From the NCBI RefSeq assembly GCF_003074135.1, contig NZ_PPDK01000001.1, forward strand, positions 186,001-250,000: a stretch of DNA of 64,000 nt, given 5' to 3'. Within the stretch, counting starts at the first letter, position 1, and each line of letters opens with the position of its first letter. This stretch comes from Euzebya tangerina. Its GTDB lineage: Bacteria; Actinomycetota; Nitriliruptoria; Euzebyales; Euzebyaceae. Positions 1 through 64,000 of this stretch are shown piece after piece. Under the pieces are notes generated by a model that was not told the DNA's origin, made no database searches, and worked only from the letters and a program-made list of their open reading frames with translations. Made by a program: the position numbers and the translations under genes.

Positions 1-556
1 TCGCCATGACGCTCGCGCCATTGGTGATGTCTTCGTACTGACCGTCGGGGTCGTTCGCCGCGTTGTACTGCACCATGTAGAGGCGGCCGCTGGGGAACTC
101 GAACCGACCGCCCCCTTCGGCGATGCTCGACAGGACGTCCTCTTCAGGACCGAGGTCGATGTTCGCGCCGAACGCACCGGCGCCGAGTCGGGGCCACAGG
201 AACCCGAGACTTGCGGCACCGAACGCACCCAGGACGCCGCCCATGCTGAGCAGCCACGAGTTGCGCAGGAAGGCGCGACGGTCCGGGCCGGTCGGCTTCT
301 TGCGCTTCGGCTTCTTGGGAGCGGCAGGGGCGCTGCCGCCTCCCGAGCCCGAGGCACCCGGTCCCGACGCCGCTGCAGCCATGAGCGTCGCGCCGATGCC
401 GCAGTCGGGGTCGGCCAGACCCGGCGGGACCGGACGACGCTGCGCCGGCGTCACGGCGAGGTCGGCTGCGACGGCTTGGACGATGGGGCGGAACCACCAC
501 GCGGCCAGCGTCAGCAGACCGATCGCGGTGGCGGTGAGGATGAGGAGTGTGGTCAT
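1..556 (-). CDS. qcrA: Rieske iron-sulfur subunit of menaquinol-cytochrome c reductase (partial, 3' end beyond window)
   Basis: The frame begins at ATG 556 behind a clear AGGAGG and runs off the left edge after about 185 residues. An N-terminal membrane segment (residues 3-22) is followed by an Ala/Gly/Pro and Lys-rich linker and then a twin-arginine-like motif DRRAFLRN (92-99) with a second hydrophobic stretch (about 100-125). This combination of an early membrane helix and an internal Tat segment is typical of actinobacterial QcrA. The [2Fe-2S] cysteine/histidine motifs would lie beyond the window, so the cluster itself is not seen. It is the next gene after the two cytochrome b genes, with only a 10-base gap, which strongly supports the assignment. 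Role: passes electrons from menaquinol to the c-type cytochrome on the outer face of the membrane. Confidence 0.85.
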   Translation of the reverse strand, partial: MTTLLILTATAIGLLTLAAWWFRPIVQAVAADLAVTPAQRRPVPPGLADPDCGIGATLMAAAASGPGASGSGGGSAPAAPKKPKRKKPTGPDRRAFLRNSWLLSMGGVLGAFGAASLGFLWPRLGAGAFGANIDLGPEEDVLSSIAEGGGRFEFPSGRLYMVQYNAANDPDGQYEDITNGASVMA

Positions 557-566
557 GCCGATCCTC

Positions 567-1418
567 CTAGATCTCGAAGAACAGCCCGTCGACCCACGGC
601 CACACCCAGTTGAATCCGGGTCCTCGGAAGAAGGAGCCGACCAGGGTGAGGATCGTGGAGCCGAGCAGGAACATGCTCATCAGCACGGTGGCGAACTTGC
701 GGTTCTCGGGCTTGACCGAGGGGTTCTTGTCCAGGTACGGGATCGCCATGAGGCCACCCAGGCCGACGATCCCGGGGATGGTCACACCCGCGATCATCGG
801 GTGGAAGTAGCGCAGCAGCTCCTGCAGACCCAGGAAGTACCAGGGGGCCTTCGACGGGTTCGGCGTCTGGTTGGGATTCGCCAGCTCACGCAGCGGGAAC
901 GCCGGCGTGATCGAGATGAGCAGCAGCGCAGCGGTCACCGCCAGCAGGCAGACGAGCTCGGAGCTCAGCAGGTGCGGCCAGGTGTAGACCTTGTCCTCCT
1001 GCTTTCCCTTGATCTGCTGGATCCCGCTGGGTGGGACCATCGCGAGCAGGCGGTGCGTGTGCTTCTGCCCGGCCAGCTTCGCCTCGGGCTGCTGCAGGTC
1101 CGCGACCTTGCCCTGCTTGCGCTTGAGCGCCTCGGCAACGCGCTTCTGGCGCTCCTCAGCCGACATCATCCCGCCGGCCTCGGGGGCCTCGGCAACTGCC
1201 GTGGCGGTGCCGCCTCCGCCGCCTGATGCGCCACCACCCGCGGCCTCCGCGGCGGCCTTCTGCTCTTCGAAGGACTTGGGGCCGAGCTCGGCGCCAGCGG
1301 CCTTCTTCTTGGCCCGGACAGCGGCTGCCTTGGCCTTGGCGCGGGCGATCCGCTCGCTCTTGCCGTCGGCGATCAGCTTGTCGTAGACCTCCTGGTCCAT
1401 CTCGACTTCTTCTGCCAT
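567..1418 (-). CDS. Cytochrome b C-terminal subunit with long charged N-terminal extension
   Basis: ATG 1418 is chosen because AAGGAG lies just upstream; the open frame continues further 5' into the preceding cytochrome b gene, but that part is its shadow. The 283-residue product has about 100 N-terminal residues rich in Ala, Lys, Glu and Gly (residues 1-105, including a run of seven Gly-containing repeats), then the hydrophobic cytochrome b/b6 C-terminal domain with its typical PWYFLGLQELL stretch and three membrane helices. A PetD-type subunit IV is normally about 160 residues, so the extension is extra. It overlaps nothing; the next cytochrome b gene ends 11 bases upstream. It should form the quinol-oxidising cytochrome b together with the product of 1430-2209. 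Confidence 0.85.
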   Translation of the reverse strand: MAEEVEMDQEVYDKLIADGKSERIARAKAKAAAVRAKKKAAGAELGPKSFEEQKAAAEAAGGGASGGGGGTATAVAEAPEAGGMMSAEERQKRVAEALKRKQGKVADLQQPEAKLAGQKHTHRLLAMVPPSGIQQIKGKQEDKVYTWPHLLSSELVCLLAVTAALLLISITPAFPLRELANPNQTPNPSKAPWYFLGLQELLRYFHPMIAGVTIPGIVGLGGLMAIPYLDKNPSVKPENRKFATVLMSMFLLGSTILTLVGSFFRGPGFNWVWPWVDGLFFEI

Positions 1419-1429
1419 GAGGGGACTCC

Positions 1430-2209
1430 TTAGAGCGGGCCGGAGATGCCGCCGTCCTTGCGGATCCGCCAGAAGTGGACCGCCAAGAAGAGCGTGGTGA
1501 CGAACGGGAGCGCGAGGACGTGGAGCACGTACCAACGCAGCAGGGTCTCGGGGCCGATCTCGACCCCGCCGAGTAACACGAACTGCACTTGTTGACCGAA
1601 CACCGGCGTGAATCCAGCCATCTGCGTTCCGACGGCGACGGCCCACAGGGCCAACTGGTCCCATGGCAGCAGGTAGCCGGTGAACGCCAGGAGCAGGGTG
1701 AGCAGGAGCAGCACGACGCCGACGACCCAGTTGAACTCACGCGGGGGCTTGTAGGCACCGTGGTAGAAGACGCGGGCCATGTGCAGGAACGTGGTCAGCA
1801 CCATCAGGTGGGCACCCCACCGATGGATGTTTCGCACAAGGTCCCCGAACTGCACCCCTGAGATGATCCGCTGCATGTCGGCGTAGGCCAACTCGTTCCC
1901 CGGTCCGGCGGACGGCCGGTAGAAGAACATCAGGAAGATGCCGGTGATCGTCAGCAGGATGAAGAGGAAGAAGCTGGTCCCGCCCAAGCAGTAGGTGTAG
2001 GTCAGCTTCAGCCCGTGCCGCTTCACCTTCACGGGGTGGAGGTGGTAGAGCACGTTGTTCATGGCCGCGAGTGCGCGGTCGCGCGAGGTGTCGCGGTAGC
2101 CCTTGCGGTAGATCGACCCCGGCCGGAAGATCGACTTCCAGACGACGTTGTCCTGGACGGCCTTCTTCAGCTCGTCCGGCTTGGGCGGTGAGGGGATCAG
2201 TTTCGACAC
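1430..2209 (-). CDS. qcrB: Cytochrome b N-terminal (b6-type) subunit
   Basis: The 259-residue protein has the four-helix b6-type core: pairs of histidines sit in the helices around NIHRWGAHL and FLHMARVFYHG, and again around YVLHVLALP and AVHFWRI, as needed to bind two b hemes. It ends where full-length QcrB would continue into helices 5-8; those are supplied by the separate downstream gene, so cytochrome b is split as in b6f complexes rather than fused as in mycobacteria. It starts with ATG 2209, 16 bases after the ferredoxin gene, in one operon. Membrane-embedded menaquinol oxidation is the expected role. Confidence 0.9.
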   Translation of the reverse strand: MSKLIPSPPKPDELKKAVQDNVVWKSIFRPGSIYRKGYRDTSRDRALAAMNNVLYHLHPVKVKRHGLKLTYTYCLGGTSFFLFILLTITGIFLMFFYRPSAGPGNELAYADMQRIISGVQFGDLVRNIHRWGAHLMVLTTFLHMARVFYHGAYKPPREFNWVVGVVLLLLTLLLAFTGYLLPWDQLALWAVAVGTQMAGFTPVFGQQVQFVLLGGVEIGPETLLRWYVLHVLALPFVTTLFLAVHFWRIRKDGGISGPL

Positions 2210-2225
2210 GTGGGAGGGAACCTTC

Positions 2226-2570
2226 CTACTGCTCGACCCGACCGAGCCAGAGGGCGTCGGACGGGCAACGCTCCACGCAGATCGCGCAGCGGGTGCATTC
2301 GTTGTCGTCGATGATGAAGGTGGCGGAGGAGGACTGCGCCAGGGTCAGGACTTCGGGGTTCTCGGCATCGGTGATGATGTCCGGGGCGAGCATCCAGATG
2401 CACTCCCACGGGCAGACGTCCTCGCAGGCGCGGCAGAGGATGCACAGCTCTGGCGTGAGCCCGATGTGCCGTTTGGGCTTGACGCGCTCCTGCAGCCAGG
2501 ACGGATCGACCGTCTCGATCTTGTAGTCGTCGTAGATCTCCGGGTGGAGACCCTGGTCAGTCAGACCCAT
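2226..2570 (-). CDS. Two-cluster [4Fe-4S] ferredoxin-type protein of the bc operon
   Basis: A 114-residue soluble protein with two classical cluster motifs, CILCRACEDVCP (about residues 43-54) and CTRCAICVERCP (about 91-102), the arrangement of an 8Fe ferredoxin or of NADH dehydrogenase subunit I. It lies between a small membrane protein and the cytochrome b gene on the same strand with short gaps, so it is probably an electron-transfer partner of the bc complex rather than a free ferredoxin. The exact redox partner cannot be read from the sequence. Confidence 0.8.
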   Translation of the reverse strand: MGLTDQGLHPEIYDDYKIETVDPSWLQERVKPKRHIGLTPELCILCRACEDVCPWECIWMLAPDIITDAENPEVLTLAQSSSATFIIDDNECTRCAICVERCPSDALWLGRVEQ

Positions 2571-2586
2571 GCCATGCTCACCTCAC

Positions 2587-3066
2587 TCACTTGTAGCCCC
2601 CTGACTTCTCGCCCGGCTCCTCACCCTCGGCGAGGGTGCGGGGGTACTTCTTCTGCACCCACAGGGCCAGGGCCCCGAACGCCCCCATGGCCACGATGGT
2701 CTCCACCATCACGATCGAGTCGCGGAAGACCGTGTAGAAGTTGCCCATCACCACGAACTCGCCGATGGCGATCCGTGACGGGATGACGGTGTCGGTCAGG
2801 GTGTCCTTGGCGCCGTCGAGGAAGTAGATCCAGGCGGAGGGGAGGATTCCGAACGCCCACAGTCCCGCCACCATCGCCGCCGAGCCACCACAGACCGCCG
2901 AGACCCAGCCGTGGGTCTCGCGAGTGCGCTGGGCGGCCAAGCAGAAGCCGGCGACCAGGGCGATGCTCCCGACCGTGATGGCGAGGCCGGTGAAGCCGTT
3001 GCCGAAGGACCACAGCGCGCCGATGACGTCTGGGATCGTCCGGAAGAACTCGGAGATCACGTCCAC
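2587..3066 (-). CDS. Small integral membrane protein, first gene of the bc operon
   Basis: The 159-residue product has about three predicted membrane helices (roughly residues 24-45, 55-82 and 117-137) and a hydrophilic, charged C terminus ending in Gly-Gly-Tyr-Lys. I do not recognise a family. It precedes the ferredoxin gene by 16 bases and transcription of the whole respiratory operon should start in the region 3067-3214, so it may be an accessory or assembly subunit of the reductase. That role is inferred from position only. Confidence 0.65.
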   Translation of the reverse strand: MDVISEFFRTIPDVIGALWSFGNGFTGLAITVGSIALVAGFCLAAQRTRETHGWVSAVCGGSAAMVAGLWAFGILPSAWIYFLDGAKDTLTDTVIPSRIAIGEFVVMGNFYTVFRDSIVMVETIVAMGAFGALALWVQKKYPRTLAEGEEPGEKSGGYK

Positions 3067-3214
3067 CTTGCTGGTCCTTCCTCATACGGTCGATGCATAC
3101 GTGAGGCTGATGCTACCCGGAACGGAGGAAGGCGGGCCAACCGATACGGGGCGCTGTGTTGCTGAACTGGCCTTTCTCGGTAACCGAAGTGACGGGGAGC
3201 TCGGGCGTGGTCGC

Positions 3215-3943
3215 TCACACCTCGACCTGCACGTCGAGGTGCTCGTCCAGCAACTCGGTCATCTGCTCGATGGTGAGCGGCCCGGTGTGCCGGTAGGCGA
3301 CGCTGCCGTCGGGCTCGACGAAGAGCGTGGTCGGCATCCCGAAGCCACCGGTCAGGTTGAAGTACTCGCCCGTCTCATCGGTCGCGAGGTCGTAGGTGAT
3401 GCCCAACTCCTCCACGAAGGGGACGGCGTTGATCTGGGCGTCCATGGTGTTGATGCCGACCAGTCGGAACGCCTCCGATCCGGCCTCGTGCACCTCCTGG
3501 AAGTCGGGCATCTCCGCGACGCATGGCGCACACCAGGTGGCCCAGAAGTTGAGCACCACCGGACGATCGCCCAGGAAGCTCGTCGCTCCGACGACCTCGT
3601 CAGCGCCGAACTCCGTCAGATCGAACTCGGGCAGGGCGCCGACGGCGTCGGTCAGGTCCAGGCTGCCCGGCGGCTGGTCTGGCGTGGCGCTGGGATCGAG
3701 CAGGTCGGCGATGTTGTCCGGCATGTCTGCCTGGTCGTCACCACCGAGCAGCAGGACCGCTCCGCCGAGCAGGATGATGACGATGAGGGCCCCGACGGCG
3801 ATCGTGCGCCCCGCTCCGGCCGATGAGGGCGTGGTCGCGGGCCCGGACTCGCCCTGCTCGGCGACCCCCAGCGCCTCGTCGTCGGTCAAGGCCTGGTCGT
3901 CGGTGGGCACCTCGTCCTCCTCATCCATCCCTGGCTTGTCCAT
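3215..3943 (-). CDS. Membrane-anchored TlpA/ResA-type thioredoxin
   Basis: A 242-residue protein with an acidic cytoplasmic N terminus, one membrane helix (about 48-67), and an extracytoplasmic AhpC/TSA-thioredoxin fold. The redox motif WCAPC is at residues 137-141 after the strand VVLNFWAT, and the cis-Pro loop GMPTTLFV follows near residue 205, as in ResA/TlpA. Such proteins reduce disulfides outside the membrane, classically the CXXCH heme-binding cysteines of apocytochrome c, which fits the nearby bc operon. ATG 3943 is followed by a second in-frame ATG (residue 6). It stands alone between two short intergenic gaps. Confidence 0.8.
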   Translation of the reverse strand: MDKPGMDEEDEVPTDDQALTDDEALGVAEQGESGPATTPSSAGAGRTIAVGALIVIILLGGAVLLLGGDDQADMPDNIADLLDPSATPDQPPGSLDLTDAVGALPEFDLTEFGADEVVGATSFLGDRPVVLNFWATWCAPCVAEMPDFQEVHEAGSEAFRLVGINTMDAQINAVPFVEELGITYDLATDETGEYFNLTGGFGMPTTLFVEPDGSVAYRHTGPLTIEQMTELLDEHLDVQVEV

Positions 3944-4047
3944 ACCTGGTCCAACGTTGCTCGGGGTGGGCGGGTTCCACGGGCTCGTGTGTTGTTCAGG
4001 TCACGCTATCGGAACCCGGACAACACGCAGGCACCAAGACGCTGGGC

Positions 4048-5205
4048 TCAGCCGATCACGACACCATTGGCCACGACCAGACGGATGTCGTCGTAGGCGC
4101 GAGGGTCCTCGAACGGGTCGCTGCCGAGCACGACCAGATCCGCCACCGCGTTCTGCTCCAGACGTCCGTTGTCCAGGCCCAGGTACAGCGCCGGGTCGGA
4201 GGTGGCAGCCCGCAGCACCTCGGCCGGGCTCATCCCGGCCGCCTGCAGCAACTCGACCTCGGCAACCTCGATCCCCGGCGTTGTTCCGCCGTTGCCCAGG
4301 TCGGTGCCGTACAGCACCTCCCCGCCAGCTTCCCGGAAGGCCCGGAGGGCGGCCAGCGCTCCGTCGTCGGGCCCGCGGATGAGCAGGGTCGGCACCAGCA
4401 CCATGCCCGCCTCGGCGGCCCGGATCATCTCAGCCTCCGTGACGTCGTGGAGCGGCAGGTGGGCAAGTTCACGGACGCCGGTCTCGATGGCCAACTCGAG
4501 CATCTCGGCGCTGCCGACGTGGGCGGTGACCCGCAGCCCCGCGTCGATGCCGTGGTCGACGATCGCCCGCAGGGTCGCCTCGCCGAACACGGGGAGGCCA
4601 CCGCTCGGCTCGAGCGCGACCTTCACCACCGTGGCACCGGCCATCACCTGCTCGTCGACGGCGGCGACGGCGTCCTCGGGGCCCGAGATCTGCCGGCCGG
4701 TTCCGTCTGCGCCCCAGCTGGTCGTCGGGTACCCGCCCATCGGGGTCAGGATCCGTCCCGCCAGCAGGACCCGGAGGTCGGTCTGGCCACGGAGCGCCTG
4801 CGCGGCATCCGGTGGGCCACCCAGGTCGCGGACGGTCGTGACCCCTCCCGCGAGCAGATCGGTCGGATCGGCGAACTGCAGGTGGACGTGGCTGTCGGTG
4901 AACCCGGGGACCACCACGCCACCATCGGTGTCCAGCGTCTGGGCGCCGTCGACGACGTCCTGCCCCACCTGGAGGATCCGCCGGCCGCGGACCGTGATCG
5001 CGATGCGGTCGTCGCTGCCGGGCTGGCGGAGGCCGGGAAGTCCGATGAGGTCCAGGTCCATGGGATCGCGGGAGGCGACCTCGGTCGGGACGACCACCTC
5101 GCCGCCGCCGGAGCAGGCCCCGACGGCCAGAGCTCCCGCCGCGAGAGCGCCGCTACCGGCCAGGAAGCGTCGCCGCGACAGTCCTGGCTGCAGCGATCGT
5201 GGCAT
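4048..5205 (-). CDS. Exported amidohydrolase (imidazolonepropionase/prolidase-like) with Tat signal and lipobox
   Basis: ATG 5205 follows AGGAGG at a good distance and opens with a twin-arginine signal (RRRFLAG, residues 11-17) and a lipobox AVGAC with Cys31, so the enzyme is expected outside the cell as a lipoprotein. The metal-dependent amidohydrolase signature is present: HxH in DSHVHLQF, a candidate bridging Lys in TVVKVAL, later histidines in TAHVG and LAHLPLH, and the catalytic Asp in YGTDLG. Length 385 residues is normal for the family. Substrate is unknown; cyclic amides or peptides are typical. Its first 53 bases lie inside the end of hemL, so the two genes are probably co-transcribed. 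Confidence 0.8.
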   Translation of the reverse strand: MPRSLQPGLSRRRFLAGSGALAAGALAVGACSGGGEVVVPTEVASRDPMDLDLIGLPGLRQPGSDDRIAITVRGRRILQVGQDVVDGAQTLDTDGGVVVPGFTDSHVHLQFADPTDLLAGGVTTVRDLGGPPDAAQALRGQTDLRVLLAGRILTPMGGYPTTSWGADGTGRQISGPEDAVAAVDEQVMAGATVVKVALEPSGGLPVFGEATLRAIVDHGIDAGLRVTAHVGSAEMLELAIETGVRELAHLPLHDVTEAEMIRAAEAGMVLVPTLLIRGPDDGALAALRAFREAGGEVLYGTDLGNGGTTPGIEVAEVELLQAAGMSPAEVLRAATSDPALYLGLDNGRLEQNAVADLVVLGSDPFEDPRAYDDIRLVVANGVVIG

Positions 5206-6457
5206 CGATGTCCTCCTCGCTGTGGGCGGTGGAGACGAACATCGCTTCGTAGCCGGAGGGTGGGAGATAGACGCCCTGCCGGAGCATCCCGTGGAAGAAG
5301 GCGGCGTAGCGCTCGTGATCGGCAGCCCGCGCACCCTCGAAGTCCGTGACTGGCGAGCTGGTGAAGTACAGGCCGAAGAGACTGGCGACCCGCTGGATGA
5401 CCGCCGGGACACCCGCAGCGGCGAAGGCTGCCGTCCAGCCATCGATCAGCCGGGTCGCCAGCTGGTCCAGCCGGCTGTAGGCGGCCTCGTCGAGCAGTCG
5501 GAGCTGGGTCAGCCCGGCGGCCACGGCAACCGGATTTCCGGAGAGCGTCCCCGCCTGGTAGACGGGCCCGACGGGAGCCAGCAGCTCCATCACCTCGCGA
5601 GGTCCGCCGAACGCGGCCAGCGGAAAGCCGCCTCCCACGACCTTGCCGAAGGCCACCAGGTCGGGCTCCAGGCCCAGCAGCTCCGTCGCGCCACCACGAG
5701 CCAGCCGGAAGCCGGTCATGACCTCGTCGACCAGCAACAGCGCGCCGTGGTCCCGGCTGATCTGTCGCAGGAAGCCGTGGAGGCCCGGCTGGGCGGGGAC
5801 GAGGCCCATGTTCGCGGCGACGGGTTCACAGGCGATCACGGCGATGTCGTCGCCGTACTCCTCGAAGGCGGCCTCGACGGCGGCGGTGTCGTTCCACGGC
5901 ACGACGATGGTGTCCTGGGTCGCGCCGGCCGTGACCCCGGGGCTGTTGGGCAGGGCGAGGGTGGCCACGCCTGATCCCGCCTCGACCAGCAGGCTGTCGG
6001 CGTGGCCGTGGTAGTGGCCGGCGAACTTGATGACCTTGGTGCGGCCGGTGGCGCCACGGGCGACCCGGATCGCCGACATCGCGGCCTCGGTGCCTGAGGA
6101 GACGCACCGCACCATCTCCACCCCCGGCACACGGGCGACGATCTCCTCGGCCAACTCGATCTCGCCGCGGGTTGGCGCGCCATAGGACGAGCCGGTTCGG
6201 GTGGCCTCGATGGCGGCCTGGACGACGTCGGGGTGGGCGTGGCCCAGGATGAGCGGTCCCCAGGACATGACGTAGTCGAGGTAGCTGGTGCCGTCCTCAT
6301 CGGTGACCCGTGAGCCCTTGCCGTTGCTCATGAACCGAGGGGTCCCGCCCACGCCCCGGAAGGCCCTGACCGGTGAGTTGACCCCACCCGGGATGACGGC
6401 CTGAGCCCGATCGAAGAGGCGGTCGGAGGTCGGGGTGGACGCGGCTGCGGAAGTCAC
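5153..6457 (-). CDS. hemL: Glutamate-1-semialdehyde 2,1-aminomutase
   Basis: The 434-residue class III aminotransferase has the HemL hallmarks: the N-terminal PGGVNSPVRAF, GTEAAMSAIR in the phosphate-binding region, DEVMTGFR, and the PLP lysine in VAFGKVVGGGFPL near residue 270. It isomerises glutamate-1-semialdehyde to 5-aminolevulinate, the second step of the C5 route to tetrapyrroles in the cytosol. The partner hemA and the next enzymes hemC and hemD/cobA lie 14-18 kb away at 20881-24727. No hemB is seen in the window. The gene starts at an ATG 54 bases after a hairpin that should stop transcription from upstream. Confidence 0.95.
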   Translation of the reverse strand: MTSAAASTPTSDRLFDRAQAVIPGGVNSPVRAFRGVGGTPRFMSNGKGSRVTDEDGTSYLDYVMSWGPLILGHAHPDVVQAAIEATRTGSSYGAPTRGEIELAEEIVARVPGVEMVRCVSSGTEAAMSAIRVARGATGRTKVIKFAGHYHGHADSLLVEAGSGVATLALPNSPGVTAGATQDTIVVPWNDTAAVEAAFEEYGDDIAVIACEPVAANMGLVPAQPGLHGFLRQISRDHGALLLVDEVMTGFRLARGGATELLGLEPDLVAFGKVVGGGFPLAAFGGPREVMELLAPVGPVYQAGTLSGNPVAVAAGLTQLRLLDEAAYSRLDQLATRLIDGWTAAFAAAGVPAVIQRVASLFGLYFTSSPVTDFEGARAADHERYAAFFHGMLRQGVYLPPSGYEAMFVSTAHSEEDIDATIAAARTVAATLPGR

Positions 6458-6510
6458 ACTGCCAGCCTGGATGAGGCCTCGCCTACTCGCAATGCTGTGC
6501 CTGGACGAGA

Positions 6511-6543
6511 CAGCCGGACCGCCCTTCTGGGACGGTCCGGCTG
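6511..6543 (-). terminator. Hairpin terminator after the Asp-repeat CWB2 gene
   Basis: A perfect 11-base inverted repeat (CAGCCGGACCG at 6511-6521 and its complement at 6533-6543) with an 11-base loop lies between the stop of the minus-strand gene at 6573 and the start of hemL at 6457. There is no long T run, as usual in high-GC actinobacteria. Confidence 0.65.
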
Positions 6544-6572
6544 GTCACACAGGTGGTCGCACGCTGCAGCTG

Positions 6573-7211
6573 TTAGCAGGCGGCTGCCTGGGAGAGCAGC
6601 GCATCGCTCACGACCAATGAGCCACCAAGTGCGACCACCTCGGTCGGGTCGAGGCGGGTGATCTCCGCACAGGTCTCGGCCGGAAGGTCACCCGAGCTGG
6701 GGACCAGCAGGATCGGGCCGTCGGTCAGCACGCCACCGGCCAGCGCGTCAGCGAAGCCGTCGCCGTTGGCCAGGTAGACGGTCGCCGCCGTGCTGAACTG
6801 CGACTGCGAGATCACGATGGAGGTAAGGATCCGGTTCTCGCCGGCCAACCGCGACGCGTTGCGGGTCGGGACGCCGTCGTCATCGTTGTCGGGAACACCG
6901 TCATCGTCATCGCCGGCACCGTCATCATCATCGCCAGCACCATCGTCGTCATCGTTGTCGGGAACACCGTCATCGTCATCACCGGCACCGTCATCATCAT
7001 CGCCAGCACCATCGTCGTCATCGTTGTCGGGAACACCGTCATCGTCATCACCGGCACCGTCATCATCATCGCCAGCACCATCGTCGTCATCGGTCTGGGC
7101 GGCTGCAGGGGTCGAGTCTGCGAGAGTCGCGATGAGCGCCCCCGTCAGAGCGAGAGCGGAGAGCAGGGCAAGCATCCGTACAACCGATGCAAGTCTCAGT
7201 GAACTGATCAT
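6573..7211 (-). CDS. Secreted protein: Asp-rich tandem repeats plus a single CWB2 cell-wall-binding repeat
   Basis: ATG 7211 follows AGAGGAG. Residues 1-39 form a signal peptide ending around PAAAQT. Residues 40-113 are almost only Asp, Gly, Ala, Val, Pro and Asn: blocks of four Asp followed by Gly, built on a 23-residue unit repeated three times. The pattern recalls calcium-binding thrombospondin-3-type repeats. Residues 117-212 match one CWB2 unit (RLAGENRI, a YLANGDGFADALAGG core and a VALGGSLVVSDAL tail). CWB2 proteins usually carry three such units, so this is a minimal version. It is transcribed divergently from the carboxylase-family gene at 7460. Calcium binding and surface location are inferred. 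Confidence 0.8.
   Translation of the reverse strand: MISSLRLASVVRMLALLSALALTGALIATLADSTPAAAQTDDDDGAGDDDDGAGDDDDGVPDNDDDDGAGDDDDGAGDDDDGVPDNDDDDGAGDDDDGAGDDDDGVPDNDDDGVPTRNASRLAGENRILTSIVISQSQFSTAATVYLANGDGFADALAGGVLTDGPILLVPSSGDLPAETCAEITRLDPTEVVALGGSLVVSDALLSQAAAC
6888..7092 (-). repeat. Three 69-bp in-frame tandem repeats encoding Asp-rich sequence
   Basis: Units start at 6888, 6957 and 7026; the third is slightly truncated at its end. Copies differ at very few bases (for example GCC versus ACC near base 26 of the unit). Each encodes 23 residues: two blocks of DDDDGAG and one of DDDDGVPDN. Near identity suggests recent expansion and easy copy-number change. Confidence 0.9.
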
Positions 7212-7282
7212 GTCGGACTCCTCTGTCTGTTGAACTCGGGACGGCGCGACCGTACGCCCGATTCCGCCTCCGACAAGGAGAA

Positions 7283-7316
7283 TGAGGAAACTCTCACCTC
7301 CATGAGAAACCTCTCA
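7283..7316. promoter_or_regulatory. Pair of TGAGA-N4-TCTCA-type palindromes, 20 bp apart
   Basis: Site 1 is TGAGGAAACTCTCA (7283-7296) and site 2 is TGAGAAACCTCTCA (7303-7316). Both have five-base arms and a four-base spacer, and their centres are 20 bp apart, two turns of the helix. They sit between the start of the Asp-repeat gene (7211, minus) and the carboxylase-family gene (7460, plus), where an operator for either or both would be expected. The regulator is unknown. Confidence 0.6.
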
Positions 7317-7365
7317 TGTCGGCGCAAAGAAGATAGGCCCACTCGCGTCGAGCCGGGGACCGCCA

Positions 7366-7379
7366 TTAGAAGGTTCTCA
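7366..7379. promoter_or_regulatory. Third palindrome of the TGAGA-N4-TCTCA family
   Basis: TTAGAAGGTTCTCA has one mismatch to the arm consensus. It lies 63 bp from site 2 and 83 bp from site 1, close to whole numbers of helical turns, in the same divergent intergenic region. Confidence 0.45.
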
Positions 7380-7459
7380 GATAGGTTGCTCCGCGCCGAG
7401 GGGTGCAGTACCACAAGACCTGTGAGCCTCACCGTGGTGTACCGAAGCAGGCCGAGTCC

Positions 7460-8881
7460 GTGATCACACGCACTCGTCGCAGGCTCACAACACCCGTTGA
7501 CGGGGCCAGCCTCGCCGTCCTCCGGATCGTCTTCGGCCTCGTGGTCGTGTGGGAGACCTACCGATACTTCTCCTACGACTGGATCGGCAACTTCTGGGTC
7601 GACCGGGCCTACACGTTCACCTATCCCGGCTTCGGGTGGGTGGCGCCACTGCCGGGCGACGCGATGTACGTGGTCTGGGCGGCGATTGGCCTCACCGGTC
7701 TCTGCATCGCCCTCGGCGTCTTCTACCGGGTCGCGACGGTCGTGTTCACGCTCCTCTTCGCCTACTCGTTCCTGCTCGACCACACCCTCTACCTGAATCA
7801 CTTCTACCTGATGGTCCTCGTCGGGGGCATCCTGGCCGTCGTCCCGGCCCACCGGGTCTGGTCGGTCGACGCGCGCCTTGCCGCACGTCCGGAGACGACG
7901 GTGCCGACTTGGGCGCTGTGGCTTCTCCGCTTCCAGATCGCGGTGATGTACGTGGGCGGGGGCATCGCCAAGCTCTCCTCGGACTGGCTGGCCGGCAGGC
8001 CGCTGGATTCGTGGCTGATGGCCGGCGAGAACTGGCCGTTGATCGGCGAGTGGCTGGTTCGCCCGGAAGCGGCGTTGGTGCTCTCTTGGTCAGGATTGCT
8101 GTTGGATCTGCTGGTCGTCCCGCTGGTGCTGTGGCGACCGACCCGCGCACCCGCCCTCATCGCCGTCGGAGCGTTTCACCTGATCAACGCGCGCCTGTTC
8201 TCCATCGGCGTCTTCCCCGTCCTCGCCATGGGCGCGACGCTGGTGCTGTTGCCTCCTGACTGGCCACGACGGGCACTAGCCCGCGTGCGCACCGCGTTCG
8301 GTCGGGACGAGGTCAGCCGCAGCGCAGGGACGGTCACGTCGGAGCCCTCTCCCTCTGGAGGCGAACCTCGCCGCCAGGCTCCGACACCGAGGGCACTGCT
8401 GTCGGTTCCCGCGCTGCTGTTGCTGGTGGTCTTCGTGGCGGCCCAGACCCTGGTCCCTCTGCGGCACCTGGCCATCCCCGGGGACCCCAACTGGACCGAA
8501 GAGGGCCACGACTTCGCCTGGCACATGAAGCTTCGCTCCAAGAGCGGCCATGTCGACTTCGTCGTGTCCGACCGGGAGACCGGGGAGATCTGGGTTCCCG
8601 ATCTGGAGCAGGAACTGGCGTCGTGGCAGATCAGCCGCATGGCGGCGCGCCCGAGGTTGATCCTGCAGTACGCGGGCGAACTCGGCCGTCAAGCGACCGA
8701 GGTCCGCGGCTTTGCCGACCCTGAGGTGGTTGCCCACTCCGCGGTGTCCCTGAACGGCAGGCCTCACGCACCGCTGGTCAGCAGCCGCGTCGACCTCCTC
8801 ACCGTGGACGACGTCTCGATGATCATCGAGCCTCACCCCGACGAACGTCCTGCGCCCGAAGACGAGGCTCGAGGCGGCTAG
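7460..8881 (+). CDS. Vitamin K-dependent gamma-carboxylase family membrane protein (HTTM domain)
   Basis: GTG 7460 is taken as start; the frame is open back to a GTG at 7403. The N-terminal two thirds form a multi-helix HTTM domain and the last third (about residues 330-473) a soluble domain. Several stretches align by eye with animal gamma-glutamyl carboxylase: FLLDHT, LNHFYL, HRVWSVD, GIAKLSSDW, LFSIGVF and NWTEEGHDFAWHMKLR. His114 and Lys171 fall at the places of the human His160 and the catalytic base Lys218, with almost the same spacing. Known family members use reduced vitamin K quinone, O2 and CO2 to turn Glu into gamma-carboxyglutamate; actinobacteria have menaquinone. Whether this protein carboxylates anything is not known. 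It is divergent from the Asp-repeat protein. Confidence 0.85.
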   Translation: MITRTRRRLTTPVDGASLAVLRIVFGLVVVWETYRYFSYDWIGNFWVDRAYTFTYPGFGWVAPLPGDAMYVVWAAIGLTGLCIALGVFYRVATVVFTLLFAYSFLLDHTLYLNHFYLMVLVGGILAVVPAHRVWSVDARLAARPETTVPTWALWLLRFQIAVMYVGGGIAKLSSDWLAGRPLDSWLMAGENWPLIGEWLVRPEAALVLSWSGLLLDLLVVPLVLWRPTRAPALIAVGAFHLINARLFSIGVFPVLAMGATLVLLPPDWPRRALARVRTAFGRDEVSRSAGTVTSEPSPSGGEPRRQAPTPRALLSVPALLLLVVFVAAQTLVPLRHLAIPGDPNWTEEGHDFAWHMKLRSKSGHVDFVVSDRETGEIWVPDLEQELASWQISRMAARPRLILQYAGELGRQATEVRGFADPEVVAHSAVSLNGRPHAPLVSSRVDLLTVDDVSMIIEPHPDERPAPEDEARGG

Positions 8882-8882
8882 T

Positions 8883-8896
8883 TGAGAACTCTCTCA
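8883..8896. promoter_or_regulatory. Fourth TGAGA-N4-TCTCA palindrome, upstream of the glycosyltransferase operon
   Basis: TGAGAACTCTCTCA has perfect five-base arms with a four-base spacer. It begins two bases after the stop codon of the carboxylase-family gene and 47 bases before the first glycosyltransferase start. A perfect palindrome CCAACGTTGG (8915-8924) and a GC hairpin (8926-8940) follow; no Shine-Dalgarno sequence precedes ATG 8943. Confidence 0.55.
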
Positions 8897-8942
8897 TCAT
8901 GAACTAATCGTTAACCAACGTTGGCCGGGGACGCTCCCCGAC

Positions 8943-10208
8943 ATGAACGGCTCCCAACGACACAGCACCCATCCGCGCGGCAACGCCGGCCCCCCACGGT
9001 TCATGCTGTACTCCCACGACGGGATGGGGCTGGGCCACATCCGCCGCAACCTCAATCTGGCTTCAGCGCTGATCGCAGCCGAGCCGACGTCCTCCGTGCT
9101 CCTGGCAACCGGTGCCGAAGACCTGGACGCCTTCACCATCCCGGATGGCGTCGACGTCGTACGGTTCCCGGGCCTTCGGAAGGCAGGCGGCGGTTACCAG
9201 CCCCGCCGGCTTCAACTGGCGGCGACCGAGGTGCACGCCCTCCGGGCAGAGCTGCTGCGTTCCACCGTCGCAAGCTTCGCCCCGGACGTCCTCGTCGCCG
9301 ACCGGCACCCCGGCGGTGTCAGCAGAGAGCTGGTCCCGGCCCTCGAACTCCAGCGAGCGGCTGGACGCCGGACGGTCCTCGGCCTCCGCGACGTGTTGGA
9401 CTCGCCAGACCGCGTGGACCAGGAGTGGGTCCATGGCACTGCCAGACAGGATGTCGAGCGGTTCATCGACCAGGTGCTCATCTACGGCAACGACGGTCTG
9501 CTGGACCCGTTCCACGGCTCGGCGGTCTCGTCGGGCATGCGGGCGCTCGGCACCTACTGCGGCTACGTCGTCGACACCACACCGACCGCCCACGATGAGA
9601 CGTTGAGCGGTCCGCGCCCCGTGGTCCTGACGACGAGCGGCGGAGGCGAGGACGGCCAGCAGGTGCTGAACGCCGCCCTGGACGCCGGGGCACTCGCCCC
9701 CTGGCGAACCGTCATCGTGTCCGGACCCCACATGGATCCGGGGGCCCGAGAGCGACTGGCCGCCCGGGCACTGCTGATTGGCGCCGAGTTCCACACCAGC
9801 ATCACGGACCTCGGACGGCATCTCGGGCAGGTCGACGCCGTGGTGTGCATGGGCGGGTACAACACCGTGACTGAAGTCCTCGCCGCAGGCGTTCCGGCCG
9901 TCTGCATCCCTCGTGTCGTACCCCGACGGGAGCAGCTCATCCGTGCTGGCCGCCTCGCCGACCACGGCCTGCTCCAGTGCATCCACCCGGGCCAGGTCAC
10001 CCCCAGCAGACTTCGGACAGCCATCGGCAGGGCGCTCCAGTGGGACCGTTCGACCCTACGCGCACGCATCGCTGAGCACATGACCTTCGACGGTGCCGGC
10101 CGCGCCGCCGCGTTGCTGGTGACCCTTGCCCGTACCGGGATGGCTCCGGCTCGGCCCCTCGCTTCACCCCCAGATCCGCGAATCACCCCCACGGAGGTAC
10201 CAGCATGA
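8943..10208 (+). CDS. GT-B glycosyltransferase of the COG4671/MurG-like type
   Basis: The 421-residue protein opens its catalytic fold with DGMGLGHIRRNLNLA (residues 27-41), the glycine-rich loop of MurG/UGT-like GT-B enzymes, and has a C-terminal donor-binding half with TTSGGGEDG and VVCMGGYNTVTEVLAAGVP (around 300-320), the usual nucleotide-sugar site. It is cytosolic with no membrane helix. It is first in an operon: its stop overlaps the next start by four bases. A role in making a glycan or glycolipid that the downstream exporter moves is inferred from context; neither sugar donor nor acceptor can be read. Confidence 0.8.
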   Translation: MNGSQRHSTHPRGNAGPPRFMLYSHDGMGLGHIRRNLNLASALIAAEPTSSVLLATGAEDLDAFTIPDGVDVVRFPGLRKAGGGYQPRRLQLAATEVHALRAELLRSTVASFAPDVLVADRHPGGVSRELVPALELQRAAGRRTVLGLRDVLDSPDRVDQEWVHGTARQDVERFIDQVLIYGNDGLLDPFHGSAVSSGMRALGTYCGYVVDTTPTAHDETLSGPRPVVLTTSGGGEDGQQVLNAALDAGALAPWRTVIVSGPHMDPGARERLAARALLIGAEFHTSITDLGRHLGQVDAVVCMGGYNTVTEVLAAGVPAVCIPRVVPRREQLIRAGRLADHGLLQCIHPGQVTPSRLRTAIGRALQWDRSTLRARIAEHMTFDGAGRAAALLVTLARTGMAPARPLASPPDPRITPTEVPA

Positions 10209-11485
10209 CCACCGAGCAGCCCCACATCGCCTACTTGCTCAAGCGCTTCCCGCGCATCTCCGAGACGTTCGTCGCGGCCGAGCTGATCGAGCTTCGCCGA
10301 CAAGGCGCCCGGGTCAGCGTGTACGCGCTGGCCAAGCCAGAGGAGGCGTTCACCCACGACTTCATCGACGACCTCGACGTCGACGTGACCTACCTGACCC
10401 GCCGTCCGCTGCAGCAGCCACTGCGAACCGTACGCGGGACCCAGGAGCTGCTGCGCACACAGCCCCGCGCGACGGTCATCGCAGCCGGTAAGGCCACCCT
10501 GCCGCCCAGCGTCACGGGCTGGCGCCGTCTGGGACAGGCCGCCCAGCTGGCGCGCGCCCTCCGTCGGGATGGCGTCGACCATGTGCACGCCCACTTCGCC
10601 TCATCCGCCGCCAAGCTCGCGCACCTGACCTGGCAGCTCGGTGGCCCGAGTTACAGCGTGACCGCCCACGCCAAGGACATCTACCACCAGGATGTCGACC
10701 CCCGTCGGCTGGTCGAGGTGCTCGGCCAGGCCGCCTTCGTGGCCACCGTCAGCCGAGACAACGTCGAGTACCTGCGGGGCCTCCTGGGGTCGGATGCACG
10801 GGTCACGCTCGTTCCGAACTCCGTCGACCTGGCCCGCCTGGGAACGCCTGCGCGCACGCCAGAGCCCGCACTGGTCCTCGCCGTCGCACGACTGGTCGAG
10901 AAGAAGGGACTGGACGACCTGGTCGCCGCCTGCGGCCTGTTGCAGGACAGCGGCCAGCCGGTTGCGTTAGAGATCATCGGGCACGGCCCGCTCCGTGAGG
11001 ACCTCGCGCATGCCGCGAGGAGACTTGGCGTGGCTGTCACCTTTCGTGGCGCCCTCGACAACGCGGAGGTCATGGAGCGGATGGCTCATGCCACGGTGTT
11101 CGCGTTGCCGTGTGTGGTGGCGAGCACCGGTGATCGGGACGGCCTCCCAACGGTCGTCCTGGAAGCGATGGCGGCTGCCGTGCCCGTGATCACGACCGAT
11201 GTCAACGGTCTGTCCGAGGCGGTCCTGCACGGCCGCACCGGCTGGCAGGTGCCCCAGCGCGACCCGGCTGCTCTCGCCTCGGCGATCAGGACGATCGTGG
11301 GGGACCCCCCCTTGGCAGCTCGACTGGGAGCTGCCGGCAGGGACCACGTCGAGGCCAACTTCTGCCTCCGCGACAGCGTCGCGTTGCTGCGGTCCGCGTT
11401 CTCCGAGGCCACCGGCACCGGCGGCGTCCGATCACATCGCGACCGTGCACTGGTGGGCTCGTCAGCGCCGGTGGTCGGCCCATGA
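10205..11485 (+). CDS. Family 4 glycosyltransferase
   Basis: A 426-residue GT-B enzyme. The N-terminal half begins IAYLLKRFPRISETF, typical of GT4 proteins of the exopolysaccharide type. The C-terminal half has the donor site ARLVEKKGLDDLV, EIIGHGPLREDL, and DGLPTVVLEAMAAAVPV with the EX7E-type glutamate and the GLSEAV loop. ATG 10205 overlaps the previous stop by ATGA and its own end overlaps the next gene by four bases, so translation is coupled. Cytosolic. Second of three glycosyltransferases in a row. Confidence 0.85.
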   Translation: MTTEQPHIAYLLKRFPRISETFVAAELIELRRQGARVSVYALAKPEEAFTHDFIDDLDVDVTYLTRRPLQQPLRTVRGTQELLRTQPRATVIAAGKATLPPSVTGWRRLGQAAQLARALRRDGVDHVHAHFASSAAKLAHLTWQLGGPSYSVTAHAKDIYHQDVDPRRLVEVLGQAAFVATVSRDNVEYLRGLLGSDARVTLVPNSVDLARLGTPARTPEPALVLAVARLVEKKGLDDLVAACGLLQDSGQPVALEIIGHGPLREDLAHAARRLGVAVTFRGALDNAEVMERMAHATVFALPCVVASTGDRDGLPTVVLEAMAAAVPVITTDVNGLSEAVLHGRTGWQVPQRDPAALASAIRTIVGDPPLAARLGAAGRDHVEANFCLRDSVALLRSAFSEATGTGGVRSHRDRALVGSSAPVVGP

Positions 11486-12621
11486 GTGCGCTGCTGATGG
11501 CCTGCCTGGACCCGGGGATCGCGTGGGGTGGGTCGAAGGGCGCGTCGGTGCACCTGGAGCAACTGGCCCGCGCGATCGCCGCCGAGGACACCCAGGTCTG
11601 CGTCTGCGTCACCCGAATCGCCGATGGGGCGCAGACGAGGGCCCACAACCTGGAGGTCCTGGAGATTCCGGGTCCGCAGCAGGGGGCCGACCTCGCCACC
11701 CGCCTGGACTGCGAAGGCGACCGTGCCGCGTGGCTGGCCGAGACGGCACAGGCACGCGGCGTGTCCGCCATCTATGAACGTCTGGCGCTGCACACGACCG
11801 CGGCCAGCCGGGCCGCCCGACACCTCGGCCTGCCCCATCTGGTCGAGATGAACGCGCCGCTGCGGGAGGAGGCATCCCGCTTCCGGACCCTTGAGCGACC
11901 TGAGGTCGCCGACCGTGCCGAGCAGGAGGTCCTGCGCCACGCAGCGCTGGTCCTCCCCGTATCCGAACCACTCGTGACGTACGCCCGCAGTCGTGGCGCC
12001 ACCGCGGTCGAGCTCACACCCAACGCCGTGAACGCGGCCATGTTCCCCCGCGCGGCACGACCGGACAGGGCGGACCCGACGGCGATCTTCGTCGGTGCCC
12101 TACGACCGTGGCACGGGCCGGAGGTCCTCGCCGAGGCCTGGCGGAGCCTGGGCGCAGATGCCCCCCGGTTGGTCGTCGTCGGGGACGGCCCCGGCCGCCA
12201 TCATCTCCAGTCGGTCGGGGCAGAGCTCCTCGGCACGGTGCCGCACGACGACGTGCCGGAGCTGCTCCGTCAGGCCGACCTGGCCGTGGCACCGGGCCCG
12301 GCCGACATGCCGACGTACTTCTCACCACTGAAGGTGTTCGAGTACATGGCCGCCGGCCTGCCCGTCGTCGCCAGCGACCTGCCCGGCACACGTCAGGTGC
12401 TGTCCGAACGGGGCGTGCTCGTACCAGCCGGTGACGCCAGCGCGCTCGCGGCAGCCGTTGCCGCCCTGCAGGCGGATCCCGATCGTCGTGCTCAGCTCGG
12501 GGCCGCGGGTCGCCGGGAGGTGCTCAGCAACCACACCTGGCCGCACCGGGCGCGGACCGTGCTGGCTCACGTGGACGGTCTGGCGGCCACACCCACCGCC
12601 TCCGTGGAGCTGTCGGCATGA
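11482..12621 (+). CDS. Family 4 glycosyltransferase
   Basis: The 379-residue protein has a GT4 fold: an N-terminal SKGASVHLEQLARAI loop for the acceptor half and, in the donor half, FVGALRPWHGPEVLAEAW, VVGDGPGR and KVFEYMAAGLPVVASDLPG (around 280-300) with the conserved Glu. No membrane segment or signal. It overlaps both neighbours by four bases. The three glycosyltransferases are of different subtypes, so the product probably contains at least three sequential glycosidic bonds; this is inference. Confidence 0.85.
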   Translation: MSALLMACLDPGIAWGGSKGASVHLEQLARAIAAEDTQVCVCVTRIADGAQTRAHNLEVLEIPGPQQGADLATRLDCEGDRAAWLAETAQARGVSAIYERLALHTTAASRAARHLGLPHLVEMNAPLREEASRFRTLERPEVADRAEQEVLRHAALVLPVSEPLVTYARSRGATAVELTPNAVNAAMFPRAARPDRADPTAIFVGALRPWHGPEVLAEAWRSLGADAPRLVVVGDGPGRHHLQSVGAELLGTVPHDDVPELLRQADLAVAPGPADMPTYFSPLKVFEYMAAGLPVVASDLPGTRQVLSERGVLVPAGDASALAAAVAALQADPDRRAQLGAAGRREVLSNHTWPHRARTVLAHVDGLAATPTASVELSA

Positions 12622-15539
12622 GCGCCGTGCTGCGACTCCTGTGGCCCTTCACCCGCGGACGGCGAGTTGCTGTCGCGAGTGGCGTCGTCGGGACGTTGCT
12701 CGTGATCGCCGCCGAGCTGGCCCGCCCGTTCCCACTCAAGCTGGTCGTCGACTACCTCGCAGGCTCGCCCGAGCAGGTCGATGGGGCACTGGTGTCGACC
12801 GCTGCCGGCCTGATGCTCGCAGTCGCCGCGACCGGTGCGCTCGGGACCTATGCCTCGGAGACGTGGATGCGCCAGACGGCAGAGCACGTCGTCCACGACC
12901 TCCGCGTCGCCGTCTACCGCCATCTCCAGCGGCTGTCCCTGCGCTACCACAGCGGCCGGTCGACCGGGGACCTGGTGGCCCGGATCACCGGTGATGCCAA
13001 CGCCGTCGGAGAGTTGGTGAGCGAGTCGATCGTCAAGGTCCTCGGCTCCGTGCTGCTGCTGGTCGGCATGGTGACCGTCAGCCTGCTGCTCGATCCGATC
13101 CTGACCCTGGTGGCGGTGGCGATCACGCCCATCCTGGCCGTCGCGAGCGTCCGGTCACGCCGGATCATCAAGCGGCAGGCGCGACAGCAACGCCGAGCCG
13201 AAGGGGAGATCGCAGCAATGAGCACCGAGGCGCTGGGGGCGATCGCCACGGTGAAGTCACTGGGGACCGAACATGCGGAGACTTCTCGTCTCGACTCCGA
13301 GAGCCGTGCCCGGCGGGACGCCGGCGTGCGAGGCTCGGTCGTGGAGGGGCGCTTCGGTGGCCTGGTCGGCGTGCTCGAGGCCGTCGGCACCGGAACCGTT
13401 CTCGCCATCGGCGTCATCCGCGTGGTCTCCGGAGCACTGAGTCCCGGTGACCTGGTCGTGATGGTCTCCTACGTCAAGCGCCTCTACCGCCCGCTGCGAG
13501 ACCTGGCCCGCCAGGCCGGCCGGATCAGCAGGGCCCTGGCCAGGGCCGAGCGGATCAGCGAGGTCCTGGCGGCCGACGACGAGTTGACCGACCCGCCACG
13601 GGGCCATGAGGGCCCGCGGGCCGCGGGTGCGATCGCGTTGGAGGGCGTCAGCTTCGCCTACCCCGGCCGGGCACCCACCCTCCACGACGTGACCTTCGAC
13701 GCACCCGCCGGGTCCACGGTCGCTGTCGTGGGAACCTCCGGGGCCGGCAAGTCCACCCTGGCCGCCCTTCTTGCCCGCTTCCACGACCCCTCTGAGGGGA
13801 TCGTCCGGCTGGACGGCCGCGACGTCCGGGACTGCCGACTCTCGTGGGTGCGTGAGCAGATCGGCTTCGTGCTCCAGGACAGCGAGCTCTTTCGCGGGAG
13901 CGTCGCTGACAACATTGCCTACGGGACCGAGGCCACCCGGGGCGAGGTCATCGCGGCCGCTCGCGCAGCCGGGGCCGACGAGTTCGTCACGGCCCTGCCC
14001 GCGGGGTATGACACCCCGCTCGGCCCCGGAGGTGCCGGACTCTCCGGCGGGCAGCGCCAACGCCTGGCCATCGCGCGCACGCTGCTGCGGGACCCGGCGA
14101 TCGTGATCCTGGACGAGCCGACCAGTGGCCTCGATGCCGACAGCGAACACGATGTGATCGCCGCGCTCGAACACCTGCTCGAGGGTCGGACCACGGTGAT
14201 GATCACCCACTCCATGCGGTTGGCAGCCCGTGCCGACCGCGTGATCGTCCTGGAGCAGGGCCGGGTCGTCGAGGACGGCCAGCCGGGCCGCCTGCTGGCC
14301 CAGTGCGGTCGGTTCCGCGAGCTGGCGGTCGCCCAGGAGGTCGTCACGCCGCAGGCCGTTCCTGCGCCGCGCGACGAGCGGCTGGGCCAACTCGACCTGC
14401 TGCTCGACCCGGAGGCCGTGGCCGAGCGTCTGCGGGCCGTGACACCGGACGTCCGCCAGGTGCGGATCCGCTACGTCAGGTACAAGCCGGGCACCAATGT
14501 GGTGGTGGACTACGACGTGACCGGCCGGGGTCGCGACCGGCGGGTGGTTCTCATGGCCGCCGCAGATCGTGACCTGGCCAAGCGCGCGGCACGGCCCGAG
14601 AACCGTCAGCTCGCCAACCGCGTGGCGGAACGAGCCGGTGTCGACCAGCCGCTGATGCACCTGCCCGATGACGACGTGTTGGTGCAGTGGGTACCGCTGG
14701 ACCTCTGGTTGCCGGCCTTGGCGCTGCCCCTGCGGGAGCTTGCCACACGCCTGGACCTCCCCACCCCGGACGTGGCCGACGATCCAGTTGAGATCCTGGC
14801 TTACAAGCCGCGCAGACGTGCCGTGCTGCGCCGTGGCGATGTCGTCTTCAAGCTCTACGCCGATCAGGGCGACTTCCGCAACGCGGCGAGGGCGCTGCTC
14901 GCCAGTCCGCTGCTACCGGTTCCCGTGGCCCCACCAGTGGGGCTCAACAACGACCTCCGGATCACGGCTCAACGGGTTGTCCCGGGACACCGGCTGGATG
15001 ACCCATGGCCACACCTGGAACAGGTCGGGCGGACGCTGGCCAGAGTGCACCGAGCGACTGTGCGGACCACCGCTCGCCGACTGGACCCGCTGGCCGGCGC
15101 GCGGGCCAGCGCCCGCACGGTCGGTGCCCTCGTGCCCGAACTGGCTGACCGGGCCATCCGGCTGTCGGACCGGCTCGCGGCCAGTGAGCCGACGGGACCG
15201 GGGGCGTGGTGCCACGGCGACTTCCACCGGGGCCAGGTGCTCCTGGGTCCCTCGGGACTGACGGTGCTCGACACCGACGAGAGCGGGATCGGCGATCCGG
15301 CAATGGACCTGGCGACGTTCGCGGCCCATCTGCATCGTGGTCAGGAGGGCCTGGAGCGAACCCACGCGGCGTTGGACGGGTTGGTGTCGGGTTACGGGCG
15401 CCGACCCGCTGGTCTGGACTGGCACCTCGCCGTGGCGCTGCTCCGTCGCAGCATGTCTCCCTTCCGCAGCAACCCGACGCCGGACTGGCCTGACCGCGTC
15501 GCAGTCATGCTGAAGGTCGCGGAGGAGACTGCACCGTGA
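12618..15539 (+). CDS. ABC exporter half-transporter fused to an aminoglycoside-phosphotransferase-like kinase domain
   Basis: A 973-residue fusion. Residues 1-310 are a six-helix ABC exporter membrane domain. Residues 340-570 are the ATPase: Walker A GTSGAGKST (about 372-380), Q-loop VLQD, signature LSGGQRQR (about 474), Walker B IVILDEP (about 494) and the switch His in ITHS (about 528). A normal half-exporter would end near residue 590. The extra 380 residues form an APH/choline-kinase-like domain: catalytic HGDFHRGQ (about 863) and DTDESGIGDPAMDLA (about 883). The catalytic loop has Gln where most kinases have Asn. It overlaps its neighbours by four bases. Probably dimerises to export a substrate that is phosphorylated at the inner face; substrate unknown. 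Confidence 0.85.
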   Translation: MSAVLRLLWPFTRGRRVAVASGVVGTLLVIAAELARPFPLKLVVDYLAGSPEQVDGALVSTAAGLMLAVAATGALGTYASETWMRQTAEHVVHDLRVAVYRHLQRLSLRYHSGRSTGDLVARITGDANAVGELVSESIVKVLGSVLLLVGMVTVSLLLDPILTLVAVAITPILAVASVRSRRIIKRQARQQRRAEGEIAAMSTEALGAIATVKSLGTEHAETSRLDSESRARRDAGVRGSVVEGRFGGLVGVLEAVGTGTVLAIGVIRVVSGALSPGDLVVMVSYVKRLYRPLRDLARQAGRISRALARAERISEVLAADDELTDPPRGHEGPRAAGAIALEGVSFAYPGRAPTLHDVTFDAPAGSTVAVVGTSGAGKSTLAALLARFHDPSEGIVRLDGRDVRDCRLSWVREQIGFVLQDSELFRGSVADNIAYGTEATRGEVIAAARAAGADEFVTALPAGYDTPLGPGGAGLSGGQRQRLAIARTLLRDPAIVILDEPTSGLDADSEHDVIAALEHLLEGRTTVMITHSMRLAARADRVIVLEQGRVVEDGQPGRLLAQCGRFRELAVAQEVVTPQAVPAPRDERLGQLDLLLDPEAVAERLRAVTPDVRQVRIRYVRYKPGTNVVVDYDVTGRGRDRRVVLMAAADRDLAKRAARPENRQLANRVAERAGVDQPLMHLPDDDVLVQWVPLDLWLPALALPLRELATRLDLPTPDVADDPVEILAYKPRRRAVLRRGDVVFKLYADQGDFRNAARALLASPLLPVPVAPPVGLNNDLRITAQRVVPGHRLDDPWPHLEQVGRTLARVHRATVRTTARRLDPLAGARASARTVGALVPELADRAIRLSDRLAASEPTGPGAWCHGDFHRGQVLLGPSGLTVLDTDESGIGDPAMDLATFAAHLHRGQEGLERTHAALDGLVSGYGRRPAGLDWHLAVALLRRSMSPFRSNPTPDWPDRVAVMLKVAEETAP

Positions 15540-16450
15540 CGGTCGTGCCACCGAGCGCGCCGACCAGCGCGACACCGCTGGCCGTTCCGTCCGTGGCGGA
15601 CGTGGAGCGCGTGGCTGCCGCCCTCCTGGGCGGGCCGGTGTGGACCGAGGTGCTCAAGGACAAGCCGGGTCGGCGTCGAACCGCACGGGTGCACGGCCAG
15701 GCCGGCAGCGTCATCGCCAAGGCCTATGCCGGTGACCGCGCCGCCCGGGTCGCAAAGAGGGTTGGTGTCCTGGCCGACGGTCCGGACCGTCCGGTGGTGC
15801 CGCAGCTTCGCGCAGTGGATGCCGATCTCGGCGTCGTCCTCCTCGACGACGTGGTCGGGGCGCCGCTGAGCACCTCGTTGGAGGCGGGCGACGTGGCAGC
15901 GGTTCGCCGGGCCGCCCAGGCGCTTGCGGGCTGGCACACGGCGTGGGCAGGACGGGTCGTGGCACTGCAGCCGCACACCGTTGAGCGAGAGCGACGGGCC
16001 CTGCAGCGGCAGGCCGAGCTGGCGCCGACGACGTTGGGCGCGGCGGCGTTGCGTGCTGCCGAGCCCGGCCTCCAGACGCCGTGGCCCGCCCCCACGGTGG
16101 TCCATCGCGATCTCTACGAGGAGCAGATCCTGACCGGTGAGACCACGGCGCTGATCGACCTCGACGACATCGCGCTCGGACCGCCGGAGCTCGACGTGGG
16201 CAACGCACTGGGCCACCTCCTCCTCCGCGATACTCGCGGCGGATCGACGGCGGTCAGCGAGGCCACGGGAGCCTTCCTGCACGGCTACGGACTCAGCGGA
16301 CGCCTCGACCCCGAGCGACTGGCGCGGTGCACCCGCCTGACCCTGTGCCGCCTTGCGTGCGTGCACCGTGCTCCCGACCTACTGGACCTGGCGCGGACGG
16401 TGACGCCGGCGGCGATCAGTCAGTGGCGCGATCTCGGGCGAGGCGCGTAG
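15536..16450 (+). CDS. Aminoglycoside phosphotransferase-family kinase
   Basis: GTG 15536 overlaps the preceding stop by GTGA. The 304-residue soluble protein has the APH fold: a short N-lobe with SVIAKAY as candidate ATP-binding Lys strand, the catalytic loop VHRDLYEEQIL (about residue 190) and the metal-binding segment LIDLDDIALGPPELDVGN (about 205-222). As in the C-terminal domain of the preceding fusion, Gln takes the place of the usual Asn in the catalytic loop, so the two kinase-like units are related. It is the last gene of the glycosyltransferase-exporter operon; a small-molecule or sugar kinase for the exported glycan is a reasonable guess. Confidence 0.75.
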   Translation: MTVVPPSAPTSATPLAVPSVADVERVAAALLGGPVWTEVLKDKPGRRRTARVHGQAGSVIAKAYAGDRAARVAKRVGVLADGPDRPVVPQLRAVDADLGVVLLDDVVGAPLSTSLEAGDVAAVRRAAQALAGWHTAWAGRVVALQPHTVERERRALQRQAELAPTTLGAAALRAAEPGLQTPWPAPTVVHRDLYEEQILTGETTALIDLDDIALGPPELDVGNALGHLLLRDTRGGSTAVSEATGAFLHGYGLSGRLDPERLARCTRLTLCRLACVHRAPDLLDLARTVTPAAISQWRDLGRGA

Positions 16451-16460
16451 CGGTCGTCCC

Positions 16461-17429
16461 TCAGCGGTCGCCGCCGAGCCAGTTCAGCGCCGTGCGCTTC
16501 CAGCCGGTGGCCGAGGACGGTGGCCGGGGGATGTCCGGCTGGGTCGTGGTCATGCGGATCCCGTCGAGCGCACCGTCCAGGGCCTCCCGCACCCGTTTGG
16601 CCCAGGTCCGGCTGACGACGTTGGCGATGCCGACGCTGCCCGCCGCCCACACGCCGAGGTTCGTCGCGAACTGCGCCAGGTCACTGCTGATGATGGCCGA
16701 GTCCGGGATCGCGGCCGCGGCACCGATGCCCGTGACGATGCCGCCGATGACCCCGGAGGTGATGATGCCGATGGAGGCGTTCCGGATGGGCTGGGTGTCA
16801 GCCTCGAGCGTCACCACCGACTCCTCGTCAGCCTCCTCCTCGACGGTGACGGTCACCGCCTTCAGGTCACGCAGGACACTCTCCGCCTTCGTCGCCTGCA
16901 GGCCCAGCCGCATCTCGACCAGCAGCCGCTTGTCCTTGACCCAGCGCTCGGAGCTCCCGCGCGCCCCCGTCAGCTTCATTCCCTCGTCATGGGTCATCCA
17001 GTTCGTGGCCCCCCGACGGACGCGCTCGGCCCGCTCGGGCACGATCGCGGCTCCCCGGACCGACCGTGGCCCGAGGAGTCGCTCGGTTCGGCTGGGCTCG
17101 TACTCGGCAGCCGTGGCGATGCGGACGTCGGTCATCGCGCGCTGGACGAGTGACGGATCCACGCCGACCTGCGCGGCCACCTCCTGGATGTCCCGCAGGC
17201 TGAGTCCCGCGTCCGCCCGCGGGCGCTCTGAGCCCTGTAGCTCCAGCGCTCGGGCGATGACCCGCTCGGCCTCAGCCGGGCTCAGACGCCGACCGGCTGA
17301 GCGCGACAGCGGCTGGCGGGGCGTCGGCTGCGAAGTGGGCGTCGGCTGCGAAGTGGGCGCCGCAGCAGCCGTGTCGCCACCAGAGGAACCGTCCTCCTCC
17401 GGGGCCGGCTGCGCCGCGACATCGCTCAC
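16461..17429 (-). CDS. Conserved hypothetical membrane protein with helical N-terminal module
   Basis: The 322-residue protein has a low-complexity Pro/Thr/Ser-rich N terminus (1-45), then a helical module (about 48-95) of the form LSPAEAERVIARALEL ... GLSLRDIQEVAAQVGVDP, seen at the N terminus of many uncharacterised bacterial proteins. A central domain with alternating acidic residues follows and then two hydrophobic segments (about 225-275). No enzyme motif is seen. It ends 10 bases from the convergent kinase-like gene and is followed on its strand by nothing in the operon sense; the gene upstream (aldo/keto reductase) is 19 bases away. Confidence 0.65.
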   Translation of the reverse strand: MSDVAAQPAPEEDGSSGGDTAAAAPTSQPTPTSQPTPRQPLSRSAGRRLSPAEAERVIARALELQGSERPRADAGLSLRDIQEVAAQVGVDPSLVQRAMTDVRIATAAEYEPSRTERLLGPRSVRGAAIVPERAERVRRGATNWMTHDEGMKLTGARGSSERWVKDKRLLVEMRLGLQATKAESVLRDLKAVTVTVEEEADEESVVTLEADTQPIRNASIGIITSGVIGGIVTGIGAAAAIPDSAIISSDLAQFATNLGVWAAGSVGIANVVSRTWAKRVREALDGALDGIRMTTTQPDIPRPPSSATGWKRTALNWLGGDR

Positions 17430-17448
17430 TCCAGGGTCCTACGCCTTC

Positions 17449-18498
17449 CTATGCGCCCAGTCCGCCGTTGACCTTGTCGGTGTCGGGCGTTGACTGCGGG
17501 ACCACACCGAAGTTGTCGGCGTACAGCTCGGCGATCCGGTCGAGTTCCTGGGTCGTCAGGTCGCGCTGGTCGGGTGCGGCGGCGAACTCCGCTATCTCCT
17601 TGGACGAGTAGATGTTCGGCAAGGTGGTCACGCAGGTCCGGTGGGACAGCACCCACTTCAGCGCCGCCTGGCCGAGGGTCATGTCGTGGGTCAGGAAGTC
17701 GAGCCTGGCCACCTTCTGGACCCCTTCCACCAGCCAGGATCGCGGGCGGTGACGGCGGTGGTCGTTCTTGGGGAACACGTGGTCGGCGGTGAGGTTGCCC
17801 TCCAGCATCCCCGAGGAGTGCGGTACCCGGACGATGAGCTTGTGATCGGTCTCCTCGGCGACCTCGATCAGCTCCTTGCCGGGCGATTGCTCCAGCAGGT
17901 TGAAGATCATCTGCATCCCGGCCATCCCCGAGTCGCCCGGCATGACGTTCTCGGCACCGGCCCCGCGGTGGCGCATGGCGTACGCCCCCTCCTCGTACCA
18001 GCCGATCTTGGGGCCGAGCGCGATGCCGTAGGCGCGGATCTTCCCCGCAGCCTTCGCCTCCTCGAGGAAACCCCACAGGTCGTCGGCGTCCAGGTGCTCC
18101 ATCCGCGGGTTGTGCAGCTGGTAGAAGTCGATCTCATCGACGCCCAGGCGCTTGAGGGACTCGTCGAGACGCTGGGAGATGTAGGCCACGTCGGTCCGGT
18201 GCGCCCGCTCCTGCTGGCCGACGCGCTGGTGGTCGGAGGTGATGTCGTAGCCGAACTTGGTCCCGATGACGACCTGGTCGCGGACGTCGGCCAGGGCTTC
18301 ACCCAGGACGTCCTCGGCGTACCCCTCGGCGTAGGTGTCCGCGGTGTCGAAGAACGTGATCCCGTGGTCGAAGGCCTCGCGGTGCAGGCGGATCGACTCC
18401 TCCCGCGTGTACTCACCCCACCAGCCGGTCGTGACGGTCCAGTTGCCGAAGCCGACGACGCTGACGTCGATTCCAGGGGCGAGCTCGCGATAGCGCAT
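17449..18498 (-). CDS. Aldo/keto reductase
   Basis: The 349-residue TIM-barrel oxidoreductase has the family pattern: FFDTADTYAEG with the catalytic Asp and Tyr (about residues 50-56), the Lys in VIGTKFGYD, and the active-site His in YQLHNPR (about 125). The NADPH-binding segment near LPNIYSSKEIAEFAA is present. It is of the large AKR type similar to YghZ/tas-like proteins. Reduces carbonyl compounds in the cytosol; the natural substrate cannot be inferred. ATG 18498 is 28 bases after the NTF2-like gene on the same strand. Confidence 0.85.
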   Translation of the reverse strand: MRYRELAPGIDVSVVGFGNWTVTTGWWGEYTREESIRLHREAFDHGITFFDTADTYAEGYAEDVLGEALADVRDQVVIGTKFGYDITSDHQRVGQQERAHRTDVAYISQRLDESLKRLGVDEIDFYQLHNPRMEHLDADDLWGFLEEAKAAGKIRAYGIALGPKIGWYEEGAYAMRHRGAGAENVMPGDSGMAGMQMIFNLLEQSPGKELIEVAEETDHKLIVRVPHSSGMLEGNLTADHVFPKNDHRRHRPRSWLVEGVQKVARLDFLTHDMTLGQAALKWVLSHRTCVTTLPNIYSSKEIAEFAAAPDQRDLTTQELDRIAELYADNFGVVPQSTPDTDKVNGGLGA

Positions 18499-18525
18499 GG
18501 TTCCGAGGCTACCGGGCAGCTCACG

Positions 18526-18936
18526 TCATTCCAGGGGCGATCCGACCGTGATCCGGGTGATCTTGTTGCGTCTGACCTCGAAGACGGCGTCGACCTCGAC
18601 GTCGTGGGCGCCGGCCACGTTGCCGTGGGCATCCTGGACCGTGAAGCGGCGCGTCAGGCGACAGGTGAGCGTGGTGACCCGCCCCTCAACCGCACGGCCG
18701 GGGACGGCCCGCCGGATGATGGTCGTGGGGCGGTCGGCCCCGGTCACCCCCTCGAAGAGGGAGGCCAGTTGGGCCCGACCCCTGGCCGTCCCCCCGTCGG
18801 AGGTGAAGACGGCCTCCGGCGCGAAGGTGTCCAGAACGTCGGCGATGGTGCCGTGGTTGAGCGCGGAGACGTGCGCGTCGACTGCGACCCTGGGATCGGG
18901 GGAGGCGGTGTCGCGGTCATGCGATTGGTCGGACAT
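18526..18936 (-). CDS. SnoaL/NTF2-like small protein
   Basis: A 136-residue protein with the cone-shaped NTF2-like pattern: DAHVSALNHGTIADVLDTF, AVFTSDGGTARGRAQLASLFEG, then strands ending in a VFEVRRNKITRITV motif. Such proteins are used for small-molecule binding, isomerase or limonene-epoxide-hydrolase-type chemistry; no catalytic residue set is clear here. It lies just upstream of the aldo/keto reductase on the same strand and may be co-transcribed with it. Confidence 0.7.
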   Translation of the reverse strand: MSDQSHDRDTASPDPRVAVDAHVSALNHGTIADVLDTFAPEAVFTSDGGTARGRAQLASLFEGVTGADRPTTIIRRAVPGRAVEGRVTTLTCRLTRRFTVQDAHGNVAGAHDVEVDAVFEVRRNKITRITVGSPLE

Positions 18937-18997
18937 GGCACTGCTGATCGTAGACCTACCCTCGCCCGGCGCCGCCCGGCACTAGGGTCGGGAGGAG

Positions 18998-19177
18998 ATG
19001 GAAGACCTGTTCAGCAACATCGACCTCGACCCGATCGCCTCCCCCGTCGGCCTGATCGTCATCGGCCTGGGGATCAGATTGGTCCTGGGCGCCGTCAAGA
19101 CCGCGATCAAGTTGGCCCTGGTCGTGATGATCCTCGTCGGCCTATACCTGTTCTTCTACGGGGGGAACGTCGTATGA
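18998..19177 (+). CDS. Small membrane protein (59 aa)
   Basis: ATG 18998 sits close behind GGAGG. The 59-residue product has a short acidic N terminus (MEDLFSNIDLD) and two overlapping hydrophobic stretches (about 15-32 and 38-55). Its stop overlaps the next gene by ATGA, which makes it a real gene despite its size. No family recognised. Confidence 0.6.
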   Translation: MEDLFSNIDLDPIASPVGLIVIGLGIRLVLGAVKTAIKLALVVMILVGLYLFFYGGNVV

Positions 19178-19581
19178 ACATCCGTCTTCCCACGCTCAAT
19201 CGGCGCCGCACGGCCCGGCTGTTCATCATCGGACTGGGCGTGGCCAGGCTGGTGGAGGGGACCGCGGCCACGATCTCCCCCGGGCCGGTCCTCGACATCA
19301 TCGGCGACGATATCTCGACCGCCGACTCCCGGGCCAGCTTCCGGATGAAGTCGGGGCGTGACGTGGCGCTCGGTCTGATGACGTTGAAGGCCATGCGTGA
19401 CGATCGACGTCTGGCCGAGTTGGCTCTGGCCTCGGTCGTGGTCGACGCAGTTGACGGGCTGGCTGTCACCCTCGACGGGCGGGATGCCTTCGGCGCACCG
19501 GTCTACCCCGCCGGTGCGGTCCTCGGCTTCGCGGTCGCCGGTGCGGCTGCCTGGTCGGCACGGGCCCTTCGCCGGCTGTAG
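19174..19581 (+). CDS. Small membrane protein
   Basis: The 135-residue product starts at ATG 19174, overlapping the preceding small gene by four bases. It is basic at the N terminus (NRRRTARLF) and has about four weakly hydrophobic segments, with a conserved-looking centre SGRDVALGLMTLKAMRDDR. Proteins of this general type (about 130 residues, four helices, polar centre) are common in actinobacteria and uncharacterised. The long frame open upstream on this strand is an antisense shadow of the aldo/keto reductase. Confidence 0.65.
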   Translation: MNIRLPTLNRRRTARLFIIGLGVARLVEGTAATISPGPVLDIIGDDISTADSRASFRMKSGRDVALGLMTLKAMRDDRRLAELALASVVVDAVDGLAVTLDGRDAFGAPVYPAGAVLGFAVAGAAAWSARALRRL

Positions 19582-19750
19582 GGGTCTCCGGCCGACTATC
19601 GGTACACCGCCGCGATGCCAGAACTCGGTCGTGCACTGAAAGTCGGTTGTGACCTGGGCCGCCCCAACTCTTAGCACACGGTCAAGGGCTGACGAGGCGA
19701 ACTCGTGTACCGACAGTCGCGGTCTCGGCAATCACCACACCACGAGGGAC

Positions 19751-20713
19751 TCAGCCCGTGGTGTTGAAGGTGAAGCCCTCCGACGGCTGGATGATCACGA
19801 AGCCCTGACCCTGGAAGGCGACCTGGAACGCCTCCCCCGACCCTCGACCGATCAGCGCCGCCGCCTTGAAGCTGGACTTGATCGTGGTCTGCAGGTTGGC
19901 TGACCACGCCACGACCGCGTTGGTGTCGGCGAAGGTCGGCGCCTCCGCCGCGTTGAGGACCACCGGTGGACCGTCCGTGGTGATCGCCACCCAGCCGGTG
20001 CCGCGCAGGGTGGTGTTGAACAGCCCACCAGCCGCGATGCTCGCGCCCTTGACGCGCTCGATGTTCCAGTCGAGGGAGGTCGAGAAGGCCAGCACGTTCT
20101 TGCCGCTCACCGACAGGCCCGCGTTGTTCATCTGCAGCAGGTGGACGTCGTAGGCCAGATCGGCCAGGAAGACGTCGCCCTGTCCCTGGACCTTCATCAG
20201 CGGGAGCCCTTCGCCCGTCAGGGCCTTCTTGATGAACTTGCTGGCGCCGCCGCCCTCGAAGGCGAAGTCGACGTTGCCCTGATAGGCCACCATGGATCCC
20301 TGCCGGGCCATGAACGGCTGGCCGACCCGGACCCGCAGCAGCTTGGCGTTCTGGTTGGCGATCGGCTGGGCTTCCCGCTCCCCGTAGCGTCCGTCGACGA
20401 GGTCACCGGTGATGCCCTGGAACGCACCGCCCCGCCCACCGCCGTACGCCTGAGCCGACTGCTGCTGTGGCTGGCCGCCGACCTGGTCGACGACCGCGGC
20501 CTGGGGCTCCGCCGAGCCGCCGTCCTGACCACCCGCTGGCTGACCGCCGGCCTGCTCGACACCCGGCTGCCCGCCGCCGGAGCCCGCGCCACCCCGCCCC
20601 ATCGGTGCGACGCCGACCTGTCCCTGGTGGGCCACCTGGTCGGTCCAGTTCTGACCGTCCCACCAGCGGTACTCGTACTGACCCTCGGGGTCCGGTCGCC
20701 ACTCAGCCGTCAT
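19751..20713 (-). CDS. DUF2510 plus AIM24-family protein
   Basis: ATG 20713 follows GGGAGAG and is preferred to an in-frame GTG at 20737. The 320-residue protein begins with a DUF2510 motif (EWRPDPEGQYEYRWWDGQNWTD cut here for length is at residues 3-24), continues with a Gly/Gln-rich linker (about 35-110) and then the AIM24 beta-sandwich domain (about 130-320) with repeated Gly-rich strands such as GVFL and GLFNTTLRG. AIM24 is a fold of unknown biochemical role; DUF2510 often targets actinobacterial membrane-associated proteins. Cytosolic. It stands alone between two intergenic gaps of about 170 bases. Confidence 0.75.
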   Translation of the reverse strand: MTAEWRPDPEGQYEYRWWDGQNWTDQVAHQGQVGVAPMGRGGAGSGGGQPGVEQAGGQPAGGQDGGSAEPQAAVVDQVGGQPQQQSAQAYGGGRGGAFQGITGDLVDGRYGEREAQPIANQNAKLLRVRVGQPFMARQGSMVAYQGNVDFAFEGGGASKFIKKALTGEGLPLMKVQGQGDVFLADLAYDVHLLQMNNAGLSVSGKNVLAFSTSLDWNIERVKGASIAAGGLFNTTLRGTGWVAITTDGPPVVLNAAEAPTFADTNAVVAWSANLQTTIKSSFKAAALIGRGSGEAFQVAFQGQGFVIIQPSEGFTFNTTG

Positions 20714-20880
20714 GGTCTGCTCTCCCTGGTCGGTCACGACCCTCGGATGGGGTCACCTGGGCGACAGCCTAACCCCCCGACCAGCGGCATCCCTGATCGT
20801 CTGGGGCCTACACATGTGTCGGTTCACCCGGACAATCCGGCAGAAGCTACACCTTCGGAGGACCGGGCCGAGCCCGAGCC

Positions 20881-22467
20881 TCAGCGAAGCGCCTGCACCA
20901 CGGCCGCCGCAAGACCAGCCATGTCATGCGGGTCCGCCTCGGCGGTGATCGTCAGCCCCAGGTCCCGGCAGGCTGCGGACGTCACCGGCCCGACCGAGAT
21001 GACCGCGATGTCGGGGTGCGGCAACTCGCCCAGCAGGTCGATCAGATTGCGGGCGGTGGAGGATGACCCGAGCGCGATGGCGTCGAACGTTCCCTCCCGC
21101 AGCCGGGTCACCACGTCTGGATCCAAGCCCTCGGCAGGGACGGTCTTGTAGGCCTCCGCCTCGACCAGGGCCACACCGGCAGCCGTCAGGACCGCCACCA
21201 GCGTGTCGCTGGCGATGTCCGCCCGTGGCAGGAAGACCGGATGAGCCTCTGCCGCGGCGACCGCCCCGAGCGCCTCGCCCAGACCCCGCGTGGTGAAGGT
21301 CTCAGGCACCAGGTCCGCCCGCAGGCCGACCGCCTCCAGTGCGGCGGCTGTCCCCGAGCCCACGCAGGCGATCTTGGTCGAGGCGAACCAGCGCGAGTCC
21401 CCGCCACGGTCAGCGATGACCTCCAGCACGGCCCGGACACCGTTGGCCGAGGTGAACGCCACCCAGGAGAACCGGCCGGACCGCATCCACTCGACCTGCT
21501 CGACCAGCGCACGTGGGTCGGCGGTCGGCTGGATCGCGATCGTCGGGGCTTCGACCGGGTCCGCGCCCAGCGCCCGGAGTCGTCGCGACAGCTGGCTGGC
21601 CTGGCTGCGGGTCCGTGGGACCAGGACCGACCGGCCGAGCAGCGGACGGTCGGCGAACCACGAGAGCTCGGCGGCCAGGCCTGCCACCTCACCCACAACT
21701 GTGACGGCTGGGGAGGAGAACCCGGTCTCGGACACCTGTGCGGCGATGTCGGCCAGCGTGCCGTCCAGCTGCTCCTGTCGGGTGGTGGTCCCCCAGCGGA
21801 CCATGCTCACCGGTGTGTCGCCGGACCGGCCTGCGTCCATCAACGCCTGCGCGATCCGCCCGATCCGGCCGACGCCCATGAGGAAGATGAGCGTTCCGGG
21901 GAAAGCCGCGAGCGCCGGGTAGTCGACCTGCGTCTCGGGCTTGGTCGGGTCCTCGTGGCCGGTGATCACCGCGAAGGCCGGGGAGATGCCGCGATGGGTG
22001 ACCGGGATCCCGGCGTAGGCCGGGGCGGCGATGGCGGAGGTGATGCCGGGCACGACCTCGAAGGGGATCCCCGCGGCGACGCACCGCTGCGCCTCCTCCG
22101 ACCCACGACCGAAGACGAACGGGTCACCGCCCTTGAAGCGAACGACGGCGTGGCCCTCGGCGGCCTTGTCGACCAGCAGCTCGTCGATCTCGTCCTGGGC
22201 CAGCGCGTGCCGGTCCGGCAGCTTGCCGACGTAGACCAGTTCGGCGTCGTCGCGACAGACCGCCAGGGCTTCCGGCGGTGAGAGGCGGTCATAGGCGACG
22301 AACGTGGCGGTCGACAGCAACGTGGCCGCCCGCGCAGTGACCAGCCCGAGCGCCCCCGGCCCGCCACCGACGAGGTACACCGTCCCGGCGGCAGCGGGCT
22401 CTCCGCCCAGGTCCGCCAGCACCGCAGCTGCCGCCGTCGACGTCGCAGCGCGAACCGGATCAGCCAC
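20881..22467 (-). CDS. hemD: Uroporphyrinogen-III C-methyltransferase / uroporphyrinogen-III synthase fusion
   Basis: A 528-residue bifunctional protein. Residues 27-265 are an SUMT/CobA methyltransferase: YLVGGGPGALGLVT, YDRL, VRFKGGDPFVFGRG and VVPGITSAIAAPAYAGIP. Residues 275-528 are a HemD-type synthase with LVPRTRSQAS, VAFTSANGVRAV, FLPRADIASDTL and ALGSSSTARNL. The fusion makes uroporphyrinogen III and methylates it towards siroheme/cobalamin. It overlaps the end of hemC by eight bases and follows hemA in one operon. The fusion is common in actinobacteria. Confidence 0.95.
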   Translation of the reverse strand: MADPVRAATSTAAAAVLADLGGEPAAAGTVYLVGGGPGALGLVTARAATLLSTATFVAYDRLSPPEALAVCRDDAELVYVGKLPDRHALAQDEIDELLVDKAAEGHAVVRFKGGDPFVFGRGSEEAQRCVAAGIPFEVVPGITSAIAAPAYAGIPVTHRGISPAFAVITGHEDPTKPETQVDYPALAAFPGTLIFLMGVGRIGRIAQALMDAGRSGDTPVSMVRWGTTTRQEQLDGTLADIAAQVSETGFSSPAVTVVGEVAGLAAELSWFADRPLLGRSVLVPRTRSQASQLSRRLRALGADPVEAPTIAIQPTADPRALVEQVEWMRSGRFSWVAFTSANGVRAVLEVIADRGGDSRWFASTKIACVGSGTAAALEAVGLRADLVPETFTTRGLGEALGAVAAAEAHPVFLPRADIASDTLVAVLTAAGVALVEAEAYKTVPAEGLDPDVVTRLREGTFDAIALGSSSTARNLIDLLGELPHPDIAVISVGPVTSAACRDLGLTITAEADPHDMAGLAAAVVQALR

Positions 22468-23383
22468 CCAGCGCCTCCCGCATCTCCTCGCCCAGTCGGG
22501 TGCCGATCTCCGTGCCCTGGTCGAACCCGCCGGCTGTCGACAGCCGCAGCACCCGCCGATTCACGGGGTCGCCCAGCATGCCCAGCAACTCGAGGCCCCC
22601 GAGGCCGGTCAGGGTGCACAGCGCCCCAGCCGGAGTGGTGCAGCCACCCTCGATGGCGGCCAAGAAGGCCCGCTCGGTCTCGACGGCCTTGCGGGACGGC
22701 AGGTGGTCCACCGCCTCGAGCAGCGACGCCGTGCGGGCGTCGTCGGCCCGGCACTCGATCGCGATGGCGCCCTGCGCCGGAGCGGGCACCATCTCTCCGG
22801 GCTCGAGCGGGACGGCCTTGAGGGGCAGGTCGAGTGGGCCGACCCCGCCCCGATCGGGGGAGGTGTAGAGCCGTTTCAACCCTGCGAGTGCCACCACGAC
22901 TGCGTCGAACTCGCCGTCCGCAACCTTGCGCAGGCGGGTGTCGAGGTTTCCCCGCAGCGGCAGGACCTGGAGACCGGGCTTCACGCGCAGCAGTTGCAGC
23001 TTTCGTCGTTCCGAGGAGGTGCCGACGATGGCGCCGGCCGGCAGGGCCGAGAACGGGCGCCCCTCTCTGGTGACCAGCAGGTCGCGCGGGTCCTGACGCC
23101 CGGGGATGGCACCGACCATCAGGTCGGGGTGGGGGTCGGTCGGCAGGTCCTTGAAGGAGTGGACCGCCACGTCGCAGTCGCCGTCCAGGACCGCTTGTCG
23201 AATGGTGTCGATGAAGATGCCCTTGACGTCGAAGGCCTCAACTCGGCGTTCGGGGTGGTCATCCCCCGTCGAGGACATGGGGACCAACTCGACGGGCTGG
23301 CCGGTCCGGTCGGTGATCCTGGTGCCGGTCTGGAACGCCTGTGCCCGGGCCAGCGCCGACCGGCGCGTGGCGATGCGGATCAT
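22460..23383 (-). CDS. hemC: Hydroxymethylbilane synthase (porphobilinogen deaminase)
   Basis: The 307-residue protein has the full HemC pattern: RIATRRSALARAQA at the N terminus, the active-site Asp in HSFKDLPT, the arginine-rich stretch GTSSERRKLQLL, and the dipyrromethane-cofactor Cys in EGGCTTPAGAL (about residue 240). It polymerises four porphobilinogens into hydroxymethylbilane in the cytosol. It lies 24 bases after hemA and overlaps the uroporphyrinogen-III synthase gene, which uses its product. Confidence 0.95.
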   Translation of the reverse strand: MIRIATRRSALARAQAFQTGTRITDRTGQPVELVPMSSTGDDHPERRVEAFDVKGIFIDTIRQAVLDGDCDVAVHSFKDLPTDPHPDLMVGAIPGRQDPRDLLVTREGRPFSALPAGAIVGTSSERRKLQLLRVKPGLQVLPLRGNLDTRLRKVADGEFDAVVVALAGLKRLYTSPDRGGVGPLDLPLKAVPLEPGEMVPAPAQGAIAIECRADDARTASLLEAVDHLPSRKAVETERAFLAAIEGGCTTPAGALCTLTGLGGLELLGMLGDPVNRRVLRLSTAGGFDQGTEIGTRLGEEMREALGG

Positions 23384-23407
23384 TGGCTGGTGACGTCGTG
23401 CGCGCCG

Positions 23408-24727
23408 CTACGACGCGGCGTCATCTGCGGCGGCCGTGGTCCAGCCGGCACCGTCGTCGTCGCCCGGATCAGCGGTGACATCCAGATCGAACAGGTGGCT
23501 GATCGCGCGCACGTACCGCTCACCGTCGGGTGTGTCGACCAGCTTCTTCAGGCGGACAGTTGGCTGGTGCATGAGCGTGTTGATGATGCCGCGCGTCAGG
23601 GCCTCGACTACGTCACGCTGATCGTCGTCGAGGGAGGAGAGGCGACTGGACAGCCGCTCCATCTCGGCAGCGCGCACGCCGTCAGCCTGGGCGCGCAGCG
23701 CGGTGATGGTGGGGCCGGCCTGGACGCCGCGACTCCACGCTGCGAAGGCGTCCGCCTCCTCGGCCACGATGAGCCGGGCGTCGCGGATGGCGTCTCCGGT
23801 CGGTCCCTGGGTCACGATCTTGCGCAGCGCGTGGATGTCCACGACCGTGACGCCGGGCAGCAGGTGTGCGCCCGCCTCGACGTCGCGCGGCACGGCGAGA
23901 TCCACGATGACCAGCGGCCGGTCCGGACGGGACGCCATCGCATCCTCGAGCGCTGCCGACGAGATCACGGGCTGGCTCGCATCCGTGGAGGCGACGATCA
24001 GGTCGGCCTGGGCCAGGACCGTCGAGAGCTCATCCAGGCCGTGCGCCGTCCCGCCGACCCGCTCGACGAGGGACTGGGCCTTCTCGGTGGTCCGGTTGGC
24101 CACCAGGACCCGCTCGGCCTCGGCCGCGATCCGAGCGCCGGCCATGCCGCCGATCTTCCCGGCACCGACGAGGCCGACGACTGGGTTCGTGGTCGGCAAG
24201 GCCTGCCGGCCAGCCAGCAGTGCGACATCGACGATGGATGCCGCGCCCTCGGAGATGCCGGTCTCGGCCCGGGTCCGACGTCCTACCCGCACGGCCTGCC
24301 GGAAGACGCGGTTGAGCAGGGTCGAGGCCGTACCCTCCTCCAGTGCAGTGGTGAAGGCCTTGCGGATCTGCGCGTGGATCTGGCGCTCCCCGACGACCAT
24401 CGAGTCCAGGCCGCTGGCGACCGCGAACAGGTGCTCGGCTGCGGAGGTGTCGAACCGGTCGTAGGTCAGGTGACCGAAGGTCTCGAGCGGCCGGCCGGCC
24501 CACTCGGCCAGGTGGTCGCGGAGATCAGCAACACCACCGTGATATCGGGTGACGTTGGCGTAGACCTCGACCCGATTGCAGGTCGAGACGATGGCTGCCT
24601 CGACGACGTGCTCCCGCTGCATGACCGAGGCCAGCGCCTTGGCGTGCAGGTCTGCCGGTACGGCCAGTTCGTCCAGCAGATCGGCGGAGGCGGAGCGGTG
24701 ACTGACACCGAGGACGAGGAGGGTCAT
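23408..24727 (-). CDS. hemA: Glutamyl-tRNA reductase
   Basis: ATG 24727 gives the conserved N terminus MTLLVLGVSHRSAS; the frame stays open 27 codons further but without family similarity. The catalytic Cys is in STCNRVEVYA (about residue 48), the NADPH-binding fold has GLVGAGKIGGMAGARIA, and RKAFTTALEEG and GISEGAASIVDVAL match the catalytic domain. It reduces Glu-tRNA to glutamate-1-semialdehyde, the first step of the C5 pathway. First gene of the hemA-hemC-hemD/cobA operon. No strong Shine-Dalgarno is visible at the chosen start. Confidence 0.93.
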   Translation of the reverse strand: MTLLVLGVSHRSASADLLDELAVPADLHAKALASVMQREHVVEAAIVSTCNRVEVYANVTRYHGGVADLRDHLAEWAGRPLETFGHLTYDRFDTSAAEHLFAVASGLDSMVVGERQIHAQIRKAFTTALEEGTASTLLNRVFRQAVRVGRRTRAETGISEGAASIVDVALLAGRQALPTTNPVVGLVGAGKIGGMAGARIAAEAERVLVANRTTEKAQSLVERVGGTAHGLDELSTVLAQADLIVASTDASQPVISSAALEDAMASRPDRPLVIVDLAVPRDVEAGAHLLPGVTVVDIHALRKIVTQGPTGDAIRDARLIVAEEADAFAAWSRGVQAGPTITALRAQADGVRAAEMERLSSRLSSLDDDQRDVVEALTRGIINTLMHQPTVRLKKLVDTPDGERYVRAISHLFDLDVTADPGDDDGAGWTTAAADDAAS

Positions 24728-24852
24728 GGGGAGTTGTGCCGAGGGTAACGACGCCCCTTGAACGCCGCCAATCGCCACGGCATTCCGTACCGCCACTCCG
24801 TCAGCCACGCGACCATCCGGTTCGGGCGGCGGATCACCGCATCATGGCATCG

Positions 24853-26013
24853 CTATGCCAGGAGCATCCGCGAGATGATGACCTTCTGGATCTCGCTCGT
24901 CCCACCGCCGATGGTCGAGAGCTTGGCGTCCCGCCAGCCTCGCTCGACCGGGAAGTCCTTGATGTAGCCCCAGCCGCCGTGGATCTGGATGGCGGCGTCG
25001 GCGTTGGCCAGCGCACACGCCCCGACGTACGCCTTCGCCATGGACGCCTCCATCTGGTGATCCAAGCCCTGGTCCTTCTTCCAGGCGCCGTAGCGCAGCA
25101 TCAGCCGGGCTGACTCGAGGTTGATCTTCATGTCCGCCAGCTTGTGGGCGATGGTCTGGAAGTGGGCGATGGGCTTGCCGAACGCCTGGCGCTCCTTGGC
25201 GTAGGCAATCGAGTCGTCCAATCCGCGTTGCATGCCGCCGATGGCCGAGCCGAGCATGACGGTCCGCTCCCAGCTGAAGCACTCGAAGCCGATGGCCCAC
25301 TGGGCGGTGCCGATCGGACCGAGCCGGGCGGAGTCGGGGACTCGGACGTCGACCATGACCATCTCCGACGTCGGTGAGGACCGGTTGCCGGACTTGTCCA
25401 GGACGTTGCCGACCGACAGGCCCGGGGTGTCGCGGGGGAGGATGAACGCGGTCATGCCGCCTCCTCCGGCCCCCTCCTCGTGGGCGCCATCGGTCCGCAC
25501 GATCACGGTGAACACATCGCAGACGGGCCCGTTGGTGATGAAGGTCTTGGTGCCGTTCAGGATCCAGTGGTCCCCGTCGGGTACCCCCCGTGAGGTGATG
25601 CCGGAGGTGTCCGAGCCGTGGTCGGGTTCGGTGATCCCCCACGCCCCGATCCACTCGCCGGACGCGAGCTTGGGCAGGTAGGCGGCCTTCTGCTCGTCGG
25701 TCCCGTGCAGCTCGATCGGCTTGGCCCCGATGACGAGGTGGGCGCCTAGTGAGAGCCCCAGCCCGGCGTCCAGTCCGCCGTAGGACAGCGCCTCGAGTGC
25801 CAGGCCGGTGTCGACGGCGCCAGCGCCCATGCCGCCCCACTCCTCGCCGATGCACATGCCCGTCAGCCCGACCTGTCCGCAGGCATCCCAGACATCCCGG
25901 TCGAAGCGGCCCTCACGGTCCCGCTCCCCCGCTCCGGGTTCGACGACGTCGCGGGCGAACTCGACGATCGTCTTGTAGAGGCTCTGCTGCTCTTCGGAGA
26001 GTGCGAAGTCCAT
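24853..26013 (-). CDS. Acyl-CoA dehydrogenase
   Basis: The 386-residue flavoprotein has the ACAD motifs: WGITEPDHGSDTSG (FAD/substrate loop), GTKTFITNG, and the C-terminal IHGGWGYIKDFPVERGWRDA. In GGGTSEIQ the position of the MCAD-type catalytic Glu is Gly; instead SWERTVML (Glu near residue 246) matches the place of the base in isovaleryl-CoA and long-chain dehydrogenases. A short/branched or long-chain acyl-CoA substrate is therefore more likely than medium chain. It acts in the cytosol with electron-transfer flavoprotein. No other beta-oxidation gene is adjacent. Confidence 0.9.
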   Translation of the reverse strand: MDFALSEEQQSLYKTIVEFARDVVEPGAGERDREGRFDRDVWDACGQVGLTGMCIGEEWGGMGAGAVDTGLALEALSYGGLDAGLGLSLGAHLVIGAKPIELHGTDEQKAAYLPKLASGEWIGAWGITEPDHGSDTSGITSRGVPDGDHWILNGTKTFITNGPVCDVFTVIVRTDGAHEEGAGGGGMTAFILPRDTPGLSVGNVLDKSGNRSSPTSEMVMVDVRVPDSARLGPIGTAQWAIGFECFSWERTVMLGSAIGGMQRGLDDSIAYAKERQAFGKPIAHFQTIAHKLADMKINLESARLMLRYGAWKKDQGLDHQMEASMAKAYVGACALANADAAIQIHGGWGYIKDFPVERGWRDAKLSTIGGGTSEIQKVIISRMLLA

Positions 26014-26045
26014 GATCGAACTGTACGGGCTGCGTACTCGTTGCT

Positions 26046-26990
26046 TCAGCCAGCCGGGTTCCTGTCGAGCCAGTCGAGGATCACCCGATTGACCGCCTCG
26101 GGCTTCTCTTGCTGGATCCAGTGGCCGCAGTCGAGATTGACCACCTCGACATCTGGCACGAAGCGCGTCAGGTTGGGGCCGTGCGCCACCGGATCCCGAT
26201 CGCCGTAGATCATCAGTGCCGGCTGGTGCACGATCGGATCCAGATCCGCCAGCAGGTGCCAGTTGCGATCCAGGTTCCGGTACCAGTTGATGCTGCTCGT
26301 GAACCCGGTGGACTGGAAGCTCTCGACCGTGACGGCGAGTTCCGCCTCGCTCATGAGCGGATCACCGACTGGCGCCTCGCGCGTGGCCAGATCGATCAGC
26401 GCCATGCCCGGCTGCGGCTGCGGGGGTGGCTCGTTCGTGCGGAACAGGTTGCGAAGGAACCGCTCGGTGTTCTCGTCGAACACCGCGTCCGCGACGCCCG
26501 GCTGCCGATTGAAGTGGACGAAGTAGAAGTCGTCACCGAAGACCGCCTCCATCCACTCGATCCAGGGCTGGTCGCCTCGCTCCTGGTAGGGCACGGAGAG
26601 GGCGATCACCCGGTCGACGCGCGCCGGGTGCAGCAGGCTGAGCCACCACGCGACCATGGCTCCCCAGTCGTGACCGACCACGGTCGCCGTGTCGTAGCCG
26701 TAGTGGTCGAGGAGCCCCACGATGTCGCCCGCCAGGTGCTCGATGTCGTACGCCGTCACCTCGGGCGGGCGCGAGGAGTTGCCGTACCCGCGCTGGTTCA
26801 GGACGATGACGTGGTAGCCGGCGTCGGCGAGCACGGATAGCTGGTAGCGCCAGGAGAAGGCGTGTTCCGGCCAGCCGTGGCACAACACGATCGGGTTGCC
26901 TACGTTCTGCTGGCCTGCCTCGTAGACCTCGAGGTTGACGCCGTCCAACGGGACGGAGGTTGGTCGGGGGAAGTCTGCTGGCTCATGCAT
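26046..26990 (-). CDS. Alpha/beta-hydrolase, epoxide hydrolase-like
   Basis: ATG 26990 with an AAGG-type ribosome site is preferred to an upstream in-frame start. The 314-residue protein has the oxyanion motif HGWPE (about residue 38), the nucleophile Asp in VGHDWGAMVAW (about 107), the acid region YGDRDPVAHG and the catalytic His in DCGHWIQQEKP near the C terminus. An Asp nucleophile within GHDWG plus HGWPE points to soluble epoxide hydrolase rather than an esterase; a haloalkane dehalogenase would be the alternative. It is divergent from the WYL regulator, which may control it. Confidence 0.8.
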   Translation of the reverse strand: MHEPADFPRPTSVPLDGVNLEVYEAGQQNVGNPIVLCHGWPEHAFSWRYQLSVLADAGYHVIVLNQRGYGNSSRPPEVTAYDIEHLAGDIVGLLDHYGYDTATVVGHDWGAMVAWWLSLLHPARVDRVIALSVPYQERGDQPWIEWMEAVFGDDFYFVHFNRQPGVADAVFDENTERFLRNLFRTNEPPPQPQPGMALIDLATREAPVGDPLMSEAELAVTVESFQSTGFTSSINWYRNLDRNWHLLADLDPIVHQPALMIYGDRDPVAHGPNLTRFVPDVEVVNLDCGHWIQQEKPEAVNRVILDWLDRNPAG

Positions 26991-27086
26991 CGGGACTCTG
27001 CCTTGTCGTCGGAGGGGCTCGAGGAGCACCGTATGGACTAAACTGGACAACCCACGACCACGTTCTTTTTGGGAGGAGTCCCCACC

Positions 27087-28058
27087 GTGCGCATCGACCG
27101 CCTGCTGGCCGTCCTCCTGCTGCTGCAGCGACGCGGTCAGGTGACCGCTGCCGACGTGGCCGAGGAGATGGAGGTCTCCGAGCGGACCGCCCGTCGCGAC
27201 CTCGAGGCCCTGATGATGGCGGGCGTGCCCGTGTACTCGGTCGCGGGCCGAGGTGGTGGGTGGCGGCTCGTGGGCGGAGCCAGGACCGACCTGACCGGAT
27301 TGACGGCGGACGAGGCCCGCGCGCTCTTCCTCGTCGCGGGGCCAGCAGCGGAGGCCACGCCCGCCGTGAAGGCGGCGCTTCGCAAGCTGGTGCAGGCCCT
27401 CCCGAAGCCCTTCCGCGGACCGGCCGAGACGGCGGCGTCATCGCTGGTGGTCGACCCGAAGCACTGGGGCGCGAGCTGGCCGGCCCAGCAGCCACCTCGG
27501 TTCCTGGAGGTGCTCCAGGAGGCAACCATCGCCGGCGTGCAGGTGCAGCTCGGCTACAACGACCGCCATGGCTCTCCGAGCCGGCGGACCATCCACCCCC
27601 TGGGCGTCGTCGTCAAGGGCCCCGCTTGGTACGTCGTCTCGAACACCGACGAAGGCATTCGAACCTTCCGGATCGATCGGGTGTCCTCCGTCGAGCTGAC
27701 CGACGAGCCCGTCACCCGCCCAGCCGACTTCGATCTCGGCGCGACCTGGCGGCAGATCACCGAGGAGGTCAACCGCATCCGCGAGCCGCTCGAGATCGAC
27801 GGGCTCTGCGCGTCCGACGGGATGGGCAAGCTCAGGATGACCCTCGGAGATCGACTGGCCATCGGCGACACCGCTGAGGATGGGCGGATCGAGGTTCGCA
27901 TCCGCGGCTACAACGAGTACGCACTCGCGGGAGAGCTGGCGGGGCTCGTCGAGTGGCTCGAGATCACGGCGCCAGTGGCCGTCCGTGATCGCCTGGTGTC
28001 CATCGGCCGCTCACTGGTCGACCGGTACAGCCCCGCTGGCCTGAGCGTGCCGAGTTAG
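27087..28058 (+). CDS. WYL-domain transcriptional regulator with HTH_11 N terminus
   Basis: GTG 27087 lies eight bases after GGGAGGAG and starts at the conserved [20 protein letters not shown]. The winged helix (residues 1-60: [24 protein letters not shown]) is followed by the WYL domain (about 130-200) and the C-terminal WCX extension. In this family the WYL domain binds ligands, often nucleic acid or nucleotides. The 96-base gap to the divergent epoxide-hydrolase-like gene could hold its operator. Its last four bases overlap the end of convergent purE. Confidence 0.85.
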
Positions 28059-28585
28059 CCGGTGAAGCCGAAGCCGGGCGACCCGCCGCCGAACTGCCGC
28101 TGGGTCCGCTCGTCCTTCTCCGCCACGGCCTGACGCATCTCCTCCTGATGCTCCGCCACGGCCGCAGCGACGCCAGCGTCGAACGCCCCGATGATCCGGG
28201 CCGCCAGCAGTCCCGCGTTCTTGGCGTTGCCGATCGCCATCGTCGCGACCGGCACCCCGCCCGGCATCTGCGCGATCGAGAGCAGCGCGTCCATCCCCTG
28301 CAGGTTGCCGATCGGCACCGGGACGCCGATGACCGGCAGGGTCGTGTAGGCCGCCAGCATCCCCGGCAGGTGCGCAGCCCCGCCGGCCCCCGCGATCAGA
28401 ACCTTGAGGCCGCGGTCGGCCGCCTCGCGCCCATAGGCCGCCATCACCTCAGGTGTCCGGTGCGCCGAGACGATGCGCACCTCATAGGCGATGTTCAGCT
28501 CGTCCAGGACCTCGGTGGCCGCCCGCATCACCGGTAGGTCACTGTCGCTGCCCATCGTGATACCGACCAGGACCTGCTCGGTCAT
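28055..28585 (-). CDS. purE: N5-carboxyaminoimidazole ribonucleotide mutase
   Basis: The 176-residue class I PurE has [18 protein letters not shown] with the catalytic His, and [37 protein letters not shown] cut here into short motifs. It moves the carboxylate of N5-CAIR to C4 in purine synthesis. A slightly extended, Gly-rich C terminus ([13 protein letters not shown]) is unusual but harmless-looking. ATG 28585 overlaps the end of purK by four bases. Confidence 0.95.
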
Positions 28586-29709
28586 GCCCTTCCCTCCAGG
28601 ATCGCCGCGGCCGTTCGCGCCAGCGCGGCGACGGTGTCACGGTCCTCACCTGTGGCGGTGACGTGCCCGACCTTGCGGCCGGGCCGCGGCGTCTTGTCGT
28701 AGAGGTGCACCTTCACGCCGGCCGGCACCTCGCCGACCCGCTCCCGAGGGTCACCGGACCCCTCGGCACCACCGACGACGTTCACCATCACGCTGACCGG
28801 ATCTCGCTGGGCGACGGGCCCCGGCGGCATCCCCAGGACCGCCCTCACGTGGTTCTCGAACTGCGAGGTCACGCAGCCATCGATGGTGTGATGGCCTGAG
28901 TTGTGGGGTCGCGCGGCGATCTCGTTGACTAGCACCTGCTGCTGGCCGTCGCGCTCGACCACGAACAACTCCGCGGCCAACACCCCGACCGCGCCGACGA
29001 CCTGCGCCACACGCGTGGCGAGACGGACGGCCACGGTCGAGAGGTCGACCGTGATGCTGCCATCGGCGTGAATCTCCCGACACATCCCGTCGATCTGGAC
29101 CGACACGACCGGCTCGTAGGTCGTCTGGTCCTGGTTGGCAGAGGTCACGCTGATCACCGCGAGCTCCGACGTCAGCTCGAGGTGCTCCTCGACCAGCAGC
29201 GCCCGTCCATCCGCGGCCGCGATCATGCCGTCGGCCTCGTCAAGGTCAGCAGCCACCGTGACCCCACGGCCGTCATACCCCCCGCGTGGGGCCTTGAGCA
29301 CCACGGGCCAGCCGTGCTCCTGGGCGAACACCTCGATGTCATCCAGGGACTTGACCTCGGCGAACGCCGGGACCGGGATGCCGAGTTCGGCGAACCGCCT
29401 CCGCTGATGCAGCTTGTCGGTGAACGACAGCGTCGCCGAGCCCGGTCGGACCACGACGCCATCGGCCTCCAGGGCCCGGATCACGTCGAGCGGCACCAGC
29501 TCGTGGTCCAGCGTCACCACGTCAACGACGTCTGCCAGTCCGCGGAGTGCAGCCAGGTCCTCCGGCGCTCCGTCCATGACGGGGAACAGGCCCCGGACCC
29601 CCTCGTCGTGAGGACCGGCAAGAACCAGGACGTCGACACCCAGCCTTGCCGCGTCGAGCGCCATCATGCGGGCGAGTTGGCCCCCTCCGACGATTCCCAG
29701 TCTCGACAT
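28582..29709 (-). CDS. purK: 5-(carboxyamino)imidazole ribonucleotide synthase
   Basis: ATG 29709 starts the conserved [15 protein letters not shown]. The 375-residue ATP-grasp enzyme continues with [33 protein letters not shown] (ATP-binding lysine and loop), LVEEHL and the metal-binding [18 protein letters not shown]. It converts AIR, ATP and bicarbonate to N5-CAIR, the substrate of the PurE encoded immediately downstream with a four-base overlap. An in-frame GTG exists four codons upstream. Confidence 0.95.
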
Positions 29710-29724
29710 TCCCTGCTTCACCTT

Positions 29725-30678
29725 TCACGCGCCGTCGGCAGCGGCAGGGGCGGATGGTACCGCCCCGTCTTGGTCGAGGTACGAGGAGGTCCTTCCCCGA
29801 GGACTGGCGTCCACCAACGTCACACCACGGTCCTCCACCGCCCGGACGACCCGTTCCAGCCTGGCCGGCCGCGGCTGCTCCGCCCAGGGGTCGTCCCGTT
29901 CCAGGACACTCGGCATGACGAAGCGGGTCGGGTCCAGGTCGTCGGTCACCTCATCCCACGACAGCGGGGTCGCAACGGTTGCGGCCGGGTGTGCGCGGGG
30001 GCTCCACGCGGCGATCAGGGTCGAGGACCCACCACGAGACCAGTCGACCAGCGTCCGCCCACCGCGCTGGTCCTTGCGCATCTCCACGGTCAGCTCGTCC
30101 GGGTGCTGCTCGACCACGAGCCGGGCAATCGCCAGGGTCAGCGGTCGCAGCAGATCCGGCCCATACCGGCGTTCGATCGGGACGATGACGTGGACGCCCC
30201 GGCCGCCTGACGTCTTCACGATCGGTTCCAGCCCCAACTCCTGGAGTACACCCCGGATCCACCGGGCAACCCTCGCCGGCGGGACCTCCCGCTGACCGGG
30301 ATCGACATCGAACACGAGTTGGTCAGCCCGGTCCGGTCGGTCGATGCGCAGGAGGGCCGGGTGGAACTCGATGGTGTTCTGCTGCGACATCCACGCCAAC
30401 CCCTCACGATCGCTGACGAGCGAGTACGCAACCTCCCGATCGGCGGAGTGCGCCCACTCGCGCCAGCGGCCGATTGCAGGAGGCGCGTGATCCGGCGTGT
30501 CCTTGACGAAGAATCCCGTCGCCTCCACCCCGCGGGGGAAGCGCTTCACCGAGAGCGGTCGGTCAGCCAGTTGGGGCAGCAGTCGGTCGGCCGCGTCCAG
30601 CACGTAGTCGTAGAGGTCCTGCTTCGTCAGGCCGGCCGCGGGCCACAGCACCTTGTCAGGACTGGAGAGGGTCACCAT
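29725..30678 (-). CDS. Stand-alone LigD-type polymerase/primase domain protein
   Basis: The 317-residue protein matches the archaeo-eukaryotic primase-like polymerase domain of LigD: SPDKVLWPAAGLTKQDLYDY at the N terminus, SVKRFPRGVEATGFFVKD (5'-phosphate-binding pocket), the catalytic DxD in FDVDPGQ (about residue 123), TSGGRGVHVIVP and the third metal Asp region in VDWSRG. There is no ligase or nuclease domain. Comparable free domains work in NHEJ-type gap filling or primer synthesis. No Ku or ligase gene is in the window. It is divergent from purC and 15 bases from purK. Confidence 0.85.
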   Translation of the reverse strand: MVTLSSPDKVLWPAAGLTKQDLYDYVLDAADRLLPQLADRPLSVKRFPRGVEATGFFVKDTPDHAPPAIGRWREWAHSADREVAYSLVSDREGLAWMSQQNTIEFHPALLRIDRPDRADQLVFDVDPGQREVPPARVARWIRGVLQELGLEPIVKTSGGRGVHVIVPIERRYGPDLLRPLTLAIARLVVEQHPDELTVEMRKDQRGGRTLVDWSRGGSSTLIAAWSPRAHPAATVATPLSWDEVTDDLDPTRFVMPSVLERDDPWAEQPRPARLERVVRAVEDRGVTLVDASPRGRTSSYLDQDGAVPSAPAAADGA

Positions 30679-30802
30679 CCCGCCACCGACCAGTCACCTC
30701 CAGAGAACGTCCGAACGTCCACGCGGACCGCTCCACCTTACGATCGCCCATGCAGGCCGCAGCCGGACGCCGGTGTGGCTACGGCTACCCTTCGGGCGCC
30801 AG

Positions 30803-31726
30803 ATGCAGCCCCTCACGAGCCAGCTCGAACACCTCGCCGACCTGCCTGACGTCCACCGTCTGGGCGCCGGCAAGGTCCGCGAGTTGTTCGCCGTCGGCCG
30901 TGATCACCTGCTCCTCGTCGCCAGCGACCGGCTGAGCGCCTTCGACGTCGTCATGCCCACCCCGATCCCGGACAAGGGCAAGGTGCTGACGGGCACGACG
31001 ACGTTCTGGCTGGACCACCTCGCCGGCATCGTCCCCGACCACCTGGTCTCGACCGACCCGGCGACGTTCCCCGCCGGGCTCGCGGACCACGCCGAGGTGT
31101 TGCACGGCCGGTCGATGCTCTGTCGCCGGGCCGAGCCGCTGGCCATCGAGTGCGTGGCGCGGGGGTACCTGGCCGGCTCCGGCTGGAAGGAGTACCAGCA
31201 CAGCCAGCAGGTCTGTGGGGTCGCCCTCCCCGCGGGCCTGACGGAATCCTCAGCGCTGCCCGAGCCGATCTTCACGCCAGCGACGAAGGCTGAAGCTGGT
31301 GACCACGACGAGAACATCAGCTACGACCGGGCGGCCGAGATCGTCGGTGATGACCTGGCCGAGCAGGTGCGGGAAATCACGTTGGAGCTCTACGCCCGCG
31401 CCGCTGACCACGCCGCATCCCGAGGGATCATCCTGGCCGACACGAAGTTCGAGTTCGGTCTGATCGACGGGCAGGTGACGCTGATCGATGAGGCGCTGAC
31501 CCCCGACTCCTCCCGGTTCTGGCCGGCCGACGAGTACGAGCCCGGCCGCCCGCAGCACTCCTTCGACAAGCAGTTCGTCCGCGACTGGTTGGAAACCCTG
31601 GATTGGGACAAGACTCCTCCCGGACCGGCCCTGCCGGACGAGATCGTGACCCTGACCCGAGCCCGGTACGTCGAGGCGTACGAACGTCTGACCGGTGCCT
31701 CCTTCGACGATTGGACCACCCCGTGA
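30803..31726 (+). CDS. purC: Phosphoribosylaminoimidazole-succinocarboxamide synthase
   Basis: The 307-residue protein carries GAGKVRELFAV, ASDRLSAFDVVMPTPIPDKG, ECVARGYLAGSGWKEY, TPATKAEAGDHDENIS and LADTKFEFGL, all diagnostic for SAICAR synthase. It joins CAIR and aspartate using ATP. ATG 30803 is chosen although its ribosome site is weak; the upstream open region has no family similarity. Its stop overlaps the purS start by four bases. Confidence 0.95.
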   Translation: MQPLTSQLEHLADLPDVHRLGAGKVRELFAVGRDHLLLVASDRLSAFDVVMPTPIPDKGKVLTGTTTFWLDHLAGIVPDHLVSTDPATFPAGLADHAEVLHGRSMLCRRAEPLAIECVARGYLAGSGWKEYQHSQQVCGVALPAGLTESSALPEPIFTPATKAEAGDHDENISYDRAAEIVGDDLAEQVREITLELYARAADHAASRGIILADTKFEFGLIDGQVTLIDEALTPDSSRFWPADEYEPGRPQHSFDKQFVRDWLETLDWDKTPPGPALPDEIVTLTRARYVEAYERLTGASFDDWTTP

Positions 31727-31968
31727 CCCGCGTGACCGTTGACGTGATGCTCAAGCCCGAGATCCTCGACCCCGAGGGCCAGGCCGTGGAGCGGGCCCTG
31801 CCATCGTTGGACCTGCACGGCATCGCCGACGTGCGGATCGGCAAGCACATCGAACTCGACGTCGATGACGCGGTCGAGGACGTCGCGGGACTGGTCGAGC
31901 AGGTCGCCGACAGGCTTCTGGCCAACCCGGTCATCGAGGAGTACACGGTCACCGTCGAGCCCTCGTGA
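31723..31968 (+). CDS. purS: Phosphoribosylformylglycinamidine synthase subunit PurS
   Basis: GTG 31723 overlaps the purC stop. The 81-residue product begins TRVTVDVMLKPEILDPEGQA and ends EEYTVTVEPS, the normal PurS pattern and size. PurS bridges PurL and PurQ in the three-part FGAM synthase. PurQ lies 4 kb downstream after three unrelated genes, and PurL is not in the window. The stop overlaps the next gene by four bases. Confidence 0.92.
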   Translation: MTRVTVDVMLKPEILDPEGQAVERALPSLDLHGIADVRIGKHIELDVDDAVEDVAGLVEQVADRLLANPVIEEYTVTVEPS

Positions 31969-32705
31969 GCCAGATGGCAGACCGCCCACGGCCCGTCTAC
32001 GAGGGCGCCCGCACCGAGGAGCTCGAGGAACCGCTCCTCCCCCGCTGGTTCGTGCTCCTGGCGCTGGCCGCCATCCCCGTCGCCATCGGCGTGGCGATCT
32101 GGGCCTTCGTGGTCTTCGGCCCCGAGGAGGTACCGGTCGCGGAGCGACGCCCGCCGGACCCCCAGGGCCGCCTCACCACCGACGTCGGTCAGTACAACAT
32201 CGGCGAGACGGCCGCGGTGCCCCTCGTGTTCCCGGAGTGCCAGTTCTTCCGCGGCATCCGGGCCGGCGGAAGCGACCTGGACCGGTCGCGCATCCAGACG
32301 GCGTTGTCGACGCTGTGCGCATCACGGCCACCTGAGGCCGTCGCGCAGGGCATCGCCGCCTTCGCAGCGCGACGAGGCGTCATCCGGTTCGCCCAGTTCC
32401 AGGCGACCGGGGTGGACTCGACCCTGGACCTGGGTGCGGAGGACCCACTGCTGCTGCTGAACGCCCGGTTCTCTCGTGAGGACACCGAACCGCTGTGGAT
32501 CGCACCACTGGTCGCCCACGACACGACCTACATGAGCGAACCGGTCGGCCAGGCCGAGTCCGAACTGGAGGCCCGGACCCGGGAGGCAGCGGTCTGCGAT
32601 CTGGTCCTCGACGACACACGACCATCCCGAGCGTGCGACGATGCAGCCGAACTCCTGGGTTTCATCGACCCGATCCGCGCACTGCAGTCGGCCGGGTTCG
32701 AGTGA
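31965..32705 (+). CDS. Single-pass membrane protein of unknown function
   Basis: GTG 31965 overlaps the purS stop by GTGA; an ATG three codons later is an alternative. The 246-residue protein has one membrane helix (about 27-50) and a 190-residue outer domain with four cysteines that could pair (in EVC-free positions near PECQF, TLCAS, AVCDL and RACDD). No family recognised. Although translationally coupled to purS, nothing in it suggests a purine role. Confidence 0.6.
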   Translation: MSQMADRPRPVYEGARTEELEEPLLPRWFVLLALAAIPVAIGVAIWAFVVFGPEEVPVAERRPPDPQGRLTTDVGQYNIGETAAVPLVFPECQFFRGIRAGGSDLDRSRIQTALSTLCASRPPEAVAQGIAAFAARRGVIRFAQFQATGVDSTLDLGAEDPLLLLNARFSREDTEPLWIAPLVAHDTTYMSEPVGQAESELEARTREAAVCDLVLDDTRPSRACDDAAELLGFIDPIRALQSAGFE

Positions 32706-32762
32706 CCCGCGCAAGCCCACTGCCGAGATCCGCCCCACTGCCGAGATAAGGCCTGCTCCCCC

Positions 32763-34148
32763 ATGCCCCTCCCCATCACCGACGCCGCCTGGCTGATGGT
32801 GGAGAGTGCCGAGACACCCCAACACGTCGGTGTGCTGATGGTGTTCGAGTATCCCGAGGGAGCCGACGACGGCTGGGTTCGGCACCTCTACGAGCGGTTC
32901 GGCACCGCCCGTGACATCACCTGGCCGTTCAACCAGCGGCTGAAGCACCCGTACGGCCGCTTCAAGCTCTACGCCTGGGAGACCGACCCGGCGATCGACC
33001 TGGACTACCACCTGCGCCTCTCGGCCCTGCCGGCCCCGGGGCGGCCCCGAGAGCTGCTCATCCACGTCTCCCGGCTGCACTCGGTGATGCTGGACCGGAC
33101 CCGGCCGCTGTGGGAGATCCACCTGATCGACCAGATCGCACCGGAGCCACCGAGCGACGTCCCGCGCTTTGCGATGTACGCCAAGTTCCACCACTCGGTG
33201 TTCGACGGCGTCGGCGCCATGCGGGTGATGCGTCGGATGTTCAGCGAGGACCCCGACCAGCGGGACATGGCACCGCCGTGGCAGACGTCCACGCGGGCGC
33301 AACGGGTGCCCCGCGACAACGTCCTCGACGTCGTGGACCCTCGTGGGGTCACCATCGCCAGTGCCCGACAGGGCATCGCCACGACGGCACGGACCATGCT
33401 CGACCAGTTCCGCGACCGCCGTGACGGGGTGACCAACGAGGCGCTTCCGTTCGTCGCCCCACGGTCGATCCTCAACACCCGCATCACCGGTGCCCGGCGG
33501 TTCGCCGCCGACGGCTGGTCCTTCGACCGGATGCTGGCGGCCTCCACCGCGCTCGGGGTCAGTCTCAACGACATCGTCGTGGCCATGTCGGGGCACGCGC
33601 TCCGCGCCTACCTGCTGGAACGGGACGCGCTCCCGCAGCAGCCCCTGACGGCCATGATCCCCGTCAACATCCGTGACGAGCACGAGGACGCGGGCGGCAA
33701 CGCCCTGTCGTTCGTGGTGGCGGACCTGGGGACGAACTTGGAGGACCCGGGCGATCGGCTGCGACGGATCTCCGAGTCGATCGCCGACGCCAAGCGCCGC
33801 CTGCTGGCCATGGGACGGGTGGAGCGGATCACCTACGGATTGGCCATCGCCAGTCCCTACCTGATCGGACCACTGATCGGCCTGGCGGGGCACGGGCCAC
33901 CCCCGATGAACATCGTCGTCTCGAACGTGCCCGGCCCCGAGAACACCCACTACCTGGACGGTGCCGTCCTGCGGGGCATCTACCCGGCATCGGTGCTCGA
34001 ACAGGGTCAGGCACTCAATATCACCATGACCAGCTATGACGGGGAGATGCAGTTCGGGCTGACGGCGTGCCGCCGCAACCTGCCACACGTCCAGTCGATG
34101 CTCGGGTACCTGGAGGATGGCTTGGCTGCTCTGGAGGCGCTGGTCTGA
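32763..34148 (+). CDS. Wax ester synthase / diacylglycerol acyltransferase
   Basis: The 461-residue protein has the WS/DGAT active-site motif HHSVFDG (about residues 141-147), preceded by FAMYAKF, the PLWEIHLID segment and the C-terminal NIVVSNVPGPE motif typical of this bacterial acyltransferase family. It joins an acyl-CoA to a long-chain alcohol or diacylglycerol to make storage lipid at the inner membrane surface. Fifty-seven bases separate it from the previous gene; this gap holds a direct repeat of CCACTGCCGAGAT. Confidence 0.9.
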   Translation: MPLPITDAAWLMVESAETPQHVGVLMVFEYPEGADDGWVRHLYERFGTARDITWPFNQRLKHPYGRFKLYAWETDPAIDLDYHLRLSALPAPGRPRELLIHVSRLHSVMLDRTRPLWEIHLIDQIAPEPPSDVPRFAMYAKFHHSVFDGVGAMRVMRRMFSEDPDQRDMAPPWQTSTRAQRVPRDNVLDVVDPRGVTIASARQGIATTARTMLDQFRDRRDGVTNEALPFVAPRSILNTRITGARRFAADGWSFDRMLAASTALGVSLNDIVVAMSGHALRAYLLERDALPQQPLTAMIPVNIRDEHEDAGGNALSFVVADLGTNLEDPGDRLRRISESIADAKRRLLAMGRVERITYGLAIASPYLIGPLIGLAGHGPPPMNIVVSNVPGPENTHYLDGAVLRGIYPASVLEQGQALNITMTSYDGEMQFGLTACRRNLPHVQSMLGYLEDGLAALEALV

Positions 34149-34216
34149 GCCACTGATCCGTCGCGCGGACGGACGCGGACTCAAGCTCGACGCCCGCATC
34201 GCCGACACGTTGAGTC

Positions 34217-35983
34217 ATGACCACCCATCGTCCCGCCGACGACGGTCCGTACGCCCTGGCTGTGGTGGAGCACATGGATCGGGCGCGAACGATCGTCCCA
34301 CCAAGCCTTCGGCTGGGGTTCACCGCTCGCTACGTCATCGCCTTGATGATCGTGGCGACCCTCACCATCCTGATCGGCTGGTCCGGCGTGCAGGAGATCA
34401 ACCAACGATCGACCGATGCCGCCATCGTCAACGTCTCGGGCAGACAGCGGATGCTCTCGCAACGCATCGCGCTGCTGGCCAGCCGACTGGCATCCGCCAG
34501 AGCGGACGCCGATGACGCGGCCGCGGAACGGATCGCGGGCCAACTCCGCACGGCGACCGAGGACATGGGCGCAGCGCAGGACGCGTTGTTGGAGGGCGAT
34601 GCAACCCGAGGGTTGCCGGGCAGCCCCTCGCCGGAGATCGCCGCCCTGTACGCCTCGGATGTCGAGGGACAGGTCGAGGAGTACCTCCGTACGGCGACGG
34701 AGGTCCTGGATGCGTCGACTGCTGCCGCTTCGGCTCGCGCCGCGGCCGAACTGAGCACGTTGGCCACGGAGGGTCCACTCCTCGCCGACCTCAACGAGAT
34801 CGTGGCCGCCTACCAGGCGGAGTCGGAAGCCCGACTGGCCAGCATCAGCCGCAACGAGTTCATCGTCGTCGGCGTGATGCTCCTGGTGCTCCTGCTGGAA
34901 GCGGTCTTCGTCTTCCGACCGATGAGTGACCGAATCCGACGAGAGACCCGTCGCCTCCGCCAGGCGGCAGCCCAGCACAAGGCCGAAGCGAAGCGACACG
35001 CCTTCGGTCTGCGCGTAAGGGACGCAGTCGAGTTGGCTGAGACGGAGGCGGACGTGGTCGATGTCGTGGCACTCGCGCACGAGACGTCGACCGGGATCGG
35101 CGACGTCGATCTGCTCCTCAGCGACGCCGCGGAGAGTGACACGCTGCTGCCGGTCCTCACGCAGTCGCCGAACCAGTGCGGCATTCGTGAGGTCGGGTCA
35201 TGCCCGGCGCTCCGCCGCGGCCAGACGATGACGTTCGACACGCCGACGGAGCTTGGCGCCTGCGCGCAGTTCCGCCGGGACGCTCGGGAACTGGACCGGG
35301 ACGACTTGCGTTGCGCCTGCGTTCCCCTGACCTTCCTGGGTCAAGGCATCGGTGTCCTTCGGACCGTCAGCGAGGGTGGAGCTGAGATCCCTGCCGACCA
35401 ACTGGCCAACGCCGAAACGGTGGCCCGGGCTGCCGGAAACCACCTGGGCACCCTCCGCGCGTTCGCCCAGACACGCGCAGCCGCGGACAGCGATCCACTG
35501 ACAGGGCTGCTGAATCGACGAGGGCTAGAGGCTGAGCTGGCCAAGCTCGGCAGCACCCAACACGTGGCCGTCATCGCAGCCGACCTGGACCACTTCAAGG
35601 CAGTCAACGACACCTACGGTCACGCGGCTGGTGACCAGGTCATCACCGAGGCCGGCCTCATCATGTCGCGCCTGACCCGGTCAGGCGACCTGGTCGCACG
35701 AGTCGGTGGCGAGGAGTTCGCGATCGTGCTTCCGATGGACGTCGTCGGCAGTACGCACGACCTCACGGCCGCGGCCCGCAACCTCGCCGAGCGCATCCGC
35801 GTCGAGTTCAGCGAGCTTGCGTCCGAAGACGGACCGTCGTGCACGATCAGCCTTGGTGTGGCCGGACCGGGACCGGACTTCGATGACCTCATGCGACAAG
35901 CCGACGCGGCCCTGTACGCGTCGAAGTCGGCCGGACGCGACCGCGTGACGGTGGCGGGTGAGCACGTACCTGCGGCGTCCTGA
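34217..35983 (+). CDS. Membrane diguanylate cyclase with PilJ-type sensor and GAF-like domain
   Basis: The 588-residue protein has two membrane helices (about 36-58 and 215-234). Between them an extracytoplasmic helical domain contains NVSGRQRMLSQRIALLAS, the mark of type IV pilus methyl-accepting (PilJ) sensors. A GAF-like region with several cysteines (about 270-410) follows, then a GGDEF domain: LNRRGLEAEL, ADLDHFKAVNDTYGH and the active-site GGEEF (about 496-500). The motif is intact, so c-di-GMP synthesis is likely. No inhibitory RxxD is obvious. It is flanked by the wax synthase and purQ without any overlap. Confidence 0.88.
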   Translation: MTTHRPADDGPYALAVVEHMDRARTIVPPSLRLGFTARYVIALMIVATLTILIGWSGVQEINQRSTDAAIVNVSGRQRMLSQRIALLASRLASARADADDAAAERIAGQLRTATEDMGAAQDALLEGDATRGLPGSPSPEIAALYASDVEGQVEEYLRTATEVLDASTAAASARAAAELSTLATEGPLLADLNEIVAAYQAESEARLASISRNEFIVVGVMLLVLLLEAVFVFRPMSDRIRRETRRLRQAAAQHKAEAKRHAFGLRVRDAVELAETEADVVDVVALAHETSTGIGDVDLLLSDAAESDTLLPVLTQSPNQCGIREVGSCPALRRGQTMTFDTPTELGACAQFRRDARELDRDDLRCACVPLTFLGQGIGVLRTVSEGGAEIPADQLANAETVARAAGNHLGTLRAFAQTRAAADSDPLTGLLNRRGLEAELAKLGSTQHVAVIAADLDHFKAVNDTYGHAAGDQVITEAGLIMSRLTRSGDLVARVGGEEFAIVLPMDVVGSTHDLTAAARNLAERIRVEFSELASEDGPSCTISLGVAGPGPDFDDLMRQADAALYASKSAGRDRVTVAGEHVPAAS

Positions 35984-36050
35984 GTCGACGCGCCCGGCGT
36001 GCCTCGCCACCTGCGGTCCGGTCCGAGATCGACTGGCTACTCTCTGGACC

Positions 36051-36710
36051 ATGCGAATCGGCATCCTGCGGTTCCCCGGCACCTGTGACGACCGCGACAC
36101 CGCCTTCGCGATCCGTCACATCGACCTGGAACCGGTCATGTTGTGGCACGGCGACAGCGACTTGGATGGCGTCGATGCGGTCGTCGTCCCAGGCGGGTTC
36201 AGCTATGGCGACTACCTGCGCGCCGGCGCCATCGCCCGCTTCAGCCCCATGATGAGTCGTGTGGTCACCTTCGCTGGCGAGGGTGGGCGTGTGCTCGGCA
36301 TCTGCAATGGGTTCCAGGTGCTCTGCGAAGCCGGGTTGCTGCCCGGCGCCTTGACTCGGAACGCCGGGCTGCGGTTCATCCACCGGCAGCAGCACCTGCG
36401 CTGGGAGCCATCCGGAGAGGTGCTGAGCATCCCCCTCAAGAACGGGGAGGGCCGGTTCGTGCACCCGGACCCCGAGGGGTTGGCAGCAGCCGGGCAGATC
36501 CTGCTCCGCTACTGCGATGCGGCTGGGCGGGTCAGGCCGGAGACCAACCCGAACGGCAGCGTCGGCAGCATTGCGGGGGTGACGAACGAGGCGGGAAACG
36601 TGGCCGGGCTGATGCCCCACCCCGAACACGCCGTGGACGCCCTGCTGGGGTCCACCGACGGACGTCGGTTCCTGCACGACCGCCTGGTCGGCTCACCGGT
36701 CCCGGCCTGA
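36051..36710 (+). CDS. purQ: Phosphoribosylformylglycinamidine synthase glutaminase subunit PurQ
   Basis: The 219-residue class I glutamine amidotransferase has PGGFSYGDYLRAGA, the nucleophile Cys in GICNGFQVLCEAGLLPG (about residue 84) and the His-Glu pair in MPHPEHAVD near the C terminus. It supplies ammonia to PurL with PurS. ATG 36051 begins MRIGILRFPGTCDDRD, the conserved start. It is followed by a convergent sigma factor gene six bases away. Confidence 0.95.
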   Translation: MRIGILRFPGTCDDRDTAFAIRHIDLEPVMLWHGDSDLDGVDAVVVPGGFSYGDYLRAGAIARFSPMMSRVVTFAGEGGRVLGICNGFQVLCEAGLLPGALTRNAGLRFIHRQQHLRWEPSGEVLSIPLKNGEGRFVHPDPEGLAAAGQILLRYCDAAGRVRPETNPNGSVGSIAGVTNEAGNVAGLMPHPEHAVDALLGSTDGRRFLHDRLVGSPVPA

Positions 36711-36716
36711 TCCGGG

Positions 36717-37370
36717 TCACCACTCCGGCTCGTCGAGGGCGCGGGAGACCGCCACGGCCAGCGCAGCACGCGCCCGACTCAACCGCGACCGGACCGTTCC
36801 GATGGGAATGTCCAGACGTCGCGCGATCTCCTCGTACTCCAAGCCCTCCAACTCGCGCAGCCGGATCGGCTCGGCCTGTGTCTCGGGCAACGTGGCCAGC
36901 GTCCGGGTGATCAGATCACGGTCGGCCAGCACCGATGAGAGACGGGCGAGGAACGGCGCGGGGGTTGGTTCTGCAACCGGCTCGGCCGGTCGGCGCTGCC
37001 GGGAGCGCAGCACCATCCGGGCCTCGTTCGAGGCCACCGTGTGCAACCAGGTCGTGAACGCCGACCGGCCGTCGAACTGACCGATCCCCAGGGCAACCGC
37101 CGCCAGCGTCGCCTGCTCCGCCTCGTCGATGTCGGTCGGGGCGATGAGGACCCGATGGAGGGCTGGGCGTGCCACCCGGTGCCGGTCGAGGGTCATCAGC
37201 AGGGCGGCCAGCGCGTGGGGGCTCGTGCCCGCGGCAGCGGCGAGTGCATCCAGTAGCTGCTTGCCCTTCGGGTCGTGCTCGACCCACCACCCGTCGAAGG
37301 CATCGCGGACGTGGGCGAGGGCGGCGCCGGAGCCGTCGAGCTCCGCCACCAGGGTGTGGATGTCACTCAT
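36717..37370 (-). CDS. ECF-type RNA polymerase sigma factor
   Basis: A 217-residue protein with an unusual 60-residue N-terminal extension, then region 2 (IDEAEQATLAAVALGIGQFDGRSAF split at TTWLHTVASNEARMVLR) and region 4 (LPETQAEPIRLRELEGLEYEEIARRL, IPIGTVRSRLSRARAAL). ATG 37370 overlaps the stop of the upstream Ser/Thr kinase by four bases, so the two are made together. No anti-sigma factor gene is adjacent; regulation by the kinase, as in kinase-linked ECF groups, is the natural guess. Confidence 0.85.
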   Translation of the reverse strand: MSDIHTLVAELDGSGAALAHVRDAFDGWWVEHDPKGKQLLDALAAAAGTSPHALAALLMTLDRHRVARPALHRVLIAPTDIDEAEQATLAAVALGIGQFDGRSAFTTWLHTVASNEARMVLRSRQRRPAEPVAEPTPAPFLARLSSVLADRDLITRTLATLPETQAEPIRLRELEGLEYEEIARRLDIPIGTVRSRLSRARAALAVAVSRALDEPEW

Positions 37371-38638
37371 CGGTCACGGACCTCGATCGGGAGCCGGCTG
37401 GCGGTGACGGTGCCGGCCCGGTCCTCGATCAGCGTGATGCTCAGCGGGTCCAGGCTGGTCGGGGTGAGCGTCACGGCGCGCTCCGAGGACAGCGATCCAT
37501 CGTCGAACTGCCAGGCGAACGAGGACGCCGACCGGTCCTCGTGGAGGTACGTGCCGGACTCGCCGATCAGCAGCGTCGTCGGGCCGATGATCCGCGGACC
37601 GGTCGCCGATCGTCCGGTCTCGACGTCGGCGAGGATGTCCGGGTCGGTCAGGTCGACGGCCTCGATCGCCGCCGTCTCCTCCAGCGAGGTTCCCGAGTCC
37701 GGGGTGACGATCAGCCACGTCGATATGGCGACGAGGGCCGCGACGGCGACGGCGACCACCAGGGCAGGTCGGGGACGAGACCGCGGCGATCGCCCGGGCG
37801 CGTTGTCATCGTCCGCCAGCCCACCGCGCAGCAGCGCAGCCCACGCGTCCGCGTCCGCCGGGCGCCGGTCCCGGTCGCTGGCGGCGCCCTGACGGATGGC
37901 GCGGGCGAAGGGGGAGGGGTCGTTCTCGGCCGGCAACGGGGCGTCCGCTCCCATTCGCGTCTGCCACACGATCACCGAGGCGGCGAACAGGTCAGCACGG
38001 GGGTCGATGTCGGTGGAGGGCGAGCGCTGCTCGGGCGCCATGTACCCCGCCGTGCCGCCGGCCATGGTCACGGTGCTGGCATCGACTCGTCGGGCAAGCC
38101 CGAGGTCCGCCAGGGTCAGCGACTCCCCCGGGTGGAGCAGCCGAGGTGGCCCCTCGGCGTCCGACCCGCGCGGCCGCGCGTGATCAGATGGCCCCTGGGC
38201 CCGGCGGGCGCGCAGGAGCAGGTTGGAGGGCTTGATGTCGCGGTGGACCACACCGGCGTCGTGGATGGCCCGCAGACACGCAGCCAGCTCATCGACCAGT
38301 CGCCGGACGTCGACGACATCGTGCGCAGGCCCGAGCCGGTCGGCCAGGGATCCCACCAGCACCGGCATCACGAAGTACGGCTGTCCGTCCGACTCGCCGA
38401 TGTCGTGCACCTCGACGACCTCCGGCGTGTCCAACTCCCGGAGAAGCCGAGCTTCGGCGATGAACCGCTGCCGGATGTCGACGTCCACCGCGTGGTGGGC
38501 CGCGAGGACCTTGATCGCGACCGGTGCGTCGAGCACCGGATCGACGGCGGCGTACACCACCGCGAAGTTGCCTCGACCAAGGACTCCGGTGATCGGATAC
38601 CGGCCGATGTGGTCCGGTGGATCGGGCCCGGCGGTCAT
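37367..38638 (-). CDS. Transmembrane Ser/Thr protein kinase with extracellular PKD-like domain
   Basis: The 423-residue protein has a complete Hanks-type kinase domain (1-275): GRGNFAVVYAA, VAIKVL, catalytic VVHRDIKPSN (about residue 137), LADLGLAR in the place of DFG, and GYMAPEQ. A membrane helix follows (about 293-312) and then an outer domain of about 105 residues whose SASSFAWQFDDGSLSS strand pattern resembles a PKD/Ig fold. It probably senses an extracytoplasmic signal and phosphorylates targets including, perhaps, the sigma factor encoded right downstream. Divergent from the GH5 gene. Confidence 0.88.
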   Translation of the reverse strand: MTAGPDPPDHIGRYPITGVLGRGNFAVVYAAVDPVLDAPVAIKVLAAHHAVDVDIRQRFIAEARLLRELDTPEVVEVHDIGESDGQPYFVMPVLVGSLADRLGPAHDVVDVRRLVDELAACLRAIHDAGVVHRDIKPSNLLLRARRAQGPSDHARPRGSDAEGPPRLLHPGESLTLADLGLARRVDASTVTMAGGTAGYMAPEQRSPSTDIDPRADLFAASVIVWQTRMGADAPLPAENDPSPFARAIRQGAASDRDRRPADADAWAALLRGGLADDDNAPGRSPRSRPRPALVVAVAVAALVAISTWLIVTPDSGTSLEETAAIEAVDLTDPDILADVETGRSATGPRIIGPTTLLIGESGTYLHEDRSASSFAWQFDDGSLSSERAVTLTPTSLDPLSITLIEDRAGTVTASRLPIEVRDR

Positions 38639-38756
38639 TGCTGATGGATCCTAGTTGTGGCACGACGCGGAACAATCTTCGACGGCGCGATGGAACTTCT
38701 GGCTCGGGCGCGGCATCACAGCGGGGGCACGAGACCACTGCCACCAGGAGAGACCC

Positions 38757-40154
38757 GTGACATCTGACACCACCCTCGAACCCGCACGTCCGCCGTCGGA
38801 GGACGGCAGCGGCGCCGACCAGGTCCGGCCCTCGCGTTGGCGCGCCGTCCTGGTCGCCGGCCTCGTCGTGGCCGTGGTTGTTGCCGTGGCCTTCACGGCA
38901 GGGAACCGGTCCGCGACGGTTGCGCTGACGTCCGCCGAAGGGACCGATGTCGCACCGGAGGATCCGACGCACTACGTCCGTCAGGATGCAGCGGCAGTTG
39001 AGGCAGCGCCGAGTGATGACGCGCCGGGGGACGACGCACCGATCGAGCCCGCTACCCCACAGCCGACGGCGTGGGACTGGTCGACGGATGGCGCCGACAT
39101 CGTGGACGCGGAGGGCAACGAGATCCGCATCCGGGGGGTCAACTGGTTCGGCTTCGAGACGGCCGTCGCGGCTCCCCACGGGTTGTGGTCGCGGAACGCC
39201 GAGGAGATGATCGACCAGATCGCGGGCCTCGGGTTCAACACGATCCGTCTGCCGTTTGCCTCGGCGCTGCTGGATGAGGGCGTCATGCCCGAGGGCATCA
39301 ACCTGGCCGAGAACCCGGACCTGGAGGGGATCACCAGCCTGGAGTTGATGGACCGGATCATCGAGCACGCCGGCAGCCGGGGTCTTGCCGTGCTGCTGGA
39401 CCGGCACGCCCTGGCTCCCGACAACCGCCACCACCTGTGGTACGACGACACCTACCCGGCCGAGCGCCTGATCAGCGACTGGCAGCTGCTCGCCGAGCGG
39501 TACGCCGACGTGCCGAACGTGATCGGCGCCGACCTCTACAACGAGCCCCACGACGAGGCCTGCTGGGGCTGTGACGACCCCGCGCGAGACTGGCGCGCGG
39601 CGGCCGAGGAGGCGGGTAACGCACTCCATGAGATCGCCCCGCACTGGTTGGTGTTCGTCGAGGGCGTCGAAGAAGCCGACGGCGCGTCGTGTGACGGGCC
39701 GGAGGGGTCGCCCGACTGCATCTGGTGGGGCGGCAACCTGCTCGAGGCGGGGACCGAGCCGGTGGTGCTCGACCAGGACGACAAGGTCGTGTACTCACCG
39801 CACGAGTACGCCACCTCCGTGTTCCGCCAGCCGTGGTTCGACGAGCCGGAGTTTCCGGAGAACCTCGACGAGATCTGGGACCGCTTCTGGGGCTACCTGG
39901 AGGAGGACGAGATCGCCCCGGTGATGGTCGGCGAGCTGGGCACCACCCTGGCGGCCGAGGAGGACCGAGTCTGGCTGGAGACGCTGCTGGCCTACCTCGA
40001 CGAGCAGGGCGCCGGGTTCACCTACTGGACGTTCAACCCGAACTCCGGCGACACCGGCGGGATCCTCGAGGACGACTGGACGACCGTGGATGCGGAGAAG
40101 ATGGCATTCCTCGAGCCGTACCTGTTGGGGCCGTTCGAGCCGGTCGGGTCCTAG
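38757..40154 (+). CDS. Membrane-anchored GH5 family glycoside hydrolase (cellulase-like)
   Basis: GTG 38757 follows CCAGGAGAG at a good distance. A single N-terminal helix (about 28-47) anchors the protein outside; an acidic low-complexity linker (60-100) precedes the catalytic domain. The GH5 motifs are IRGVNWFGFET, LGFNTIRLPF, the acid/base Glu in ADLYNEPH (about residue 262) and the nucleophile Glu in VMVGELGT (about 392), followed by GFTYWTFNPNSGD. It should cut beta-1,4-linked glucans or related polysaccharide at the cell surface. It shares four bases of its end with the convergent MOSC gene and is divergent from the kinase/sigma pair. Confidence 0.9.
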   Translation: MTSDTTLEPARPPSEDGSGADQVRPSRWRAVLVAGLVVAVVVAVAFTAGNRSATVALTSAEGTDVAPEDPTHYVRQDAAAVEAAPSDDAPGDDAPIEPATPQPTAWDWSTDGADIVDAEGNEIRIRGVNWFGFETAVAAPHGLWSRNAEEMIDQIAGLGFNTIRLPFASALLDEGVMPEGINLAENPDLEGITSLELMDRIIEHAGSRGLAVLLDRHALAPDNRHHLWYDDTYPAERLISDWQLLAERYADVPNVIGADLYNEPHDEACWGCDDPARDWRAAAEEAGNALHEIAPHWLVFVEGVEEADGASCDGPEGSPDCIWWGGNLLEAGTEPVVLDQDDKVVYSPHEYATSVFRQPWFDEPEFPENLDEIWDRFWGYLEEDEIAPVMVGELGTTLAAEEDRVWLETLLAYLDEQGAGFTYWTFNPNSGDTGGILEDDWTTVDAEKMAFLEPYLLGPFEPVGS

Positions 40155-40822
40155 AGGTTCGCCAGGGCAGCGCGGATGCGGCCGTCCACCGGTGAGTCGA
40201 GCGCCCGGCTCACAGCGGCCGGGTCGGGCTGCTCGGCGGAGTAGAGCTCCCAGAGCTCGATGGTGCCGATCCGCTCGCTCGGGGCCGCGGTCCAGTGGCC
40301 GTGGTCGTCCGGTCCCAGGCGGCCGGGTGTGATGACCCGGGCGTAGAACCCGGGGCGTCTGGCCTCGGTGAACCGCTTGACCCAGCCGGTGGCGGCGTCG
40401 GGGCCGAGCAGCTCGTGCATGCGGGCGGCGAACTTCTGGCAGGGGACACGGGGACCGGTCAGCTCAAGCTCGACCTGTCCGGTGTCGGTGTCGAAGGTGA
40501 TCCGGTCGCCGACCCGCATGGTGCGGTCCGGCCAGCGTTCGATGGTGACGTTCTCACCGAAGTTGCCCGGCTCCAGGGTGGCGTCGAGCTCGTCCTCCCA
40601 GAACTCGTAGTCCTCGCGGGCGTAGAGATAGACGGCCTGCCCCTCGCCACCGTGGTGCCGGGGGTTCTCGATCTGGTCGTCGGTGATCCCGTCGCGCCGG
40701 ATGTCGATGTGAGGGACCGGGAGCTTGGCGATGCCGCTGGTCACCGCCCGCTTGGTGCCCTCGGCGATCGTGCGGATCGCGCCCGTCTGGACGCTGATGA
40801 CGCGTGAGGCTGCGGTGTCCAT
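40151..40822 (-). CDS. MOSC-domain protein (YiiM-like)
   Basis: ATG 40822 (MDTAASRVISVQTGAIRTI) is preferred to an upstream in-frame start. The 223-residue protein has the MOSC hallmarks QAVYLYAREDYEFW, GNFGENVT, VGDRI and the conserved Cys in GPRVPCQKFAARM (about residue 145). YiiM-type MOSC proteins carry a molybdenum cofactor and reduce N-hydroxylated compounds. Conservation of the Cys supports an active protein. Its end overlaps the convergent GH5 gene. Confidence 0.85.
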   Translation of the reverse strand: MDTAASRVISVQTGAIRTIAEGTKRAVTSGIAKLPVPHIDIRRDGITDDQIENPRHHGGEGQAVYLYAREDYEFWEDELDATLEPGNFGENVTIERWPDRTMRVGDRITFDTDTGQVELELTGPRVPCQKFAARMHELLGPDAATGWVKRFTEARRPGFYARVITPGRLGPDDHGHWTAAPSERIGTIELWELYSAEQPDPAAVSRALDSPVDGRIRAALANL

Positions 40823-40917
40823 GGTCGTAACTGTACGGGGGCGTGCTCGTGCACCTGCAGGGCGCATGGTGGACGATCGGGTCTGAGCGCGACGGCTGGT
40901 CGCTGCAGACTGGCAGC

Positions 40918-41196
40918 ATGCCGTTCTTCGTCCTCCTGCTGATCGCCATCATCGGGTACGCCATCTACCGCAACATCCAGCAGACCCGCGCCTCGCAGCC
41001 GATCGTGGTTCCGGCACCTAACCGGCCGGCGCCGCAACGCCACCAGCGCGTCACCGATGCCGAGCTCGAAGAGCGGGTGGCGCAACTCCAACAGGCCGTC
41101 GAGCAGGACACCATCCCCCTGGCCGACGCGGTCAACAGCCTTGTCCGGACCTGCGGGATCGAGCCGGATGAGGCCGAACGGCGCCTGCGCCGCTGA
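40918..41196 (+). CDS. Small membrane protein with C-terminal helical tail
   Basis: ATG 40918 starts MPFFVLLLIAIIGYAIYRNIQ, a single membrane helix, followed by a Pro-rich linker and a charged helical segment to residue 92 (RVTDAELEERVAQLQQ ... EPDEAERRLRR). No family recognised. It is the last ordinary-looking gene before the defence island. Confidence 0.6.
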   Translation: MPFFVLLLIAIIGYAIYRNIQQTRASQPIVVPAPNRPAPQRHQRVTDAELEERVAQLQQAVEQDTIPLADAVNSLVRTCGIEPDEAERRLRR

Positions 41197-41491
41197 CAGG
41201 TGGCGAGCGTCCTGCCTGATCGCCGGCCAGGCTGCGTCGTTGCCGACAGCACCGGAGCAGTCCGCGCTGGAACTGATAGGAGTGCAACTCTCAGAAGAGG
41301 GCCAGGGCGGGTTGCAAGACGCGGGAGCAGACGGGACCTTGAAACCCGTCCCTTGGCAGCACTTCTAGGTAAGGATACTCAGTGGCTTGAGAATAGGCGC
41401 TGGCACTGGATGAGGACGGTTTGACGCAGCTTGCTCCCTAAGGAGTGGTCGAACTCGTTATCAATTGTGGACACCCCGTACCTTGTTGCAT
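41197..41491. other. Gene-free left border of the defence island
   Basis: No convincing gene. It holds one hairpin, GACGGG (41330-41335) pairing with CCCGTC (41345-41350) across a nine-base loop, and becomes clearly richer in A and T towards Vsr. No tRNA, integrase or direct-repeat attachment site was recognised. Confidence 0.5.
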
Positions 41492-41965
41492 ATGCCGCGC
41501 AGCGTCCGCATAGAACCGGGTGTCGATGCCCCCTACGCCGAGCCGACCTCTCCCGCTGCGTCGAAGATGGGGAGGGCGAACCGGCGAAGGGATACCACCC
41601 CGGAGCTCCGACTCCGCAGCGCGCTGTTCGCGCGCGGGCTGCGCTTCCGCGTGGACCTGCCGATCCGGACGCAGGTGCTGCCGCGGGCAGTCCGCCCCGA
41701 CGTCGTGTTCACCCGCTCCAGACTGGCGATCTTCGTCGATGGTTGCTTCTGGCACCGCTGCCCCGAGCATTTCGTCATGCCGAAGTCCAATCTCTCGTAC
41801 TGGCGTCCCAAGTTGGAGGCGAACGTGCGTCGGGATCATCGGGTCACATCGGCTCTGGCTGATGCGGGGTGGACCCCGCTGCGCTTCTGGGAGCATGAGG
41901 ACGCTGAGGAGATCGCGGATCTGATCGCAATCAGACATCGGCGGACTGTGGACAACCTCCCGTGA
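41492..41965 (+). CDS. vsr: Very short patch repair endonuclease (Vsr)
   Basis: ATG 41492 is chosen; an in-frame GTG at 41465 is possible. The 157-residue protein has the Vsr core: RRDTTPELRLRSALFARGL, RPDVVF with the catalytic Asp, IFVDGCFWHRCPEH with zinc-binding Cys/His residues, and LEANVRRDHRV. Vsr nicks 5' of the T in T:G mismatches that arise by deamination of 5-methylcytosine and normally accompanies a cytosine methyltransferase, here the Dcm-like gene 1.4 kb away on the other strand. It precedes the GHKL ATPase gene by 59 bases. Confidence 0.9.
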   Translation: MPRSVRIEPGVDAPYAEPTSPAASKMGRANRRRDTTPELRLRSALFARGLRFRVDLPIRTQVLPRAVRPDVVFTRSRLAIFVDGCFWHRCPEHFVMPKSNLSYWRPKLEANVRRDHRVTSALADAGWTPLRFWEHEDAEEIADLIAIRHRRTVDNLP

Positions 41966-42024
41966 TCGCCCTTCGCACGTGGCACCCTGGAGATCCCCAG
42001 CCGATCGAAGGGCAGTGAGCAGCC

Positions 42025-43296
42025 ATGACCACAGTCGACGTCACGCCGTCCGCACGACGTCTGACTGGATCGCTCCGAGACATCGGCTACGACCTGAACA
42101 CCGCGGTCGCTGACCTCGTCGACAATGCCATCGAGGCCGGCGCACGCCACGTCGACATCCAGCTGATCTTCGACGGACTGAGGTCCAAGCTGGTCATCGC
42201 CGACGACGGCGTCGGTATGACCTCAACGGTTCTGGATGAGGCATTGCGCTTCGGTACTCGACGTGACTACGAGCGGAATGCCCTCGGCCGCTATGGGCTC
42301 GGATTGAAGACCGCATCCATCTCACAGGGTCGCCGTTTGACCGTTATCACTCGATCCGCACCGCAGAACCGTCGCCTTCACGCGAGGCGTCTGGATCTGG
42401 ACCACATTGCAGGCACGGACCGGTGGGAGGTGGTCGCCCCATCGAAGTCGGAGACAGTCCGACTGGCGGACGGCCTTCTGGACGACGGGCCGGGAACTGT
42501 CCTCGTGGTCGACAATCTCGATCGAGTTCTGCCCGAGCGCAATCCTGAAGGAGGGTGGGCTCGGCGCCGTTTCGTATCGCTGGCGAGCAAGCTAGGCCAT
42601 CACCTCGGCATGGTCTTCCACCGCTTCCTGTCCGGAGAGGCCGGTATCGGGCTCACCATCACCTTGGATGGTGAGAAGATCAGGCCCTGGGACCCGTTCT
42701 GTCGCGATGAGGAGCACACGCTTGAGCTACCGGCCAAGGTGTTCCACGTGGAGGTCGAGGGTGAGCGGTCCTCGGTGTGGCTGCGGCCCTTCGTCCTCCC
42801 CGCACGTCGACGTTTCTCCTCGGCTGACGCGTTCGAACGCGCTGGCGGTCCGGGGCGGTGGAACCGACAGCAGGGCCTCTACATCTACCGAGCTGATCGG
42901 CTGATCCAGGCCGGTGGCTGGAGCGGGCTGCGGGCTCAGGACGAACACACGAAGCTGGCTCGCTCAGCCCTCGAGTTCGAGACCGAGGCCGACGAGGTGT
43001 TCCGCATCAACGTTGCCAAGATGCGTGTCTCGCTACCAGCCGAGATCCGCCCACTTCTCGGGCGGCCGGTCCAAGAGCTCTGCAACCGGGCCAACGCCGC
43101 CTACCGCATGGATGCTCGAAGTTCACGACCCGCTGGCATCGCAGACTCGGGGCTGTCAGGCGATGCGGGACGGTATGTCGGCTCCGCTCTCTTCGCCGCG
43201 GCCTCGGAGATCGGTGAGCTGGACGCGCTGATGCGTGTGTTCGACCGGGTGGGTCGTCAACATCCTGACGTGAGCGGATACCTGGGCCTCAGCTGA
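42025..43296 (+). CDS. MORC/MutL-type GHKL ATPase of the defence island
   Basis: The 423-residue protein has an intact N-terminal GHKL (histidine kinase/Hsp90-like) ATPase: DLVDNAIEAGA (about 29-39, the N-box with metal-binding Asn), ADDGVGM (about 59-65) and LGRYGLGLKTAS (about 86-97). The middle region continues like the S5-fold transducer of MutL/MORC proteins; FRINVAKMRVSLP is at about 335. No nuclease domain is attached. Bacterial proteins of this class are linked to restriction-modification operons and the origin of eukaryotic MORC ATPases. Expected role: ATP-driven clamp or conformational switch on DNA. Located between vsr and the methyltransferase. Confidence 0.85.
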   Translation: MTTVDVTPSARRLTGSLRDIGYDLNTAVADLVDNAIEAGARHVDIQLIFDGLRSKLVIADDGVGMTSTVLDEALRFGTRRDYERNALGRYGLGLKTASISQGRRLTVITRSAPQNRRLHARRLDLDHIAGTDRWEVVAPSKSETVRLADGLLDDGPGTVLVVDNLDRVLPERNPEGGWARRRFVSLASKLGHHLGMVFHRFLSGEAGIGLTITLDGEKIRPWDPFCRDEEHTLELPAKVFHVEVEGERSSVWLRPFVLPARRRFSSADAFERAGGPGRWNRQQGLYIYRADRLIQAGGWSGLRAQDEHTKLARSALEFETEADEVFRINVAKMRVSLPAEIRPLLGRPVQELCNRANAAYRMDARSSRPAGIADSGLSGDAGRYVGSALFAAASEIGELDALMRVFDRVGRQHPDVSGYLGLS

Positions 43297-43364
43297 GATC
43301 GCGGCCTCACCGCGGCTGACTACGGAAGTTGCTCCGTTCCTGCTGCCGACGTCCGCGGCTCGTG

Positions 43365-45389
43365 TCAGATGGTCGCTCGTCCGTCCACGTCCAAGGACAA
43401 GTTCAGTTGCGTGCCAGCACGGATGGCGAACCTGCAGTCGTCAGCCAGAGGACAGCCACCGCATTGCGGCTTGGTCGGCCAGCAGTGCCGGTCGGCCAGT
43501 TCCAGGAGTGCCAGAGATGCGAGGGCCGCACGGAACCGAGTGCGGGGATCCCGCGTCTCCTCGTCGTCCGTCCCGATGAGCCGTGCTATCGCCAGCCTGC
43601 CGTCGGACATGCTGTTCTGGTTGTCGACGTCGATGTCGAGATACCGGGCGGCGACACGGAGAAGTCCCGACGTGACGATGACAGGGTCGCTATCCGGCCC
43701 TGGCACCAGACGGCAAACCAATCGTGAAAGGGCCCGGCTGATCCCCGGCAGCTTCTCCATCTCCTCCGGAGATCCCAGGGAGCCCTCACCTGCCAGTACC
43801 GCTTCAGCCAGGGCGTTGATCGACTTAGGGTCCACCGCACGTCCTTGCATGCGGATGAACCCAGTTGCTGCGGACCGGTTGCTGATCGTCGTCCCGGGAT
43901 CGGCCAAGCCGCTCCTGACGAAGCTCCAGACGGCTTCCAGCCGGCTTCCTCCAAGACGACCACCGACGAGTTGCGTGATGAGCGTCGGCCATCGGAGCTC
44001 ATCCTCCGGGTGCCGTCCGGCGGACAGCTCCTGTGCCACGGCACCCACCCTGGGATCGATGGTGGCGTCCTTATCCATCTGGTCCAGCAGCCAGTCGGCC
44101 AGATCCGAGCTGACGGCCCCAGTCGGCCGATCACCCTGACGCCCGGCGTGAAGAGATGTCCTGACCGACTTCGCGATCTGCCGTGCAGCTCGGGGCGGCA
44201 CAGCGTTGCCGATCTGGCGGAACGCAGCCGTCGGTGGGCCGGCGAAGCGGACGTGGTCCGGGAAGGTCTGCACCCTTGCGGCTTCGCGTACCGTCAACGT
44301 ACGTTCCTGTTCCGGGTGGATGTACCAGTAGCCATCCTTCGCGATGTGTGCGGTGATGGTCCGGCAGTAGTCGTCCCAAGCCAGCCGCTTGTACTTATCA
44401 TCGAAGATGTCGTCGCGGTAGCGCTTGAGCTCATCGGGGAGTTCGGAGTAGCGCATGGACGGGTCCATGAGCGCGAAAGCCTGACGGTCGTCCTCTCTGA
44501 CGGGCCGGGTGATGTGATCGCGCACACGGCTCCTCTCGTTCCCCTGCAGACCAGCCCGCATCTCCTGGGCGAACGCCGACAACTCGTTCTCAGGCGCGTA
44601 CGAGGTCCAACCTCCCTCAGCTCCCTCCGGACGCCATCCCCCCTCGACAGGTGGCAGATCACTGATCGCATCTCGGAGGGAAACCGGTTCGTCGACCGGA
44701 TCGGGCCAGTCATATCGGATGCCGTCGGCCAATGCGATGAGGATCAATCGCTGACGGAATTGCGGCACGCCGTACAGGAACGTGTCGACCAACCGCCAGT
44801 GGACCGAGTAGCCCAGTTGCTCGAGCTCTTCTGTCATGGTCCTCACGACCAGCATGTCCCTGTCGAGGGCCATATCCGGCACGTTCTCCATCATCACGGC
44901 GGGGGGCCTGCCGATCTCGATGACCCGCATGAACGAGCGCCAGAGCTGTGCTCGCAGATCCTCGGCATCTCTGCGGCCCTCGGACACCAGATGCCGGAGC
45001 ATGGACCGGCCCGCCTTGGAGAAGGGCTGGCACGGCGGCCCCCCGGCGACGAGCTCGATGTCGAGCTCATCCACCAGCCGTCCCACCTGTTCGACCACCG
45101 CGGGGTCTGCGAGGTCCCAATCGACCGAGAGTCCCGGGCACAGCGATCGGTGGGTGTTGAGCGCCTCCTCGTCCACATCGATGCCGAGGACGACCGCATA
45201 TCCGGCGTCCTCCAATCCGATCGACATGCCGCCGGCGCCGCAGAAGAGGTCGATCGCGCGAGGCTTGCCCGGCAGGGCGGTCCGCAGCATATGACGCAGA
45301 TCGTCAACGGTGTTACAGGCGAGTGGGTGAGGACGCGGCTCGAGTATCGGTCCGCGGACCAGTTTCACGCCGTACTTGCCCGATCCCAT
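43365..45389 (-). CDS. C5-cytosine DNA methyltransferase fused to an endonuclease III-like Fe-S domain
   Basis: ATG 45389 follows AGGGAGG. Residues 40-415 are a complete C5 methyltransferase: DLFCGAGGMSIG (about 48), GGPPCQPFSKAG with the catalytic Cys (about 118), ENVPDM, FRQRLILIA and QIGNAVPP (about 392). Residues 430-674 look like an HhH-GPD DNA glycosylase of the Nth/MutY family: LPGISRALSRLV at the hairpin-helix-hairpin and a C-terminal CX6CX2CX5C set (Cys in CWPTKPQCGGCPLADDC) identical in spacing to the endonuclease III [4Fe-4S] loop. The catalytic Lys and Asp of Nth (LPGVGRK, VDTH) are replaced. Methylation should protect DNA; the second domain probably recognises DNA rather than cutting it. 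Confidence 0.88.
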   Translation of the reverse strand: MGSGKYGVKLVRGPILEPRPHPLACNTVDDLRHMLRTALPGKPRAIDLFCGAGGMSIGLEDAGYAVVLGIDVDEEALNTHRSLCPGLSVDWDLADPAVVEQVGRLVDELDIELVAGGPPCQPFSKAGRSMLRHLVSEGRRDAEDLRAQLWRSFMRVIEIGRPPAVMMENVPDMALDRDMLVVRTMTEELEQLGYSVHWRLVDTFLYGVPQFRQRLILIALADGIRYDWPDPVDEPVSLRDAISDLPPVEGGWRPEGAEGGWTSYAPENELSAFAQEMRAGLQGNERSRVRDHITRPVREDDRQAFALMDPSMRYSELPDELKRYRDDIFDDKYKRLAWDDYCRTITAHIAKDGYWYIHPEQERTLTVREAARVQTFPDHVRFAGPPTAAFRQIGNAVPPRAARQIAKSVRTSLHAGRQGDRPTGAVSSDLADWLLDQMDKDATIDPRVGAVAQELSAGRHPEDELRWPTLITQLVGGRLGGSRLEAVWSFVRSGLADPGTTISNRSAATGFIRMQGRAVDPKSINALAEAVLAGEGSLGSPEEMEKLPGISRALSRLVCRLVPGPDSDPVIVTSGLLRVAARYLDIDVDNQNSMSDGRLAIARLIGTDDEETRDPRTRFRAALASLALLELADRHCWPTKPQCGGCPLADDCRFAIRAGTQLNLSLDVDGRATI

Positions 45390-45705
45390 GTGCCTCCCTA
45401 CAGCCGCTCATGCGCAAGACTAGAGCCTAGGTGGACCATGGTGGGCGGGAAGGCCGAGGCGATGTTGTGTGGTCAAACCTGAGGACGCTGGGAGCGGTGC
45501 TACACCGGTGGGCTTCGCGCAGGCGGCGTCGCCCCGCCGCATAGGCCGCGGTTGCGCGGCATGACTGCCAACCTCCACTCTCTCCCGAACTCGGGGCAAT
45601 TCCCGATTACGCTGGCCGAGGCGAAGCTTGCACTGGCCATAAACAACCGAGCTAGCCGCAAGAGTCCGGATGAGCCACCAATCGACCACCACCTGGGGGA
45701 AGATC
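45390..45705. promoter_or_regulatory. Divergent control region between the methyltransferase and the Z1 operon
   Basis: About 316 bases without a convincing gene separate the two oppositely transcribed halves of the island. It contains CCTAGG near 45427, a GC-rich inverted repeat (GCGGCG/CGCCGC around 45516-45540) and an A/T-rich stretch just before the Z1 start. Promoters for both directions must lie here, but no specific operator is identified. Confidence 0.4.
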
Positions 45706-48201
45706 ATGCAGCCGACCGATTTGAATCGCTGGCTGATGAAATACCAAAAGTACCTTGTCATGATGGGCGCTGAAGATGCCCGCATCTCGCTGGCTGACGA
45801 CGGATGGACCCAAGAGCGCATCGACATCGTCGCCGCGGAGCACACCCGCCGGATCGGCGCGGTCACTTTGTCTGGCGGACTGGTCGCCTCCGAGGTCAAG
45901 GGCTGGATCGATGGCAGCATGCTGGTCGATTCCGCACGACCTCGCTGGGTGTTCACGCGCGGCCGGCTTAACGTTCCTGACGATGCCCTGCCCATAATCG
46001 ATCGCACGACAGACGAGATCCTCGCCAAGATGCCAGATCCCAAGCAGCCGGAGATCTTTGGCCGAGGTCTGGTCGTGGGCTACGTCCAGTCAGGTAAGAC
46101 CACAAGCTTCACGGCGCTGGCTGCGAAAGCTGCCGACGCCGGATACGACCTGATCGTCGTCCTTGCCGGCATCCACACCAGCCTCAGGCGCCAGACCCAA
46201 GAGCGCGTGCAAGCCGATCTCTGGCACAAGGACGCGATGTGGTGGACCGCCACGGGCGTCAGCGACTTCGAGCCTAGGGGCGGTGGCACCTCACTGCGCT
46301 CCCGCATGTATGGGAACGGCAAGCGCGGCCTCCTGGTCGTCAAGAAGAACACCACCCGCCTCAAGAACCTCGCCGATTGGCTGTGGTCCGCCGGTCCCGG
46401 AGAACGGGCCAAGCTGTCTGTCCTCGTGATCGACGACGAGGCCGATCAGGCCGGGCTCGACGTCAGCCCAGGCCCAGAACTTGCCGGGGTGCACGAGCAG
46501 TTGATGCGCATCGTGAACCTCGGCGACGGTCCCAACGAGCAGGACCGCGGCAACCTTCGTTGTGCCTACGTTGGCTACACAGCGACGCCGTACGCCAATG
46601 TTTTGACGCGCGTCGAGGAGGAAAACCTGTACCCGCGGCACTTCATATATCCGCTGCCCAAACCCGACGGCCACGTGGGAGCTGCCGAGTTGTTCGGTGA
46701 GGCCGTAGTCGGTAGTCCCGTCCGCGATGTCACCACTGCTCCTAAGCTCGAATCCGGCGGCGCCGCCGGCGCCGACCTCGAAGCGGCGATCGACTGGTTC
46801 GTGTGCGCGACCGCGGCCCGAGCAGTGATCGCGGGGGGAGTCGACCGCTTCAACTCGACCATGCTGATTCACACGGGCATGACCGTAGACGAGCACCGAG
46901 CAGCACGCGACCTCGTCGAGGCCTATCTGCTACAGCTGAGACAGCGCTTGGCAGAAGCAGCCGGGCGGGGCGCGTTCAAGCACTTCTACGAGCAGGAGGC
47001 ATCTCGCGTCAACGCAGCCGAGATCGGCGAGACCACGATCAGCTGGAAGGAGCTGTCACCGCACGTCGACACAGTCCTGCACCATTTGATCGACCGGACC
47101 GACGCTGGCAAGCGCTTCAAAGAGGACGGCCGCTGGCAGCGCGCCCACTCCGGCGTCATCATCGACAACTCCCAAGAGGACTCTGAAGATCGGCTCACCT
47201 ACGGCGCTACCGACCGCGACGAATCCGGCGTGACGGTCATCGCAATCGGCGGGAACACGCTGTCCCGCGGACTCACGCTGGAGGGACTCTGCGTGAGCTT
47301 CTTCGCAAGGACGTCGGGCAACTACGACAGCCTCATGCAGATGGGCCGGTGGTTCGGGTTCCGGCCTGGCTATCGCCACCTAACCCGCCTGTGGACCACC
47401 TCCGAGCTGCGCCGCCGGTTCCGGAGGCTGACCGAGGTCGAAGACCGTTTCCGCCAAGAACTGGTGGCGATGATTGACCAAGGTCTTTCGCCGTCGGACT
47501 ACGGCCCCCGAATCATGCTCGATCCAGACATGCAGGTGACGCGCCCGAACGCCATCAGAGCCGCGATGCGGTCCAGCACATGGGCCGGCTACACGGCCAG
47601 CATGACAACCCTGCTCTTGGACGACCCCAGCCTGATCGCGAACCAGAAAGCCGTGCGACGACTCGTCGCCGCACTCGACGACCCAGTCGCCCTCGATGGC
47701 GGCCCCAGCCTGATCGAAACCCATGTCTCAGGGCAGATGATCATCGACCTCCTCAGATCGCTGAGGATCCATCCCGATGACTACCGCATGAACACGCAGC
47801 AGATGATCGCCTACATCGCCCAAGCTGGCCTAGACGACTGGAACGTTGTCCTCCGCAGCGTCGGCGGCTCGCCCAGCACGTTCGACCTCGGCGAAAGCGT
47901 GGGTGAGATCGGAACAGTCGTGCGATCCAAGGTCGACAACGGACTTGCTGGAGGAGCGTACATCCAGACCCTGCTCGACAAGGGTGACGCCGTCATCGAC
48001 CTGCGCTCGCCCCGCAGCGACGGCAAGCGCGATCAGGGCGATCCGCCCCTGCTGCTCATCTACTGCATCGACGGGACGAGTAGCCCCCAGCGCGGAGGTC
48101 GGGCGAAGCTTGGAGCAACGATGACCGTCCCCGCCGTCGGGCTGTCGTTCCCGGTATCGGACGAACCTGCGACGATCCAGTGGACTGGAGCCCCAGCATG
48201 A
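45706..48201 (+). CDS. Z1-domain superfamily II helicase/ATPase
   Basis: ATG 45706 follows GGGGGAAG and is preferred to the in-frame ATG at 45670. The 831-residue protein has the Z1 helicase motifs: Walker A VVGYVQSGKTTSF (about 125), VIDDEADQAG as DEAD box (about 243), the GYTATPYANVL motif III (about 291), GGNTLSRGLTLEG (motif V, about 522) and QMGRWFGFRPGY (motif VI, about 544). Z1 proteins occur in operons with GHKL ATPases, PD-(D/E)XK proteins and methyltransferases, and are thought to remodel DNA or protein-DNA complexes in phage restriction. It overlaps the next gene by ATGA. Confidence 0.9.
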   Translation: MQPTDLNRWLMKYQKYLVMMGAEDARISLADDGWTQERIDIVAAEHTRRIGAVTLSGGLVASEVKGWIDGSMLVDSARPRWVFTRGRLNVPDDALPIIDRTTDEILAKMPDPKQPEIFGRGLVVGYVQSGKTTSFTALAAKAADAGYDLIVVLAGIHTSLRRQTQERVQADLWHKDAMWWTATGVSDFEPRGGGTSLRSRMYGNGKRGLLVVKKNTTRLKNLADWLWSAGPGERAKLSVLVIDDEADQAGLDVSPGPELAGVHEQLMRIVNLGDGPNEQDRGNLRCAYVGYTATPYANVLTRVEEENLYPRHFIYPLPKPDGHVGAAELFGEAVVGSPVRDVTTAPKLESGGAAGADLEAAIDWFVCATAARAVIAGGVDRFNSTMLIHTGMTVDEHRAARDLVEAYLLQLRQRLAEAAGRGAFKHFYEQEASRVNAAEIGETTISWKELSPHVDTVLHHLIDRTDAGKRFKEDGRWQRAHSGVIIDNSQEDSEDRLTYGATDRDESGVTVIAIGGNTLSRGLTLEGLCVSFFARTSGNYDSLMQMGRWFGFRPGYRHLTRLWTTSELRRRFRRLTEVEDRFRQELVAMIDQGLSPSDYGPRIMLDPDMQVTRPNAIRAAMRSSTWAGYTASMTTLLLDDPSLIANQKAVRRLVAALDDPVALDGGPSLIETHVSGQMIIDLLRSLRIHPDDYRMNTQQMIAYIAQAGLDDWNVVLRSVGGSPSTFDLGESVGEIGTVVRSKVDNGLAGGAYIQTLLDKGDAVIDLRSPRSDGKRDQGDPPLLLIYCIDGTSSPQRGGRAKLGATMTVPAVGLSFPVSDEPATIQWTGAPA

Positions 48202-49169
48202 GCGACGAGTGGCTTCCGGATGTGCGCGACAGGCTGGCGCTCCTTCGCAGTGACGCGTCCCGACACCCAGGGCACACCGTGACCGTGGCCCCACCGGACC
48301 AACCAGGGACCATGATCGGCATCACCAGCGCTGGAACGCTCTTCTTGGATATCGACTGCCGGCCGAGCGATGTCGCCACGAACGTCAGCTCTGCCCGCGT
48401 CAAGATCGGCTCGACCGAGCAAGGGTGCCGCGTGACCATCGACCAAAACGTGTCGGACTGGACGGCCGGCTCGTTCCTGCTCGAGGTGTTCGCCCGGCTG
48501 TCGCAGAACCAGCCCCGCGGGCGGGTTGCCGACATGGCCTTGCGCCGCTGGGCCGACTTGGTCAGCCGACCCGCGGGCCCCCGACTCGGCGACCGCGAGC
48601 TCGCGGGCTTGTTCGGGGAGCTGGAGATCCTCGAACTGGCGATGGAGCGCGGTGCACTGTTCGACCACTGGACTGGGTGGCGCAGGGAGGCCGTTGACTT
48701 CCGGTTCCCGGGACTTGTCGTAGAGGTCAAGGCCACGCTGTCACCCAACTACCGGCGGGTGCGGATCCACGGCCTCGAGCAGCTCGCCGACCCGCTCGAC
48801 GGCTCGCCGCTGATCCTCGTGCTGCGACGCCTGCAGTTGTCTCCTGAGGGGAGGTCGCTGCCCCTGCTTACCGACTCGCTCGTGGACCTCGGCGCCGATC
48901 GCGCCGCGCTCCTCGGGGCGCTCCACAACGTCGGCTACAGCGAGGCGCATCGAACCGACTACGAGGCCACGAGGTTCATCTCCGAGGTCGTCGCCCTCCG
49001 CGAGATCTCCGCTGATCACCCGAGACTGACGCCGGCAGCGGCCAGGGACATCGACTTGCAGGCCATCGACCGTGTCGACTACGTGCTGAACCTCAACGGA
49101 ACGGATCAGGACGACATGAACATCTCCATCGAGGAGCTATTCGACGAGCACCTGGGGCCCGCGTCGTGA
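48198..49169 (+). CDS. PD-(D/E)XK family protein (DUF4420-like)
   Basis: ATG 48198 overlaps the Z1 stop by four bases. The 323-residue protein has the restriction-endonuclease-like core: a helix with GLFGELEILELA (Glu near residue 138), VDFRFPG and the catalytic VVEVKATLSP (Glu-Val-Lys near 173-176), matching E...D...EXK. This domain layout corresponds to the PF14390-type family regularly encoded next to Z1 helicases. It is the most likely nuclease of the system. Its stop overlaps the next start by four bases. Confidence 0.85.
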   Translation: MSDEWLPDVRDRLALLRSDASRHPGHTVTVAPPDQPGTMIGITSAGTLFLDIDCRPSDVATNVSSARVKIGSTEQGCRVTIDQNVSDWTAGSFLLEVFARLSQNQPRGRVADMALRRWADLVSRPAGPRLGDRELAGLFGELEILELAMERGALFDHWTGWRREAVDFRFPGLVVEVKATLSPNYRRVRIHGLEQLADPLDGSPLILVLRRLQLSPEGRSLPLLTDSLVDLGADRAALLGALHNVGYSEAHRTDYEATRFISEVVALREISADHPRLTPAAARDIDLQAIDRVDYVLNLNGTDQDDMNISIEELFDEHLGPAS

Positions 49170-51124
49170 TCACGGTGAGCAGCGAGCCGCTACCGGACTC
49201 GGGCGGTCACATCGAAGGCGCCGTCACGCTCTCGAGCCACCTAGGACTGGCCTCGCTCCTAGTGCGCGAGACGGTTCAGAACAGCTGGGACGCGCAAGAT
49301 CACAACAGACCCGCTGGCGTGCCTGTGGAATGGCGGGCTGATGGGCGCACCGCCTCGGGATCGGAACTGGACGTTTTACGGCGGTTCCTGCCCGTCGGCG
49401 ATCTTGGGGGCTTCGACCGCGGGCGTGACGACGGCAGCGTAGGGCTGCGCCATCCGGCCGATGTGCTCGATGCCACGAGGACGTCCGCGCAAGTGCTGAT
49501 CATCTCCGACCGCTGGACCGTCGGTCTTTCAGGCCCTACGCGTGCCGGGGTCGACTGGAAGCCGGTGCGGAGCGGACGTCCCTGGCCCGACGGTGTCCAG
49601 CGCTTCGCCTACTTCATCCGCAACACCGGCCGCCCACGAGCAGCGGTCGGCGAGGGGGACGGTGGCTCGTACGGCATCGGCAAGTCGGTTCTCTGGCGCT
49701 CGAGTCTGTGCGGCACCATCTTGGTCCACTCGCGCACGACAGACGAGGATGGCGACCCTGTCGATCGCGTGATCGGGGCTGTGCACGGAGCGGACTTCAC
49801 TGAGGAGGGCCGGCAGTACACAGGACGCCACTTCGCTGGCCGATTGTCCGGCACGGCCGGTCGTCATCTGATCGAGCCCGTCACCGGAGCAGAGGCACGC
49901 CGCTTCGCTATCGACATGCAGCTACCGGACTACCCCGACGGGAGCTTTGGTACCAGCGTTGTCATCCTGGCACCGCGGTTCGCGGGCAGCGGTCCCGCCG
50001 CGATGAGCCGCATCCGCGATGCGGCCAGGTGGCAGGTCTGGCCGAAGTTCACGCGTGGGATCCGCGATGCCGACGGCCCGTCTGACATGGCCGTCGCCGT
50101 GAGCTGGCAGGGAGCCGATCTCGACATCCCCGATCCCGACGACGATCCGGAGCTCCAGCCCTACGTCCACGCGCTGCGACACGCTGCCGCTGGCCGCGCC
50201 CTTTCGCCACGCGAGGACAGGCCCGCATCGGACCACAGGATAGAGTGCGGCAGCCCGAGAAAGCAGCTCGGATGGCTCCGGATCCGCAAGGCCATAACCG
50301 AGAACGCCTACCACGTCACCGACGACGTCACCGGCACGGAGGACCCCGACGACCCCGAGCAGGACGTCGCATCCCCCGCTCCGTTCGACGCCGGCCCGCA
50401 TGGTCACGTCGCACTCATCCGCCGCAAGCCCCTCCTGCTCGTCAAGTACCTCGACCTGCCAGACGAGATGGCCGGCGAGCACGGGGCCCACGCCGGCGTC
50501 TTCCTGTCCGCAGACGATGAAGAGGTCGAACGTGCATTAACAGCGGCGGAACCCCCCGCACACGACGACTGGCGCCATCAGCAGGTCCGCGCCGAGACCG
50601 CAGGTAAGTACGGCTCGCGTTACGCCAAGCTGACCGTCGCTCGGATCAACGAGGCCCTCCGGTCACTCCGGACAGGTGTCGGCTCCGAAGCGCAGGCTGG
50701 TGATACCCAGGCTGCTTCGGCGCAGATCAGTCGGGGTCTCTTGGGCGCGGGCTGGGGAGGCGGCCGCAACGACGAAGGGGGAGGCGGCAGCGGCAGCGGT
50801 GGGTCGGCAGATCTGCGGGCCGTCGTGGAGCACCGGTCCACCGTCAGCCGGCGGTCCAGCACGGACCACGAGCTCCTTGTGACAGTCGAGGGCGGAACCG
50901 GACCCGTGGTCCTTCTCGCATCTGCCGTCGGTCGTGACAGCCAAGGACGCATGGACATCAGCGACATCGTCGAGTTCAGCTGGGTCGGACCCGACGGCGA
51001 GGTCGACGGTCCGGTGCTGCGACTCGACGACCCAGGTGAGGAGGCAGACTTGCGCCTCAGCGTCACCCAACCGATCACTGTCCTGCCGCGCGTGAGGGTC
51101 GAGGAGGTATCAGATGGCGGTTGA
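49166..51124 (+). CDS. Second, divergent GHKL-type ATPase protein
   Basis: GTG 49166. The 652-residue protein contains an N-box-like LVRETVQNSWDAQ (about 30-42, Glu, Asn and Asp in the right order), a degenerate G1 region ISDRWTVGLSG (about 112) and a good G2 lid GGSYGIGKSVLW (about 164-175). This is the pattern of a GHKL ATP-binding domain, though more divergent than the ATPase at 42025. The middle is unassigned; a Gly/Ser-rich linker (about 530-550) leads to a C-terminal beta-rich domain. It overlaps both neighbours, so it is a core part of the operon. Confidence 0.75.
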   Translation: MITVSSEPLPDSGGHIEGAVTLSSHLGLASLLVRETVQNSWDAQDHNRPAGVPVEWRADGRTASGSELDVLRRFLPVGDLGGFDRGRDDGSVGLRHPADVLDATRTSAQVLIISDRWTVGLSGPTRAGVDWKPVRSGRPWPDGVQRFAYFIRNTGRPRAAVGEGDGGSYGIGKSVLWRSSLCGTILVHSRTTDEDGDPVDRVIGAVHGADFTEEGRQYTGRHFAGRLSGTAGRHLIEPVTGAEARRFAIDMQLPDYPDGSFGTSVVILAPRFAGSGPAAMSRIRDAARWQVWPKFTRGIRDADGPSDMAVAVSWQGADLDIPDPDDDPELQPYVHALRHAAAGRALSPREDRPASDHRIECGSPRKQLGWLRIRKAITENAYHVTDDVTGTEDPDDPEQDVASPAPFDAGPHGHVALIRRKPLLLVKYLDLPDEMAGEHGAHAGVFLSADDEEVERALTAAEPPAHDDWRHQQVRAETAGKYGSRYAKLTVARINEALRSLRTGVGSEAQAGDTQAASAQISRGLLGAGWGGGRNDEGGGGSGSGGSADLRAVVEHRSTVSRRSSTDHELLVTVEGGTGPVVLLASAVGRDSQGRMDISDIVEFSWVGPDGEVDGPVLRLDDPGEEADLRLSVTQPITVLPRVRVEEVSDGG

Positions 51125-52007
51125 GCTCCGCCCGGAGTGGTGCGCCTCTGCCGTTTCGGCCCCCGGTGGGGCTGTCATCAGCGGTTGGCAGGTGACAGCG
51201 CCGGTCGCTAAGCCCTTGGAGGAGTTCGACGGCGACGACTGCGCCCCCGGCGCCGACATCATGCTGATGCGAGAAGCGGTGCTCGACGAGCGCGCGCTTC
51301 GGCGTGAGATGGGGCTCAGCGCCGCCGCAAGATTCGGCTTCACCGCTCGCTGGTACTGCCAGAAGGCAAACCTGGCCGGAGTCCATGATGGCGGTCCTAA
51401 TCCGGTTCTAGTCCTCGAGGATCTCACCATCACGCTTCCAGGTGCGGTCGCCGGGAGCGTCGAGCTTGAGACGTGTGTCGTCCTGACAGCAGCTGCGCAG
51501 TCCGATCCGCCTGTCGGCAGCGTCATCTGGTCCGATGCGTGGAGCGACCGCCACGACCTCGGCGGACGCGTTCTGGTCATCGAGGGTGATGAGTTCCGAG
51601 TTCCAGTCGTGCTCACCAATTTCGACAGAAGCCTGCCACCGGAGTGTCGAGCAGGGCTCTGGCACATCGACATCGACATCGAAGCCGAGATGCAGGACCG
51701 TGCAGCGAACAACATCACGATCCAGCTAAACGCTCGCCTGATCGACCAACGGTTCGACGGCCAAGTCGGCAAGGTACCGTCCGCGCTGCTACAGGCAATG
51801 CGCATCGACATGCTGCGACAGGTGGCGGCCAGGTTCCTGCCAGAGCCAGAGCCACAGGACTTCGACGACGACACATTCGCTGCGCTGGCTCTCGGCATCG
51901 CAGCCGGGACCGGTGGATCGTGGAGCTCGTCAGCGAGGCAAATGCTGGAGCAGCCCGCTGTCTTCGAAACCGCTCTCTGGTCGATCTTTTCGGACGGTGC
52001 TTGGTGA
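51114..52007 (+). CDS. Defence-operon protein of unknown function
   Basis: ATG 51114 lies inside the end of the previous gene (11-base overlap). The 297-residue product is soluble, with many short beta strands (for example ADIMLMREAV, NPVLVLEDLTITLPG, RVLVIEGDEFRVPVVL) and a helical acidic C terminus. No catalytic motif or family is recognised. Tight coupling to the GHKL and Z1 genes makes it a structural or adaptor part of the same machine; this is inference. Confidence 0.65.
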   Translation: MAVELRPEWCASAVSAPGGAVISGWQVTAPVAKPLEEFDGDDCAPGADIMLMREAVLDERALRREMGLSAAARFGFTARWYCQKANLAGVHDGGPNPVLVLEDLTITLPGAVAGSVELETCVVLTAAAQSDPPVGSVIWSDAWSDRHDLGGRVLVIEGDEFRVPVVLTNFDRSLPPECRAGLWHIDIDIEAEMQDRAANNITIQLNARLIDQRFDGQVGKVPSALLQAMRIDMLRQVAARFLPEPEPQDFDDDTFAALALGIAAGTGGSWSSSARQMLEQPAVFETALWSIFSDGAW

Positions 52008-52789
52008 GCAGCCCGCTTCTGCCCCGCTACACCATCGATGACGTTGTGAGGCGGCTCGCTGGAATGCACGGCAAGCCGGTCACCGCCTTGGAGCAGCTCC
52101 CTCCCGAGACGCTAGCGGATGTCACATGGGCAGCGGTCTCCGCTCCACGAGCGGAGCTCAGCTCGCTGCTCGGCCTCCGCAGCGAGCTGACCGACTGGGC
52201 AGCGGACGCCTTCGGCTTCCCCGGGGCTCTTGAGTCGGAGAAGCGGAAGGCAGACTGGAACACCGAGCTGGGGCTCCAGCTTCTCCAGCGCCTCGGAGAG
52301 CATGCGGAGGGCCGCCATCCGAACGTCCACGCGTGGCTGGCTTCGGCGCTCGTTCCCCACCTGGTCGTTCACCGGTGGGGCTGGCCCGAGACTGGACGGG
52401 ACGGTGCCGTGCCGTCCAGTCCTCGCAAGTGGTCCCGCTTCGGGATGGGTCTGCGCAACGGGCTGCGCCTTGCCCTGTATCGAGTGCAGGTTCTCGGCGA
52501 GGACGTCGCCCGGAACGCCAACGAGCAGGAGTTCCAAGATGTGCTCGAGCGCCCGGCCTTCGGCAACGACCCCCGGGTGGCCCGCACGATCCTTGCCAGA
52601 CTGATCGAGCTCCACGAGGATCCGAGGAGCTCCTACGGCAAGGCGGGCCTCGGGCGCACGGCCCACTGCGCGGCTGCGCTCCCGCGGCTCCGCACCCTCA
52701 ACGTGCTGAGACCTTTGGCCTTCCTCGACGAGCGGGACATCGTGGATGCGGTCGACCGCTGTGTCGAGGCGGCTGTGGATTATGACTGA
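52004..52789 (+). CDS. Defence-operon protein of unknown function (possibly DUF6339-like)
   Basis: GTG 52004 overlaps the previous stop by GTGA; the frame open further upstream is an overlap shadow. The 261-residue, mostly helical protein has a region rich in Trp, His and Arg (LVPHLVVHRWGWPETGRDG and WSRFGMGLRNGLRLALYR, about 113-160). It may be the DUF6339-type protein that I recall as a neighbour of Z1 genes in actinobacteria, but this is a low-confidence recollection. It is the last gene of the five-gene operon. Confidence 0.65.
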   Translation: MSSPLLPRYTIDDVVRRLAGMHGKPVTALEQLPPETLADVTWAAVSAPRAELSSLLGLRSELTDWAADAFGFPGALESEKRKADWNTELGLQLLQRLGEHAEGRHPNVHAWLASALVPHLVVHRWGWPETGRDGAVPSSPRKWSRFGMGLRNGLRLALYRVQVLGEDVARNANEQEFQDVLERPAFGNDPRVARTILARLIELHEDPRSSYGKAGLGRTAHCAAALPRLRTLNVLRPLAFLDERDIVDAVDRCVEAAVDYD

Positions 52790-53225
52790 CTGCGCGCCTC
52801 GCCCACCCTCGCAGAGCTCATGGGCATGTCGACAGGACCGTAGAGGATCGCGTTTGGCGGGTGCCGACGGGCGCATAGAGGCACGGGAGGCAGCCAGTGA
52901 CCAGAAGCATCAGTAGGTCCATGCTTGAGCGTCCAAGGGTCCGCGGCCATGGTCGGCTGGAGGGTCCTGTATCCGCAGATCGGGCCCGCCCGGCGTCTGG
53001 ACATTCAAACCTGCCCGGCCTGACCTTGGTCGTCGGCCGCATTGTCTCAAGCACGTCCAGTTTCGCCGAGAGCCTCGAAGTGGCCCTGCGCAGCGCGTCA
53101 ACCCAGTGGGCTGATCGCCCGAAGGCCTTCCGCGAGGCGTGGCGCCAACCTGCGCCGATCCATACCCGCCGCCGAGGAGGTCGACATTGTCGGGTTGGAC
53201 GACCAGCCCCAAACCACCAGTCCAG
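52790..53225. other. Gene-free right border of the defence island
   Basis: About 436 bases. Short open frames on both strands have no recognisable features or ribosome sites. No attachment site, tRNA or terminator hairpin is evident. The sequence returns to the GC level of the flanks. Confidence 0.45.
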
Positions 53226-54002
53226 CTAGTCTCGGACGGCGACGTCGACCGTCACCGGTGCGTGGTCACTGCGCGCTTCCACCCCGGACGCACACCACTC
53301 CTCGAACGATCCCACCGAGACGTGCTCCACCACCCACGCCCGGGGGACCAAGACGAAGTCGACGTGGAACGGGTCGGACTGCTTGTGTCGCCACCACAGG
53401 GTTGGAAGCGTCTCGGCGCCGACGGCCTCCCCCGTCGCGGAGTGGTAGGCCGAGGTCAGGTCGTAGGTGTCGCAGATCTCGTTCAGCAGCTCTGGGAAGG
53501 CCTCGGGGTCGGTCTGTCCCGAGCAGTTGAAGTCCCCCGCCACGACGACGTCGCCCGCCTCGAACATGTGCTCGTGACGCTGGAGGATGTTGACCAGCGC
53601 GCCCATGTACGGGGTGCGATGTCCGGTGCCGTGCAGGGGCACCGTGACGATCCCGAGGACCCCCAGCTCGGCCTCAGAGAGTTCAAGCCGGACGCCGAGG
53701 CCGTACTCGCCCTCGCCAGCTGCCGGCCGGACGACCTCCATCCGGATGGCCGCTGGCGCGAAGATCCCGAGCCCCTTCTGTGGGTACGTGCCGGTCCAAG
53801 CGTGTGGCACAGCTGGACCGAGCAGGGAGTCCGCGGCGATCGACGGCGCTGCCGACGACTCGGGAACCACCGCAATGTCAGGACGCAGCCGGTCCAGCAT
53901 GATCGGCACCCTCCTGTCGGTCCCCTGGCAGCAGTTCCATGTCGTCAGTCGCACGTCTCGACCAGCTTCTCTCTTGTTGTCGCGTCCATCGGATCCTCTC
54001 AT
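53226..54002 (-). CDS. Endonuclease/exonuclease/phosphatase (EEP) family protein
   Basis: ATG 54002 overlaps the stop of the upstream HNH frame by four bases; GTG 53954 is an alternative. The 258-residue protein has the EEP set: TTWNCCQG (Asn), PESS in place of the usual QE motif (Glu), VVAGDFNCSG (GDFN), HVDFVLVP and ARSDHAPVTV (SDH). All metal- and phosphate-binding residues appear present, so it should be an active Mg2+-dependent nuclease or phosphodiesterase. It follows a decayed HNH nuclease gene with which it was probably co-expressed. Confidence 0.8.
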   Translation of the reverse strand: MRGSDGRDNKREAGRDVRLTTWNCCQGTDRRVPIMLDRLRPDIAVVPESSAAPSIAADSLLGPAVPHAWTGTYPQKGLGIFAPAAIRMEVVRPAAGEGEYGLGVRLELSEAELGVLGIVTVPLHGTGHRTPYMGALVNILQRHEHMFEAGDVVVAGDFNCSGQTDPEAFPELLNEICDTYDLTSAYHSATGEAVGAETLPTLWWRHKQSDPFHVDFVLVPRAWVVEHVSVGSFEEWCASGVEARSDHAPVTVDVAVRD

Positions 54003-54863
54003 GGCAGCAGCGAGGCGATGTGGACGACGGCGGCGTCGAGTTGCTCCCGCTGCCCCTCGTCGAACGGGTTCGGAGCCGCCTTGCGCCCATCCCACAGCGG
54101 GAAACCCTCGGGAAGCAGGTCGTAGCTGGTGCGGAGGAGCCCGAAGGTCCGGCTCGGGTCCCCCGTGAACACGCCCTCGTCGGACAGCTGCACCGCCCGC
54201 TCCATGCGCGGACCGTACAACTCGGCCCAGGCCTCTGTGTGCTGTCCGGATGCGGACCGGTCGTTCTTCGATCCGTTGCAGGAGGGATGGACCAGCACCA
54301 GGTTCTCGAAGGCGTCGTTGGAGAACCTAGACCAGGGCACGAAGTGATCGACCTGACCGGTCCCGGGTGTGCGGAGAGGCGTCGAGCCGGGGCAGTACAG
54401 GCAGCGCCCGCCTTGGATCTCGTAGAGCACCTCCGCCACGGGCCTGGCGAAGACCAAGCGGGTTGCCGGGAACAGTCGGCGATGGAGACGCTGGGTCTGG
54501 ACATCCACGTGGGAGTACCGAGCGACCTCCTCACCAGCTTGCGCCGGACCAGTGGCCTGATGACCGCCCCGAACTGCAGTAGTTACCTGGCGGCGCCCTC
54601 GACGAAGACACTTGTGGCTGCTTCCATCCCCGGTCGGCCGCGATCCTCGCCCTCGTCAGCGAGGTGTGGTTCCAGTGGTACAGGAACTCCACCGATTCGG
54701 ATCCGACGTTCTAGAACCGGTCCAGCGGAGTAGCGGCACAGGACGTCCTCCATCTGCTCCCGTAGACGGCGTCGTCGAAAGATGCGACGACCGCGTCCAC
54801 CTCGCTGGTGGGGATCCGCGCCAGATCGACCAGGCGTACCAGGTTGACCGTCGGCGGCGCCAC
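53999..54863 (-). pseudogene. HNH endonuclease pseudogene with two frameshifts and two stop codons
   Basis: Only the C-terminal part (GTG 54508 to 53999) is open: it has CLYCPG, QVDHFVPWSRF and NLVLVHPSCNGSKND, a complete HNH core. Upstream on the same strand three further protein-like pieces follow in different frames: VNLVRLVDLARIPTSEVDAV ... AVYG (from GTG 54863), then after a TAG at 54711-54713 FLYHWNHTSLTRARIAADRG in the same frame, then TSVFVEGAAR in a second frame ending at TAA 54583-54585, then EEVARYSHVDVQTQRL in the frame of the HNH part. Joining them gives one plausible protein of about 285 residues. Frameshifts lie near 54612 and 54530. Confidence 0.7.
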
Positions 54864-55004
54864 GTCAGTCCAGCCGCGCACAGGTGCCCACCGGCCGGGA
54901 GTTGCAGACCCGTTGCAAGCCCCGACCGTCCCCCTCACCCGCCGGGTCCGCTCGCCAAACTGCGGCAGACAGGCAGGCACTCCGCCGATCACCCGAGCCC
55001 AAGA

Positions 55005-56720
55005 TTGGAGCACCCACGATGCGCAACCACCCCCGCAACCCGGTGGAGCCTGATCGCCGCCCTGGTGATCGCTCTCCTCCCGACCACCCCCGCAGTGGCG
55101 CAGCCCCCACCAGGGCTCCAAGGGACGCTCGTCTATCTCCAGGACGGGAACGTGGTCACCGCGAGGCCGGACGACTCGGCCACCCACCAGGTCACCGACG
55201 ACGGCGGCTGGAGCACCCCCAGCATGGCGGAGGATGGGACGATCTGGGCCGTCTCCGACGATCGCACGCTCGTGCGCCTGACCCAGGCCGGTGCGGTCCT
55301 GAGGACGATCGAGCCCGAGTCGCTGCTTGCCGGCGGGATCTACGACCTCGAGGTCTCCGAGGACGGTCGCCTGGTCGCCCACAGCTCCATCGAGGTGTGC
55401 AGCCAGCCGGACGGCGACATCGATTCATGTCGACTCCACGCCATCGAGGCCGCCGACGGGTCGGGGCGGGTCGCTTCGGTCGTCCAGAAGCACGGCCTGA
55501 CCTTCTTCCCCGGCACCGACACCGTCGTCGTGTCGGGGCTGGCGAGCTTCGGACCCGGCGACCAGATGGCGACCGACTGGTTCGACCGCGGCCTCCTCGA
55601 CGCGAGCGACCTCGAATTCAGCGCCGACGGCTCCGTGCTCGCGCTGGCGGGCTGCGACTACGGCGACGTCGACGACCTCGGGGTCTCCCGCCTCCCCCAG
55701 ATCGAGTTCCACCAGTTCTCCGGGCCGCCGCTGGCACCGGCCACCACGCCCGACTGCTTCATCTTCAGCGACGAGGACGTCGTCGCATTCGACGATGTCG
55801 CGCTCGCTCCGGACGCCAGCGCGGTGGCCTACACCGAACGCCCGGTGGAGGCGGAGGCCGAGACCGCACGGCTCCTCGTCCAGACGGAGATCAGCCTCGA
55901 GCCGTGCGGCGCCGGGGAGCTCATCGAGATCGCCGAAGGGGCGACGGACGTCGGCTGGTCGTCGGCCGCGTTCGACCCGACCGGAGGCCCGGTGGACCCA
56001 GGCCCCGGTGGTCCGGTCGATCCTGGTCCCGGTGGTCCGGTTGATCCTGGCCCCGGTGGTCCGGTCGACCCCGGCCCTGGTCCGGTGGACCCGGGCGAGG
56101 TGGAGATCAGCCGCCTGGATGGTGGCGGCGCCGCCGACCCGATCGGACAGGCCATCACCACCTTCGCGGCCATCTTCGAGGACGGCGCAGCCGACCGCGT
56201 CGTGCTGGCAACCGCCGACCGGTTCCCCGACGCCCTGGCCGGCGCGGCACTGGCTGGGGTCCGCGGACCGATCATGCTGACACCCTCGACGTCCCTGAAC
56301 GCCGACACCGCGGGGTTCGTCCGCGACCACAGGATCACCCAGGCCATCATCCTGGGCGGCGAGGCCGCGGTCTCCTCCCCCGTCGCCAGCCAACTGGGCG
56401 TCCCCACCCGACGCGTGTCCGGCGCCGAACGGACCGAGACCTCGGCCGCCATGGCCCGCGACCTGTGGCACGCCGAGGGGCTGACCACCGGCTCGGTCGT
56501 GGTGGTCAACGTCCGCCACGAGCAGGGGTGGCAGCCCGCCCTCACCGCAGCGGTGGTCTCAGCAGCCCTCGGGGCACCGCAACTCGGGGTCGAGAACCCG
56601 CCCGCGACGATCACCCCGGCCGTCCTCGACGCCGCCCGAACAATCGGCCGCACACAGATCATCGGGTTCGGCGGCACCGACCTGGTGAGCGACGATCAAC
56701 TGATCGGCGTGGCGCAGTAG
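55005..56720 (+). CDS. Secreted beta-propeller-like protein with CWB2 cell-wall-binding domain
   Basis: The mature part is clear: after a signal peptide (TRWSLIAALVIALLP ... AVAQ) come a TolB/WD-like propeller region (about residues 35-310), a Pro/Gly-rich repeat linker (327-362) and CWB2 cell-wall-binding repeats to the end (VVLATADRFPDALAGAALAG and AIILGGEAAVSSPVASQLG are typical). The start is odd. TTG 55005 is the only nearby in-frame start; ATG 55019, behind GGAG, is in another frame and would be joined to the signal peptide if one C of the run at 55030-55034 were absent. Expected at the cell surface. Confidence 0.7.
   Translation: MEHPRCATTPATRWSLIAALVIALLPTTPAVAQPPPGLQGTLVYLQDGNVVTARPDDSATHQVTDDGGWSTPSMAEDGTIWAVSDDRTLVRLTQAGAVLRTIEPESLLAGGIYDLEVSEDGRLVAHSSIEVCSQPDGDIDSCRLHAIEAADGSGRVASVVQKHGLTFFPGTDTVVVSGLASFGPGDQMATDWFDRGLLDASDLEFSADGSVLALAGCDYGDVDDLGVSRLPQIEFHQFSGPPLAPATTPDCFIFSDEDVVAFDDVALAPDASAVAYTERPVEAEAETARLLVQTEISLEPCGAGELIEIAEGATDVGWSSAAFDPTGGPVDPGPGGPVDPGPGGPVDPGPGGPVDPGPGPVDPGEVEISRLDGGGAADPIGQAITTFAAIFEDGAADRVVLATADRFPDALAGAALAGVRGPIMLTPSTSLNADTAGFVRDHRITQAIILGGEAAVSSPVASQLGVPTRRVSGAERTETSAAMARDLWHAEGLTTGSVVVVNVRHEQGWQPALTAAVVSAALGAPQLGVENPPATITPAVLDAARTIGRTQIIGFGGTDLVSDDQLIGVAQ
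55983..56090 (+). repeat. Four 24-bp repeats encoding GGPVDPGP
   Basis: Units begin at 55983, 56007, 56031 and 56055, followed by a shortened fifth (GPVDPG). They form the flexible linker between the propeller-like and cell-wall-binding parts. Base changes are mostly third-position. Confidence 0.9.
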
Positions 56721-56758
56721 CGCAGGCCCCACGATCCAACACTGCGAAGGAGGCTCTG

Positions 56759-57283
56759 ATGAGCACCGAGGAGACCAAGACGACGAGCCCGTCAGCAAAC
56801 GGCCGGCCCTGGCTGCCCGCCGACTTCGTCCACCCCGTCCACGTGCCGCTGCCCGCCGCCGACGGCTCGGGACCCACCGGGCTCCACCTGCGACCCATCC
56901 GCGCCGCCGACACCGAGATCGACCACCCCGCGGTCATGGGCTCCCAGGCGCGGCTGTGGTCGATCTACGGCGAGGCGTGGGGCTGGCCGCCACCGACCAT
57001 GACCGTGGAGGCCGACCGCGAGGACCTCGCCCGCCACGAGGCCGAGATCGCGGCGCACGAGTCCTTCAACTACGCGCTGCTCGATGAGGGCGAGACCGAG
57101 TTGCTCGGGTGCCTCTACATCGACCCACCCGTCCGGCCCGGCACCGACGCGGAGATCTCCTGGTGGGTCGTCGACCGGTGCGTCGGGACCGAGGTCGAGG
57201 CGGCCCTCGACGCCTTCGTCCCGGTCTGGGTCGCCAACGCCTGGCCGCTTGCGGCCCCGCACCTGGGTCCGCCGACACCGTGA
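56759..57283 (+). CDS. GNAT-like acetyltransferase
   Basis: ATG 56759 follows AAGGAGG. The 174-residue protein has a GNAT-like layout: GLHLRPIRAADTEIDHPAVM, a helical MTVEADREDLARHEAEI, then strands ESFNYALLDEGETELLGCLYIDPP and AEISWWVVDRC. The usual acetyl-CoA loop (R/QXXGXG/A) is not clear, being replaced by RCVGTEVEAALD, so the enzyme may be divergent. Cytosolic; substrate unknown. Confidence 0.65.
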   Translation: MSTEETKTTSPSANGRPWLPADFVHPVHVPLPAADGSGPTGLHLRPIRAADTEIDHPAVMGSQARLWSIYGEAWGWPPPTMTVEADREDLARHEAEIAAHESFNYALLDEGETELLGCLYIDPPVRPGTDAEISWWVVDRCVGTEVEAALDAFVPVWVANAWPLAAPHLGPPTP

Positions 57284-57629
57284 CGGGTGGTGCGGCCTCC
57301 CCGGGGTACCCGGTCCGCGGTCAGTCCCGGACGTCGAGGGGAGAGGATCTCCATCGCGACATGCCGCGCACCAGGCTGGCAGATCAATGGTCACGACATC
57401 GACGTACCCACCGGTCTCGGCGGTCGGGGGGCGATCATCGAACCCCTTCTCCTCCGGTTGCGAGGCGTGCGTCGGGAAGAGCTGGTCGACCGTCGCTTCG
57501 CGCGGGGCGGCTCATGCCGACGGCGTCGGGCACAAACACCTCCGCAAGCGAGGTGTCGGACCGGCGCTGCTACTGAGGCCCGGCGTTGAAGCGGGCAGGA
57601 CATGACGGCTTGTGGATAACAAGGGCGCC
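57284..57629. other. Intergenic stretch without recognised gene
   Basis: About 345 bases between the acetyltransferase and the DUF222 gene. Short overlapping open frames on both strands show no family features. A palindrome-like CCCCGGGGTACCCGG occurs near 57300. Promoter of the DUF222 gene is expected near its 3' end. Confidence 0.4.
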
Positions 57630-57643
57630 ATGTCACAGGTATC

Positions 57644-57659
57644 TCGTACACTTGTTTGG
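57644..57659 (+). promoter_or_regulatory. Candidate LexA (SOS) box before the DUF222/HNH gene
   Basis: TCGTACACTTGTTTGG matches the actinobacterial SOS box TCGAAC-N4-GTTCGA with three mismatches and ends just before ATG 57660. Genes of the DUF222/HNH (13E12-like) family in actinobacteria are often LexA-controlled from exactly this position. Confidence 0.5.
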
Positions 57660-59342
57660 ATGTTGAGGACTGCCGAGAGGGGTGAGGAACTGGCCGACGT
57701 GCGGTCGGTCGACACGCCCGGTTCGGCCGTCTCAACGTCGATGGAACCCGAGCCGATCGCGGGCATCAGCACCGTCCTGCGCGGGCTCCGGCAGATCAAC
57801 CGGTGGCTGACCTCCGTCGACTGCTCCGAGCTGCATGCCGACCTGATCGAGTCGGTCGTCGTCGGGCTCGGCCACATCGATGCCGCCACCACGACAGCCA
57901 AGGCCAGGGCGATCGTGGCCGCTGACGAGAACGGGCTGGCCGAGCGGGACGGCGCAACCTCAGATGTCGCCTGGATCGCCGACAAGCTGCGCCTCACCGG
58001 CGCGACCGCCGCCAGGGAGTCGCGCTTCGCACATGACTTGCTGAGCCAACCAGACCTGCTGTCCCAGCTCGAGGCCGGTCGGGTGTCCCGCGAGCACGCC
58101 ACCGGTGTCGTGGCCGCCCTGGCACAGCAGCAACGCGACCACGACCACGCCGAGCATGCCCGCCGCCAGCAGCTCGAGGAGGAACGACGAGCCCGTGAGG
58201 CCGCCGCCGAGCGCGCCGCCGCGAAAGCCCAGGACGCCGCCGAGGCCGAGGCCCTCCGCCGAGCCGCACGGGATCGGGAACGACAGCTCGCCGAGCAGGC
58301 AGCCCGCGAGGAAGCCGCACGCGATGCCGCAGCCGACCAGGCCATCGCTGACCGTGCGGCCGAGTTGACCGATCTGGCCGCGGGTGGCCACTCCCCTGAT
58401 GACGTCCGCCGCACGGGTCGGGAGCGACGCGCCGAGGATGCCGAGGCCCTTGCCCGCACCGAGCGCGAGCAGTTCTCCCGCCGTTCCGTCCGACACTGGA
58501 TCGACCGGGTCACGGGCATGGGCACCCTTCACGCGAGCCTCCCAGTCGAGGCCTACGAGCAGGTCCTCGCCGCGCTCCGCGCAGCAACCCACTTCGACAG
58601 CCCAACCACCCCGGCGTCGGAGTGCCGCACCACGGAGCAGCGCCAGGCCGACGCCTTCATCGACGTCGTGGGTGCCAGCCTGCGCGCAGGCGACCTCGGG
58701 ACGACCCAGGGCGTCAAGCCCCACCTGACCCTCCATGCCTCGATCGAGACGGTGACAGGGGAGGAGGATCGGGCGGCCACCACGACCTACGGCCACAAGC
58801 TCTCACCCGAGACGCTCCGCCGGATCGCCTGCGACGCCGGTCTGACCCGGGCGATCCTGAACGCCACCGGACAGGTACTCGACGTCGGCCGGGAGACCCG
58901 CCAGTGGAGCGTGGCGCAGTACCGCGCCGCCGCCCTTGCGTTCGGCGGCTGTGCGTTCCCAGTCTCCGACCAAGAGGCGTGCGGCCGGCCGATGGGCTGG
59001 ACCGACATGCACCACGTCACCTACTGGCGCCGGGGCGGCCACACCGACCTGGCCAACGGGATCCCGTTGTGCCGCCGACACCACACGATCACCCACCGGC
59101 CCGATCATGACCTCACCTACGACCACGCCACGCTCACCGTCAGCCTGACCCGGCACGGGCGAGGCAGGCCGACCACCCGACACGTCACCTTCGCCACGCC
59201 ACGCCAGCCGGAGAGGCAACCCGCACGCGTCGGCAACGAGCACCCGCCCGGCGCGGCCACGATCGATCGGAGGCACGCCGACGGCAGCCGTAGGGCGGGG
59301 TCGGACAGACGTGCCGCCGTGCGCGAGCGATTACCGATCTGA
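57660..59342 (+). CDS. DUF222 / HNH endonuclease domain protein (13E12-like)
   Basis: ATG 57660 lies directly after a candidate LexA box; in-frame starts at 57630 and 57612 are less likely. The 560-residue protein has an N-terminal DUF222 domain (about 25-170), a long Ala/Glu/Arg-rich coiled coil (about 155-290), the rest of DUF222, and a C-terminal HNH: GCAFPVSD ... WTDMHHVTYWRRGGHTDLANGIPLCRRHH with paired Cys and His (about 440-480). These proteins are multi-copy in actinobacterial genomes and linked to damage response or mobile elements; the exact role is unknown. A strong hairpin follows the stop codon. Confidence 0.88.
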   Translation: MLRTAERGEELADVRSVDTPGSAVSTSMEPEPIAGISTVLRGLRQINRWLTSVDCSELHADLIESVVVGLGHIDAATTTAKARAIVAADENGLAERDGATSDVAWIADKLRLTGATAARESRFAHDLLSQPDLLSQLEAGRVSREHATGVVAALAQQQRDHDHAEHARRQQLEEERRAREAAAERAAAKAQDAAEAEALRRAARDRERQLAEQAAREEAARDAAADQAIADRAAELTDLAAGGHSPDDVRRTGRERRAEDAEALARTEREQFSRRSVRHWIDRVTGMGTLHASLPVEAYEQVLAALRAATHFDSPTTPASECRTTEQRQADAFIDVVGASLRAGDLGTTQGVKPHLTLHASIETVTGEEDRAATTTYGHKLSPETLRRIACDAGLTRAILNATGQVLDVGRETRQWSVAQYRAAALAFGGCAFPVSDQEACGRPMGWTDMHHVTYWRRGGHTDLANGIPLCRRHHTITHRPDHDLTYDHATLTVSLTRHGRGRPTTRHVTFATPRQPERQPARVGNEHPPGAATIDRRHADGSRRAGSDRRAAVRERLPI

Positions 59343-59347
59343 CCCGA

Positions 59348-59367
59348 CCCCCACCCGTCGGTGGGGG
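59348..59367 (+). terminator. Hairpin terminator after the DUF222/HNH gene
   Basis: CCCCCACC (59348-59355) pairs perfectly with GGTGGGGG (59360-59367) across the loop CGTC, six bases after the stop codon. No T run follows. Confidence 0.7.
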
Positions 59368-59569
59368 CCCAGGGCTGTCCCTGTCCAGTTGGGGGCCGAC
59401 GGAGCCGCCCGAGGCAGACGTCGGGATCGTTCCAGGCGCAGCTGGACCCACACCGACTCGATCCGAGCGATCCTCGAGGACCTACGGGAGGGCTATAACA
59501 CCCGCACCGCCCCGGCCTTGTCCATCGCCGTCCTGGCCCTTGCCTACTGCGCAGCCGTGGCGACAGGCG

Positions 59570-60268
59570 CTACAGGTGCTGGTCGAAGAAGGCGAGGATC
59601 CGCCGCCAGGCATCCTCCGCCTGGTCCGGGGCGTAGCCGATGCTCGCGATGCGCTTGGTCAACACCTCGGGCATGGCGTCGTTGAGGAAGCTGTGTCCGG
59701 CACCCTCGTAGACCTCGATGTCGTGCGGAACGCCTTGCTCGGCGAGGACCTGCCGCAGCCGGTCGGCGCTGTCCAGCAACCGCGTGTCCAGGCGGCCGTA
59801 GCTGCCGACGACCGGACAGATATCCTCGAGCTTGGCCGTGTCGGTCGGCACCTCGCCGTAGTTGACGCTGGCGGCCTGGAAGTCCCCGGTCGCAGCTGAC
59901 ATCACCGCGATGGCCCCGCCCAGGCAGAACCCGATGACGCCGACGCGGTCACCACGAATCCCCGGCTGAGTGGCCAGCCACGCCCGCATGCCGTCCACCG
60001 ATGCCGCTGCCTCGATGGCGTCGTGGCGGAAGACGTCGGCGACCGTCCGGGCGATGCACAGCGGCTTGAAGCCGGCTGAGTACATGTCCGGGACCAGCGT
60101 GGCGTACCCGGCCTCGACGAACCGCCCGCCAATGGCGCGGATGTCGGCGTTGCGGCCCCACGCCTCGTGGATCACGATCACGGCCGCCACCGGGTCCTCG
60201 CCCGGCGGCAGGCCCAGCAGACAGTCGAAGCCGTTCACGTCCACCGAGTCCATGGTCATGGGGTCCAT
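59570..60268 (-). CDS. Dienelactone hydrolase family protein
   Basis: ATG 60268 (MDPMTMDSVDV) is chosen over an upstream in-frame start. The 232-residue alpha/beta hydrolase has the Cys nucleophile in IGFCLGG (about residue 115), an Asp in GSYGRLDTR (about 163) and the His in YEGAGHSFLND (about 197), the Cys-Asp-His triad of dienelactone hydrolases. HEAWGRN supplies the oxyanion region. Cytosolic; in other bacteria such enzymes open lactones in chloroaromatic breakdown, but there is no such pathway here. Confidence 0.85.
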   Translation of the reverse strand: MDPMTMDSVDVNGFDCLLGLPPGEDPVAAVIVIHEAWGRNADIRAIGGRFVEAGYATLVPDMYSAGFKPLCIARTVADVFRHDAIEAAASVDGMRAWLATQPGIRGDRVGVIGFCLGGAIAVMSAATGDFQAASVNYGEVPTDTAKLEDICPVVGSYGRLDTRLLDSADRLRQVLAEQGVPHDIEVYEGAGHSFLNDAMPEVLTKRIASIGYAPDQAEDAWRRILAFFDQHL

Positions 60269-60353
60269 GGGCCGAGCATGCCAGACGGCCCTCGCGCACG
60301 TGAGCGAGGACCGGGCCGCCGTGGGCGTCATCTAGGAGTTGACGGGTACCACC

Positions 60354-60515
60354 GTGACAATCAGCCGGGCCACGGGCCCGAGCAGCCAAGCGACCGCGGC
60401 CGAGATCAGGGCCTGGGCGGTGTCGGAGGGTCTCGAGATCGCCGCCAAGGGACGGATACCAGCGCAGGTCAGAGCCGCCTTCGAGGCCTCGCGCAACACG
60501 CCGGCCGACGGCTGA
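60354..60515 (+). CDS. Lsr2 C-terminal-like DNA-binding minigene (53 aa)
   Basis: GTG 60354 (or TTG 60339, right behind AGGAG) opens a 53-residue frame. Residues 15-45 read AEIRAWAVSEGLEIAAKG then RIPAQVRAAFEASR, the helix-turn-RGR-type AT-hook domain of the nucleoid protein Lsr2. The N-terminal dimerisation domain of Lsr2 is absent, so on its own it could bind A/T-rich DNA but not bridge it. It lies between divergent dienelactone hydrolase and the cupin gene. Confidence 0.6.
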   Translation: MTISRATGPSSQATAAEIRAWAVSEGLEIAAKGRIPAQVRAAFEASRNTPADG

Positions 60516-60540
60516 GGTCAGCGCCCCCCGCCCGAGCCAG

Positions 60541-61008
60541 TCAGTCCAGCAGCAGGTCGATGTCGTAGCGCGCGCAGACCTCGATCAGACGAGGGACGTC
60601 GGGGGCCTCCGGAGCCACCTCCTCGTCGGCGCCGATGCGGTGCCCGTAGTCCGCAACCATGTCCTCGAACTGCGCCGGCGTGGTGATCTGCAGGATGCGC
60701 GCACCCTCCGCCCCACACTCGAAGCGGTGCGGCAACCCCTTCGGCAGGAAGGCGAAGCCGCCCGCCTCGTAGGTCGCCGAGGTCCCGTCGCACCAGAACT
60801 CCGCCGTGCCCTCCAGGACGTAGAACATCTCGTCCTCTCGGCGGTGGATGTGCGGCGGGGGGCCGAACCCGGCCGCGCCGGTGAACTCGATGACGGTCAT
60901 GCCACCGTCCGTCTCCTTCCCGCCGGCCCGGACGATGTTGCGGTTGCCCAGGAAGTTGAAGTGCTCACCCTCGCCGGGGCCGTGGAGGGTGGGTGTCTGC
61001 ATGCTCAA
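60541..61008 (-). CDS. Cupin-domain protein
   Basis: TTG 61008 has GAGGAG six bases upstream and is preferred to ATG 61002. The 155-residue protein has both cupin motifs: FGPPPHIHRREDEMFYVLEG (HXHX-E, about 50-69) and GLPHRFECG (about 90), so a metal site is likely. A C-terminal helical tail follows. Small single-domain cupins act as dioxygenases, isomerases or sensors; no closer assignment is possible. Confidence 0.8.
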   Translation of the reverse strand: MSMQTPTLHGPGEGEHFNFLGNRNIVRAGGKETDGGMTVIEFTGAAGFGPPPHIHRREDEMFYVLEGTAEFWCDGTSATYEAGGFAFLPKGLPHRFECGAEGARILQITTPAQFEDMVADYGHRIGADEEVAPEAPDVPRLIEVCARYDIDLLLD

Positions 61009-61194
61009 GTCGTGCTCCTCGTGGTCGAGTCGTGGATCCCGCGGGACTGCTCGGTCCGCGGCAGGTACTCATCACACCTGCCGGCGACGACGCAGACCAT
61101 CCCAAGATCCGGGGACCCGACACCGCCGCTGCTACCCAGATCTCGGTACGGCACCGCCCTTCCACCCCGCGCACTGCCCCTCTACCCTCCAGCC

Positions 61195-62316
61195 ATGGAC
61201 CCCCGCAGAACCGCGCAGCACATCGCGGGTCGAGTGGCCACCCTCGACGGCGATCTGACGGTCTCGGAGGTGCTCCGCGCCGGCACCGCCGTCCTCGGCG
61301 AGGTGATCGACTTCGATGCCGCAGCGATGACCGCTGCCGACCCGACGACGCTGCTGCCGACCGCCGCGGCCCACATCGTCGGCCTGCCGCCGTGGTCCTG
61401 CGGACCGTACTGGGACGCGGAGTACCTGCGGCCCGACCTCATGACCTTCGCCGAGTTGCACCGTCGCGGCGAGGGGGCCACCACGCTGCACCGCCTCACC
61501 GGCGGGCGTCCCGAGCGCAGCCGACGGCACCGGGAGATCTACCGCCGTCTGGGGCTCGACTCCGAACTGCGGGCCCCGCTGTCGCTCGGCGGGGCATGCT
61601 ACGGGATGCTCGACCTGGCTCGTGGCGAGGGCACCCCCGACTTCTCCGACGCCGATCTCGCGGTCATCGACGAGGCGGTCCCCGCGCTGGCCCGTCGCAT
61701 CCGTCGTGCCATCGCCCGCCCGTCCGCCAGCGACGAGCCACTGCCCGAGGGCACCTCGGTCATCATCCTGGACGAGGTCGGCGAGATCCTCTCGATGACC
61801 TCAGACGCGCGGGAGAACCTCGCGCTGCTTCCCGAGACCTTGAACGCGGGTACCTCCTCGGCGATCTTCCTCAACGCCATCGTCCACGCTGTCTGGGCTC
61901 GGGCGAGGTTCCTCGCCTCAGGGCTGGAGGCACCCCCGGCTCGCGCCCGCATCGTGCTACGCGACGGTCGCCGCATGACCCTGCGCGGCAGCTGCACGCG
62001 CACCGAGTCCGGCGGGATGGGACACACGGTCCTGACCCTCGAGCCGACACGGCGGTCCCAGCTCGGGCCGCTGCTGCTGGCCACCTACGAGCTGACCGAC
62101 CGGGAGGAGGAGATCGTCAGCCTGCTGCTGCGGGGTGACTCCGCCCAGCAGATCGCCACGCGGCTGGGGATCTCCCTGCACACCGTCCGGACCCACACCA
62201 AGCGGATCCACGACAAGACCGGCGTGTCCTCGCGGGCAGAGCTCACCATGCTCTTCATCGACGAGGAGTTCCTGCCGAACGCCGACATCACCACGCATGT
62301 CGCCGGTCAGCCGTAG
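61195..62316 (+). CDS. GAF-sensor LuxR-family transcriptional regulator
   Basis: ATG 61195 gives a 373-residue protein with a GAF-like N-terminal region (about 15-175, ending in ACYGMLDLARGEGTPDFSDAD), a middle domain (185-290) and a C-terminal LuxR HTH: LTDREEEIVSLLLRGDSAQQ, IATRLGISLHTVRTHTKRI (about 302-345). The upstream open frame is a shadow of the divergent cupin gene. A ligand-responsive activator is likely; targets unknown, possibly the adjacent cupin gene. Confidence 0.85.
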   Translation: MDPRRTAQHIAGRVATLDGDLTVSEVLRAGTAVLGEVIDFDAAAMTAADPTTLLPTAAAHIVGLPPWSCGPYWDAEYLRPDLMTFAELHRRGEGATTLHRLTGGRPERSRRHREIYRRLGLDSELRAPLSLGGACYGMLDLARGEGTPDFSDADLAVIDEAVPALARRIRRAIARPSASDEPLPEGTSVIILDEVGEILSMTSDARENLALLPETLNAGTSSAIFLNAIVHAVWARARFLASGLEAPPARARIVLRDGRRMTLRGSCTRTESGGMGHTVLTLEPTRRSQLGPLLLATYELTDREEEIVSLLLRGDSAQQIATRLGISLHTVRTHTKRIHDKTGVSSRAELTMLFIDEEFLPNADITTHVAGQP

Positions 62317-62328
62317 TGTGACCGCCAC

Positions 62329-62706
62329 TCAGTGCGGGGGAGGAGCCTCCTCCACATTCACCGTCGGGATGCCGGTACCTGACCGGCCGATGATCACCAG
62401 GGACGGCTCGGTGCCCGGGTTGGACTCGCGATGCACGGTCATCGCCGGAACCTCGACGTAGTCACCGGCCATCGCGTCGACGTGTCCCGCAATCCCTTCG
62501 CACTCGAACCGCAGCACTCCGCGGACGATGTAGAGAAAGGAGACGTTGGTGTCGTGGTGGTGCCATCCCGAGGTCACGCCTGGCTCGGTGATCACTTGAC
62601 CGGCCCACAGTCCTGGCGTCTCGACGGCCCGGCGGCGGACCATGCCCGAGGTCGGATCAGCTTCCACCAAGGCGTCGTCACGGATGACTCGGACAGGCTC
62701 GGCCAT
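62329..62706 (-). CDS. Small cupin protein
   Basis: A 125-residue single cupin with GVTSGWHHHDTNVSFLYIVRG (HHXD motif, about 44-64) and a second motif EVPAMTVHRESNPG (about 85-98). Metal binding is likely. It resembles cupins that accept small ligands rather than enzymes of a defined pathway. It is convergent with the LuxR-type gene. Confidence 0.8.
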   Translation of the reverse strand: MAEPVRVIRDDALVEADPTSGMVRRRAVETPGLWAGQVITEPGVTSGWHHHDTNVSFLYIVRGVLRFECEGIAGHVDAMAGDYVEVPAMTVHRESNPGTEPSLVIIGRSGTGIPTVNVEEAPPPH

Positions 62707-62767
62707 GGCGACAACCTAGTCCATCATCGCCCCCGCCCGATGACATCCTGATCGGATCCCAACGGAA

Positions 62768-63976
62768 TCAGAAGTAGTCGTACATCACGGGCTGCGGGCC
62801 GGCGAAGGCCACGTCCAGCGCGGTGATGTCTTCAGCCGACCCACCCCCCAGCCGGCCGTGGTCGGCGAGGGCCCGCGCCGACACATGACCGGTGAACAAG
62901 GCCGAGAGGGCGCCGATGTCCATCGTGGCGGTCCCCTCCGACCGGCGGGCAGGCGCCAGCTCCGCGCTGCCGCGAGACACGATCAGGTGATACGCCCCAC
63001 TGTTGTGCCGCAGGATCGGGTCGTCGATCTGGAGGGGAACCGTGACATCGGCGCCGGCCGGCCAGCCACGCTGCTCGACGGCAGCCCTGATGTCGATGAC
63101 CCGCGCCATCCAGCGCTGCACCTGATCGGTGCCGTCGTACTCGAGCATCGAGACGTGGTCCAGCAGCGGGTCGTGGGGACTGGTCCGGTACTCGGTGAAC
63201 TGCGCCTCGGTCCCGTCCGATCCGACCAGCCGCCACAGGGTGAGCCAGACCTCCTGGTCCACAGCGGCCAACTCGTCGACCACGAGCTTGCGCAGTGAAC
63301 GATCACCGTGATCAGGCTCGCGCCGTTCCCACTGGAGATAGCCGACGATGTTCCCGTCCTCGACGGCCACCCACGAGCGGATCTCGTCGTCCTGCTCGAG
63401 CATGTTCCGGTGACGCCGCTCGTCGCGCTGCATCCGACCATGTGTCCTGCTCCTCGCGTCGAGCAGCTCGATGACCGCGGCGAGGTCCCGTTCGGGGTCG
63501 AATGGCCGCAGCCGAGCGGGGTTCTCGGGACGCGGGAGCTGCAGCAGCGCAGCCGTCCTGATGGTCCGCGTCAATCGCAGTCCGGCCAACGCGTAGCCGT
63601 GCGCTCGATAGAAGGCGGGGACGGTGGGATAGAGGCAGCTGAGCGCATCACCCCACTCGTGCTCGGCGTGCAGCATCGTGCGCACCAGGGTGCTGCCGAC
63701 GCCGCGACCCCGGGCCTCGGGCGCGATGACCACGCCACCAACCCCACCCATCGCCACCCGCCGCCCGCCGAGCCACTGCCCGAAGGGCCACACGCCGCAG
63801 GATCCGACCAACTCGCCGTCGGCGTACGCACCCAAGCGGCGCTCGTCAGGGATGTAGGTGGGCTGCCCGTCCTCCGGCCACGCCACCACTCCGGCAGCGG
63901 AGAAGGCGTCCACCCGCATCTGGAAGGCCGCCGGGTAGTCGGCTTCCGCGAGCTGCCTGACTTCGACATCGTTCAC
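62768..63976 (-). CDS. Eis-like GNAT acetyltransferase
   Basis: GTG 63976 gives 402 residues, the usual Eis length. The first GNAT domain has VVIAPEARGRGVGSTLVR (acetyl-CoA loop, about 90-107) and a catalytic-type Tyr in FYRAHGY; the second GNAT half and the sterol-carrier-like C-terminal domain follow, ending in YDYF, where Eis uses the terminal carboxylate as general base. Eis enzymes acetylate amines such as aminoglycosides at several positions. The frame runs open to the right edge, so an upstream start outside the window cannot be excluded. Confidence 0.8.
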   Translation of the reverse strand: MNDVEVRQLAEADYPAAFQMRVDAFSAAGVVAWPEDGQPTYIPDERRLGAYADGELVGSCGVWPFGQWLGGRRVAMGGVGGVVIAPEARGRGVGSTLVRTMLHAEHEWGDALSCLYPTVPAFYRAHGYALAGLRLTRTIRTAALLQLPRPENPARLRPFDPERDLAAVIELLDARSRTHGRMQRDERRHRNMLEQDDEIRSWVAVEDGNIVGYLQWERREPDHGDRSLRKLVVDELAAVDQEVWLTLWRLVGSDGTEAQFTEYRTSPHDPLLDHVSMLEYDGTDQVQRWMARVIDIRAAVEQRGWPAGADVTVPLQIDDPILRHNSGAYHLIVSRGSAELAPARRSEGTATMDIGALSALFTGHVSARALADHGRLGGGSAEDITALDVAFAGPQPVMYDYF

Positions 63977-64000
63977 GCGTCGAGCGTACGTCCAGGTCAC

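What the first reader, a model, noticed from the sequence alone, without database searches (positions are those of the whole stretch)
6573..8881. Vitamin K-carboxylase homologue divergent from an Asp-rich repeat surface protein
Seen: the membrane protein at 7460 keeps many gamma-glutamyl carboxylase motifs, with His114 and Lys171 at the positions of human His160 and Lys218. Its divergent neighbour is a secreted, Asp-rich repeat protein with calcium-binding character. Known: the family makes Ca2+-binding Gla residues from Glu, and the animal enzyme can act on Asp in vitro at low rate. Inference: the neighbour could be the substrate, giving beta-carboxyaspartate in a bacterial surface protein. 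This pairing would be a new bacterial system.
Basis: partly seen in the sequence, partly recalled or inferred. Interest (0 to 1): 0.82.

Follow-up and report, generated by a model that had tools for sequence, protein, structure and literature searches.

The report
Vitamin-K carboxylase paired with poly-aspartate proteins
A bacterial relative of the human vitamin K-dependent carboxylase sits beside a gene for a secreted protein made largely of aspartate repeats, and the same enzyme family is found next to otherwise unrelated poly-aspartate proteins in three bacterial phyla, which suggests that these enzymes carboxylate aspartate rather than glutamate.

Summary
The gene at 7460-8881(+) encodes a full-length GGCX-family protein (HTTM plus VKGC lumenal domain; the predicted structure matches human GGCX) with His114 and Lys171 aligned to human His160 and Lys218. 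Its divergent neighbour, 6573-7211(-), is a secreted CWB2 protein whose repeat tract holds 42 Asp and no Glu in 76 residues.

The pairing recurs. The genome's only other full-length VKGC has a second Asp-repeat CWB2 protein 41 bp downstream. I surveyed 50 de-duplicated VKGC loci with this genome left out. In-frame Asp runs (at least 4) lie within 1 kb of the enzyme at 11 of 50 loci, against 9 of 233 control shells (p=4e-6). Asp runs were the only strongly enriched homopolymer; Glu runs were not enriched (1/50). The partners are unrelated scaffolds: lipoproteins, Ser-Gly-Lys repeats, FG-GAP proteins, a small Asp/Arg-rich ORF, a Cys-Pro peptide with an Asp8 tail and, outside the survey, a Paracoccus EF-hand protein. 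Catalytic residues Lys218, His160 and Asn159 are invariant in all 62 bacterial proteins aligned.

Best explanation: this branch of VKGCs carboxylates Asp clusters to beta-carboxyaspartate. The genomic link is strong; the chemistry is untested. Two same-class VKGC loci lack such a partner, and poly-Asp CWB2 proteins also occur without VKGC.

The parts
7460..8881 (+). VKGC/GGCX-family membrane enzyme, 473 aa (alternative GTG start 7403)
   Evidence: Pfam HTTM + VKGC_lumenal_dom; phmmer to human GGCX; AF2 model matches GGCX structures
7493..8263 (+). HTTM transmembrane domain (residues 12-268)
7796..7801 (+). Asn113-His114 = human Asn159-His160 (carboxylate side-chain pocket)
   Evidence: role of residues in human enzyme from PMC12589487
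7970..7972 (+). Lys171 = human Lys218, the base that deprotonates the hydroquinone
   Evidence: PMC12589487
8414..8809 (+). VKGC lumenal (extracytoplasmic) domain, residues 319-450; protein ends near human residue 489, so the human C-terminal ~270 residues are missing
8507..8536 (+). His350..Arg359 'HDFAWHMKLR' linker motif (human 395-404), typical of VKGCs with poly-Asp neighbours
6573..7211 (-). Secreted Asp-repeat CWB2 protein, 212 aa; proposed substrate
6867..7094 (-). Asp-repeat tract (DDDDGAGDDDDGVPDNDDDDGAG)n, residues 40-115: 42 D, 0 E, 0 K/R of 76
6600..6851 (-). Single CWB2 cell-wall-binding domain (residues 121-204)
7212..7459 (.). Divergent intergenic region; no sigma-70-like promoter found

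Best explanation
The window encodes an enzyme-substrate pair. The membrane enzyme is a vitamin K-dependent carboxylase homologue that uses menaquinol, O2 and CO2. Lys171 deprotonates the quinol, quinol oxygenation gives a strong base, and that base removes a beta proton from an Asp held by Asn113/His114, so that CO2 adds to give beta-carboxyaspartate, an Asp analogue of Gla. The substrate is the secreted Asp-repeat CWB2 protein encoded divergently next door, whose DDDD clusters would become dense Ca2+-binding sites at the cell surface. Shown: the family, the predicted fold, conserved catalytic residues, the Asp-repeat neighbour, and recurrence of a VKGC/poly-Asp association in three phyla with different partner scaffolds. 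Inferred: that the neighbour is the substrate, that the product is beta-carboxyaspartate, and that it binds Ca2+.
For: Full-length GGCX-family protein with predicted GGCX fold. K218, H160, N159, W223, F286, F299 and W399 are invariant in 62 bacterial homologues plus human. The second VKGC of the genome (L008:8523-9953, 53% identical) has a CWB2 protein with DDDAGF/DDDSGL repeats 41 bp downstream on the same strand. Outside this genome, in-frame Asp runs of 4 or more lie within 1 kb at 11 of 50 VKGC loci versus 9 of 233 control shells, p=4e-6; runs of 5 or more at 6 of 50 versus 1 of 233, p=9e-7. Of 18 amino acids tested only Asp runs are strongly enriched; Glu runs 1/50 versus 5/233, p=0.7. 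Partners differ in scaffold: lipoproteins overlapping or abutting the enzyme start (L075, L081, L082, L088), SDDDDSGG/SGK-repeat proteins (L092, L093, L096), a 74-aa Asp/Arg-rich ORF with a strong ribosome-binding site (L038), a Cys-Pro peptide ending in D8 (L084), lipoproteins ending in D5 (L102) or DDDLDDLEDDD (L114), FG-GAP proteins (L026/L124, L110). Out of sample: Paracoccus albus plasmid NZ_CP115776, EF-hand protein with four RDDDDD clusters two genes from VKGC. On the tree the label needs 7 changes, at least 3 forced by starred branches.
Against: No activity or mass data exist. About three quarters of surveyed VKGC loci have no poly-Asp neighbour; the same-class relatives G039 and G036 have none, nor do Bernardetia and Persicobacter. 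Other VKGC clades keep other partners (imelysin/di-heme oxidoreductase-like; FG-GAP). The own genome has about three further Asp-rich CWB2 proteins and several other poly-Asp proteins away from VKGC, and a congener without VKGC carries a D8 CWB2 protein (L019). No VKOR was found in the genome, so epoxide recycling is unexplained. The VKGC is also 62 bp upstream of a co-directional glycosyltransferase run. From memory, the Leptospira homologue was reported to show altered activity suggesting a role other than protein carboxylation.
Confidence: 0.55

Rival explanations
1. The enzyme is functionally tied to poly-Asp proteins but does not carboxylate Asp: for example it oxidises menaquinol (epoxidase only) or makes another change, and the acidic tract is a docking or Ca2+-sequestering partner.
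For: The association itself does not reveal the chemistry. The human propeptide-binding C-terminal region is missing and human Lys217 is Ala, Ser or Asn in all bacterial homologues. From memory, the Leptospira homologue was reported to have altered activity.
Against: The side-chain pocket residues Asn159 and His160, which in human GGCX contact the carboxylate being carboxylated (PMC12589487), are invariant in every homologue. A pure epoxidase would not obviously need them.
Confidence: 0.2
2. The enzyme carboxylates Glu (or acts on a substrate encoded elsewhere), and the Asp-repeat CWB2 neighbour is a bystander in a genome rich in CWB2 and Asp-rich proteins.
For: At least 163 CWB2 domains and several Asp-rich genes in this genome; the same-class relatives do not keep the pair.
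Against: Both VKGCs of the genome are paired with Asp-repeat proteins. The association is independently significant outside this genome and specific to Asp over Glu. The repeat tract has no Glu.
Confidence: 0.17
3. The VKGC belongs to the downstream glycosyltransferase/ABC exporter/kinase island (8943-16450) and modifies or helps make a surface polysaccharide or peptide made there.
For: Only 62 bp separate the VKGC stop from the next co-directional gene. Congeners and the family relative lack that glycosyltransferase, and the congeners lack VKGC, so both may have come in together.
Against: Neither the second VKGC of the genome nor the other VKGC loci inspected show such genes next to the enzyme in a recurrent way; Asp runs do recur.
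Confidence: 0.06

Closest known systems
Human gamma-glutamyl carboxylase (GGCX, vitamin K-dependent gamma-carboxylase; PF05090 + PF22777)
   Same: HTTM fold plus lumenal domain, predicted structure superposes on GGCX (TM ~0.8 by query length), identical catalytic and quinone-pocket residues (Lys218, His160, Asn159, Trp223, Phe286, Phe299, Met401).
   Different: Lacks the human C-terminal part beyond about residue 489, Lys217 (Ala), the Cys99-Cys450 disulfide and Tyr395 (His). The linked protein has Asp clusters, not a propeptide and Glu-rich Gla domain.
Vitamin K-dependent (Gla) proteins such as factor IX or matrix Gla protein
   Same: Secreted acidic protein proposed to gain dense Ca2+-binding dicarboxylates by a membrane carboxylase during export.
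   Different: Asp runs without Glu; no propeptide evident; cell-wall-binding CWB2 anchor or lipoprotein anchors.
Leptospira VKD carboxylase homologue (recalled literature, not tested here)
   Same: A bacterial GGCX homologue.
   Different: Substrate unknown; recalled report of altered activity. The present Asp association offers a possible reason why Glu carboxylation may not be its role.
CWB2 (PF04122) cell-wall proteins
   Same: The partner has one CWB2 domain and a hydrophobic, signal-peptide-like N-terminus.
   Different: CWB2 proteins usually carry several copies of the domain (from memory); here one, with an Asp-repeat tract.

Membership tests
GGCX / vitamin K-dependent gamma-carboxylase family | HTTM domain followed by VKGC lumenal domain over the full length | tested here: met
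   Pfam E=3.8e-80 and 1e-33, both far over cut-off
GGCX / vitamin K-dependent gamma-carboxylase family | Catalytic Lys218, His160 and quinone-pocket residues | tested here: met
   Lys171, His114, Asn113, Trp176, Phe239, Phe252, Met356
GGCX / vitamin K-dependent gamma-carboxylase family | GGCX three-dimensional fold | tested here: met
   All significant PDB matches of the AF2 model are GGCX, best E=3e-23
GGCX / vitamin K-dependent gamma-carboxylase family | C-terminal part of the propeptide-binding region (a feature of the animal enzymes, not of the Pfam family) | tested here: not met
   Protein ends near human residue 489; alignment stops there
GGCX / vitamin K-dependent gamma-carboxylase family | Quinol-dependent carboxylation activity | not testable with these tools
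   Needs enzyme assay
Vitamin K cycle | VKOR to recycle the epoxide | tested here: not met
   No PF07884 match in the 98% complete genome; controls ring. De novo menaquinone synthesis could replace recycling (inference)
Gla protein (for the partner) | Glu-rich domain | tested here: not met
   Repeat tract 42 Asp, 0 Glu of 76
Gla protein (for the partner) | Propeptide (carboxylase-docking sequence) | not tested
   No search for a propeptide motif was made; none is evident by eye in the 212-aa sequence
CWB2 cell-wall protein (for the partner) | CWB2 domain | tested here: met
   PF04122 E=8.6e-14
CWB2 cell-wall protein (for the partner) | Signal peptide / secretion | tested here: inconclusive
   Hydrophobic N-terminus with Ala-rich cleavage-like site seen in sequence; no signal-peptide predictor was run

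The most novel reading that the evidence does not exclude
A widespread bacterial protein-modification system: a branch of VKGC enzymes beta-carboxylates aspartate clusters in secreted, cell-wall and lipoprotein partners, making beta-carboxyaspartate proteins as bacterial counterparts of animal Gla proteins, with enzyme-partner pairs in at least Actinomycetota, Planctomycetota and Pseudomonadota.
Probability: 0.5. Interest if true: 0.92.

Novelty: new variant of a known kind. Interest (0 to 1): 0.82.

Why it matters
Bacterial GGCX homologues have been known for years without, to my knowledge, a known substrate. A specific, testable substrate class (Asp runs encoded next door) would explain what they are for, give a bacterial vitamin K-dependent modification, and reveal a second amino acid used by this chemistry. 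It would also offer short genetically encoded Ca2+-binding tags and simple bacterial systems for studying GGCX catalysis. I found no paper in the searched open-access library that describes the pairing; subscription papers and preprints are not held, so prior art is not excluded.

Tried and rejected
CWB2 adjacency as evidence by itself: rejected, at least 163 CWB2 domains in the genome. Direct synteny in congeners: they lack VKGC and the downstream glycosyltransferase. VKOR partner: none. DUF393 thiol oxidoreductase as a general partner: only 3 loci have one nearby. Residue signature HxFxWHMKLR as a poly-Asp marker: significant by Fisher test but not separable from phylogeny (4 independent pairs on starred branches), so only suggestive. 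The L094 Asp run lies in an ORF whose base composition does not look coding, yet it is counted as a hit in the automatic test. A pattern search with a variable gap returned only reverse-strand hits and was repeated with a fixed pattern. Phages: no homologue; viral contigs: two loci of little use. Papers: no hit on the pairing.

Full report
What is there. The gene at 7460-8881(+) encodes 473 residues (GTG start; a GTG at 7403 is possible). It carries the whole HTTM domain and the VKGC lumenal domain and aligns with human GGCX from human residue 54 to 489 with E~6e-48 (chain numbering offset 31). An AlphaFold2 model from a 20-sequence alignment of fetched homologues has mean pLDDT 89.8 and pTM 0.88, and the 16 significant PDB matches are all GGCX structures. 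On the other strand, 6573-7211, lies a 212-residue protein with a hydrophobic N-terminus, an Asp-repeat tract and one CWB2 domain. The tract has 42 Asp, no Glu and no Lys/Arg in 76 residues; its DNA is a 69-bp unit repeated 3.2 times at 99% matches.

Catalytic residues. In human GGCX, Lys218 is the base acting on vitamin K hydroquinone, and Asn159, His160 and Tyr395 hold the Glu side chain (PMC12589487). The window protein has Lys171, Asn113 and His114 at the first three positions, and His350 in place of Tyr395. Across 62 bacterial proteins plus human, Lys218, His160, Asn159, Trp223, Phe286, Phe299 and Trp399 never vary. Lys217 is Ala, Ser or Asn in all bacterial rows, and the bacterial rows lack the human Cys99-Cys450 disulfide.

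First test of the pairing, same genome. The genome holds two full-length VKGCs and one further HTTM protein without the lumenal domain. The second VKGC (L008:8523-9953, 53% identical) is followed 41 bp downstream on the same strand by a CWB2 protein with a long array of DDDxGx repeats. Here the CWB2 domain comes first and the repeat last, and the repeat unit differs, so this is not a simple copy of the window pair. Pattern searches give about five Asp-rich CWB2 genes and several other Asp-run genes in 4.78 Mb. Two of them being next to the only two VKGCs is unlikely by chance, but the genome is clearly permissive for such proteins.

Second test, other genomes. PF22777 occurs in 3 of 101 relatives (this genome included) and 11 of 396 genomes of the phylum, and in 39 of 392 genomes of the phylum of a Planctomycetota MAG. 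I fetched up to 20 kb around these loci and searched for in-frame Asp runs. With near copies counted once and this genome left out, runs of 4 or more Asp lie within 1 kb of the VKGC at 11 of 50 loci, against 9 of 233 one-kilobase shells 2-9 kb away (binomial p=4e-6). Runs of 5 or more give 6 of 50 against 1 of 233 (p=9e-7). One of the 11 (L094) lies in an ORF that does not look coding. The same test on 18 amino acids shows strong enrichment for Asp only; Glu runs are at 1/50 against 5/233 (p=0.7). Calcium-loop motifs DxDxDG are mildly enriched (11/50 against 19/233, p=0.002).

What the partners look like. L075, L081, L082 and L088 have a lipobox-like signal, a Cys-bounded Asp cluster and a shared C-terminal domain without a Pfam match; the gene overlaps or abuts the VKGC start. 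L092, L093 and L096 have secreted SDDDDSGG/(SGK)n proteins. L038 has a 74-residue ORF with a strong ribosome-binding site and two Asp runs 111 bp upstream. L084 has a secreted 60-residue Cys-Pro peptide ending in eight Asp. L102 has a lipoprotein ending in DDDDD and L114 one ending in DDDLDDLEDDD. L026/L124 and L110 have FG-GAP proteins with Asp clusters. An out-of-sample case came from annotated plasmids: in Paracoccus albus (Pseudomonadota) the VKGC PAF20_RS16775 has a DUF393 gene and then PAF20_RS16765, a secreted EF-hand-like protein with repeated RDDDDD clusters. Partner scaffolds change while the Asp runs stay, as expected if the Asp run is what the enzyme sees.

What speaks against. Most VKGC loci have no such partner. 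The same-class relatives G039 and G036, the Bernardetia plasmid and two Persicobacter plasmids lack it. A supported clade is linked instead to genes that read like imelysin and di-heme oxidoreductases, another to FG-GAP proteins (read by eye). A congener without VKGC has a CWB2 protein with eight consecutive Asp. On the tree the poly-Asp label needs 7 changes, at least 3 of them forced by well-supported branches, so there are several independent cases but also clustering. A motif in the linker next to the pocket (HxFxWHMKLR; basic residue at human 402, His at 400 and 395) goes with poly-Asp partners by Fisher test but cannot be separated from shared descent. VKOR was not found.

Mechanism. Taken together, I read the pair as enzyme and substrate: menaquinol-dependent beta-carboxylation of Asp clusters, giving beta-carboxyaspartate in a secreted, wall-bound protein. 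Shown here: family, predicted fold, active-site conservation, Asp-specific genomic association. Inferred: substrate identity, product, Ca2+ function. From memory, animal carboxylase can act slowly on Asp peptides, and the Leptospira homologue was reported to have altered activity; neither was checked here. The rival that the two are linked but the chemistry differs cannot be excluded without mass spectrometry.

Noticed in passing
L039, L040, L041, L074, L079, L113 (VKGC neighbourhoods): A supported VKGC clade (SH-aLRT 98) lies next to genes that read like imelysin and di-heme oxidoreductase proteins, suggesting a second, different role for lumenal-domain VKGCs.
   Followed up: partly
L035:10229-13740 and L037:10098-13528: Downstream of the VKGC are tandem arrays of paralogous secreted Gly-rich proteins with regularly spaced Asp/Glu, and upstream a secreted GPDC/GGxCGG repeat protein with an LPRTG motif; possible substrates of another type.
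   Followed up: partly
L038:2182-2406: A 74-residue ORF with a strong ribosome-binding site, an apparent leader-like first half and an Asp/Arg-rich second half, directly upstream of VKGC; looks like a RiPP-style precursor.
   Followed up: no
L075, L081, L082, L088 upstream genes: A family of Asp-cluster lipoproteins with a shared ~130-residue C-terminal domain without Pfam match, overlapping or abutting the VKGC start; it resembles FTP/PepSY-type pro-domains by eye only.
   Followed up: partly
L120, L121, L122 and L078, L116: VKGC proteins of 740-780 residues, with an insertion splitting the lumenal domain (L120-122) or an N-terminal extension (L078, L116).
   Followed up: no
window 8943-16450: Glycosyltransferases, an ABC exporter fused to an APH-like kinase domain, and a second APH-like kinase run co-directionally 62 bp after the VKGC; the first glycosyltransferase is absent from congeners.
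   Followed up: partly
G000 whole genome: At least 163 CWB2 domains in one 4.8 Mb genome, an extreme expansion shared by congeners.
   Followed up: no
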